Of a stretch of DNA of 39,251 bases, positions 1 through 39,251 are shown piece by piece. Position numbers and translations under genes: made by a program. The notes below the pieces were generated by a model. The model saw only the letters and a program-made list of their open reading frames with translations. It was not told the origin of the DNA and did not search any database. The number at the start of each line of letters is the position of its first letter. Position 1 is the stretch's first letter. This DNA comes from Candidatus Omnitrophota bacterium (GTDB lineage Bacteria > Omnitrophota > Gorgyraeia > Duberdicusellales > 4484-171): the NCBI GenBank assembly GCA_021735445.1, contig JAIPHA010000012.1, positions 1 to 39,251 of the forward strand, read 5' to 3'.

Positions 1-2
1 CT

Positions 3-86
3 TCTGATCATCCCTGGAGAAAAGACTCTTATAAGAAGATGCTTAAGAAAAAAGCCAAGGAAGAATTAGTTTTGATAAAAACCTAA
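3..86 (+). CDS. 3' end of a probable transposase (partial)
   Basis: The reading frame is open from the window edge and ends at TAA, giving 27 residues: a start like SDHPWRKDSYKKM followed by a lysine-rich tail. An HPWR motif close to the C-terminus is, as I recall, typical of integrase-core (DDE, IS481-like) transposases from environmental bacteria. The paired GGGACAT-type repeats directly after the stop also fit an insertion-sequence end. It is the only plus-strand gene in the window, and everything else faces it. The family call rests on a short tail and on recalled patterns, so it is tentative. Confidence 0.42.
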   Translation, partial: SDHPWRKDSYKKMLKKKAKEELVLIKT

Positions 87-132
87 AAAGGGACATTTCT
101 ATTTTGGTAAAAAAGGGACATTCTTATTTTGG
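85..132 (+). repeat. Two direct copies of a 23-bp IS-end-like repeat
   Basis: AAAAAGGGACATTTCTATTTTGG occurs at 85-107 in essentially this form and again at 110-132, where one T and C are swapped. The pair starts at the transposase stop codon and is followed by CTTGACAC at 133-140. Tandem copies directly after a transposase suggest the subterminal repeats of an insertion sequence whose body lies to the left of the window. Confidence 0.6.
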
Positions 133-153
133 CTTGACACTATTTTTTGAAAA

Positions 154-177
154 AAGGAGGCATTTTTATGCCTCCTT
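154..177 (-). terminator. Intrinsic-terminator-like hairpin
   Basis: A perfect 10-bp stem (154-163 with 168-177, core AGGAGGCAT) closes a 4-nt loop. Read on the minus strand it is followed by a short T run from the complement of 150-153. It may be a second-chance terminator for the leftward gltB-like transcript, or it may insulate the transposon end. Confidence 0.45.
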
Positions 178-342
178 AATCCAAGAATAGGGTTTTAATG
201 ACAATTAATATATAAAACATTTTACCTTAATTTTCAAGGATAAAAGGTTGTAATCGTGAAAACGATTTCATAAGATTAAAATCCCAATAAAATCAAGGTC
301 CATCCTCGTCCGTTGGGGGAACGGCATGGGTAATAAATAAGA
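178..342. other. Gene-free spacer with two small hairpins
   Basis: Between the transposon tail and the gltB-like gene (87-388) I see no credible reading frame. Besides the two terminator-like stems there are two other inverted repeats. AATCGT-GAAA-ACGATT at 252-267 is a 6-bp stem with a GNRA-type loop. CCGTT-GGGGG-AACGG at 310-324 is flanked by CCAT (300-303) and ATGG (326-329), which could extend the stem across a bulge. No known riboswitch or RNA family is recognised. Confidence 0.3.
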
Positions 343-367
343 AGCGCCTCCCGAGAAGGGAGGCGCT
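343..367 (-). terminator. Terminator after the gltB-like gene
   Basis: An 11-bp GC-rich stem (343-353 side pairing with 357-367 side; core GCGCCTCCC with GGGAGGCGC) closes a GAGAA loop. It lies 21 nt past the stop codon of the gltB-like gene. The minus-strand downstream sequence is TTCTTATTTATT, only moderately T-rich, but the stem is strong and correctly placed. Confidence 0.6.
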
Positions 368-388
368 GGTTTATTTCTTAAGCTCTAA

Positions 389-2029
389 TTAACCTTCTAA
401 GATGTTTTTGGCTTGTTGGTCGTTTTTTTCAGTGATGTATTTTAGGCCAGTTTCTTTTTGAGTTTCCCGGTTGCCTGCATAAATATCATCGCGGTTGATT
501 TCCGGTAAGGAAAATTTTCTTGCCCCGGCCATAAGCTGCTGCAATCCTGCTCCCAGTTTATCAGACAAAGTCCAAGCTGCGATCGCACCAAGAGGAATAT
601 TTTTCATCTCCTCTTTTCCGACCTTTTTCTGGACTCCTGCGTAACCTGCAAAAATTTCATCAGCGGTAGTCCCAAATTTACTAACTGAGGCGGGTAGTTT
701 ATCCCAATTTCCGTTTAACTGTTCTTTTCTGTCAGAATGCAATACTCCCTCAATATTCGAACCTAAAAATCCTGGAATCATCAATCCCCTGCCCATACAA
801 ACCAATTTAGTAAATGGCGCCCCTAAAGCAATAGCTTTAAAGATATGATCTTCTCTCGCCAAACCTCCGGCAAAAGCCATATCTACTACATCTTTGCCTT
901 GATCAGCTAAAATTTTTGCGTATTGGTAAGCTTTCGCGTGAAGGTTCACAGAAGGAACCCCCCAGCTCTGCATCATATTCCAAGGGCTCATCCCGGTTCC
1001 TCCCCCGGAACCATCAATTGTCAATAGGTCTAATTTGGCTTCTGTAGCATATTTAATGGCCATCGCCAAAGCTTCCATACCATAGGAGCCAGTTTTTAAA
1101 GAAATCCTTTTATAACCCAATTTACGCAAATAAGCTACAGATTCGGTAAATTTTTCCTTCACATCGCTCTCTGATTGTAAAGATGTATAACCCAGGCGGC
1201 TATGGCGGGCAAAGGCTTTAATTGCCTTGTGTTTAAAAGCTTCTTGAACTTCTGGAATGGTTGGATCCGGGTCCACAACATAACCTCTATTCTTTAAAAA
1301 TAGAGCATAATCCAGAGAAGTAACTTGAATCTCTCCCCCGATATCTTTTGCGCCTTGGCCCCACTTAAGCTCAATGATAACCTTGTCACCAAATTTATCT
1401 ATCACATACTCTGCCACACCATTGCGGGTATCTTCCACATTGAGCTGAACTATTATTGCCCCATATCCGTCATAGTAACGTAAGAAAGTATTGATTCTTC
1501 TATCTAGTTCAGGCGCTTTTTGAATCTTTCCATTTTCAATCACAGCTTGCTTGTCTACGCCAACCACATTTTCTCCTACCACAATAGGATAGCCTACTAA
1601 AGCTGCTCCAATTGCAAAAGATTCCCAATATTTAGCAGCAATAAAAGTAGACCCTAAAGCGCCGGTCATAATCGGCACTCTTGCTTTAGTTTTTACTTCT
1701 TTGCCAAATGATGTCTCAATCGATGCGTTAGGAAAAATGCAGTCATCTTCTGAGCTAGTTAGACCTTCTTTTTGTCCTTTTGAACCATAGTTGTACCCAT
1801 CAATTCTGATTGTTTCATAAGCAACACCTAAGTGTTTTGTGTTTGATGCTCCGGCTGTAATTGCGCCAAAATCTCGCGGATAAAGCATTTTCCGCCCTTT
1901 CAGACAAGACAGCCAGGTCTCACACTTGCCCCGGCAATCTGACTGGCAAAGCGTACAAAGACCAGATTCGGCAGATTGGCCTCTATTGACTACACCTAAA
2001 GCATCATTCATTTTTGGCCATTGAACCAT
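389..2029 (-). CDS. GltB-like FMN-binding glutamate synthase domain protein
   Basis: The 546-aa protein matches the central plus FMN-binding domains of glutamate synthase, a TIM barrel that joins 2-oxoglutarate to ammonia-derived nitrogen. Visible signs are IDGSGGGTGMSP (FMN phosphate region, about residue 340) and GGLAREDHIFKAIALGA. The N-terminus carries an extra cysteine cluster, C25-x2-C28-x3-C32-x3-C36-x5-C42, which could hold an iron-sulfur cluster. The usual cysteine segment after the barrel (CxTxxCPxG type) is replaced by VCMGRGLMIPGF, so the classical 3Fe-4S site appears absent. There is no class II glutaminase domain. The ATG at 2029 is preceded by a G-rich Shine-Dalgarno, GGGGGG. 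The gene is separated from nfnB upstream by a strong terminator, so it is probably its own transcript. The exact substrate is uncertain. Confidence 0.82.
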   Translation of the reverse strand: MVQWPKMNDALGVVNRGQSAESGLCTLCQSDCRGKCETWLSCLKGRKMLYPRDFGAITAGASNTKHLGVAYETIRIDGYNYGSKGQKEGLTSSEDDCIFPNASIETSFGKEVKTKARVPIMTGALGSTFIAAKYWESFAIGAALVGYPIVVGENVVGVDKQAVIENGKIQKAPELDRRINTFLRYYDGYGAIIVQLNVEDTRNGVAEYVIDKFGDKVIIELKWGQGAKDIGGEIQVTSLDYALFLKNRGYVVDPDPTIPEVQEAFKHKAIKAFARHSRLGYTSLQSESDVKEKFTESVAYLRKLGYKRISLKTGSYGMEALAMAIKYATEAKLDLLTIDGSGGGTGMSPWNMMQSWGVPSVNLHAKAYQYAKILADQGKDVVDMAFAGGLAREDHIFKAIALGAPFTKLVCMGRGLMIPGFLGSNIEGVLHSDRKEQLNGNWDKLPASVSKFGTTADEIFAGYAGVQKKVGKEEMKNIPLGAIAAWTLSDKLGAGLQQLMAGARKFSLPEINRDDIYAGNRETQKETGLKYITEKNDQQAKNILEG

Positions 2030-2082
2030 CGAAAACCCCCCCTTTTAATCACTATTTGCCCGATAATTAAGCATGCCTGGAT

Positions 2083-2126
2083 AAAAAAATAGCGTCCTCC
2101 CTCATAAATTAATAGAGAAAGGACGC
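2083..2126 (-). terminator. Strong rho-independent terminator after nfnB
   Basis: On the minus strand, a 12-bp stem with two G-T wobbles (2126-2115 pairing with 2103-2092; core GCGTCC and GGACGC) closes an 11-nt loop. It is followed by TA and seven consecutive T. It lies 54 nt after the nfnB stop and marks the end of the 8.7-2.2 kb operon. Confidence 0.85.
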
Positions 2127-2180
2127 CTTTGTCCTGATATTAATTTATCAATATATTATTAGATGTCAAGAAATTTTTAT

Positions 2181-3593
2181 CTAATTATTCGAAATATTGA
2201 TTATGATGCTTGCGGCAGCTTTCTTAGCCATCCCCATCGCCTCAATTATTGTGCCTTCGCCACCGACAATATCTCCCCCCGCATAAACACCAGGCAAAGA
2301 AGCCTGCATGCTTTTATCAACTATAATATCACCCCATTTATCCACTTTTAACGAAGGGGTAAGGCTGGTTAAAAGCTTATTAGCCCGCAAGCCCACAGCA
2401 ATAATCGCCAAATCAGCTTTAATTCTAAAGTTAGTACCTTTTTTCGCAATTGGCCGTTTTCTTCCTGAAAGGTCAGGCTTGCCTAATTCGCATTTTACGC
2501 TTTCGACCTCTTTGGTAAAACCCTTATTGTCAGAAATAAATTCTACAGGTTGAGTCAAAAATCTAAAATTAACACCTTCTTCTTTAGCATGGATTACCTC
2601 CAGGCGCCTTGCCGGCATTTCTTGTTCTGTCCTTCGGTAAAGAATGGAAACATCAGGTTCAATTCCGTTTATTGCCTGCATTCTTAAAGCAACGCGGGCA
2701 GAATCAATTGCAGTATTTCCGCCGCCAACTACAATTATATTTTTCCCAATATTTACCGGAGTTTGATAGTCAGGAAATTTATCTGCTTCCATTAAGTTAA
2801 CCCGGGTCAAAAACTCATTAGCAGAATAAACATTAGCAAGGTTCTCTCCTTTTATCCCTAAAAAAGAAGGAATCCCCGCTCCTAAGCCTAAAAAAATGGC
2901 AGAAAATTCTTTTTTTAGCTCATCCAAAGTCTTAGTCCTGCCAATAACTATATTGTTAACGATCTCAACCCCTATATTTTTTAAATAATCTATTTCGTAA
3001 TTTAAAATATTTCTTGGTAAACGAAAAGAGGGGATACCGTAACGCAATACACCTCCGCTTTGATGCAAACCTTCAAATATAGTTACTTTCATCCCAACTC
3101 GCGCTAACTCTCCGGCAATACATAAACCAGCCGGCCCGGAACCAACTACGGCAACCCTATAATTGGTTAGTTTTGGATTGGCCTTAAGGGGCAGTTGTAA
3201 ATTATGTTTTATGCCGTAATCAGCAACGAATCTCTCTAAAAAATGGATATTGATACTATTTTCTGCAGCACAACCAGAGCCTTTTTTGGTAAATAGACAA
3301 GCCTTGCGGCATTGATATTCAGCCGGGCAAACCCGGCCACAGATAGAAGGGAAATTATTCTTTTCTTTTATGGTATAAAAGGCTCCTTTAAAATCGCCTT
3401 TTACAACCTGGCTAATAAATTTTTTAATATCAATCCCTACAGGGCAACCTCCAATACATTTTGGATCATTGCATTGCAGGCATCTTCTGGCTTCTTCAAT
3501 AGCTTCTTGCCTGCTATATCCGGATACTACCTCTTTAAAATTATTGATCCTTTCGTCAGCAGATAATTCATGCGGAGATATCTTATTTTTCAT
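2181..3593 (-). CDS. nfnB: NfnB/SudA-type flavoprotein (GltD-like NADPH oxidoreductase)
   Basis: The 470-aa protein has the layout of glutamate synthase small subunit, sulfide dehydrogenase SudA and NfnB. N-terminal iron-sulfur cysteines lie in CLQCNDPKCIGGCPVG (about 38-53) and CGRVCPAEYQCRKAC (about 86-100). An FAD-binding GSGPAGLCIAGEL comes next, then an NAD(P)H site GGGNTAIDSARVALR (about 292). A C-terminal FAD motif, AGGDIVGGEGTIIEAMG, closes the protein. It overlaps nfnA by 11 bp. That pairing favours NfnAB, which couples ferredoxin and NADH to NADP by flavin-based electron bifurcation, over a free-standing GltD. Pairs like this are often annotated as gltA, and sequence alone does not prove bifurcation. 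Confidence 0.87.
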   Translation of the reverse strand: MKNKISPHELSADERINNFKEVVSGYSRQEAIEEARRCLQCNDPKCIGGCPVGIDIKKFISQVVKGDFKGAFYTIKEKNNFPSICGRVCPAEYQCRKACLFTKKGSGCAAENSINIHFLERFVADYGIKHNLQLPLKANPKLTNYRVAVVGSGPAGLCIAGELARVGMKVTIFEGLHQSGGVLRYGIPSFRLPRNILNYEIDYLKNIGVEIVNNIVIGRTKTLDELKKEFSAIFLGLGAGIPSFLGIKGENLANVYSANEFLTRVNLMEADKFPDYQTPVNIGKNIIVVGGGNTAIDSARVALRMQAINGIEPDVSILYRRTEQEMPARRLEVIHAKEEGVNFRFLTQPVEFISDNKGFTKEVESVKCELGKPDLSGRKRPIAKKGTNFRIKADLAIIAVGLRANKLLTSLTPSLKVDKWGDIIVDKSMQASLPGVYAGGDIVGGEGTIIEAMGMAKKAAASIIINISNN

Positions 3594-4416
3594 GGTTGCT
3601 TAACCTGCAAATATGCTTTTCTTTTTTTGTATACATCGAATTTCTCCTTAACACTTCTTTCCAATCGATACTATGAGCATCGAATTCCGGGCCATCAACG
3701 CAAGCAAATTTCGTTTCACTACCTACCGAAACCCGGCAACAGCCACACATGCCGGTTGCATCTACCATTAGGACTGCCAAAGAAACTAAAGTTTTAACTT
3801 TTTTTTCTTTAGTCTTTTTTGCTACCTCTCGCATCATCAGCAATGGCCCCACTGTATATACTAAATCATAACTATTTTCGCTTATTACTTCCTCTAATAA
3901 GTCCGTAACAAAACCTTTTTTGCCGGCAGTTCCATCATCGGTGCTAATATAAAAAAGATTAGATATCTGTTTTAATTCTGGCTCTAAAATCAATAAATCT
4001 TTCGTTTTCGCACCAATTATAGTTGTAATATCGTTACCAACCTTTTTTAAAGTTTTGGCAACCGGATAAATTTCAGCAATCCCTACTCCGCCTCCCACTA
4101 AAATTATTTTTCCGTAATTTTTAATTTCGGTAGGATGGCCCAGGGGCCCTGTAACTGAATACAGAGAATCTCCTTCTTTAAGCGTAGCTAACTGCTTTGT
4201 GCTAAAACCAGCTTCCTGAACAATTAAAGTAATTGTGCCTTCCTGGGGGTTGTTATCAACTAAGGTCAAAGGAATTCTTTCTGATTTTTCAGTTGCCATA
4301 ACCACTACAAATTGGCCAGCCTTTGCCTTTTTAGCAATAGCCTCTGAACCAACTTTGAATTGAACTATCTTTGTGGTTTGGTTTTTAGCTAATATTTTTT
4401 TATTAATTATCTTCAT
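3583..4416 (-). CDS. nfnA: NfnA/SudB-type ferredoxin-NADP reductase subunit
   Basis: The 277-aa protein is FNR-like. An N-terminal FAD-binding barrel contains ERIPLTLVD (about 48-56). The nucleotide-binding domain has GGGVGIAEIYPVAKTLKK. The C-terminal DATGMCGCCRVSVG with a later FACVDGPEFDAHSID supplies the four cysteines for a [2Fe-2S] cluster, as in NfnA and sulfide dehydrogenase SudB. It is translated just ahead of nfnB with an 11-bp overlap, consistent with a heterodimer. The ATG lacks a clear Shine-Dalgarno. The pair probably balances NADH, NADPH and ferredoxin pools in an anaerobe. Confidence 0.88.
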   Translation of the reverse strand: MKIINKKILAKNQTTKIVQFKVGSEAIAKKAKAGQFVVVMATEKSERIPLTLVDNNPQEGTITLIVQEAGFSTKQLATLKEGDSLYSVTGPLGHPTEIKNYGKIILVGGGVGIAEIYPVAKTLKKVGNDITTIIGAKTKDLLILEPELKQISNLFYISTDDGTAGKKGFVTDLLEEVISENSYDLVYTVGPLLMMREVAKKTKEKKVKTLVSLAVLMVDATGMCGCCRVSVGSETKFACVDGPEFDAHSIDWKEVLRRNSMYTKKEKHICRLSNHEK

Positions 4417-4438
4417 TTTAACTGGTGAATTGTAACCC

Positions 4439-4933
4439 TTATAAGGAGCGGATAAAAATGTTTGTAGTGATTATTCCTTTTACCACCAGGCTTACGATTA
4501 TACCGGCGATTAAAACTCCAATCAGTATAGCAAAAAATGAACGCCTAATGCGCAATTCAAATAAATTAGCAGCTACTGTCCCGGTCCAGGCGCCAGTTAC
4601 AGGAAGAGGGATTGCTACTAAAAGGACCAGCCCCCAAAAACCCCACTTCTCGACAAGCCCGGATTTCTTCTCAACCCGCCTAAACCAGCGGGAAAAAAAA
4701 TTACCGATAATTGGCATGCCTTCTAACTTATCAAAAAATAATTTAAAAAATAAAAGTAAAGGGGCAACCGGAAGTAAGTTGCCTAATACCGATAAAAAAT
4801 AAATTTTATAAATAGATAAGCCAAAGCTCGCCCCTAAAGGAATTGATCCCCTTAATTCAAAAATAGGCAAAGCCGCCACCCCTACCACCATCAGTTCTTT
4901 TTTTATCAGCAAAACTAAATCAGCTATGTTCAT
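4439..4933 (-). CDS. Small multidrug-export-like membrane protein (COG2426/PF06695 type)
   Basis: The 164-aa hydrophobic protein has about four to five membrane segments. It carries family-typical blocks: PIFELRGSIPLGASFGL (about 23-39), PIIGNFFSRWFRRVEKKS in a cytoplasmic loop, and AIPLPVTGAWTGTVAANL (about 107-124). The conserved PLPVTGAWTG is what identifies the family. The transport label is historical and no substrate is established. It overlaps pcm by 14 bp and lies 22 nt before nfnA, inside the same leftward operon. Confidence 0.8.
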   Translation of the reverse strand: MNIADLVLLIKKELMVVGVAALPIFELRGSIPLGASFGLSIYKIYFLSVLGNLLPVAPLLLFFKLFFDKLEGMPIIGNFFSRWFRRVEKKSGLVEKWGFWGLVLLVAIPLPVTGAWTGTVAANLFELRIRRSFFAILIGVLIAGIIVSLVVKGIITTNIFIRSL

Positions 4934-5576
4934 CCCAGCCCTCTTCTCCGATTAAAGGTACAAATACACAACCGCAAACTGCTTTTAAACTAAATTCATC
5001 TTTTCCTTTTTTGGCAACTATGGTTAATTCTTGGCTAAAACGCGATCCTACCGGAATCACTAACCTTCCTCCTGCCGCAAGTTGCTCTAATAAACTTTGG
5101 GGTAATTGCGGCGCGGCTGCGGTTACAACAATTTTGTCAAAAGGCGCAAATTCGCGCCAGCCTAAAGTCCCATCTCCTATTTTTATTTTTATAGTATAGC
5201 CTAAAGAGTTAATTTTTTCTTTTGCCTGACCGGCCAGGCCGGCGTACCTTTCAACTCCAAAAACTTTAGCCCCCATATTGAGCAATATTGCAGCTTGATA
5301 GCCAGAGCCAGTTCCAATTTCTAAAACCTTATCGGCGGGTTTTACTTCCAGCAGCTCGGTCATAAGGGCCACGATGTAAGGCTGTGAAATTGTCTGGCCT
5401 TCTCCGATAGAAAGAGGGCTGTCTTGATAAGCATATTTTTGTATTGATTCAGAAACAAATATTTCCCGGGGGACTTCGCGAAAGGCTTGTAAAACTTTAG
5501 GGTCGTTGATGCCTCGGCTTGCCAAATGATCAGAAACCATCTTTTCCCTTAAAAATTTAAATTGTTTTTTATCCAT
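4920..5576 (-). CDS. pcm: Protein-L-isoaspartate O-methyltransferase
   Basis: The 218-aa protein transfers methyl from S-adenosylmethionine to damaged L-isoaspartyl residues, starting protein repair. Recognisable blocks are REIFVSE and YQDSPLSIGEGQTISQPYIV (about 50-69), SAM motif I VLEIGTGSGYQAAILL (about 84-99), KIKIGDGTLGWREFAPFDKIVVTAAAP, and GGRLVIPVG. Length is normal for the family. It overlaps the GT2 gene upstream by 8 bp and the membrane protein downstream by 14 bp, so translation is probably coupled. Confidence 0.93.
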   Translation of the reverse strand: MDKKQFKFLREKMVSDHLASRGINDPKVLQAFREVPREIFVSESIQKYAYQDSPLSIGEGQTISQPYIVALMTELLEVKPADKVLEIGTGSGYQAAILLNMGAKVFGVERYAGLAGQAKEKINSLGYTIKIKIGDGTLGWREFAPFDKIVVTAAAPQLPQSLLEQLAAGGRLVIPVGSRFSQELTIVAKKGKDEFSLKAVCGCVFVPLIGEEGWDEHS

Positions 5577-6234
5577 TATTTACCCTTAAAATAAATTTAA
5601 TAAACCGAAACGCATCCGAAATTGGTTTAATTTTGCTGGAGGTATTTTTATGATAGATAGTTTTAATAGGAATGCTTTTTATCAAATAACCTAATTTTGA
5701 GGCATTTATTAATATCTCTGATTCTATTTCAAATTTTTTGGTCCTGATAGTTAATTTTTCTATAACCTCTCTTTTGATTAAACGATAACCGCATTGAGAA
5801 TCAGGAATACGCTGCCGGACAATCTTTGAAATTAACCAGGACATAAAATAATTAGTAATCACCCTGGCCTTTGGCATATTAGCAGAATTTTTCATTCTAT
5901 TGCCAATTACAAACAAACTCCCCTGCTTAGCCTCCTGGATAAACTTATCTAAATCATCGGGGCTATGCTGGCTGTCAGCGTCCATAGTAATTATGCAATC
6001 GAAATATTTATTATTGATCAAATAGCCTATTCCCTTGCGCAAAGAGAGGCCTTTACCAAAATTCCGCTGGTTCTTAATTACGATATCAGCATATCGTTTA
6101 GCAACCTGGTAGGTGTTATCTACCGAACCATCGTCAACCACCAATATCGATAAATTCTTTTCCTTTATTCTAGTAAGAAATTTACCTAAATTATCAGCTT
6201 CGTTATAAGCGGGAATTATTACCCAGTTTTTCAT
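5569..6234 (-). CDS. GT2-family glycosyltransferase (DPM1-like)
   Basis: The 221-aa GT-A fold enzyme has IPAYNEADNLG (7-17), the nucleotide-binding VDDGS, the metal-binding DAD in MDADSQHSPDD, and the downstream block DSQCGYRLIKR typical of dolichyl- and polyprenyl-phosphate sugar transferases. It has no C-terminal membrane helices. It probably loads a sugar onto a lipid carrier or acceptor at the inner membrane. The neighbouring acyltransferase and GT28 enzyme point to envelope lipid or glycan assembly. The ATG at 6234 has no visible Shine-Dalgarno because a heptamer-repeat array begins only 11 nt upstream. Confidence 0.87.
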   Translation of the reverse strand: MKNWVIIPAYNEADNLGKFLTRIKEKNLSILVVDDGSVDNTYQVAKRYADIVIKNQRNFGKGLSLRKGIGYLINNKYFDCIITMDADSQHSPDDLDKFIQEAKQGSLFVIGNRMKNSANMPKARVITNYFMSWLISKIVRQRIPDSQCGYRLIKREVIEKLTIRTKKFEIESEILINASKLGYLIKSIPIKTIYHKNTSSKIKPISDAFRFIKFILRVNNG

Positions 6235-6245
6235 AGTTAATTAAA

Positions 6246-6308
6246 GTCACATGTTACATGTCACAAGTTACATGTCACAGGTCACAAGTCACAGGTCACA
6301 TGTTATGA
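6246..6308. repeat. Heptamer array, left arm of element 1
   Basis: Nine consecutive units in unbroken 7-bp register: GTCACAT, GTTACAT, GTCACAA, GTTACAT, GTCACAG, GTCACAA, GTCACAG, GTCACAT, GTTATGA. It lies between the stop of the four-helix-bundle gene (6311) and 11 nt before the GT2 start codon. It is inverted relative to the array at 6684-6725, so the two arms enclose the gene. Confidence 0.93.
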
Positions 6309-6310
6309 GG

Positions 6311-6670
6311 TTATAAGCTTTTATAAAAGCCCCAAAGTAAACTTCCTACTTTTTTTCGTAATTTTTTTAATTCTTCATGACTATCCCGATTGAGATAACC
6401 CAATTTTAAACTAAAATCAATAAGATATTCTGTTTCAGCTAAAGACCCTAAAGCGATATTCACAAATTGCTTCAGCTCTCTCTTTCCTTGCCTACCTGTA
6501 CCTTCTACAAGATTAGTGGGTATTGATAATGCTGCCCTTCTTAATTGAGAAATAATTCCATAAATCTCCTCTTTAGGAAATTGCTTAGTTTTTAGATATA
6601 CTTGGTAAGCTAATTCATTTGACTCTTGCCATACAATCAATTTCTTATACCCTATCTCTTTTTCTTCCAT
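6311..6670 (-). CDS. Four-helix-bundle protein (23S rRNA IVS / S23 family)
   Basis: The 119-aa protein contains the family's sequence signs: YKKLIVWQESNELAYQVY (N-terminal helix), FPKEEIYGIISQLRRAALSIPTNLVEG (helix 2, with the SIPxNxxEG block) and FVNIALGSLAETEYLI. Such proteins occur inside intervening sequences of 23S rRNA genes, as stand-alone genes, and as relatives of the Avd accessory protein of diversity-generating retroelements. Their biochemical role is poorly known. I start it at ATG 6670 (MEEKEIGYKK, preceded by AAGAAG). An upstream ATG at 6784 would give a longer frame, but that frame reads through the heptamer array and the end of the acyltransferase gene, and it would add a repeat-derived peptide (VTSHMSQVTCHKS). 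It is bracketed by the arrays on both sides. Confidence 0.88.
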   Translation of the reverse strand: MEEKEIGYKKLIVWQESNELAYQVYLKTKQFPKEEIYGIISQLRRAALSIPTNLVEGTGRQGKRELKQFVNIALGSLAETEYLIDFSLKLGYLNRDSHEELKKLRKKVGSLLWGFYKSL

Positions 6671-6683
6671 ATTCTTCTTAACA

Positions 6684-6725
6684 TTTGACTTGTGACATGT
6701 GACTTGTGACATGTGACTTGTGACT
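6684..6725. repeat. Heptamer array, right arm of element 1
   Basis: Six units in 7-bp register: TTTGACT, TGTGACA, TGTGACT, TGTGACA, TGTGACT, TGTGACT. This is the reverse-complement orientation of the array at 6246-6308. It begins 13 nt upstream of the four-helix-bundle start codon and ends 28 nt after the acyltransferase stop. Confidence 0.92.
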
Positions 6726-6753
6726 CTTTTAGCCCCTAGCAATTCACCAGGTA

Positions 6754-7590
6754 TTATTGCCAGTATCTCTGGAATAGATACCATTGATCGGGATATTTTT
6801 TTAGATATTTTTCTAATACAGCTACATACTTTGAAATTATTTCTTCTTCGGCGTCTTTGCTCCCCCGGTCATAATCCAGCTCTTTTTCAAAGATGAGACG
6901 GTAATAGTATTTGTTTTCACGGACACAAAAAACCGGGACGACCGCGGCCCCGGTTTTGTTTGCGAAAAAAGCCGGGCCGCGGGGAATACACACATCCTCT
7001 GAAAACACCTTCTCGATTTTTCCGGAATGGGAAAAATCCCTGTCACCCAATAAGGCTAGAAATTGCCCCTTTTTTAAGGCTGAGATGCTTTTTTTGACCG
7101 CTAACCCGGTAGGTATTACTTCAATCCCCACTCTTTTACGCTGTTTGTTAAAAAAGTTATTAGTGCGCAAATCAAGATGAGGCAAGGCTACTACCGAGAG
7201 CGGATAGCCCAAAAGAGACATGATAGCTCCGCCTAACTCATAATTGCCCAGATGAGCGGTGAGCAAAACTGCTCCCTGGCCTTTTTTACCGAGACGGTCA
7301 ACATATTCTAATCCTTCAAATGTTACATATTTTTTGATAACTTTACTGTTTAATTTTGAATAACGAAAAAAATCGGTAAGATAATAGGCAAAATTAATAA
7401 AAACTTTTTTTGCTATTTTTTTTCTTTTATCTTTTTGAGCAACGATGAACTTAAGGTTAGAAAAAACCGCTTCCCTGTCTTTTTTAGAAAAATAAAACTG
7501 GCCTAAAGCAAAAACTTTTGCGATTTGGTAAGAGATTGCCCGCGGCAATCCCAAAACAATAATTTTTCCCAAAACAAAAAGATAATACAT
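6754..7590 (-). CDS. Lipid A-type lauroyl/myristoyl acyltransferase (LpxL/HtrB family)
   Basis: The 278-aa protein has a single N-terminal hydrophobic segment. Its catalytic HxxxxE box is H113-LGNY-E118, followed by GDRDFSHSGKIEK and CIPRGPAFFANKTGAAVVPVF, which matches the substrate and G-P blocks of the family. These enzymes add secondary acyl chains to lipid A or related lipids at the inner membrane, implying an outer membrane. Its start codon overlaps the GT28 stop (TAATG), so translation is coupled. Whether the acceptor is lipid A itself cannot be told from sequence. Confidence 0.87.
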   Translation of the reverse strand: MYYLFVLGKIIVLGLPRAISYQIAKVFALGQFYFSKKDREAVFSNLKFIVAQKDKRKKIAKKVFINFAYYLTDFFRYSKLNSKVIKKYVTFEGLEYVDRLGKKGQGAVLLTAHLGNYELGGAIMSLLGYPLSVVALPHLDLRTNNFFNKQRKRVGIEVIPTGLAVKKSISALKKGQFLALLGDRDFSHSGKIEKVFSEDVCIPRGPAFFANKTGAAVVPVFCVRENKYYYRLIFEKELDYDRGSKDAEEEIISKYVAVLEKYLKKYPDQWYLFQRYWQ

Positions 7591-8714
7591 TATCGAATAA
7601 GCTCAGACACCAAATCTGCTATCTTGGCCGAAGAATTTCCTAAAGCATTTTTCCCCGCGCTTTTTTTAAAAAAATTCAATTTATCCGGATTCTTGATTAA
7701 TTCAGCTACGCTTTCATTTATCTGGACGAAATTATCTGTTTTTATAACTGCGTTTTTTCTAATAAGGAAATCTACATTAAGCTCTTCCTGTCCGGGAATT
7801 GGTTTTGCAATTATTATTGCCAACTTCTTAGTTAAAGCTTCTGATATGGTAACTCCTCCCGCTTTGGTAATAATAATATCGCAAAAATCCATAATTTTAT
7901 CTATACACTCTATATAACTAAAAACAAAGAGAGGCTTTTTTATTTTCTTTTTTATTCTTTGCAACTTACGGTAAAGAGTCCTGTTTTTTCCGCAAACGCC
8001 GATTATCTGAAAATCATCACTCAGCCGGTTAAGGTTTGGAATAATTTTTTCAATTGGGCCTATGCCTAGCCCGCCCCCCATAACCAAAACGGCTTTTAAC
8101 CTGGAGAAAAAACCGAATTTTTTCGCTATCTCTTCCCGGTCAGAGGACCCCATGAATTTGATTGATATAGGGATTCCGAAAATAGATATTTTATCTGCGT
8201 CCACCCCTTCTTTAACTAAGGTTTGCTTTGCTTCATCTGAAGCGACTACATACCGGTCAACAGAGGAATGCACCCAAAAACGATGAGGATGAAAATCGGT
8301 AACTACAGCAATAAGAGGTATTTTTGCTTTATATTTTTTTTTGTAATCAGCTATTATCCCGCAAGGAAAAGCCTGAGTTGTAATAAAACAATCCGGATGG
8401 CTGTAGTTTATGTATTTACGTAATTTCCGAAAACAAAAGTAATTGACAATCGTATGCCAAGGCCTTAGATGTTTAACCACCGTTTTCCGGTCATAAGCTT
8501 TGCCCCAAAGAGAAGGAATTTTTTTGATTACCAGGCTATAAATAGTATCTACTACTTTTTCGGTACGCGGATAAAAATACTGGAAACTGTTTAAATTAAC
8601 AACTTCAGCATTTTTTTCTTTAGCCAAAATAGCCTCTTTGATATTAACAGCAGCCTGGCTATGCCCTCCAAAATCAGAGATATGAAAAATATGAACTACC
8701 GGTTTTTTAGCCAT
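7590..8714 (-). CDS. GT28-type glycosyltransferase, MGDG synthase/UgtP-like
   Basis: The 374-aa protein has the N-terminal half of monogalactosyldiacylglycerol synthases and diacylglycerol glucosyltransferases. HISDFGGHSQAAVNI (11-25) is the glycine-histidine acceptor loop, and AVVTDFHPHRFWVHSSVDRYVVASDEA is family-typical. The C-terminal GT-B half has VLVMGGGLGIGPI and DIIITKAGGVTISEAL, the nucleotide-sugar binding segment. The likely role is making a glycolipid, or glycosylating a lipid acceptor, at the inner membrane. It is the first gene of the left operon, with a promoter candidate 15 nt before its ATG. Confidence 0.83.
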   Translation of the reverse strand: MAKKPVVHIFHISDFGGHSQAAVNIKEAILAKEKNAEVVNLNSFQYFYPRTEKVVDTIYSLVIKKIPSLWGKAYDRKTVVKHLRPWHTIVNYFCFRKLRKYINYSHPDCFITTQAFPCGIIADYKKKYKAKIPLIAVVTDFHPHRFWVHSSVDRYVVASDEAKQTLVKEGVDADKISIFGIPISIKFMGSSDREEIAKKFGFFSRLKAVLVMGGGLGIGPIEKIIPNLNRLSDDFQIIGVCGKNRTLYRKLQRIKKKIKKPLFVFSYIECIDKIMDFCDIIITKAGGVTISEALTKKLAIIIAKPIPGQEELNVDFLIRKNAVIKTDNFVQINESVAELIKNPDKLNFFKKSAGKNALGNSSAKIADLVSELIR

Positions 8715-8728
8715 AATTTGATTGGTTA

Positions 8729-8757
8729 ACTATATCACAAAAAATAAGGCGGGTAAA
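8729..8757 (-). promoter_or_regulatory. Extended -10 promoter for the GT28/acyltransferase operon
   Basis: On the minus strand, TTTACC (8757-8752) lies 17 bp before TATAGT (8734-8729), which is preceded by TGA, giving the extended -10 form TGnTATAGT. It is in the 67-bp gap between the HD-GYP gene and the GT28 gene, where a new transcript would begin. The -35 match is weak (4 of 6). Confidence 0.5.
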
Positions 8758-8781
8758 ATATTTTATAAACAAAAAGAGGCA

Positions 8782-10119
8782 TCAAAACTTAAGGTAATCC
8801 TTTCCCTCTTTATAAGGATTAAGAGATTTTTCAATCTTTACCGTTGTGCCGTCTTGGTTTAAGTCGACTACCTCATCTAAGGCTTCAGAAACTATCTTAA
8901 TTTTAGGCGCAAAAATGTTATCGAAATTCTGCCCCACAACCCTGCCAATCTTCCCATTACTAAGTGAAACAATGGTTCCGTTGGGCCAAGCGCCCATAAA
9001 CTTAAAAAAGTTATCGAAAAGTTGAGGATGAAACTGAGTCCCCCTGCCCTCTTTCATAATCTTATAAATCTGCTCAGGCGGGAAGCTGTTTTTATAGCTG
9101 CGCCGCTGGCTTAACGCGTCATAGACATCACAAAGCGAAACCAGCATCGAAATAGGGTGAAGCCGGCGGGGAAATTGGAGCTTAGGATAACCACCGGTAT
9201 TGAATTTTAGATGATGTTCAAGAGCAACAACCGGCGCCAATTCACCTAACTTGTCGACAAACTTAAGTAAAATATCGGCGCCCAAAAGCGAATGGCTCTT
9301 TATCTGCTCAAACTCTTTATCGGTTAACTTTCCTCCTTTAAGTATTTTACTCGAAATATAAAGCTTGCCAATATCGTGAAAAAGAGAAGCCAGGCCTATT
9401 TCTCTGGATTCAGAGTTATTAAACCCTAAATATTTAGAAAAATGCATAGCCAGGAAAGAAACATTTAAAAGATGGGCAAAGGTAATGGCATCTTTACCTT
9501 TTATTTTAGATAACTTTAAAATCTCCTGGTAATGATGGCCAACCCCTTTCATCAAATCATCCACCACAGAGCTAAACCTTGTAATATCTATCGACTGGTT
9601 TTGGATAAGATTGCTTAAAGAGGAAGACAGATTAGAAACCGATTGAGAATATAACGCCCTAACCATATCTTTTCCGGAAAGATTTTTCTGTTTACTTCCT
9701 TGAGAAGAAAATTCCCTAATTTTATTAAGCTGAATATTTTGGATGCCCCTGCCTTTAAGACAATCTTCTATATTGTTGTTTTCGCTGTCAGAATCAAGGA
9801 GAAATAAAAAAAAGCCTCTCAGTTCTTCTTTTGAAACAGATCTAGAAAAAGTTATTTTTTCAAACCCCTTGCCAATAAATTTGTTGATCAAAGTTGTCAA
9901 TCTTTTACTTAAATCAAAGAATATATCATCTCCGCTGGTTAACTCCCCGGCAACCAAAGCTAAATTTAACTCCTTTTGGCCGCTTAATGCCAGTTGCAAG
10001 CTCTGATAAGTTTCAGATAAAGCTTTATCAAAACCCGGATGCTGGCATCCATACATTTGCGCCAATTGAAAGCAAGATGAGAAGTTTTTTAAAAATTTTT
10101 CAATTTCTTGTTTCATCAT
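8782..10119 (-). CDS. HD-GYP domain protein with unnamed N-terminal domain
   Basis: The 445-aa protein has an HD-GYP metal-dependent phosphohydrolase domain in its C-terminal two thirds: H248-D249 (HDIGK), H276 (SHSLLG), H302-H303 and GYP at 310-312. Enzymes of this class degrade cyclic di-GMP or related dinucleotides. The usual HHE after the third metal ligand is HHL here, and the G-x-GYP loop reads NTGGYP, so activity may be altered. Residues about 10-135 are not a sensor I recognise, but they resemble the start of the upstream 636-aa protein, with which this gene overlaps by 20 bp. No membrane segment is seen. It is the last gene of the dcw transcription unit. Confidence 0.86.
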   Translation of the reverse strand: MMKQEIEKFLKNFSSCFQLAQMYGCQHPGFDKALSETYQSLQLALSGQKELNLALVAGELTSGDDIFFDLSKRLTTLINKFIGKGFEKITFSRSVSKEELRGFFLFLLDSDSENNNIEDCLKGRGIQNIQLNKIREFSSQGSKQKNLSGKDMVRALYSQSVSNLSSSLSNLIQNQSIDITRFSSVVDDLMKGVGHHYQEILKLSKIKGKDAITFAHLLNVSFLAMHFSKYLGFNNSESREIGLASLFHDIGKLYISSKILKGGKLTDKEFEQIKSHSLLGADILLKFVDKLGELAPVVALEHHLKFNTGGYPKLQFPRRLHPISMLVSLCDVYDALSQRRSYKNSFPPEQIYKIMKEGRGTQFHPQLFDNFFKFMGAWPNGTIVSLSNGKIGRVVGQNFDNIFAPKIKIVSEALDEVVDLNQDGTTVKIEKSLNPYKEGKDYLKF

Positions 10120-12010
10120 GAGCCTCTAGTATTTCTTTTGCTTTTTTTCTTATCCTTCTATTCCAGAAAAATTTCCACCTTGTTAATTTGATTAAAAAAG
10201 GCTTAGCCTGGCGGCGGTAGTTTTCTTCGATTATATTCAAATTTTCTAAAATTATTTCAGAATTAATTCCAAAATAATTCGGACGGATAAGAAAAATTTG
10301 TGCCATTTCCCGGTAAAGATCAGGAAAATTAACGGCAATTTCAAAAGATTTTTTGCGAAGATAAAAAATTTTGCTTTTTGCCAACGGCAATATAAAATCT
10401 TTATCATATCCGGAATGATTTTTTAAAATAGCTAATATCTTAATTTTGGCCGAAAACGGCACTAAATTATATAAATCTTTTAAAATACCCAAAACAGCCG
10501 GGTGGTCAATTGTTTTTAAGCCATCGATAATTTTTTTTAAAAAATTAAAATTTTTCCTATTCTCTTTAATTATCCCATACAGCTGGCTTATCTGTTTTGG
10601 AAAAAATTTAAAAAAGAGCTTTAAAACCAAAGGGTTAAACTCCTTTGCTTTGATTTTATTCAGATAAAAAGAAGCTCCTAAAGTAGTTGAATCCAATAAA
10701 TCAGCCAAAAAATCAAGCTGGTTGCAAAAATCGGAGTTAAAAGCATTGCTTTCCGCTTGATTCCAAATTTGCCTAACCTTATGATCATGATCTTTTAATG
10801 CTGGATTGGCTGGTTTATTTTTATATGTTTTGACAAATTTTTTTAAAAATTCGATATTCTCAGAAAAGTGATCTTCTATCTCCGCTGCTATCTTATCCAC
10901 AATCAGCCCGAGGCGGGCAGGATTATTTTCATAAAAAAATAAATCAAGAAGGGTTAGGAGATAGTTTTGATGCAGGTGGTTATAGTCAAAAGAAGCATTT
11001 TTTTCTTCACTTTTATCCGGAATATTTACCGATAAGTTCTTTTGATAAATCGGCACAATGCCTTCTTCGTCAGGGACTGAAAATAAGTTATTAATTTTAT
11101 CCATATCAAACTTTTTTTTATTTTCTTCAACTTCTTTGCCCAGCTTATCAGCAGCCTTTTTATGGGTATCAGGTGATACCAGGGCAGAAAACAGTTTAAA
11201 GGAAGAAGGGTCCAGCTTTTGCTTAGATTGCAGTAATTTCGACAATACATTCGCTAAATCGTCTGAACTCAGATAAGAAAATAAATTTTTAAGAGGTTCT
11301 TTATTTTTTAAATCATCCAAATTATCGTCATTTAAAATAGATTGAGTCAAGCTTTTAAGGGCTTTTTTAAAATCATCTTTATTTTTAATTTTAAGTTTTG
11401 AAAGTAATTCCAGCAACTGCTGGGACAATTGATCGTCTTCGAGGACTTCCTTGGCTCCATACTCCCTTGCCGTCTCTTGGAAATTGTCTATAAATTTATC
11501 AGAAAAAGATTGATCGCCGCCTTGAGCATTTTTAGGATTTAAAAGATAACTCCAAACATCTTTTACTTCTTTGCCCCTGCCCTTTATCAGCTGTGAGTAA
11601 TCTAACTCTTCAATCTCTATATTTTTTACCCCTTTATTTTTTAATATTTTATTAACGCCCCCCTTAGCTAAAATATCTTTTTCGCTAAACGCAAGGCTGG
11701 TTAAAAAATCAGACAACTCCTGAAAAGACACACCTTTTTTAATTTTTATTATTTTTATTTTTTTTCGATGCAATGCAACAGCCAAATTTCTATAGATAGC
11801 CTTGTCTTCTAATTTTTTTCTGTTTACAGTTAAAGAATCGGGCTTAACTTCAATCGAAAGAAAAGGCCTTTCTTTATCAAGAGACTCAACCATTTCTTTA
11901 AATTGGCTTATCGAGCGGGAAAAAACAGGATGGGTAGGGAAATAAACCGAACAATTAGTAAGCGCAACATTAAAACTTTTTACAAAATCGCGATATAAAT
12001 TATCATCCAT
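10100..12010 (-). CDS. Unknown 636-aa protein: shared N-terminal domain plus helical repeats
   Basis: No named family is recognised. Residues about 8-140 parallel the N-terminus of the adjacent HD-GYP protein: both have a short helix, an HP-x-F motif, an acidic strand with the pattern L-x-I/L-x-V, a basic block ending KI-x-x-SV/GVS, then EL-x-x-F and a G-x-xNI end. The middle is lysine- and aspartate-rich and probably coiled or disordered. The last 250 residues look like HEAT-type helical pairs (for example IDHPAVLGILKDL, then SGYDKDFILPLAKS). No signal peptide or membrane helix is seen. Tight coupling to the HD-GYP gene suggests the two products act together, perhaps in second-messenger control of division or wall growth. 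That function is inference only. Confidence 0.7.
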   Translation of the reverse strand: MDDNLYRDFVKSFNVALTNCSVYFPTHPVFSRSISQFKEMVESLDKERPFLSIEVKPDSLTVNRKKLEDKAIYRNLAVALHRKKIKIIKIKKGVSFQELSDFLTSLAFSEKDILAKGGVNKILKNKGVKNIEIEELDYSQLIKGRGKEVKDVWSYLLNPKNAQGGDQSFSDKFIDNFQETAREYGAKEVLEDDQLSQQLLELLSKLKIKNKDDFKKALKSLTQSILNDDNLDDLKNKEPLKNLFSYLSSDDLANVLSKLLQSKQKLDPSSFKLFSALVSPDTHKKAADKLGKEVEENKKKFDMDKINNLFSVPDEEGIVPIYQKNLSVNIPDKSEEKNASFDYNHLHQNYLLTLLDLFFYENNPARLGLIVDKIAAEIEDHFSENIEFLKKFVKTYKNKPANPALKDHDHKVRQIWNQAESNAFNSDFCNQLDFLADLLDSTTLGASFYLNKIKAKEFNPLVLKLFFKFFPKQISQLYGIIKENRKNFNFLKKIIDGLKTIDHPAVLGILKDLYNLVPFSAKIKILAILKNHSGYDKDFILPLAKSKIFYLRKKSFEIAVNFPDLYREMAQIFLIRPNYFGINSEIILENLNIIEENYRRQAKPFLIKLTRWKFFWNRRIRKKAKEILEAHDETRN

Positions 12011-12032
12011 GCTATCTTCACCATATATCCTT

Positions 12033-13181
12033 TTAGAAATATTCTTGATATACCTTTCTTACCCTTTCCAATAACGACCTTTTTTTCTGATACTCATCTT
12101 CTAAAGGCCTAAAAAACCCATATTTTATGCAACCAAAAGCCGAAGACCTGCATTTATAAAAAGGAATTTCGACCCTATAGGCCAGCATTTTTTTTATATA
12201 GCTATAAAAGCCGTCTTTTATGGTTAAAGGCCCCAGAAACGAAAAAACGGCCCTATCCCTCTCGGGCCCGGGAATAATTTGCAATGCTTCATCTATAATT
12301 CGTTTTAAATTGCCGGAAAAAATTGTTTTTAAAAAATTAGCCAAAGCTTGGGTGCTTAAATTAAGGTAACTATCTTCTTTTTTGATAGTTATCTCTTTAA
12401 CATAAGGAATATTTTTAAAAGAACCATAACGCTCTAACAACTGGGCCGAAGCCGCAGTTGATATTGTGTACTGCTTAGCCAGTTGGCCAATAATAGTTTT
12501 AATACCAAAGTTAAATTCTTTTTGATAGATTCTGCCTTCTTTATCCTTTATCCCGGCATAACTATTAAGGTCATTGACGCTAATTACGATTTGATTTTCT
12601 CTGATAGCGCTAAATCCTTGGGAAAACATGCTTATTTTATGAGCTATGAACCCTGAAAATTTTTTTTCCATATTAAAAAAAATATCCAGAATCTCTTTAT
12701 AAAAACTATCCTTTATGTAAATCAGCAATGAATTTAATTCTATTTTCTTAGTAAATACCCCCAGAGGCGCCTGGCTGTATTTTATGCCCTCTGCTTTATA
12801 ATCTAAAACAATATTATGCAGGCAATACTGATCCCATTCAAGGAATTTATCTTCTAAGTACTTTTTGGCCGTGTTAATAACCGCCGGGGTTAACCTCTTT
12901 TTTTTAGGAAAAACTATTTTTTCCCTGGCTTCTATTTCTTTAGCCAAACCAGCCGGCAACTCCATAAATATATCATTGAAAGAAAGAGAATGCCTCTTTT
13001 CCAGTTCTACTATTGATTGCTCTATTTTTTCGGAATTAACCCGCAGCTTTTCGATAAAATTTTTCTCATCCGGCAATGCCAGCTCTTTTTCTTCCAAGAA
13101 TTGCAGATTACCTTTTTTAAGGCTGGCGCAAGAAAGAAAAACTTTATTTTTTTCAAAAGCAATGCCGCAAAAAGCTTTCAT
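12033..13181 (-). CDS. Degenerate FtsA-like protein
   Basis: The 382-aa protein occupies the ftsA position after ftsQ and follows the FtsA plan in a very diverged form. The first phosphate loop region reads FCGIAFEKNKV (4-14) in place of DxGTSK. An FtsA-specific 1C-like segment follows (about 66-165), with LHNIVLDYKAEGIKYSQAPLG at 121-141 matching the LHxIPxxYxxDGxxGIxxPxG block. The second phosphate region is VNDLNSYAGI (202-211), followed by FNFGIKTIIGQLAKQY and AQLLERYGS (246-254). The adenosine region is AVFSFLGPL (311-319) where GGG would be expected. The C-terminus, SLLERVRKVYQEYF, could be the amphipathic membrane-targeting helix. All three nucleotide signatures are eroded. The FtsA assignment combines pattern and position. 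Confidence 0.62.
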   Translation of the reverse strand: MKAFCGIAFEKNKVFLSCASLKKGNLQFLEEKELALPDEKNFIEKLRVNSEKIEQSIVELEKRHSLSFNDIFMELPAGLAKEIEAREKIVFPKKKRLTPAVINTAKKYLEDKFLEWDQYCLHNIVLDYKAEGIKYSQAPLGVFTKKIELNSLLIYIKDSFYKEILDIFFNMEKKFSGFIAHKISMFSQGFSAIRENQIVISVNDLNSYAGIKDKEGRIYQKEFNFGIKTIIGQLAKQYTISTAASAQLLERYGSFKNIPYVKEITIKKEDSYLNLSTQALANFLKTIFSGNLKRIIDEALQIIPGPERDRAVFSFLGPLTIKDGFYSYIKKMLAYRVEIPFYKCRSSAFGCIKYGFFRPLEDEYQKKRSLLERVRKVYQEYF

Positions 13182-13183
13182 AA

Positions 13184-13990
13184 TTACCTTTTAAAACCCA
13201 CCGCTACCTTTTGAAAACGAAAATCTATATACCTAATCAATGACAATTTATCCTCTAGCTTCTCTTTTATAAGTTTACTCAAAAGATCGATTTTCTCCTC
13301 TAATTCTTGCCGGTTTATTATAATTTTAATCCGGCTTTGATAGTATTGTTGATTGGTTAGATAAAAATATATTGTCTTTGAAGAAGAAATATTAATATCG
13401 CTTAACTCAAATTTATACTCTTGATCAAGAGAATTAATTGCCTCCAGCAATCCTTTATTTTTAATAACTTTTATCAATTTAAAGGCAGCCGCTAAATTTT
13501 GGTTATAAACATTTTCCCCCTTGGTCAAATACCGGCCAGAGGCCGTATTGGTGATTATCGGCAAGCCCTGAAGGCGATTTTCGCTGCCTTGGTTAATCAC
13601 AACCCCCTCTTGGTCAACTAAATAAAATTTTTTCTGCCTTATTTGAGCAACTGCTTTTCTTTTTTCTGCCTGAATTTGTATATTATTGGGAAATTTTTTC
13701 ACAATTTTAATATTTTTATATCCGGGATATTGCTCTTTTAGATAAAGCCGCAATTGGCCTAAGTCAATATTAAAAATTAATTTATCTTTTATTTTTCTTA
13801 TTATATTATCTTCAACTTTTAAACTAGAATCCAAACTTTGATTGTCAATTTTAAAAAAATCCGCCCGATAAATCTTATAGCCAATCCCCCAAAGAGATAA
13901 TAAAAATAATAAACTTAGAAAAATCCGGATAAAAAATTTAACGGTAAAGATTTTAGGAATATTTCGTTTTTTCCTTTTTTTTCTAGCCAT
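13184..13990 (-). CDS. ftsQ: Cell division protein FtsQ
   Basis: The 268-aa protein is a single-pass membrane protein: a basic N-terminus (ARKKRKKRN), one helix at about 18-43, then a periplasmic POTRA domain with YPGYKNIKIVKKFPNNIQI and the strand pattern EKRKAVAQI. A FtsQ-type second domain follows, with FYLVDQEGVVI and LQGLPIIT. It bridges early and late division proteins in the divisome. It overlaps ddl by 8 bp and ends 2 nt before the ftsA-like gene. The short C-terminal tail is typical. Confidence 0.85.
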   Translation of the reverse strand: MARKKRKKRNIPKIFTVKFFIRIFLSLLFLLSLWGIGYKIYRADFFKIDNQSLDSSLKVEDNIIRKIKDKLIFNIDLGQLRLYLKEQYPGYKNIKIVKKFPNNIQIQAEKRKAVAQIRQKKFYLVDQEGVVINQGSENRLQGLPIITNTASGRYLTKGENVYNQNLAAAFKLIKVIKNKGLLEAINSLDQEYKFELSDINISSSKTIYFYLTNQQYYQSRIKIIINRQELEEKIDLLSKLIKEKLEDKLSLIRYIDFRFQKVAVGFKR

Positions 13991-14933
13991 AATAACTACC
14001 GCCGCAGTTAGGCGCTTTTGCCCTTGCCAGCGCCTTTTCTAAAAGAAGATCGATTAACTGGCTAAAATCTATACCAGAAGCTGAAGCGGCAAGCGGCAAT
14101 AAACTTTTTCTTGTCAAGCCAGGTATTGAATTTACCTCAAGGACATATGGCTTACCGTCTTTTAGTTTTAAATCAACCCTTGAAAAATCGCGGCAACCTA
14201 AAGCTCTATGAGCAGCTAAAGCTGTTTTTCTGACCCGTTCCGATAACCCCTTTTCAAGCTTAGCCGGCACAACAAACTTAGAATTTCCCTTTATATACTT
14301 ATTCTGAAAATCAAAATACTCTCCCTTAGGAATAATTTCAACTATTGCCAAAGGCTTCTCTGCCAAAATTCCAACAGTTAATTCCCGGCCTTCAATATAG
14401 TCTTCTATGATAACCGTCTTGCTAAATCCTAAAGCCTGTTTAAAAGCTTGCTTGATTTCTTCTCTATCGGTTACAATTGAGACACCGAAACTTGAACCGG
14501 AAAAACGAGGTTTAACCACAACCGGATAATTTATATTCCGGCACCTATAATTACTGCCGGAAAACAAATGATAGGCCGGAGTAAGAATTCCGGCTTGTTT
14601 AAATTTTTCCTTGGCAGCCACTTTATCCATTGCTAAAAAACTTGCCTCGGGCCCAGAACCAGTATAAGCTATAGGGATTTCTTCTAAAATAGCCTGGATT
14701 TTGCCGTCTTCCCCAAAAACCCCATGCAAAGCAATAAAAGCTATATCGATTTCTGCTGCCTTAACCACTTCTTTTACTTTTTGTTTATCTGAACTGTCTA
14801 TTTTGATAAACTTTGTTTTAATATTTTTTGTTAATAAAGCTTGAAAAACCTGTTCTCCGGAAAGCAAAGAAATATCCCTCTCTTCTGAAACGCCTCCAGC
14901 TAAAACACCTACTTTTACCTTTTTTAACTCCAT
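13983..14933 (-). CDS. ddl: D-alanine-D-alanine ligase
   Basis: The 316-aa ATP-grasp enzyme makes D-Ala-D-Ala for the peptidoglycan pentapeptide. Motifs are GGVSEERDISLLSG (13-26), ALHGVFGEDGKIQ, MDKVAAKEKF, the glycine loop KPRFSGSSFGVS, IIEDYIEGRELTVGIL, and the metal-binding end DLKLKDGKPYVLEVNSIPGLT. Length is standard. It overlaps murB by 10 bp and ftsQ by 8 bp within the dcw cluster. Confidence 0.95.
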   Translation of the reverse strand: MELKKVKVGVLAGGVSEERDISLLSGEQVFQALLTKNIKTKFIKIDSSDKQKVKEVVKAAEIDIAFIALHGVFGEDGKIQAILEEIPIAYTGSGPEASFLAMDKVAAKEKFKQAGILTPAYHLFSGSNYRCRNINYPVVVKPRFSGSSFGVSIVTDREEIKQAFKQALGFSKTVIIEDYIEGRELTVGILAEKPLAIVEIIPKGEYFDFQNKYIKGNSKFVVPAKLEKGLSERVRKTALAAHRALGCRDFSRVDLKLKDGKPYVLEVNSIPGLTRKSLLPLAASASGIDFSQLIDLLLEKALARAKAPNCGGSYYG

Positions 14934-15781
14934 CTTCGGACCTCTTCTTCTAACACGATTCCCTTTTTGCGATATACAATATCTTTGGTATTGCGAATTA
15001 AATAATCAGCGTCCCGAAAAGAGCCTTTTCCTAAATTGACGATAAAGTTAGCATGTTTTTCGGAAATTTTTAAATCACCCCGGCGTTTTCCTTTTAAGCC
15101 AACTTGTTCAATCAAAATTCCAGCCGCTGCTTGAGGATGATTTTTAAAAACCGACCCGCAACTGGGTAAAGAAAAATCTTGTGCCGCAAGCCTCATTTTA
15201 ACTATATTTTTAATCTTCTCTTTGCTTTTGCCATTATTTTCAGGAAAATTAAAACCCGCCCTAACTACTACCTTATCCGAAAGATCAGAGTACCTGTACT
15301 TATAATTAATCTCACTCTTTTTTATCTTATAAAGTTTTCCTTTAAAATCGATAACTTCCACCTCTTTAAGATAATCAAAAATAGTAGTTTGAAAAGATGA
15401 CGCCCCGGAGGCAAGCATCCCGCCAATCGTTGCGGGAATACCCGCCAAATTTTCCAAACCGCCTCGCCCTGCTTTAAGAGAGTATTTTATCAAAAAAGAC
15501 AACAAAGTTGAAGAACCAACTTCTAAAACATTGCCTTTTTGCCTTACCGCGCTAAATTCACCAGCTAATTTTATAACCGGTTTTTTTATCAACCCATCTT
15601 TAATCAATAAATTCGATCCATTGCCTAAGATATAAGGCCGGGGCCCTATTTTTTTCAGCAGTTTTGACAAACCGGAAACAGTATTAACCAGAAAAAAATA
15701 GTTTGCTTTTCCGCCTATCCCTAAGGTGGTCAACGGGCCTAAATCAACGTTTTTCTTTACTTTTATTCCTTCTGAAACCAT
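14924..15781 (-). CDS. murB: UDP-N-acetylenolpyruvoylglucosamine reductase
   Basis: This 285-aa FAD enzyme makes UDP-N-acetylmuramic acid with NADPH. Visible blocks are LTTLGIGGKANYFF, ILGNGSNLLI, LENLAGIPATIGGMLASGASS (FAD loop; the usual N-A-G-A-Y-G is replaced by S-G-A-S-S), YRYSDL, LPSCGSVFKNHP and KISEKHANFIVNLG with the C-terminal glutamate segment. I use ATG 15781; one codon upstream is TTG. Either way the gene starts about 38 nt inside murC, the largest overlap in the cluster. Confidence 0.92.
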   Translation of the reverse strand: MVSEGIKVKKNVDLGPLTTLGIGGKANYFFLVNTVSGLSKLLKKIGPRPYILGNGSNLLIKDGLIKKPVIKLAGEFSAVRQKGNVLEVGSSTLLSFLIKYSLKAGRGGLENLAGIPATIGGMLASGASSFQTTIFDYLKEVEVIDFKGKLYKIKKSEINYKYRYSDLSDKVVVRAGFNFPENNGKSKEKIKNIVKMRLAAQDFSLPSCGSVFKNHPQAAAGILIEQVGLKGKRRGDLKISEKHANFIVNLGKGSFRDADYLIRNTKDIVYRKKGIVLEEEVRRWS

Positions 15782-17162
15782 CAATAATTTCTTCCAACCT
15801 CTTATTTATATCTCCGGCCCCTAAGCAAACAACCAGGTCTTCTTTTTGAATCATTTCCGGAATCTTTGACCTTAACTGATCCTCTCTTATGTAAATAACC
15901 GGTTTAGCCCCTTGGCCGCGTATTGCCCTAACTAATTTTAGGCTATTTACGCTTTTACAATAAGGCTCGCTAGCTTGATAAATATCAGTTACAACTACCA
16001 AATCCGCCTGCTCAAAAGACGCGCAAAAATCACTAAATAAAGATTTTACCCTTGAAGGCCGATGCGGCTGGAAAATAACAAATAAACGTTTTCCGGAAAG
16101 ATTCCTGGCTGCTTCAAGAGTAGCTCTAATTTCGGTTGGATGATGAGCATAATCATCGATAAAGGTTGAACCAAAAATTTTCTTTTTTATTTGAAAACGC
16201 CGTTGGGTTCCCCGAAAACCTACTAAATCATTTTTTGCCTTTTCTAAATCCACCCCTAAATAATCAAAAACAGCCAAAACCGCCAATACGTTACAGCAAT
16301 TGTGTTTACCTAAAAGAGGGCTTTTTATTTTAAACAATAATTTATCATCTTTATATAAATCAAAATAAGTAAATGTTGTTAAATCCTTACCGTTTGATAG
16401 ATTAGATTTTTGTTTTATGCATATATTTTTTGCCCTCAAGCGACAATCATTACCTAATCCAAAAGATACCCCGGATGATTTATTTACTATTTTTCGAACC
16501 TGGCTATCGTCACCATTTCCAAAAACTTTTCTTGTAGTTTTGTCGGCAAAATCCTGAAAAGATTTTTTTAAATTTTTAAAACTTTTATAATAGCCCAGAT
16601 GCTCTTTATCGATATTGGTAATCAGAGAAATAAAGGGGCGGTAATAGAGAAATGTTCCGTCACTTTCATCGGTCTCCACGATTGAAAAACCTTCTCCCCC
16701 AAAAGCCGGCAAAGACCCGTCTACAGGAACCCCTCCGATAAAAACAGTAGGATTATAGCCTGCCTTCCTAAAAAGATAACTCAACAAAGACACCACCGTA
16801 GTCTTGCCATGGCTGCCGGCAACCGCGATCATTTTTGTATCTTTGCATAAATAAGCCAAAAGTTCTCCTCTTTTTATTATCCGTATTTTTCGGCGTTCTG
16901 CTTCTTTTAATTCCAGATTGTCTAAGCTGATTGCGGAAGAATAACAAAGCAAATCCACTCCTTGATCAAGGTTAGCCCTTTTATGGCCCAAATAAACTTT
17001 AATACCTCTTTTTTCTAATCTTGCTATTTTGGGAGTATTTTTAATATCAGAGCCTTGAACCAAAAAACCTTTATCCTGAAGCAGAAAAGCCAAGCCGCTC
17101 ATTCCGGAGCCGCCGATGCCGATTAAATGAACTTTATTTACTTTAGGTAAAATTCCTTCCAT
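15744..17162 (-). CDS. murC: UDP-N-acetylmuramate-L-alanine ligase
   Basis: This 472-aa ATP-dependent ligase adds L-alanine to UDP-MurNAc. The N-terminal nucleotide fold has HLIGIGGSGMSGLAFLL (12-28), the P-loop is AGSHGKTTVVSLLSYLF, the central domain has ETDESDGTFL, and IDDYAHHPTEI is the MurC-specific histidine motif. The C-terminal domain has FQPHRPSR and LGAGDINK. Length is normal. It overlaps the peptidase gene by 25 bp upstream and murB downstream. Confidence 0.95.
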   Translation of the reverse strand: MEGILPKVNKVHLIGIGGSGMSGLAFLLQDKGFLVQGSDIKNTPKIARLEKRGIKVYLGHKRANLDQGVDLLCYSSAISLDNLELKEAERRKIRIIKRGELLAYLCKDTKMIAVAGSHGKTTVVSLLSYLFRKAGYNPTVFIGGVPVDGSLPAFGGEGFSIVETDESDGTFLYYRPFISLITNIDKEHLGYYKSFKNLKKSFQDFADKTTRKVFGNGDDSQVRKIVNKSSGVSFGLGNDCRLRAKNICIKQKSNLSNGKDLTTFTYFDLYKDDKLLFKIKSPLLGKHNCCNVLAVLAVFDYLGVDLEKAKNDLVGFRGTQRRFQIKKKIFGSTFIDDYAHHPTEIRATLEAARNLSGKRLFVIFQPHRPSRVKSLFSDFCASFEQADLVVVTDIYQASEPYCKSVNSLKLVRAIRGQGAKPVIYIREDQLRSKIPEMIQKEDLVVCLGAGDINKRLEEIIDGFRRNKSKEKR

Positions 17163-17953
17163 TCTTGCTCAAAATTAGTGAAATTGTTAAGATGATAATA
17201 AGTCTTTGAGAGAGCTTTTTCCAGATTAGATTCATTTTTTAAATTCCATAAAAATTGGGAGAAACGATGCTTACGATACCTCTCAACGATAAAGTTTATC
17301 ATAGAATAGGATTGTAAGTAAAAGATTCTCACCTCAGCGGCAGTTCTATCTTTTAAATCAAACGTTTTTAAGTTTATTATCTCTTCAAAGGGTATGAAAT
17401 TGTCATTTTTTACCCTTTCCCGAATTTGATACAATAAATCATGATAGCCGGCTCCGCCAAATTTTGCCTCTGTATACAAAGCTATCCCTTCATCCAGCCA
17501 AAGAGGCAAATTTCCTCTTCCCAGGTATTCACGAAAAATAATATGAGTAAGTTCATGAACCAAAATTGTTATAAAATCTTGTTGGCTGGGATAAGTATAA
17601 ATCGTTTTTGTCATATAGTCAACACAGGCAGCCGACCAATCCGGGCAATAAAAATTTTTAAGGTATTCTTCCTTGTCTTTGGCTATAAAAACTTTAGCGC
17701 GATTATCCCAAAGCCAAAGCTCATCCCGGACCAAATGGAATTCTTGAGTAACCCTTTTATAAAAATATTCACTTTTTTTCTTAATTTTTCGAGCATAAGC
17801 CCTGTCTACCCCCTCTTGGTAATTCACGATAAAATGGCTGCTCCGAAGCTGGCGAAAACTTTCATCGCCTTGGCGGAGATTTTGAGATTTTGCCATAAAT
17901 GGCGGAGGTAAAAAAAATAAATTAAATAATACTATTAAAAGAAAAATCTTCAT
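17138..17953 (-). CDS. Secreted gluzincin-type metallopeptidase (peptidase MA-like)
   Basis: The 271-aa protein begins with a signal peptide (hydrophobic 3-19, likely cut before AKSQN). It contains HELTH at 133-137 and WLDEG at 152-156, so H133, H137 and E155 form a gluzincin zinc site with E134 as catalytic base. Cysteines C103 and C110 could form a disulfide. The LWLDEGIALY block is seen in peptidase MA-like families. It lies between murG and murC, overlapping both (32 and 25 bp), so it is translated as part of wall synthesis. Its substrate is unknown; an envelope protein or a peptidoglycan-linked peptide would suit the location. Confidence 0.8.
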   Translation of the reverse strand: MKIFLLIVLFNLFFLPPPFMAKSQNLRQGDESFRQLRSSHFIVNYQEGVDRAYARKIKKKSEYFYKRVTQEFHLVRDELWLWDNRAKVFIAKDKEEYLKNFYCPDWSAACVDYMTKTIYTYPSQQDFITILVHELTHIIFREYLGRGNLPLWLDEGIALYTEAKFGGAGYHDLLYQIRERVKNDNFIPFEEIINLKTFDLKDRTAAEVRIFYLQSYSMINFIVERYRKHRFSQFLWNLKNESNLEKALSKTYYHLNNFTNFEQEWKEFYLK

Positions 17954-18956
17954 AGCTTACTCCAATCCTTATTTTTTTAAGATTATTTTTTATTTCTCTC
18001 CGGATGCTATTATCCCAGATTGTCTTGCTTAAACAAGTTTGGAACTTTTCAAAATTAAAAGTATCTTGGTTAAACACAAATGCCGCTTTTTTCTTTTCCA
18101 GATAACTTGCATTTATTTTTTGATGCCCGAAAGCCCCGGGATGTGGAATTAAAATTGCCGGGATATTATAAAAAGAGATTTCCGCTAAAGTTGACGCTCC
18201 GGACCTGGATACGATAACATCGGCAATATTGTAAAAATTAGACATATCCGGACAAAATTTTTTGACAATTTTATTATTGCTTACCGATTTATAAAAATCG
18301 GCTAAATTAGAATAATTATTTTTTCCGGTAATATGGATTATCTGGTATGAATCATCCTTATCTTTTTTTACAAAATTTAAAAAATTGCCGTTTATAAAAG
18401 TAGACCCCTGGCTTCCTCCAAAACAGAAAATAACCGGCCTCTGGTCAAAGTTAAACTCTTTTTTCAGCTTTTCTTTGGATTTTTTTACTATATTTTTGCC
18501 TAAAGGAATCCCGATTACTTTATGATTTTTCCCTTTAGGCCAAGGGCAGATTCCTCTTAATATATCTTTTATGAAATAAGAAAGAAGCTTATTAGCCCTG
18601 CCCATTTTAAGATTAGGTTCATAAAGAGAAGTCCTCCGGCCGGAAATGGCGCTAAATAAAACTAAAAAAAAGCTGCTTCTTCCTCCAAATCCAATAACCC
18701 GCCCGGGCCGGACTCTTATAAGGATATAGAGAGCTTCAAGGCAACGCCAGGCCGATTCAATTAAAAAATTACGAAATTTATAAGCCGAACCTAATACAGA
18801 ATAGCCTCTATTTTGGATATCAGCTTTAAAAAATGGTGAATTATTAAAAAAGACAATATTATTTTTTCTTACCCCCTTCTCTCTTATTTTTTCGGCAATA
18901 GCCAGAGCCGGATAAACATGCCCGGCGCTTTTTTCAGATACTAATAATATTTTCAT
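17922..18956 (-). CDS. murG: MurG, undecaprenyl-PP-MurNAc-pentapeptide GlcNAc transferase (divergent)
   Basis: This 344-aa GT28 enzyme forms lipid II on the inner leaflet. Identity rests on GHVYPALAIAEKI (12-24), VIGFGGRSSFF, FGGSQGSTFINGNFL, SRSGASTLAEI (UDP-GlcNAc binding helix) and its place between ftsW and murC. The first glycine loop, usually AGGTGGH, is EKSAGH (8-13). The region after the second loop reads PHPGAFGHQKINASYL instead of the common P-x-x-x-x-x-HQ-x-x-NA spacing, though HQ and NA are kept. Because it is the only MurG candidate in an otherwise intact cluster, I treat it as functional but diverged. Confidence 0.86.
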   Translation of the reverse strand: MKILLVSEKSAGHVYPALAIAEKIREKGVRKNNIVFFNNSPFFKADIQNRGYSVLGSAYKFRNFLIESAWRCLEALYILIRVRPGRVIGFGGRSSFFLVLFSAISGRRTSLYEPNLKMGRANKLLSYFIKDILRGICPWPKGKNHKVIGIPLGKNIVKKSKEKLKKEFNFDQRPVIFCFGGSQGSTFINGNFLNFVKKDKDDSYQIIHITGKNNYSNLADFYKSVSNNKIVKKFCPDMSNFYNIADVIVSRSGASTLAEISFYNIPAILIPHPGAFGHQKINASYLEKKKAAFVFNQDTFNFEKFQTCLSKTIWDNSIRREIKNNLKKIRIGVSYEDFSFNSII

Positions 18957-18982
18957 TTTTATTAAATTTAAATATAGTTAAA

Positions 18983-20149
18983 TCAAGAAACCTTTTTAGA
19001 TGCATTAAAAAATAACCCTAAAAGCAAATAATGAACCACCAGGTTGGTCCCCCCATAACTAATCAAGGGAAGCGGCATGCCTTTGGTCGGCAATAAGCCA
19101 CAAGTAACCCCTATATTAATAAATACCTCAAGAAAAAAAATAAGAGCGCTTCCGAAAATGATTCCTTTCCTAAACTTATCATCAATAACCTGAGAAATTT
19201 TAAACATTTTATGGATGATTACAAAAAACATAGATAAAATTCCCAGAGTTGCGATAAGCCCCAACTCCTCAGCGATGATCGAAAATATAAAATCTGTATG
19301 GGCGGCAGGCAAAAAGAATAATTTTTGGCTGCCCTGGCCTAACCCTACCCCGAATAACCCTCCCCGGCCGTAAGCTATCTGAGATTGAATTATTTGAAAC
19401 CCGGCGCCCTGAGCATCCGCAAAAGGATTAAAATAAGCAACGATCCTCCTCATCCGGTAAGGGTACAAGCCGATTAAAAAAAAGAAACTTACCAAACAGC
19501 CAAACATGATTACCGCTAAATGTTTTATTTTTGCCCCGAAAAAATAAACAAAAAGCAAAAACCAACTAATCCAAAAAACCGCGCTGCCTAAATCAGGCTG
19601 AATCAATAAAAGTAAACAAATTAAGGCTAAAATTATCCCCATAGGGAGAAAGCCATAATAAAGATTTTTTAGGAATATTTTTTTTCTACTGCAATAATCA
19701 GCGCAATAGATAAGGAAAAATATCTTCAACAATTCAGATGGCTGAACATTAAAACCGCCCAACTCGATCCATCTTTTTGCCCCGCCGGATTTTTGGCCGA
19801 AAAAAGGAAGAATAGCTAAAACCACAATTAAGGCAAAAAGAGCTTTTTTGCTTTGTTGCCTCAAAAAATCCAGATTTATAAAAAGAGCCCCGTAAAATAA
19901 AAAAAAAGCAATGATGAAAAATAAAAACTGCTTTTTGAAAAAATAAGCCGGGTCTCCTTGATAGCGCAATGCATAGAAACTGGATGATTCATAAACAAAA
20001 AGCAAACCAATGAGAGTCAAGCTAAAAACCAAAAAAAATATAACTCTTCTCTCTTGGCGTAATGATTTCAAAGGAGGCCTGGAACCGGTGACAACCCCTT
20101 TAACAACATTGATTTTTTCTGCAAAAAATATTTTAATTTTATCCCGCAT
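18983..20149 (-). CDS. ftsW: FtsW, SEDS-family septal peptidoglycan polymerase
   Basis: The 388-aa protein has about ten membrane helices. SEDS blocks are GGAKRWIELGGFNVQPSELLK (about 117-137), QPDLGSAVFW, GRGGLFGVGLGQGSQKLFFLPAAHTDFIFSIIAEELG split over the large extracytoplasmic loop, and MPLPLISYGGTN near the end. Position between murD and murG indicates FtsW rather than RodA. It partners the class B PBP encoded by ftsI in the same cluster. The first 36 residues are a basic cytoplasmic tail. Confidence 0.94.
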   Translation of the reverse strand: MRDKIKIFFAEKINVVKGVVTGSRPPLKSLRQERRVIFFLVFSLTLIGLLFVYESSSFYALRYQGDPAYFFKKQFLFFIIAFFLFYGALFINLDFLRQQSKKALFALIVVLAILPFFGQKSGGAKRWIELGGFNVQPSELLKIFFLIYCADYCSRKKIFLKNLYYGFLPMGIILALICLLLLIQPDLGSAVFWISWFLLFVYFFGAKIKHLAVIMFGCLVSFFFLIGLYPYRMRRIVAYFNPFADAQGAGFQIIQSQIAYGRGGLFGVGLGQGSQKLFFLPAAHTDFIFSIIAEELGLIATLGILSMFFVIIHKMFKISQVIDDKFRKGIIFGSALIFFLEVFINIGVTCGLLPTKGMPLPLISYGGTNLVVHYLLLGLFFNASKKVS

Positions 20150-20163
20150 AAAGATAACAAGTT

Positions 20164-21414
20164 CTATTGATGCAGCTTACCTACCAATTCAATAAATCTT
20201 TGGCCTCTTTTTTTATAGTTAGCAAACATATCAAAACTGGAACACATTGGCGAAAAAAGGACTACGTCTCCGGCTGCGGCTTCTTGAGATGAAGACAACA
20301 GCGCGTCTTCCAATGAATCAAACTTTTGGCATTTAATTTTATTGTTTAACTCATTTTTAATCTTGTCAGCTGCCTGTCCGATAAGATTTACTTTTTTTAT
20401 CTTTCGCGCATAATTTGCCACTGAAGCATAAGAAAACCCTTTATCCTTTCCGCCAGCAATCAGGATAATTGGAGATTGTATTGATTTAACCGCAAAACAA
20501 GTCGATGCGGGGTTGGTGGATTTAGAATCATTTATGAATTTTATTCGATCAACCACTTTTACCAATTGCTGCCGATGCGGCAACCTTCGGAACTGAGAAA
20601 AAAGAGATAAGCAATCTGTTTTGGTTGCTCCAAAAATTTTCCCAATCCTGTAGGCAGCTGATAAATTTTCATTAGAAAATTCATCGCTAAAATACATTAT
20701 TTTCGAATTTATTTGCGAAGAAAAAAGTTTGTGAAGGTTATCGTTTTTGTGGATAATAGCCCAATCATCCTTTTGCTGATTTTGAAAAATTTTCATTTTT
20801 GTTTTTAGATAATTATCAAAACTTTTATGCCGGTCCAGGTGGTCAGGCTTGATGTTAAGCAGAACCGCAATATAGGGCTTAAATTTTATGACTGTTTCCA
20901 GCTGAAAGGAACTTACCTCTAAAACTATCAAATCCCCTTTTTGGGTATCTAAGACAAATTCAGAAAACGGACGGCCGATATTTCCGCCTAGATAGACCTT
21001 TTTATTTTTTTTCTTAAGCAACCGATAAGTCAAATAAGCTGTGGTAGTCTTTCCGTTTGTGCCGGTGATAGCAATAATTTTTGCTTCGCTAAAATAAGAA
21101 ACAAATTCTAATTCCCCGCAATAGGCAAGGTGGTTTTTTACCACGATTTTAGCTAGTTGCGAATTAAAAAAATCTATACCCGGGCTCAAAACAACCAAAT
21201 CCGCATTACTAATAAAATCTTCCGAATGCCCGCCAAACTCAAAATTAGCTCCTTTTAATTGAAAATCTTTAATTAATTGGGGCAAAAAGCAGCTCTTTTG
21301 CCTTATTTCTGTTATTTTAACCTTTTTGCCTAAAGACAGGAGCATCCTTGCCAAAGCAATGCCGGTTTTGCTCCATCCAGCCACACAAATTGTCTTTATG
21401 TTTTTAATATCCAT
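20164..21414 (-). CDS. murD: UDP-N-acetylmuramoyl-L-alanine-D-glutamate ligase
   Basis: The 416-aa protein is counted from ATG 21414 (MDIKNIKTICVAGWSKTG), which overlaps the mraY stop as TAATG. A frame 29 codons longer exists but would lie inside mraY. Motifs: VAGWSKTGIALARML, the P-loop ITGTNGKTTTAYLTY, NIKPDHLDRH, NDSKSTNPAST and LFSPMCSSFDMFANYKKRG, all MurD-typical. It adds D-glutamate to UDP-MurNAc-L-Ala. Confidence 0.95.
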   Translation of the reverse strand: MDIKNIKTICVAGWSKTGIALARMLLSLGKKVKITEIRQKSCFLPQLIKDFQLKGANFEFGGHSEDFISNADLVVLSPGIDFFNSQLAKIVVKNHLAYCGELEFVSYFSEAKIIAITGTNGKTTTAYLTYRLLKKKNKKVYLGGNIGRPFSEFVLDTQKGDLIVLEVSSFQLETVIKFKPYIAVLLNIKPDHLDRHKSFDNYLKTKMKIFQNQQKDDWAIIHKNDNLHKLFSSQINSKIMYFSDEFSNENLSAAYRIGKIFGATKTDCLSLFSQFRRLPHRQQLVKVVDRIKFINDSKSTNPASTCFAVKSIQSPIILIAGGKDKGFSYASVANYARKIKKVNLIGQAADKIKNELNNKIKCQKFDSLEDALLSSSQEAAAGDVVLFSPMCSSFDMFANYKKRGQRFIELVGKLHQ

Positions 21415-22496
21415 TAACGCAATTTCAAGGTAAGTAACGCCAGAAAAGCACAAATTATGGTAACAATCCAAAAACGGACGATTATCTTTGGTTCCGGCCA
21501 ACCTTTAATTTGAAAATGATGATGGATTGGCGCGGCCTTAAATATCCTTTTTTTCCGTAATTTTACAGAAAAAATTTGTAAAATTACACTTAATGCTTCG
21601 GCCACAAACAAGCCCCCGCTGAGAAAGAGAATGAACTCCTTTTTAATTATCAAAGCAACCGCCCCGATAACACCGCCTAAGGCTAACGCGCCTATATCCC
21701 CCATAAAAACCTGAGCCGGATAAGAGTTAAACCAGAGAAAAGCCAAGCCGGCACCCACTAAACTAATAGTTATAACCATTAGTTCTCCTGCGTCTTTTAT
21801 ATAAGGAATAAAAAGATAGTCGGCAAATTTTATGTGGCCGGCCAAATACGCCAATAATGAAAATATTAACGCATTAATAATTAAACTACCGATAGCTAAC
21901 CCATCCAGGCCGTCGGTAAAATTAACCGCATTAGATGTAGCCGCTATTAAAAGCGCTGCCCAAAAAATATAAAAATATCCTATATTTAAAACAAAATTTT
22001 TAAAAAAAGGCAGGCTCCAGGTGGGTTCTATATCTTTATAAAAAAATATAAAAACGCCTAAAACCAAACCAACCGCGCTTTGCCAAAACAATTTTTGAAG
22101 CCGGTTTAGGCCTTTGCCCTTTTTGATTTTTAAAAGGTCGTCAGCTAAACCTAAAGCAGCTAAGGCCACCATAGTAAATAACACCGCCCAAACTAAAAGA
22201 TTATCTAACCGCGCCCAAAGTAAACTGGAAAAAAATATCGCAAAGATGATAAGAGCGCCTCCCATGGTAGGGGTACCTTTTTTATTTTTATGCAAAGCTT
22301 CAAGATGCAGATGGCCGTACATATCTATAGTTTCTTTAATCTGCAATTTATGCAACTTCTTTATAAGCGGGCGCCAAAAACAAAAAACCAGGATAAAAGA
22401 GGTAAAAAAAGCGCATCCGGCGCGAAAAGTAATATACTTGGTGACGTTGAAAATGAAAAAATGTTTAGATAATGGGTATAATAGATGGTAAAGCAT
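21414..22496 (-). CDS. mraY: Phospho-MurNAc-pentapeptide translocase
   Basis: This 360-aa multi-pass enzyme moves phospho-MurNAc-pentapeptide to undecaprenyl phosphate, giving lipid I. Signatures are KGTPTMGGALI (about 54-64), the aspartate pair in LGLADDLLKIKK, NAVNFTDGLDGLA, FMGDIGALALGG and HHHFQIKGWPEPKIIVRFW. Ten membrane helices are apparent. The ATG has no clear Shine-Dalgarno, since a long palindromic heptamer array starts 10 nt upstream. Confidence 0.96.
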   Translation of the reverse strand: MLYHLLYPLSKHFFIFNVTKYITFRAGCAFFTSFILVFCFWRPLIKKLHKLQIKETIDMYGHLHLEALHKNKKGTPTMGGALIIFAIFFSSLLWARLDNLLVWAVLFTMVALAALGLADDLLKIKKGKGLNRLQKLFWQSAVGLVLGVFIFFYKDIEPTWSLPFFKNFVLNIGYFYIFWAALLIAATSNAVNFTDGLDGLAIGSLIINALIFSLLAYLAGHIKFADYLFIPYIKDAGELMVITISLVGAGLAFLWFNSYPAQVFMGDIGALALGGVIGAVALIIKKEFILFLSGGLFVAEALSVILQIFSVKLRKKRIFKAAPIHHHFQIKGWPEPKIIVRFWIVTIICAFLALLTLKLR

Positions 22497-22506
22497 AATA
22501 GTTTAG

Positions 22507-22632
22507 GTTATAGGTTACATGTCATAGGTCATAGGTCATAGGTCATAGGTCATATGTCACAGGTCACAGGTCACATGTTAACTTGTGACTTGTGACTTGT
22601 GACATGTGACTTTTAACTTGTGACTTGTGACT
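22507..22632. repeat. Palindromic heptamer element 2 (murF-mraY spacer)
   Basis: The left arm, 22507-22576, is ten units in unbroken 7-bp register (GTTATAG, GTTACAT, GTCATAG four times, GTCATAT, GTCACAG twice, GTCACAT). After GTTA the right arm, 22584-22632, runs TGTGACT, TGTGACT, TGTGACA, TGTGACT, TTTAACT, TGTGACT, TGTGACT. The inner arms can pair over about 22 bp. It fills most of the 168-bp gap in the middle of the dcw operon, 32 nt after the murF stop and 10 nt before mraY. Confidence 0.93.
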
Positions 22633-22664
22633 TTTAATCATATTGTACCAAAAACTGGCAATTA

Positions 22665-24008
22665 TTATAGATATTTAACTGCTTTCTCCAGCTGCATTTT
22701 TCGCGAACCCTTTAAAAAAATTAAATAATTTCTATTTTTTAGCTTTTTTTTCAAAAAAAAGGCAATTTTTTTATGAGAGGAAAAATGGAATGCATTTCGA
22801 TAGTTTATTTTTTTTAATTGTTTATTGGTTATCTTCGCGCAAGTACCATAAGTGAGGCAATATTGACAACCGGTTTTAGCAATCTGAGAAGCCAAATTAC
22901 GGTGGTAATAGGCCGACTTTGCCCCAAGCTCAAGCATATCTGCCGCAACAACCACCTTCGGCATCTTAAAACGCTTCACCACCTTTAAGGCTTGCCGGAA
23001 AGAATGGGGATTAGCGTTATAAGCATCGTTTAAAATAAAATAATTACCTACTATTTTTTTCTCCATCCGCATCGGAGGAAAATGCTTAAAAGAATTAATT
23101 CGTAAAATAATTTCCCGGTAAGAAACGCCTAAAAAGCCGGCAGTTAAGATAGCCGCTAAATAATTATCAATAAAGTTTTCAAAACGAAGCGGTATAACCA
23201 ATTCATATTTATTTAATATTTTAAAATAAACCTTATTGCCTTGCCGTTTTAATAGGCGGTAATAGAGATTGTTTTTTTTATTTTTACCAAACCAGAATGT
23301 TTTGTTTTTTAGTTTCGCTTTAGAAAGAAAAGGATCTCCGGCGTTTAAAACAGCTGTGGTCTGCCGGTTTTGTTTAAAGAGGGAAAGCTTTTCTTCTTTT
23401 ATCTTTTCCATGCTGCCTAAGCCTTCTAAATGGCTGGGTTTTATAGATGTAATAATACCCAGATCAGGCTGAATCAACTCCGTTAAACTTTTAATTTCGC
23501 CCTTGCGATTTGTGCCGAGTTCACAGATAACCAAATCATGGCCGTTATATGAAAAAAAAGTTTTTGCCACTCCGAGAATATTATTTTCAGTAGCCTTACT
23601 TTTTAAAACTTTTTTATCTGGCTTAAGAATAAAACTAAGCATTTCTTTGGTGGTTGTTTTTCCCAGAGAACCGGTTATCCCCACCACTGTTGCCTTTTTA
23701 TATTTTTTGCGCAAAAATAAAACTATATTTCTTAACGCTTGGTAACTGTCTTCAACGATAAACTGGGGTATTTTTGGATTAGTTTTAACGTACCTGGCAG
23801 ATATTACCATAGCCGCGCCTTTCTTGGCGGCGCTATCGATAAAATCATGGCCGTCTTTATGTTTTCCGGCTAAAGCAATATAAGCTTCTCCTCTGTTTAT
23901 AGTGCGGGAATCCAAAGAAAATCCTTTAATTTTCTTAAAATAATAAAGGTTGTAAATCTTATAAGGTTTTATGGTTTTTTCGATTATTTTAAAATTAGAT
24001 ATATCCAT
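22665..24008 (-). CDS. murF: UDP-MurNAc-tripeptide-D-Ala-D-Ala ligase
   Basis: The 447-aa protein adds D-Ala-D-Ala to complete the pentapeptide precursor. It has SLDSRTINRGEAYIAL and GKHKDGHDFI in the N-terminal domain, the P-loop GITGSLGKTTTKEML (about 110-124), ICELGTNRKGEI, and NDAYNANPHSFRQAL (MurF-specific). It also has ADMLELG and a final GSRKMQLE. It starts 1 nt after the murE stop. The protein is unusually rich in lysine. Confidence 0.94.
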   Translation of the reverse strand: MDISNFKIIEKTIKPYKIYNLYYFKKIKGFSLDSRTINRGEAYIALAGKHKDGHDFIDSAAKKGAAMVISARYVKTNPKIPQFIVEDSYQALRNIVLFLRKKYKKATVVGITGSLGKTTTKEMLSFILKPDKKVLKSKATENNILGVAKTFFSYNGHDLVICELGTNRKGEIKSLTELIQPDLGIITSIKPSHLEGLGSMEKIKEEKLSLFKQNRQTTAVLNAGDPFLSKAKLKNKTFWFGKNKKNNLYYRLLKRQGNKVYFKILNKYELVIPLRFENFIDNYLAAILTAGFLGVSYREIILRINSFKHFPPMRMEKKIVGNYFILNDAYNANPHSFRQALKVVKRFKMPKVVVAADMLELGAKSAYYHRNLASQIAKTGCQYCLTYGTCAKITNKQLKKINYRNAFHFSSHKKIAFFLKKKLKNRNYLIFLKGSRKMQLEKAVKYL

Positions 24009-24009
24009 A

Positions 24010-25464
24010 TTAGCCCATTCTGTTTTTTAAAATTTGCTTGACTACTTCTGAATCTTTAAAGACAATCCTTTTATTTTTAAATATTTGGTAGCCTTCATGC
24101 CCTTTACCGGCGATAAGCAGGCAACTCTTTAGGCCGTCTTCTTTTTTCCTTCTATAGATCTCAATCCCTTTTTCTATAGCTTGATACCTGTCTATTATAA
24201 TTTTAAACCGGTTGTTTAAAAAACCTCTTTTGACCTCTCGGCAAATAGCTAAAGGGTCTTCCCCCCTTGGGTTATCTGAAGTAATAATAGTAAAATTAGC
24301 TAACCGGGAAGATATTTTTCCCATAATTTCTCTTTTTCCTTTGTCCCGCTGGCCGCCGCAGCCAAAAACAGAAATTACCTCTTTATACCCCAATTTTTTT
24401 AGCAAAGAAAGGATATTTTTGAGCCCTTCCGGGGTATGAGCGTAATCTATAAATATATCTTGAGCGGCTTTCTGGAAACGGCCTTCAGCGTTTTTTAAAA
24501 AAGGAACCAGTTTAACTAACCGGGCCAGCGGAAAATTTAAAGAATGCGCTGTGGCTAAAGCAGCTAAAACGTTTAAGATATTATGATAGCCGACCAGTTT
24601 CATAAACAAAGAAAAAACCTTATCCTGCCAGACTAAATCAAATTTTGTACTGTTTTTCGAGACTACTATCTTTTTTGCTTGATAATCAGCCTTATCTTTT
24701 ATCCCATAGGATATCTTTTTAGCTAAGCGGGATAACAGCTTCTTGCCATAAAGGCAATCATTATTGATAATCGAATAGTTTTTATCGTTTTGGAGAAAAA
24801 AACTTTCTTTTGTTTTAAAATAAGAAGCCATGGTTTTATGATAATCAAGATGGTCCCGGCTTAAATTAGTAAAAATAGTTCTGGAAAATTTTATCCCTTT
24901 TACCCTTGCTTGAGCAATCCCGTGGGACGAAACCTCCATGACCAGATAGTTAACATCTTTTTGGCTGATTTTTTTAATCATTTTATAAAGAGTAAGGAAA
25001 TCAGCGGTTGTATGAGCCGCTTTCTGCCGGGATGAATTAAAAAAATAGCCGGTTGTCCCAAAAAATGCAGCTTTTTGGCCTAATTTTTTAAGAAACTGGT
25101 ATAAATAATAAGCAGTAGAAGTCTTGCCGTTGGTTCCGGTAACGCCGATTACCTTAAGCTTAGAATCTGGCTTATAAAACCTTTTAACTGCCCGGTAAAA
25201 ATCTTTTTTGATCCCGCTTCGATAGATAACCGGTTTATCAAGATTCAATTGATCAATGCAATATTTACTTTTTAGATCAGCCACATAAGCGGCTACATTT
25301 GTTTCTGCCTTTTTTAAAACAGAAAATATGTCAAAGTTGGGCCTCTCAATTATAAAAAAAAGGCTGCCCTTGCTGACATCCCTGGAATCATCGGCAATAC
25401 CGGATATCTCTAATTCTCCAACTGCCGGACTTTTAACTGAATCCAAAATATTTTTTATTTGCAT
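24010..25464 (-). CDS. murE: UDP-MurNAc-tripeptide synthetase, meso-DAP type
   Basis: The 484-aa ligase adds the third residue of the stem peptide. Key blocks: ADDSRDVSKGSLFF (N-terminal UDP-sugar domain), the P-loop GVTGTNGKTSTAYYLYQFL, TTADFLTLYKM, MEVSSHGIAQARVKG, NLSRDHLDYH and DYAHTPEGL. SDNPRGEDP is the DNPR motif that selects meso-diaminopimelate over lysine. GKGHEGYQ closes the active site. This supports a Gram-negative-type wall. It starts 1 nt after the ftsI stop. Confidence 0.96.
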   Translation of the reverse strand: MQIKNILDSVKSPAVGELEISGIADDSRDVSKGSLFFIIERPNFDIFSVLKKAETNVAAYVADLKSKYCIDQLNLDKPVIYRSGIKKDFYRAVKRFYKPDSKLKVIGVTGTNGKTSTAYYLYQFLKKLGQKAAFFGTTGYFFNSSRQKAAHTTADFLTLYKMIKKISQKDVNYLVMEVSSHGIAQARVKGIKFSRTIFTNLSRDHLDYHKTMASYFKTKESFFLQNDKNYSIINNDCLYGKKLLSRLAKKISYGIKDKADYQAKKIVVSKNSTKFDLVWQDKVFSLFMKLVGYHNILNVLAALATAHSLNFPLARLVKLVPFLKNAEGRFQKAAQDIFIDYAHTPEGLKNILSLLKKLGYKEVISVFGCGGQRDKGKREIMGKISSRLANFTIITSDNPRGEDPLAICREVKRGFLNNRFKIIIDRYQAIEKGIEIYRRKKEDGLKSCLLIAGKGHEGYQIFKNKRIVFKDSEVVKQILKNRMG

Positions 25465-25465
25465 A

Positions 25466-27115
25466 TTATTCTAAAATCCGGTAACTAATAATTTTTTCGG
25501 CAATTTGCCTAAACACGGGAGCAGCTACCACCCCGCCAAAGTGTGATTTTTTAGGCTCATCGATAGTTACCCCTATTACAACCGGCCTTTTTGCGCTACT
25601 GATAAAACCGACAAAATTGGCCCTATATTTATCAGAGGAATACCTGCCTGCTTTGTTGTCAAACTTTTGAGCCGTGCCGGTCTTTCCCCCAATCTTTGCG
25701 CCGCTAATCTTTGCCCTTTTCCCGGTTCCCTGGTTAACTACTTCAATCAAAATTTTCTTAGCTCTATCAGCAGTAGTTTTGGAAATAATATTTTTTTTGG
25801 GAAAATTTAATTTTCGGCAACCCCCCCGCGCGCACAACTCTTTCCCCAGATGAGGAGTTACCAAATCGCCTCCATTGGCAATAACGGCAAAGGCTCTGGC
25901 TAATTGTAATAAATTAACCCCGATTCCCTGGCCGATAGGAATTATATATCTTGCCGTTTTTGACCATTTTTCAAGGCCTAAAAGTTTTCCCGGAGTTTCG
26001 CCGGGAAAATCTATGCCGGTTTTTTGGCCAAAACCCATTTTTTTTATATATCGGTATATTTTTTTATGGCCGATTCTTGTCGCGATCTTAGCTACCCCGA
26101 TATTGCTTGATTTATAAAAAACTTCTTCAAAAGAAAGTTCCCCGTAAGGGCGCCAATCGTTGAGAACGGTTCCGGGAATCTTGAACCTTCCTTTTTCACA
26201 ATCTATCTTATCAAAGTTTTTATTTTCTCCAATAGCCGCAACTAATGTTATGGCCTTAAAAACCGAACCTGGCTCGAACATGTCGACAACCGCGCCGTTC
26301 TTTTGCCAAAAAAAGTTTTTCTCCTTAGTATCGGGATTAATAAAATTTACTAAAGCCAGTATCCCGCCGGTTTTGGCATCGATCACCACCACTGCGCCCT
26401 TCTTAGCTCTATATTCTTTAATCGTTTCTTTGAGATACCTTTTGGCCCAATATTGAATTCTGGTGTCTAAAGTAACCACTAAATCAGCGCCTTGGCCCAA
26501 ATCGATTAAAGAAGGGGTTAAGATTAAATTATGCGAGAATGAATCCGTTAATACTTTAGCCTTGCCTTTTTTACCGCGCAAATACTGATTATAATAAAGC
26601 TCAATCCCCTCCAGGCCGTTGTTATCTATGTCTACAATCCCAAGGACAGAAGAAAATAGGGGCTCCTCGGGATAAAACCTTTGATTTTCTCTGATGAATC
26701 CTACTCCAATCAGGTTTAAATTCTCCAAATCTTTTTTTTCCCGCCAATTTATTTTACGTTTTACCCAAATAAACCGGCGATTTTTTTTATTCAGCTTAAC
26801 AACTAATTTTTTTTCCGGAATATTCAGTTTCTCTGAAAGGAGCCGGGCATATTTTTTTTTATCGTTAATTAAAAAAGGGTCGGCAAAAACCGAATAGAAA
26901 TAAATGCTTTTAGCAAGAATATCTTTACGACGGTCAATAATCCGGCCCCTTTTCCCCTGCATTTTAAAGAGGCCATAATGTTGTTTCTTGGCAAGTTGTT
27001 TAAAAAAATCCTGCCGGTAGGTTTGCAGATAGATAATCTTTCCAAAAAGAATTAGGAATAATAAAATAAACGATAAATATATTAGATTAAATCGAGAAAA
27101 ATTGTTTTTGTTCAC
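25466..27115 (-). CDS. ftsI: Class B penicillin-binding protein (FtsI/PBP3)
   Basis: The 549-aa transpeptidase has one N-terminal membrane helix (about 10-30) and a PBP dimerisation region with GKRGRIIDRR. Its catalytic triad is S284-VFK, S336-SN and K478-TGT. DFPGETPGKL and the GQGIGVNLLQLARAFA block are FtsI-typical. It crosslinks septal peptidoglycan with FtsW. There are no PASTA repeats. The start is GTG at 27115, and I see no closer ATG; the Shine-Dalgarno is weak, perhaps lowering expression relative to neighbours. Confidence 0.94.
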   Translation of the reverse strand: MNKNNFSRFNLIYLSFILLFLILFGKIIYLQTYRQDFFKQLAKKQHYGLFKMQGKRGRIIDRRKDILAKSIYFYSVFADPFLINDKKKYARLLSEKLNIPEKKLVVKLNKKNRRFIWVKRKINWREKKDLENLNLIGVGFIRENQRFYPEEPLFSSVLGIVDIDNNGLEGIELYYNQYLRGKKGKAKVLTDSFSHNLILTPSLIDLGQGADLVVTLDTRIQYWAKRYLKETIKEYRAKKGAVVVIDAKTGGILALVNFINPDTKEKNFFWQKNGAVVDMFEPGSVFKAITLVAAIGENKNFDKIDCEKGRFKIPGTVLNDWRPYGELSFEEVFYKSSNIGVAKIATRIGHKKIYRYIKKMGFGQKTGIDFPGETPGKLLGLEKWSKTARYIIPIGQGIGVNLLQLARAFAVIANGGDLVTPHLGKELCARGGCRKLNFPKKNIISKTTADRAKKILIEVVNQGTGKRAKISGAKIGGKTGTAQKFDNKAGRYSSDKYRANFVGFISSAKRPVVIGVTIDEPKKSHFGGVVAAPVFRQIAEKIISYRILE

Positions 27116-27149
27116 TTGCTTTTAGGCTCTTTGAAAAGAAACAGGTTAT

Positions 27150-27506
27150 TTATCGCTCTTTTGCAAAAACATCAGCGATTGAAGCAGAAGACCTGATGCG
27201 CCCTAAGAATGATTTCTTCGCAACAGTGTTGGTTTCTCTATTGTCCCGGGGTTTAAACACGAGAAGTTTTTCTTTCCCCGGTGAAGAAAAATTCTGAGCC
27301 GAAACCCAACTGCTTACCTGGGATAAAGAAACTTTTTTTAAATAGCTCTGCATCAGATAATCTTTTTTGGCAGCTAATTCTTGATAATTATTGTAGTTCT
27401 TTTGTAAGTTGAAAGCAGCCGCATAAATTTGAATTTTTTGATGAAGGTATAAAGAAAGGAAGATGAATATGGTAAAAACCAATAATAATGGCGATATTTT
27501 TCTCAT
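27150..27506 (-). CDS. ftsL: FtsL-like division protein
   Basis: The 118-aa protein has a short basic N-terminus, one membrane helix (about 5-23) and a heptad-bearing stretch to about residue 60 that could form a coiled coil. A charged tail follows. FtsL diverges fast, so the call depends on size, topology and position between rsmH and ftsI. The gene starts 1 nt after the rsmH stop. It would form the FtsQLB link. The C-terminal 50 residues look disordered. Confidence 0.7.
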   Translation of the reverse strand: MRKISPLLLVFTIFIFLSLYLHQKIQIYAAAFNLQKNYNNYQELAAKKDYLMQSYLKKVSLSQVSSWVSAQNFSSPGKEKLLVFKPRDNRETNTVAKKSFLGRIRSSASIADVFAKER

Positions 27507-27507
27507 T

Positions 27508-28431
27508 TTAGATAATTTTTTCTGCTATTCGCAACTTTGCTGACCGGGAAGCCGGATTAATCTTTTTTTCGGCTTCTGTCGGCCTTTTTGGTTTTTTAGT
27601 AATAATTTTTAATAATTTTTGCGAAGCAAAATCTTTGAATGTATGTTTGACAATTCTGTCTTCTAAAGAATGAAATGAAATAACGGCGATTCTGCCTCCT
27701 TTTTTTAACAAATTAATTGCCTTGGGGAGAGCGATTTTAAGCGATTCCAATTCTCGATTAACGGCGATTCTCAAAGCCTGGAAAATCCGGGTTGCCGGAT
27801 GTATCCTGCCAAAACGTGCTTTAGGCGGTACGCTTTCTTCAATAATTTTTGCTAGCTGAGTGGTTGTAGAGATAGGGCTTTTTTTCCGTTGAATTATAAC
27901 CGCATGAGCGATTCGCCTGGAATAACGCTCTTCTCCAAATTTTTTAAAGATATTAACCAATTCTTGTTCGCTCAAATTGTTTATCAAATCAAAAGCAGTA
28001 AGCAGGCTATCTTTGTCTATTCTCATATCTAAAGCCGCTTTGGCCGAAAAACTGAATCCTCTTTGGGGATTGGTTAGCTGATAAGTAGATATCCCTAAAT
28101 CAAAAAGAAAAATATCAGCTTTTTTGATATTAAACTCACCGCAAACAAGGTCTAAATTGATAAAATCTTCCTGGAGCAGGACAAACCTTCCTTCAAACGG
28201 TTTAAGCTTCCAGTAAGTTTCCTTTAAAGACTGGCTATCTTTATCGATACCGATGTAAAAAGAATCTTTTCTGCTTGCCTCAATTATTTTGTATGCATGA
28301 GAACCCAGCCCGGCTGTACAATCTATGACAACTTTACGGCCGGAAAATTGAAGGCCGTCAAGAACCTCCCTCCACATAACTGGATAATGATAAATCTTTG
28401 CCATCTTATCTAGAGATTCGGCAATAAACAT
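27508..28431 (-). CDS. rsmH: 16S rRNA (cytosine-1402-N4)-methyltransferase
   Basis: The 307-aa SAM-dependent enzyme (MraW) methylates C1402 of 16S rRNA near the decoding centre. Visible are YHYPVMWREVL, SAM motif CTAGLGSHAYKI (39-50), LFDLGISTYQLTNPQRGFSF, LDMRID, LRIAVNRELESL and ISFHSLEDRIVKH. ATG 28431 lies 3 nt after the stop of the 60-aa gene. ATG 28404 (MAKIYHYPVM) is an alternative that fits the family N-terminus better. Confidence 0.95.
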   Translation of the reverse strand: MFIAESLDKMAKIYHYPVMWREVLDGLQFSGRKVVIDCTAGLGSHAYKIIEASRKDSFYIGIDKDSQSLKETYWKLKPFEGRFVLLQEDFINLDLVCGEFNIKKADIFLFDLGISTYQLTNPQRGFSFSAKAALDMRIDKDSLLTAFDLINNLSEQELVNIFKKFGEERYSRRIAHAVIIQRKKSPISTTTQLAKIIEESVPPKARFGRIHPATRIFQALRIAVNRELESLKIALPKAINLLKKGGRIAVISFHSLEDRIVKHTFKDFASQKLLKIITKKPKRPTEAEKKINPASRSAKLRIAEKII

Positions 28432-28434
28432 AAT

Positions 28435-28617
28435 TTACAGCCATCCGATTTTTTTTCTAATTTGCTTACTGCTTAATGAAGTCAAATCTAATTCTTTTGA
28501 GCTACTGTCACAAATGGAAAATCCTGAAAGATGCACTATTGAAGAGCCTACCAGTACTTTTTGATTACCCTGGCTTTTTGAATGCTTGTTCCTTTTTTTA
28601 CTATCACTTCTACTCAT
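28435..28617 (-). CDS. Unknown 60-aa basic protein between mraZ and rsmH
   Basis: I do not recognise a family. The gene has one of the clearest ribosome binding sites here: AAAAAAGGAGG ends 4 nt before its ATG. It fits the operon exactly, ending 3 nt before rsmH. The product starts with a lysine/serine-rich tail (to about residue 20), then a short hydrophobic patch (VLVGSSIVHLSGFSI). It ends LTSLSSKQIRKKIGWL, which could be an amphipathic helix. It may be a small division-associated protein, or its translation may mainly feed ribosomes into rsmH. Confidence 0.62.
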   Translation of the reverse strand: MSRSDSKKRNKHSKSQGNQKVLVGSSIVHLSGFSICDSSSKELDLTSLSSKQIRKKIGWL

Positions 28618-28646
28618 ACAACCTCCTTTTTTAGGCGAGTAGCTAA

Positions 28647-29084
28647 TTATATCTGAAAAAGGTCTTCAGCCATCTTTTCAAAATTATTTTTATTCTTCAA
28701 ATAGAATTGATCCCATCTATCTTTATCCCAAATTTCAATTCTATTGCCTACTCCGGTAATAATTATTTCTTTTTTAATGCTTGCAAATTGTTTTAAATTT
28801 TGAGGGAGCATTATCCTGCCCTGCGGAGCTATTTCTATTTCAGAAGCTCCACTAAAGAAAATGCGATTGAAAAACCGCGGTTTTTGATTTGTGAAAGAGA
28901 GAGATTGGAGCTTATCTTCTAATTTTTTCCATACCTCTTTTGAATAAAGAAAAAGACAACCATCAAGCCCCCGGGTAATATAAAAATAAAAATTTTCTTC
29001 TTCTTTTATCTTTTCTCTAAATTTAACAGGAAGGACGAATCTATCTTTCTTATCCAGGGTATGTAAATATTGGCCGTACCACAT
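28647..29084 (-). CDS. mraZ: MraZ, transcriptional regulator of the dcw cluster
   Basis: The 145-aa protein has two AbrB-like swapped-hairpin halves. The first contains HTLDKKDRFVLPVKFR (9-24) and the second IEIAPQGRIMLPQNL (81-95), matching the duplicated DxxGRxxxP motif, though the first has KDR for GR and the second APQ for Dxx. It represses its own operon in studied bacteria by binding GTGG-containing direct repeats, and three such repeats lie just upstream here. GAGGT precedes the ATG. Confidence 0.93.
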   Translation of the reverse strand: MWYGQYLHTLDKKDRFVLPVKFREKIKEEENFYFYITRGLDGCLFLYSKEVWKKLEDKLQSLSFTNQKPRFFNRIFFSGASEIEIAPQGRIMLPQNLKQFASIKKEIIITGVGNRIEIWDKDRWDQFYLKNKNNFEKMAEDLFQI

Positions 29085-29120
29085 TTAGTTACCTCAACAA
29101 AATATCATTGCAGCAAGTTT

Positions 29121-29150
29121 TAATTCCACTTTATTCCACTTTATGCCACA
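29121..29150 (-). promoter_or_regulatory. MraZ operator: three direct repeats at 10-bp spacing
   Basis: On the minus strand GTGG occurs at 29149-29146, 29139-29136 and 29129-29126, in the contexts GTGGCATAAA, GTGGAATAAA and GTGGAATTAA. Three GTGG repeats one helical turn apart upstream of mraZ is the known MraZ box arrangement. They lie just downstream of the -10, across and beyond the expected start of transcription, consistent with repression. Confidence 0.85.
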
Positions 29151-29155
29151 AAGGT

Positions 29156-29184
29156 AATATATCTCTAATCAAAGCGGCTGTCAA
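29156..29184 (-). promoter_or_regulatory. dcw operon promoter
   Basis: On the minus strand TTGACA (29184-29179) is separated by exactly 17 bp from TATATT (29161-29156). This is a full -35 match and 5 of 6 for the -10. It is 72 nt from the mraZ start codon and directly abuts the MraZ boxes. It is the best promoter in the window and probably drives most of the 20-kb division cluster. Confidence 0.85.
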
Positions 29185-29210
29185 GGTATAAAGGGAAATA
29201 AATTCTTCTA

Positions 29211-29226
29211 ACACAAGGGGTTGTGT
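29211..29226 (-). terminator. Short hairpin after ribF
   Basis: ACACAA-GGGG-TTGTGT is a perfect 6-bp stem with a 4-nt loop, 3 nt past the ribF stop. On the minus strand it is followed by TAGAAGAATTTATTT, which has only short T runs. It is a plausible weak terminator or mRNA end separating the rbfA-ribF unit from the dcw promoter. Confidence 0.4.
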
Positions 29227-29229
29227 AAA

Positions 29230-30135
29230 CTAAACAGTGGGGGTACTATATTTTGAGGTAATAGTTTCAATATCTTTTTTAATAGATTTAGCCAATTTGC
29301 CTTTTGATTGAAATTCTATTTCGTCTCTTATTTTTCTTAAAAAAGTTACTTCGATAACTTTATCTAAAATATTCCCGGAAAAATTTATTAAATGCACTTC
29401 AAAATCCTTACTGTTTATATTCACGGCTGAAAGGAATTCTCTTTTATCTACCTTGCTATAAGCGGCATAAACTCCCTGGGCCGGCAAAGTATAATCAAAT
29501 GTATCCAGATTAGCTGTGGGAAAACCGAGTTTTCTTCCCACTCCTTTGCCCTTTTTAACCTTTCCTTTTAAAGTATAATTCCGGCCCAGAAATTTCTTCA
29601 CCTTATTAACCTTAGCCAAGCCTATTAATTCTTTCACCAAAGAACTGCTAACAACGCGGCCTTCAAATATTTTTTTTCTGACAATATCAAGGCCAAATCC
29701 GTAACTATCAGCAATTTTCCTTAGCTGTTTCACTCCGGCTTTGGCATTGACGCCAAAACGAAAATCATCGCCTACAATCAACTCGTCTATCTTAAAGTAT
29801 TTATTGATATATGATAAAAAACCCTGCGCAGAAAGCCGGAGCAGCTCCGGGCCTGTTTTTAAAATCCAGAGATAATCCAGGCCTAAGGATTCAATCAAAA
29901 AAGATTTTTGTTTATAATCGGTGATATAGCCGTCAAAATCTTTTTTGGGGTGTAAAATTTTTTCGGGAGGCGTGTCAAAGCTAATCACCAACGAAGGCTT
30001 GCCTTTTTTTTCTGCTTCGTTTTTGATCTTTCTTAAAATATATTGATGCCCCCGGTGTACTCCATCAAAGACGCCAATAGTTGCAATGCACCCTTTTAAT
30101 CTGTTAGAAGGTAACTTTTTGTAAATGAGTCTCAT
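29230..30135 (-). CDS. ribF: Bifunctional riboflavin kinase/FMN adenylyltransferase
   Basis: The 301-aa protein makes FMN and FAD. The N-terminal FAD synthetase domain has IGVFDGVHRGHQYIL (21-35), VISFDTPPEK, VGDDFRFGVNAKAG and SSSLVKELI. The C-terminal flavokinase domain has GRKLGFPTANL and YAAYS. The usual N-I-G-x-x-P-T segment is shortened to AVNINSKDFEVHLINF, keeping the E-x-H-L-x-x-F end. I use ATG 30135; the preceding codon is TTG. It overlaps truB by 32 bp, and truB-ribF pairing is common. Confidence 0.92.
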   Translation of the reverse strand: MRLIYKKLPSNRLKGCIATIGVFDGVHRGHQYILRKIKNEAEKKGKPSLVISFDTPPEKILHPKKDFDGYITDYKQKSFLIESLGLDYLWILKTGPELLRLSAQGFLSYINKYFKIDELIVGDDFRFGVNAKAGVKQLRKIADSYGFGLDIVRKKIFEGRVVSSSLVKELIGLAKVNKVKKFLGRNYTLKGKVKKGKGVGRKLGFPTANLDTFDYTLPAQGVYAAYSKVDKREFLSAVNINSKDFEVHLINFSGNILDKVIEVTFLRKIRDEIEFQSKGKLAKSIKKDIETITSKYSTPTV

Positions 30136-30799
30136 CAATACTCTCAGGCTTTATCGAATTATTTAAGTTAAAAGGGCCTATTTTTTCCCTTACGATTTTA
30201 GTTACATGAGCGCCACAGCCCAATTTTTCTCCAATATCTTCGGCTAATTTTCTAATATAAGTCCCCTTTGAGCAACAAACATAAAAATGCAGATAAGGCC
30301 TGCTTATATTTTCTAAGCTGCAATTATATATATTTATTTTTCTCGGCTTACGTTCAATGACAACTCCTTTCCTGGCCAGCTTATATAAACGCTGCCCCTT
30401 TTTTCTTAACGCGCTTACCATAGGCGGAATTTGTTCGGTCGCGCCCTGAAAGCTTTCAACAGCTTCTTTTATCTGTTGATCCGATATATCCCGGTACTCC
30501 TTTCGTTCTAAAATTTCCCCTTCTGAATCTCCGGTAGAAGTAACTTCGCCTAATTTTAAAATCCCTGAATAATCCTTATCAAAACCTGCGAATTTTGTAA
30601 ACTTTTTTGTATAGCTCCCCACCAAAAGAATTAAAAGGCCTTGGGCTAAAGGGTCCAGGGTCCCCGCATGCCCGATTTTGCGAAAATTTAACTTTTTCCT
30701 GGCTATATCAACGACATCATGCGAAGTGATTCCGGCAGGTTTATCAACCAGCAAAATACCCTCTTTTTTGGAATTTACTTGCTGCTTATTTCTTTCCAT
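30104..30799 (-). CDS. truB: tRNA pseudouridine-55 synthase
   Basis: The 231-aa protein isomerises U55 in the T arm of tRNAs. It has GILLVDKPAGITSHDVV (14-30), the catalytic block GHAGTLDPLAQGLL with the active-site aspartate, KDYSGILKLGEVTSTGDSEG, and CSKGTYIRKLAEDIGEKLG. It is shorter than long TruB forms, lacking most of a PUA domain. It overlaps nrnA by 14 bp. Confidence 0.94.
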   Translation of the reverse strand: MERNKQQVNSKKEGILLVDKPAGITSHDVVDIARKKLNFRKIGHAGTLDPLAQGLLILLVGSYTKKFTKFAGFDKDYSGILKLGEVTSTGDSEGEILERKEYRDISDQQIKEAVESFQGATEQIPPMVSALRKKGQRLYKLARKGVVIERKPRKINIYNCSLENISRPYLHFYVCCSKGTYIRKLAEDIGEKLGCGAHVTKIVREKIGPFNLNNSIKPESIDETHLQKVTF

Positions 30800-31754
30800 C
30801 GATGCGCCTTTGGATAAAGCGAATTACCTTTTTTTCGGACTCTTTTAAGCTTTGGTCTAAAGTCGTGCCGCTGGCTCTTCTGTGCCCTCCTCCCCCAAAG
30901 AATTTTGCAATTTTATTTACGTCTACATGGGAAGAAGAACGGAAGTTAATTCTGGTTTTATTCTTGTTAATTTTTTTAAACAGAATAAAAACTTCAGGAT
31001 TTTTTAAAAGCCTCATTATCGAAAAAATTATTTCGGTAAGGTCGTAATTTTTTTCTTGCCATTGTGATATCGTGATCCAGCATATCTTTTCTTGAAGGCA
31101 AAATTTCAATTTGGATATGCATTTTCCAATGAATTGAATATCACCGGGAACGCATAAACTGTGAACTTTTTTATAAACTAAATCAGGGCAAATATCATAG
31201 CGCATAAGCTCGGCTATCACTTTATGAGTATTAAAGCTTGTATTCGCATAGGTGAAGCTGCCGCTGTCTGTAAAAATTCCGGTATATAAACATAGGGCTA
31301 TATCCTTATCCATAGCTTTTAGATTTTTTACCAAATAATAGATCATCTCCGAAGCAGAACTCATTTCTGCTTCAACCCAATTTATATCTCCAAAATGAGT
31401 ATTGCTTATGTGATGATCAATATTGACAACTTTAGCGGCAGCGCTTAATTTATTTTCTATCTTCCCGGCCCGGGAAGAATCCGAGCAATCAAGAACAAAA
31501 GCTATATCAAACTTACCTTTTTTAAAATCATTTTTAATAGACTTATGGCTTGGCAAAAATTTATAGATTTCAGGAGTAGGGTCATTATTATAGATTATGG
31601 CTTTTTTATTTAATTTTTTTAATAAAAGATATAAAGCTAATTCAGAACCTAAAGCATCCCCTTCCAAATTCATATGAGCTGTTATAAAAAAACTGTTATT
31701 GTTTTTAATTAAATCAACTATTTTTTTTATCTTATTTACCTTTATCTTCTTCAT
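30786..31754 (-). CDS. nrnA: DHH/DHHA1 phosphoesterase (NrnA-like)
   Basis: The 322-aa protein degrades short oligoribonucleotides, and in known members also 3'-phosphoadenosine 5'-phosphate. DHH domain motifs are HMNLEGDALGSELAL (27-41; usual P-D replaced by L-E), FVLDCSDSSR, NIDHHISNTHFG and TGIFTDSGSFTY. The DHHA1 domain has FGGGGHRRASG. It sits between rbfA and truB, a frequent arrangement, and overlaps both (23 and 14 bp). Confidence 0.9.
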   Translation of the reverse strand: MKKIKVNKIKKIVDLIKNNNSFFITAHMNLEGDALGSELALYLLLKKLNKKAIIYNNDPTPEIYKFLPSHKSIKNDFKKGKFDIAFVLDCSDSSRAGKIENKLSAAAKVVNIDHHISNTHFGDINWVEAEMSSASEMIYYLVKNLKAMDKDIALCLYTGIFTDSGSFTYANTSFNTHKVIAELMRYDICPDLVYKKVHSLCVPGDIQFIGKCISKLKFCLQEKICWITISQWQEKNYDLTEIIFSIMRLLKNPEVFILFKKINKNKTRINFRSSSHVDVNKIAKFFGGGGHRRASGTTLDQSLKESEKKVIRFIQRRIDGKK

Positions 31755-32085
31755 CTTTTAATTCCTCTATTTTTTGATAAATATCTAAGCTATACTTAAT
31801 AGAATCATCCAACCGGAATACTAAATCGGGTGTTTTTTTCAACCTTACTTTTTTTGCTAAAATAGTTTTGATAAACCCCTTCATCCCGTCTAATGTCTTT
31901 TTTACCTTTTGATGCTTTTTCTGATCGAGTAAACTAAAATAAACCTTTGCCTCTTCTAGATCCGGGCTGGTATCTACCTTGGTTATGGTAATCAAGCCTA
32001 TATTCGGATCATCAATTTCCTGCTGGATTATTTTCATTAACTGCTTGCGTATTTCGGCATTTATTTTCTCAAGCCTTATCGACAT
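31732..32085 (-). CDS. rbfA: Ribosome-binding factor A
   Basis: This 117-aa KH-fold protein helps mature the 16S rRNA 5' end in the 30S subunit. RLEKINAEIRKQLMKII and DDPNIGLITITKVDTSPDLEEAKVYFS are family-typical, followed by the C-terminal LRLKKTPDLVFRLDDS-like helix-strand. ATG 32085 is preceded by AGAGGTGGGA, a good Shine-Dalgarno; an in-frame GTG two codons upstream lies inside that site. It is the first gene of the promoter at 32119-32147, without infB or nusA in front. Confidence 0.92.
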   Translation of the reverse strand: MSIRLEKINAEIRKQLMKIIQQEIDDPNIGLITITKVDTSPDLEEAKVYFSLLDQKKHQKVKKTLDGMKGFIKTILAKKVRLKKTPDLVFRLDDSIKYSLDIYQKIEELKDEEDKGK

Positions 32086-32118
32086 TCCCACCTCTTAATT
32101 TATAAAAAGTAAAAGTGA

Positions 32119-32147
32119 ATTATAACCTAAACTATAAAAATTATCAA
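32119..32147 (-). promoter_or_regulatory. Promoter of the rbfA-nrnA-truB-ribF unit
   Basis: On the minus strand TTGATA (32147-32142) is 17 bp from a perfect TATAAT (32124-32119). Transcription would begin near 32112, about 27 nt before the rbfA start. It lies in the 84-bp gap after the nucleotidyltransferase gene. Confidence 0.8.
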
Positions 32148-32169
32148 ATTTTACTGCTTTTTTAGCTTT

Positions 32170-33444
32170 TTATGATTTATTTGTTTTAATTATTTCTTTT
32201 GCTTCTTTTAATTCCTGCCCTTTTGTTTTTAAGCCTTTATCCAGTTTCCGGTAAAACAACTCTTTTAAAACTTCTCCCATAAACGACGAAGATTGAATGC
32301 CAATTTTTTTTAAATCTCTCCCCTTGACCTTTATTTTTTGTTGAGATAAAACTTCTAAAAACAATCGGATATTTTTCCGCAGATTTTTTTTGGGAAAATA
32401 AGCATAAAAAAAGACCAGGGCCTCCGGGCTGTAGCTTTTTAATCTTTTATAAATATCACTGGCTTTTCTCTTATGATCCAACTTCTTTATTTTGCCTAAA
32501 TCCTCCTTAATTGAGATAGCTTGATCCCGCTGGTTTTTCCTGAATCCAAATCGGTTAATTACTTCTAAATATTTTTCATCGGATAAATTTAGTAAAATAC
32601 CGGCTAGATAAACCACCCAGCTTTTAATCTCATTGCTTTCTTTAAATTCTTTCTTATAAAATTTTATTGCTGATTGAGCTCTGATAAAAAACCTAAAATC
32701 ATTTTTATTTAATATTACCGATTCATCTATGAAATTAAAATTCTCAAGCGAATAAAGCCTCTTGATATATCTATAAGGCCTGGCTTCACTAAGAAAAAGA
32801 ATCAATTCATTGCGAAGGCGGTGAGGATGGACCAATTGTAAGGCACCGGCTTCTATAGCATTTTTCATCAAAAGAAAAGTTTTTGGTTCTACCCTGAAAG
32901 AAAAACGTTGTTCGAACCTTACCGCCCGCAATATTCTTAAAGGGTCATCTAAAAAACTTTCCGGATACAATATGCGTATCAACCCATTTTTAAGGTCTCG
33001 GCGGCCGCCGTAGAAATCTATCAATTGGCCATAATTCTTTTTATTTAAGCTTATCGCCATAGCATTTATAGAAAAATCCCTTCTGGCCAAATCTTTCTCT
33101 AAAAAAGATACCCTTACCTTAGGCAACGCTCCATAGTGTGGGTATTTTTCCTGGCGGGCTGTCGCAAAATCTATCTTATGATTGCCATAATAAAGAGTAG
33201 CTGTACCAAAACTATGGTGCTTGCGAAAGCTTTTATTCAGGTATTCCGCCAGCCTTTTGACCAATAAAATAGCATCGCCTTCGACTGCAATATCTAAATC
33301 AAAAACAGGCCGGTTAAGCAATAGGTCGCGCACGACTCCTCCTACTAAATAAATATTGTATCCTGACTTTTGCGCGATTTTTGAAGACACTCTTAAAATA
33401 TTTTTAAATTGAGGAGTCAGTTTTTTTAATCTGCTATTTGTCAC
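32170..33444 (-). CDS. cca: CCA-adding/poly(A) polymerase-family tRNA nucleotidyltransferase
   Basis: This 424-aa class II enzyme has IYLVGGVVRDLLL (31-43), the metal-binding DLDIAVEGD, KIDFATARQEKYP, the hinge block LARRDFSINAMAISL, and DDPLRILRAVRFEQRFSF (nucleotide recognition). The C-terminal helical part is longer than in minimal enzymes. Whether it adds all of CCA or only A or CC cannot be told without comparison. Start is GTG at 33444, preceded by AAGGCGG and lying within the end of the recombinase gene (11-bp overlap). Confidence 0.88.
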   Translation of the reverse strand: MTNSRLKKLTPQFKNILRVSSKIAQKSGYNIYLVGGVVRDLLLNRPVFDLDIAVEGDAILLVKRLAEYLNKSFRKHHSFGTATLYYGNHKIDFATARQEKYPHYGALPKVRVSFLEKDLARRDFSINAMAISLNKKNYGQLIDFYGGRRDLKNGLIRILYPESFLDDPLRILRAVRFEQRFSFRVEPKTFLLMKNAIEAGALQLVHPHRLRNELILFLSEARPYRYIKRLYSLENFNFIDESVILNKNDFRFFIRAQSAIKFYKKEFKESNEIKSWVVYLAGILLNLSDEKYLEVINRFGFRKNQRDQAISIKEDLGKIKKLDHKRKASDIYKRLKSYSPEALVFFYAYFPKKNLRKNIRLFLEVLSQQKIKVKGRDLKKIGIQSSSFMGEVLKELFYRKLDKGLKTKGQELKEAKEIIKTNKS

Positions 33445-34345
33445 CGGAACCGCCTTCTTTTTGCGCCCTGGGGTGAAATTGATTATGGATTTTCTTCAAG
33501 CGCGTTTTATTAATATGGGTATAAATTTGAGTAGTAGTTATGTCGGCATGCCCTAACATCTCCTGGACGCTGCGTAAATCCGCCCCCCCTTCAAGAAGAT
33601 GAGTGGCAAAAGAATGGCGTAAAGTATGCGGGCTGACTTTCTTTTTTATCCTTGCTTTCTTAACCATTGTTTTAATTATTTTCCACACGCTTTGCCGGCT
33701 GAGCCGATGCCCTCCCTGGGCTAAAAACAAAAAAGGCGATTGGCTTTCTTTTAGTAGTTGGGGCCTCACTTCTTCTTTATACCTTTTTATAAAATGACCA
33801 GCAAGTTTACCAAAAGGCACAATCCTTTCTTTAGACCCTTTACCCTTGCATTTAATAAAACCTACCTCTAAATTAACATCCTGCATTCTTAACTCGACTA
33901 ATTCGGAAACCCGCAACCCGCTGGCATAGATAATTTCTAAAATCGCTCTGGCCCGCAACCCTTGGTTTTTTTTTAAATTCGGCGCTTTAAGCACTTTAGC
34001 GACTTCTTGCGAGGTTAAATATGAAGGTATTTTCTTTTCCAGCTTTGGCGACTCGATTAAAGTAGAAGGGTTGTTCGGCATAATTTTTTCCCGAAGCAGA
34101 AATTGGTGAAAACTTTTAACCGTTGAAAGAATCCTGGAAATAGTCCCCACAGAAAGCAAACCCCGAAGAGAAAAAATAAACTCGGTAAGGTCTTGCCTTT
34201 TTATTTCCCTGGGATTAGTAATTCCTAACTTAGCTAAATATTTTCTATATTTAGCTAAATCGGCTTTATATGACTTTATAGAATTTGAAGACAGCCCCTT
34301 TTCGACCCTTAAATAATCAAAAAATGCTTCAATATAGGTATTCAT
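33434..34345 (-). CDS. xerD: XerC/XerD-type tyrosine recombinase
   Basis: The 303-aa protein has an N-terminal SAM-like core-binding domain (about 1-85) and a catalytic domain. ASGLRVSELVELR holds the first arginine, CKGKGSKERIVPFG the lysine, HTLRHSFATHLLEGGADLR the His-x-x-Arg pair, and GHADITTTQIYTHI the last histidine and the tyrosine nucleophile. Length and motifs match chromosome-dimer resolvases rather than phage integrases. XerD versus XerC is unresolved. No dif site was recognised here. Confidence 0.9.
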   Translation of the reverse strand: MNTYIEAFFDYLRVEKGLSSNSIKSYKADLAKYRKYLAKLGITNPREIKRQDLTEFIFSLRGLLSVGTISRILSTVKSFHQFLLREKIMPNNPSTLIESPKLEKKIPSYLTSQEVAKVLKAPNLKKNQGLRARAILEIIYASGLRVSELVELRMQDVNLEVGFIKCKGKGSKERIVPFGKLAGHFIKRYKEEVRPQLLKESQSPFLFLAQGGHRLSRQSVWKIIKTMVKKARIKKKVSPHTLRHSFATHLLEGGADLRSVQEMLGHADITTTQIYTHINKTRLKKIHNQFHPRAQKEGGSGDK

Positions 34346-34429
34346 CTAAAATCATAGAACGCTTAAAAATTTGTTTTTTATAACTCCGTTTCTTTCGTTT
34401 GTCGACATAGTACAAAAGATTAAACAGTT

Positions 34430-35047
34430 TCAAACAGCCAAGAATGGATTAGTTTCTTTCTCTCTGAGTAAAGTAGTACTAGGGCCGTGCCCGGGATAAA
34501 TTACGGTATCATCGGGCAAAACCAATATTTTTTCTTTGATAGATTTTAAAATAAGCTCTCCCGAAGCTAAAGGAATATCGGTACGCCCGATAGTTTGACA
34601 AAAAAGAGTGTCTCCGCTAAAAAGCCAATTATTCAATTTTAAACAAACCGAGCCGGGACTATGGCCGGGAGTATGGATAACGGTAATTTTTGATTGATAA
34701 AAATATAGTTCTTTTTTATAAATATTAGGCTCTCTGTCTATTTTTACCGGATCGGTAAGATGGTAAAAAGAGCCGTTTTTTTTAGGATCAGAAACCAAAT
34801 CACGGCCTTGTTGGTGAAGATAATAAGGAAATTCACTGTCTCTTAAGCCGCCGATATGGTCAAAGTGAGCATGAGTCAATAAGACAAAATCAACCTTGAT
34901 ATTTTCCTCTTTTAAAAAGTTAAACAACGGCCCGGAAGACGCAGAAAGGTCAATGATAAAAGCTTTCTTAGATTGTTTATTAAAAATAAGATAGTTATTT
35001 GCCGCTAATGGGCCTGAGGGGAAAACCTTTAAGTCTAATTCAACCAT
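34430..35047 (-). CDS. Metallo-beta-lactamase-fold hydrolase (glyoxalase II-like)
   Basis: The 205-aa protein carries the metal ligands THAHFDHIGG (58-67), HTPGHSPGSVCL, SGDTLF and YPGHGPSTT, with GRTDIPLASGE typical of the YcbL/GloB-like group. It probably hydrolyses a thioester. The last residues, KETNPFL, are also family-typical. It overlaps the lipoprotein gene by 13 bp. The substrate is not predictable. Confidence 0.88.
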   Translation of the reverse strand: MVELDLKVFPSGPLAANNYLIFNKQSKKAFIIDLSASSGPLFNFLKEENIKVDFVLLTHAHFDHIGGLRDSEFPYYLHQQGRDLVSDPKKNGSFYHLTDPVKIDREPNIYKKELYFYQSKITVIHTPGHSPGSVCLKLNNWLFSGDTLFCQTIGRTDIPLASGELILKSIKEKILVLPDDTVIYPGHGPSTTLLREKETNPFLAV

Positions 35048-35517
35048 TCTTTTATATCGGTATAGGTATAATTAGAATCAAATTCTCTTTTAATATTTTG
35101 AGTTTTGCGGACAAGAGAATCTCTTTTGTACCGGCTTAAATTGGGGATTTGTTTGATTTCTTTTTGTATTTTCTTAAGCTGATTGTGTAATGGCTCTATA
35201 CTGTCTCTTCCTTCCTGGTTAAAAAAAGAGATTATCTGCTCTAAATTCATTATTGCCTCGCCGATTGCGTGCTTTTGGCGTTTATGGCTTATCCCCTTGC
35301 GCAATGCTTTAATCAGCTCCCCCAACCATCCTTTAGTGTAGAGATAATAATCGACATAGATATCGCGAGTAGGTTTTTGGGGGTATTCCTTGGGAGTTAC
35401 ATAGACCGGCACGTCTTTTTTATGTTTTTTGCGGATAAATTTTTTCCGTAAAGAATGGCAACCACTATTTAGAACCAATGCCGCCAACAAAAAAATAAAT
35501 AAAATATTTTTCTTCAT
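35035..35517 (-). CDS. Predicted lipoprotein of unknown function
   Basis: The 160-aa protein begins with a lipoprotein signal (MKKNILFIFLLAALVL, then the lipobox LNSGC with C20). A strongly basic stretch and a proline-containing linker follow. The rest is predicted helical: YYLYTKGWLGELIKALRKG (about 57-75), then NLEQIISFFNQEG and two more charged helices. No known domain is recognised. It is translationally coupled to the hydrolase gene downstream and is presumably membrane-anchored in the periplasm. Confidence 0.72.
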   Translation of the reverse strand: MKKNILFIFLLAALVLNSGCHSLRKKFIRKKHKKDVPVYVTPKEYPQKPTRDIYVDYYLYTKGWLGELIKALRKGISHKRQKHAIGEAIMNLEQIISFFNQEGRDSIEPLHNQLKKIQKEIKQIPNLSRYKRDSLVRKTQNIKREFDSNYTYTDIKEWLN

Positions 35518-35565
35518 AAGTAAAAATTATACCATATAAAACAAAAAAATCTACCGGGAGGGTTG

Positions 35566-36315
35566 CTATTTATAGTTAACTTTTTTTAGGTAAAGCCCCT
35601 GGGCCGGAGCCGGCTTTTTTATAAATATGCTTTCTTTAGATAAAATTTTACCTATTCGCCCAACTTCAATCCCCCCATCTCCGGCTTCAACTAAAAAAGA
35701 AACTATGTTTCTTGCCATTTGACGCAAAAACCCGTCTGCTTTGAGATTAATATAGATAAAACCCTTTTGTTTTATTATGGTTAGGCTCTTTAAGTCCCTT
35801 TTGCAGCTTTTATACTTCTTGGCATCTTTAGCAAAACAATAAAAACTTCTCCTGCCGGTTATCTTTTTAGCAGCGGCACGCATCAAACCTAAATCTAACT
35901 GATCCGGCAGAAACCAGGAAAAATTATGCCAAAAAACAGAAGGCTCCTTATGATTATAAATTATATAGCTATAAATTTTTGACTTTGCCATAAATCTGGA
36001 ATGAAAATCCAAAGGAACTTCCTTTACTCTTTTTATTTTTATATCATCCGGCAATCTTCTATTTAAAGGTTTCTTAATATTTTTAAGGGGGATTTGTGTG
36101 TCGATTTTAAAATTCAAAGGGTGAGCCTTAGCATGGACTCCTCTATCTGTCCTGCCGGAAGCGGTAATTTTTATTGGCTGCTTAAAAAAAGAAGATAGTT
36201 GCTCTTCTAAAACACTTTGGATAGTTATTTCTTTTTGAGTTTTTTTACGCTGAATTTGAAACCCAAAATAATTAGTTCCAATATATTCTATCTCTAAAAA
36301 AACATTCCTCTTCAT
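35566..36315 (-). CDS. truA: tRNA pseudouridine(38-40) synthase
   Basis: The 249-aa protein modifies positions 38-40 of the anticodon stem. It contains IEYIGTNYFGFQIQ (9-22), the catalytic ASGRTDRGVHAKAH (52-65), and LNRRLPDDIKI with DFHSRFMAKSKIYSYII. DGFLRQMARNIV and the closing KPAPAQGLYLKKV are also present. Length is normal. Confidence 0.95.
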   Translation of the reverse strand: MKRNVFLEIEYIGTNYFGFQIQRKKTQKEITIQSVLEEQLSSFFKQPIKITASGRTDRGVHAKAHPLNFKIDTQIPLKNIKKPLNRRLPDDIKIKRVKEVPLDFHSRFMAKSKIYSYIIYNHKEPSVFWHNFSWFLPDQLDLGLMRAAAKKITGRRSFYCFAKDAKKYKSCKRDLKSLTIIKQKGFIYINLKADGFLRQMARNIVSFLVEAGDGGIEVGRIGKILSKESIFIKKPAPAQGLYLKKVNYK

Positions 36316-36342
36316 ATACAGGGATAATAAGAATTGCTTTGT

Positions 36343-37365
36343 TTAAAGGTTTTCGGCAATTTGGACCGCGTTAAGGGCTGCGCCTTTGCGTAAGTTATCC
36401 GCAACCGCCCAGATCCAAAAACAATTTTTTTCGGATGAATCCGCGCGCAGCCTTCCCAGATGAACTAAATCACTGCCTTCTGCGCCTAGAGCAAGGGGTA
36501 ATTGAGAATTGCTTTCTGAAAAATTAACACCTTGGGAATCAACTAAAACTTTTCTTATTTCTTCCAGGCTGGCCGGTTGAACAGTCTTAAAATAAATTGA
36601 CTCAGAATGAGAAGTGAATACCGGGACACGAACACAGGTAGAAGATATTTTAATCTTATTATCTCCATAAATCTTATGAGATTCGTCGACAACTTTTTGT
36701 TCTTCGCTGGTAAATCCATCCTGATTAAAACTTCCAATCTGAGGCAAGGCATTAAAAGCAATTTGGTCGGTAAAACTGCTTTCTGTCCCATTTCTATCTT
36801 TATCTAATTGATTAAAATATTTTTTATCTTTATTTTTTTCAACTATATATTTAGTCTCCTCCCAGAGAGATTGAGCTGAGGCCCGGCCTCCGCCGCTGGT
36901 TGCCTGCAGGCTGGTCATAACTATTCTTTCTAAACCAAACCGTTTAAAAACACCTCCTAAGGCTACTACCATCTGAATTGTTGTGCAATTGGGGTTAGCG
37001 ATAAGGCCTTTATTTTTATCAATATCGCTTTTATTTATTTCGGGGACCACTAAAGGTACGTCTGGCTTAAGGCGGAAATCTTTACCATTGTCAATAACAA
37101 CAGCGCCTTTTTCGATAAATTTATGAGCATATTGAACGCTTGCGCCTTTGGCGCCTTCGGTTCCGGCAAAAAAAGCGATATTAATATTGTCAAAGTTCTG
37201 GTCAGAGATAGCCTCAACTTGATAACTATCCCGGCCTATTTTAATCTCCCGTTTGGTGCGGGCAAAAACTCTTATCCTATCAGCGGGAAAATTTCTTTCC
37301 TTTAATATCTTTAATATTTCAATTCCTACTGCTCCTACACCAACTACCGCAACATTTTTTCCCAT
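36343..37365 (-). CDS. asd: Aspartate-semialdehyde dehydrogenase
   Basis: This 340-aa NADPH enzyme reduces aspartyl phosphate, feeding threonine, methionine, lysine and meso-DAP synthesis. It has VVGVGAVGIEILKIL (6-20), the catalytic cysteine in ANPNCTTIQMVVAL, LQATSGGGRASAQSLWEE, and the histidine in RVPVFTSHSESIYF. The supply of DAP links it functionally to the MurE type seen in this window. GAGGT precedes its ATG by 9 nt. Confidence 0.95.
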   Translation of the reverse strand: MGKNVAVVGVGAVGIEILKILKERNFPADRIRVFARTKREIKIGRDSYQVEAISDQNFDNINIAFFAGTEGAKGASVQYAHKFIEKGAVVIDNGKDFRLKPDVPLVVPEINKSDIDKNKGLIANPNCTTIQMVVALGGVFKRFGLERIVMTSLQATSGGGRASAQSLWEETKYIVEKNKDKKYFNQLDKDRNGTESSFTDQIAFNALPQIGSFNQDGFTSEEQKVVDESHKIYGDNKIKISSTCVRVPVFTSHSESIYFKTVQPASLEEIRKVLVDSQGVNFSESNSQLPLALGAEGSDLVHLGRLRADSSEKNCFWIWAVADNLRKGAALNAVQIAENL

Positions 37366-37388
37366 GCTTATACCTCAATCGTTATTTA

Positions 37389-38456
37389 TCAATTATTAAT
37401 TATTCCTTTTACCACTAAATCCCCAACTTCCGATGTTGAATAACCCATTCTTCCCGCTCCCAAGGAATTTAACTTTTCCCGGACAACCTTAATTACGGAG
37501 TTATCAACCGCCTGGGCAGCCTCAACTTCTCCAATTTGATTAAGCAGCATTGCCAGCGCAGATATCGCTGCCAAAGGGTTAATTTTTTCTTGGCCGGTAT
37601 ACTTAGGAGCACTGCCGCCAATCGGCTCAAACATGCTAACCCCTTGAGGGTTAATATTCCCACCGGCAGCTATCCCCATCCCACCCTGAATCATGGCGCC
37701 TAAATCAGTTATTATATCTCCGAACATATTGTCGGTAACAATAACGTCGAACCATTCGGGATTCTTGACCATCCACATACAAGTTGCATCAACATGCGCA
37801 TAATCGGTTTTTACTTCAGGGTATTCTTTTGCTACCTGGTCAAACACTCTTTGCCAAAGAGAAAACGCATAAGTTAAAACATTAGTCTTTCCACAAAGGG
37901 TAACCTTTTTCTGCCGGTTTAGTTTTTTGGCGCATTCAAAGGCGTACCTAATGCACCTTTCTACTCCCTTATAAGAATTAATACTTTCCTGAATCGCCAC
38001 CTCATCTTTAGTGCCTTTACGCAAAAACCCACCGGCCCCGCAGTACAACCCTTCTGTATTTTCTCTAACTACGGTAAAATTAACATTTTGCTCCTCTCTG
38101 AGGCCTAAAGGGCAATATTTTTTATCATATAAAACAACCGGGCGTAAATTAATATATTGGTCTAGTTCAAAACGCAAACGTAACAAGATCCCCTGCTCTA
38201 AGATTCCCGGTTTTACATCGGGGTGGCCGATTGCCCCCAAATATATAGCGTCAAAACCCTTCAACTCACCAACTGCAGAATCAGGCAAGGCTTCACCGGT
38301 CCTTAAGTATCTATCCCCGCCAAAATCATATTCTACTGTTTCATAATCAACCCCGTACTTGCCTGCAACCGCTTCTAAAACTTTCAATCCCTCCCTTACA
38401 ACTTCGGGCCCTGTCCCGTCTCCGCCTACTACCGCGATTTTATGCTTTTTTGCCAT
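37389..38456 (-). CDS. leuB: 3-isopropylmalate dehydrogenase
   Basis: The 355-aa protein belongs to the beta-decarboxylating dehydrogenase family. [17 protein letters not shown] (11-27), [16 protein letters not shown] (substrate-binding arginines), [38 protein letters not shown] and [18 protein letters not shown] are visible. Neighbours leuD and leuC support leucine synthesis; tartrate or isocitrate dehydrogenase relatives share these motifs. AGGAG precedes the ATG by 9 nt. Confidence 0.88.
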
Positions 38457-38550
38457 TGTTTTATCTCCTCGTATAATCTGTTAATATCTCGAAATAATCA
38501 ATCACCAAACTTTCCTCTGATTTGTGCTTGGTTTTGTTAAAATTTTTTCT

Positions 38551-38591
38551 TTCCTGTATTTTGCATCTTGGTTATTTCCTGCTTGCATCTT
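38551..38591. repeat. Short imperfect direct repeat in the leuD-leuB gap
   Basis: TTCCTG followed by TTGCATCTT occurs at 38551-38569 and again at 38576-38591, with spacers of 4 and 1 nt. It lies just past the leuD stop in a 137-bp gap that otherwise holds the leuB leader. It may be a decayed relic of a dispersed repeat, or chance in AT-rich DNA. Confidence 0.4.
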
Positions 38592-38593
38592 AC

Positions 38594-39088
38594 TTATTGT
38601 TTTTTATCTCTGATCCAATTTATAAGGCCGCCTTTTTCTATGATTTTTTGCAAAAATGAAGGAAAGGATTTTGTGTAATAAGTTTTATTTTCAGTCTTAT
38701 TCTTAATAACGCCTTTGGCTAAATCAGCCTCAATTAAAACGCCCTCTCCGATTTCTTTCACTTGGGCTAACTCTATAATTGGCAAACCTATGTTTATGGA
38801 ATTTCTAAAAAAAATCCTGGCAAAACTGGCTGCTATCACCAAAGAAATTCCACACCCTTTAATAGCGACTGGTGCATGCTCGCGGGATGAACCACAGCCA
38901 AAATTTTCTCCAGCTACAATGATATCTCCTTTTTTTACCTTTTTGGGAAATTGGGAATCAATATTTTCCATGCACCTAGACCCTAAAAATTCAGGATCTT
39001 GAGAATCCAGATATTTAGCGGCAATTATATCATCGGTATTAATATTATTGCCTAATTTGTGAACTTTGCCTTTAATAATCATATTCAT
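38594..39088 (-). CDS. leuD: 3-isopropylmalate dehydratase small subunit
   Basis: The 164-aa swivelling subunit pairs with LeuC to isomerise isopropylmalate. It has [14 protein letters not shown] (14-27), the conserved [19 protein letters not shown] (60-78), [17 protein letters not shown], and a C-terminal strand region. This form also occurs in homoaconitase-like enzymes, but leuB next door supports leucine. The ATG lacks a visible Shine-Dalgarno; a heptamer array begins 9 nt upstream. Confidence 0.92.
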
Positions 39089-39097
39089 CTAATTAAA

Positions 39098-39160
39098 GTC
39101 ACAAGTTTTATGTCACAAGTCACAAGTTAACATGTGACATGTGACATGTGACATGTGACT
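39098..39160. repeat. Palindromic heptamer element 3 (leuC-leuD spacer)
   Basis: The left arm is GTCACAA, GTTTTAT, GTCACAA, GTCACAA (39098-39125). The centre is GTTAACA. The right arm is TGTGACA three times and TGTGACT (39133-39160). All are in 7-bp register, with the same arm orientation as the other two elements and no gene between arms. It starts 9 nt before leuD and ends 29 nt after the leuC stop. Confidence 0.93.
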
Positions 39161-39189
39161 TAATACATATAACTTTCATCCCCTCTCCT

Positions 39190-39251
39190 CTAAATAACTG
39201 CGGCAGGATGGGTGATCTTGCCGGTTATACTGCTTGCAGCTGCTACAGCTG
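39190..39251 (-). CDS. leuC: 3' end of 3-isopropylmalate dehydratase large subunit (partial)
   Basis: The minus strand from the window edge reads AVAAASSITGKITHPAAVI and stops at TAG (39192-39190). The closing AVAAAS-x-x-TG-x-ITHP pattern is the usual LeuC C-terminus, and leuD follows, so the assignment is secure although only 19 codons are visible. Confidence 0.85.
   Translation of the reverse strand, partial: AVAAASSITGKITHPAAVI

Follow-up and report, generated by a model that had tools for sequence, protein, structure and literature searches.

An S23 gene enclosed by inverted heptamer arrays

The window analysed here is the whole of a 39,251-nt stretch from a Candidatus Omnitrophota genome of the order Duberdicusellales (contig JAIPHA010000012.1). 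In this window, the spacer between a lipid A acyltransferase gene and a glycosyltransferase gene contains an element of about 480 nt (6246–6725, minus strand), in which one S23 gene lies between inverted heptamer arrays. The left arm (6246–6303, plus strand) is made up of about eight tandem GT[C/T]ACAN heptamers and the right arm (6684–6725, plus strand) of about six tandem TGTGACN heptamers; in the sense of the gene these are the 3′ and the 5′ arm, respectively. The enclosed S23 (23S_rRNA_IVP) gene (6311–6670, minus strand) encodes a four-helix-bundle protein of 119 aa and begins with an ATG at 6670, about 14 nt from the right arm; a longer ORF reading of 157 aa places the start further upstream, past the arm. 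The two arms form a 49-nt inverted repeat that is 88% complementary, with 367 nt between them, and as RNA the element is predicted to fold into a hairpin whose arms pair end to end and whose loop carries the S23 ORF (−130.4 kcal/mol, z=−5.3). The pattern GTCACANGTCACANGTCACA has 15 matches in the genome, and its reversed control has none.

The gene matches the Pfam profile PF05635 (23S_rRNA_IVP) with E=4e-34 and is the only such match in its genome, which is 84% complete; its match to bAvd is weak and falls under the family cut-off. A sequence-only reading of this DNA had proposed GTCACAN and TGTGACN arms around a single gene of the S23/IVS family encoding a four-helix bundle, and both the arrangement and the fold are borne out, the latter by a confident AlphaFold2 model (pLDDT 93.8) as well as by the profile match. 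Foldseek comparison of this model returned 2gsc (TM 0.87) and 2rld (TM 0.83), the closest solved S23 homologues, each of which contains five chains. The Xanthomonas S23 structure has been described as a toroidal homopentamer (PMC4990558). Where dN/dS could be calculated it was mostly 0.05–0.18, with synonymous differences near saturation, and on these sequence comparisons S23 is under purifying selection. We know of no catalytic motif in S23 for joining DNA or RNA.

Copies without a gene

The same arm arrangement occurs twice more in the window with no gene between the arms. One copy (22507–22632, no strand assigned) has inverted GTCACAN/GTCATAG arms and lies between mraY-like and Mur-ligase genes, and the other (39098–39160, no strand assigned) has inverted GTCACAN arms and lies 5′ of a leuD-like gene. 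These gene-less arm pairs, already picked out by the sequence-only reading, are real, and their predicted hairpins are far more stable than those of shuffled sequences (z −6.4 and −5.6, respectively). Both have a GTTAAC centre, which is shared with two further gene-less copies in the genome (contigs C6 and C33), and because of this common centre the four copies look like a defined form rather than random debris.

In the 344 kb sampled from this genome there are 19 period-7 arrays, compared with 0–1 for each other period from 5 to 12 and none in shuffled sequences. GTCACAN arrays recur elsewhere in the genome, but the majority of the period-7 arrays belong to several other heptamer families. 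Many array families have no matching S23 gene in the genome, which we count against the mobile-element reading. Where no S23 gene lies nearby, the units of this genome's arrays are often ones that also flank S23 genes in other genomes (mean overlap 0.47 vs 0.28 for scrambled units). On contig C25, a GTCACAN-type array also occurs inside a hisF-like ORF (L174:5423–5460), apparently in frame and encoding an extra loop, KKATSHKPQVTS, and a single-arm GTCACAN array (L174:7337–7400) occupies a 5′ UTR, where it stops 13 nt upstream of the ATG that opens a metallo-beta-lactamase-fold-like gene.

Heptamer arms around S23 genes of the order and beyond

A PF05635 search of the order found S23 genes in 38 of its 42 genomes, and their flanks carry inverted heptamer arrays with many differing unit sequences. 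To quantify this, the upstream flank of each of the 102 testable S23 genes was compared with the reverse complement of its downstream flank. The median inverted score was 17.5, against 9.0 at random positions, and was also 9.0 both for flanks from mismatched loci and in direct orientation; 74.5% of the genes exceeded the 99th percentile of random positions. The flanks match themselves with peaks at lags of 7, 14 and 21. Arm similarity within a locus was 0.235 in inverted orientation, compared with 0.041 in direct orientation and 0.009 between loci. The median element length is 473 nt, and the median distance from arm to ATG is 15 nt. The proposal that gene and arrays belong together had been staked on other four-helix-bundle genes lying by such arrays, and many others do lie between them. 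About a quarter of the order's S23 genes lack significant inverted arms, which counts against the element reading; decay, contig ends or a strict threshold may lie behind some of these. A minority of elements have period-8 rather than period-7 arms (L043 and L054, with TTAACCAA and TAACTCGC).

A contig scan with a tighter S23 alignment as query extended the comparison to 89 loci in cyanobacteria, Bacteroidota, Bacillota, Planctomycetota, Patescibacteria, Atribacterota, Methanophagales archaea and others; these come from the best 80 of 574 confirmed stretches and are not an unbiased census. Within these best 80 of 574, the median inverted score was 17.5 (8.5 at random positions), about 80% of the loci scored at least 14 (0.7% of random positions), and the median element length was 480 nt. 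The same selected set contains a core motif, T-A(0.72)-G(0.99)-K, with an information content of 2.96 against a null maximum of 2.61, which is strand-specific and present in both arms. The motif search on the order-level set gave a different, A-rich and weaker alignment, and the AG core therefore rests mainly on the cross-phylum loci. Five S23 elements (L123, L125–L128) carry CCCTAAA/AAACTCT units, which resemble plant telomere repeats by chance or convergence. On cyanobacterial plasmids, S23 genes were also seen within CRISPR-Cas operons, between cas6 and cas4 or between cas10 and cmr3 (L199, L206, L202).

Arrays are not equally abundant where the family is missing, the other outcome that would have spoken against a link. 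Strict period-7 arrays number 29 in the 852 kb sampled from S23-bearing genomes (33 in 891 kb with the window included) and one in 367 kb of the four S23-free genomes (p=3e-4). One genome with eight S23 genes (G024) had no strict period-7 array in its 140-kb sample, so array abundance does not simply follow gene number.

Heptamer units track the S23 protein

Pairs of S23 loci from different genomes, with no shared neighbours and with strictly non-coding arrays, were compared for array similarity and protein identity. Similarity was 0.158 at protein identities of at least 60%, 0.033 at 45–60% and 0.007 below 45% (permutation p=0.0002). DNA lying 300–600 nt further out showed no trend with protein identity and stayed flat at 0.10. 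The tracking was repeated among the cross-phylum loci, from the best 80 of 574 stretches, again with p=0.0002. Two loci at other sites illustrate this: L060, in another genus, encodes an S23 protein 75% identical to that of the window, and L053, with one stop in its ORF, one that is 62% identical, and both have GTCACAN arms. The match between unit and protein is a strong tendency and not a rule, since L061 and L062 (68–69% identical to the window protein) carry other units. With synonymous sites near saturation, common units imply that they were constrained or homogenised rather than simply copied recently. As judged from these sequences, arms and gene co-evolve or are co-inherited as one element, and either way they travel together.

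Probable mobility and turnover at orthologous spacers

DNA homology between non-syntenic relatives covers the arms and the gene (432–501 nt) and then ends; between the window element and L060 it is confined to a 432-nt stretch. The best S23 match outside a gene's own genome lies in another genus in 41 cases and in its own genus in 2, with genus mates available for comparison and some genomes incomplete.

The earlier suggestion to compare empty and occupied orthologous spacers proved informative: among sister species such a spacer can be empty, hold a gene-less array or hold a gene, and the heptamers differ. Across five species of the genus, the lpxL–GT2 spacer holds an S23 gene with GTCACAN arms in one and an S23 gene of another clade with TTAATTGG, the unit of L054, in a second. 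Two further species have gene-less occupants, one with GACGAAA arms and one with GGATAAA and ACGAATT arrays, and in the fifth the spacer is empty (~12 nt). Similar turnover of occupants is seen in sister species at the mraY, leuD and UDP-glucose-dehydrogenase-like spacers, and the spacers orthologous to those of 22507–22632 and 39098–39160 hold other heptamers there. The ACGAATT gene-less element occupies the leuD site of one species and the lpxL site of a second. No target-site duplication was readable at the compared sites, which counts against the element reading. The gene-less elements in the leuD spacers L151 (G032) and L152 (G031) are of the GACGAAA type, have a CCTTCGACTTCGCTCAGGCC-like core and are near-identical in the two species, although the flanking genes diverge more.

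S23 genes are co-directional with their neighbours in 144 of 162 cases, only slightly above other small ORFs (68 of 85). As an indication of spread at the RNA level, this co-orientation does not stand out clearly from background and was set aside.

Relation to known systems

The closest known thing to the window element is the 23S rRNA intervening sequence (IVS). In Coxiella burnetii the IVS (428–444 nt) has an S23 ORF in its loop and terminal inverted repeats that form the stem, and tandem GACAGAT heptamers, whose number varies between strains, lie just 5′ of the S23 start (PMC4990558). It has been called a selfish element, with mobility hypothesised only, and its S23 ORF was reported as probably not expressed (PMC4990558). 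The window element likewise has an S23/PF05635 ORF, terminal inverted repeats that close a hairpin, and a similar size. However, rRNA IVSs are located in helix 9, 25 or 45 of 23S rRNA, whereas this element sits in a spacer between protein genes and, because of its place, is not an rRNA IVS. It further differs in that both arms are heptamer arrays, with many unit families and gene-less copies. Within the open literature searched, the Coxiella IVS is the only case tying S23 to heptamers, and none was found for S23 outside rRNA. IVSs themselves are already known; S23 genes outside rRNA with heptamer arms are, as far as that search reached, new.

Heptamers in spacers have been described in Beggiatoaceae, cyanobacteria and others, where TAACTGA tandem repeats often lie just 5′ of start codons (PMC4679880). 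The elements described here share the 7-nt tandem units and the spacer location; the TAACTGA-type repeats were described as direct, with a single inverted case, and with no link to S23 (PMC4679880).

REP sequences and REPINs are alike in being short intergenic hairpins with gene-bearing and gene-less copies and a gene flanked by an inverted repeat. The REPIN feature of an inverted short-repeat hairpin in several copies per genome is present here in the four gene-less copies with a GTTAAC centre. Unlike in REP/REPIN–RAYT systems, the gene is S23 and not Y1, and the ends are period-7 arrays. The sequence-only reading is supported in part: its core, a mobile unit formed by the array pair, tied to S23 and with gene-less copies, withstood both conditions set to refute it, and the action of the protein on the repeats and on gene-less copies in trans is putative. 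The comparison to RAYT enzymes holds only as an analogy, as the Y1/RAYT genes of these genomes are bounded by inverted ends that differ and lack periodicity.

Alternative explanations

The arrays might be ordinary heptanucleotide microsatellites produced by polymerase slippage, with S23 genes among them by chance. Slippage has been proposed as the origin of heptanucleotide repeats, the most abundant class of 5–11-nt repeats in many bacteria (PMC4679880), and arrays without S23 genes are common in the window's genome. However, slippage yields direct arms and not the inverted pairs seen within loci (0.235 vs 0.041), heptamer units at unrelated sites go with the clade of the S23 protein (p=0.0002), homology spans arms and gene and then stops, and arrays are rare in S23-free genomes; we regard this explanation as disfavoured and highly improbable. 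That S23 is a resident host gene, whose arms serve only as a cis-regulatory hairpin in autoregulation or mRNA processing with no mobility, would fit the purifying selection, the stable folds and the short distance from arm to ORF (across the order, a median of 15 nt from the ATG). The nearest relatives at other sites in other genera (41 vs 2), the orthologous spacers that are by turns empty, gene-less or occupied by a gene and whose heptamers differ, and the existence of gene-less copies make it quite unlikely, but a regulatory role could coexist with mobility.

Two further explanations assign movement to another enzyme. If the elements were non-autonomous passengers of Y1/RAYT (IS200/IS605-like) transposases that act on hairpins, S23 would be an accessory. 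Y1 is found in 34 of the 42 genomes of the order, with four matches in the window's genome, and because it is also absent from three of the four S23-free genomes (G006, G013 and G018), a role for it keeps some probability. We nevertheless consider it rather unlikely, as Y1 genes have non-periodic inverted ends of their own, of AAAAGGGGACA type and without heptamer arrays, and five genomes have S23 with no Y1 detected (G008, G019, G025, G036 and G037). None of 18 testable Y1 loci had heptamer arrays, the maximum lag-7 match being 16/24 against a threshold of 20. In the L330–L349 set, the Y1/RAYT-like genes of the order often have short inverted ends (AAAAGGGGACAGCGACC, AAAAAGGGGTCACACC) with no heptamer periodicity. 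Alternatively, S23 could work like Avd of diversity-generating retroelements (DGRs), with a reverse transcriptase in trans copying hairpin RNA into DNA. The window protein shares the four-helix-bundle fold of DGR Avd (TM 0.77 to 4dwl, at a low identity of 11–15%), Avd occurs in a DGR reverse-transcriptase ribonucleoprotein (PDB 8ub7), and the element is plausibly transcribed. This retromobility is disfavoured and appears quite improbable, since a reverse transcriptase (RVT_1) is found in only 5 of the 42 genomes and in none of the five of this genus, in contrast to S23 in 38. Telomerase-like end addition, in which extension of both break ends would give inverted arms, was rejected as the main idea, as units vary within an array and reverse transcriptase genes are rare. 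Adenine mutagenesis of the DGR type at the variable position was dropped, as other A positions are constant.

A probable mobile IVS-like element and its implications

In our assessment, the stretch at 6246–6725 is probably one copy of a compact (~430–500 nt) mobile IVS-like element that occupies spacers between protein genes. At the level of sequence, the comparisons demonstrate a discrete element with inverted period-7 arms, co-specificity of unit and protein, non-vertical distribution and turnover at orthologous spacers. They are most likely selfish, IVS-like and located outside rRNA, with an S23 ring that would bind the arms and also act in trans for gene-less copies; both this binding and the way in which movement is carried out chemically are what we infer here. 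On this view, S23 seems to stand at the centre of a mobile-element family that extends across many phyla and has gone largely unrecognised.

Once transcribed, the element would fold back into a long hairpin whose loop holds the gene, like 23S rRNA IVSs, and trimming by RNase III would probably limit the harm to the host operon. The S23 oligomer is likely to recognise the heptamers of the element that encodes it, at about one unit for each subunit, whether in RNA or in single-stranded DNA. Such recognition would explain the constant period, the common (T)AG core and the match between unit and protein, and a ring with one unit per subunit would explain why the length of 7 is fixed while the sequence varies. 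TRAP is a mental model for a ring that binds one unit per subunit. S23 probably also acts in trans on gene-less hairpins that carry its heptamer, which would give rise to REPIN-like copies, and a putative enzyme would carry out the cutting and joining of element movement.

More tentatively, S23 proteins could have founded a pan-prokaryotic class of mobile elements. An oligomeric ring would in that case use tandem heptamers as an address and move both its own hairpins and, in trans, gene-less ones, with no need for a known transposase or reverse transcriptase; a substantial part of the heptanucleotide repeats in bacteria, rRNA IVSs included, might then be its products. If S23 itself is the mobility factor, the mechanism would be categorically new. 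The widespread S23, or "four helix bundle", family gains a testable role in recognising element ends, and matched and mismatched pairs of protein and repeat are now available for binding tests. Ends specific to a protein clade suggest where some of the heptanucleotide repeats of bacteria come from, and the recurrence of such inverted heptamer ends at the majority of sampled S23 genes, in many phyla, bears on how rRNA IVSs spread.
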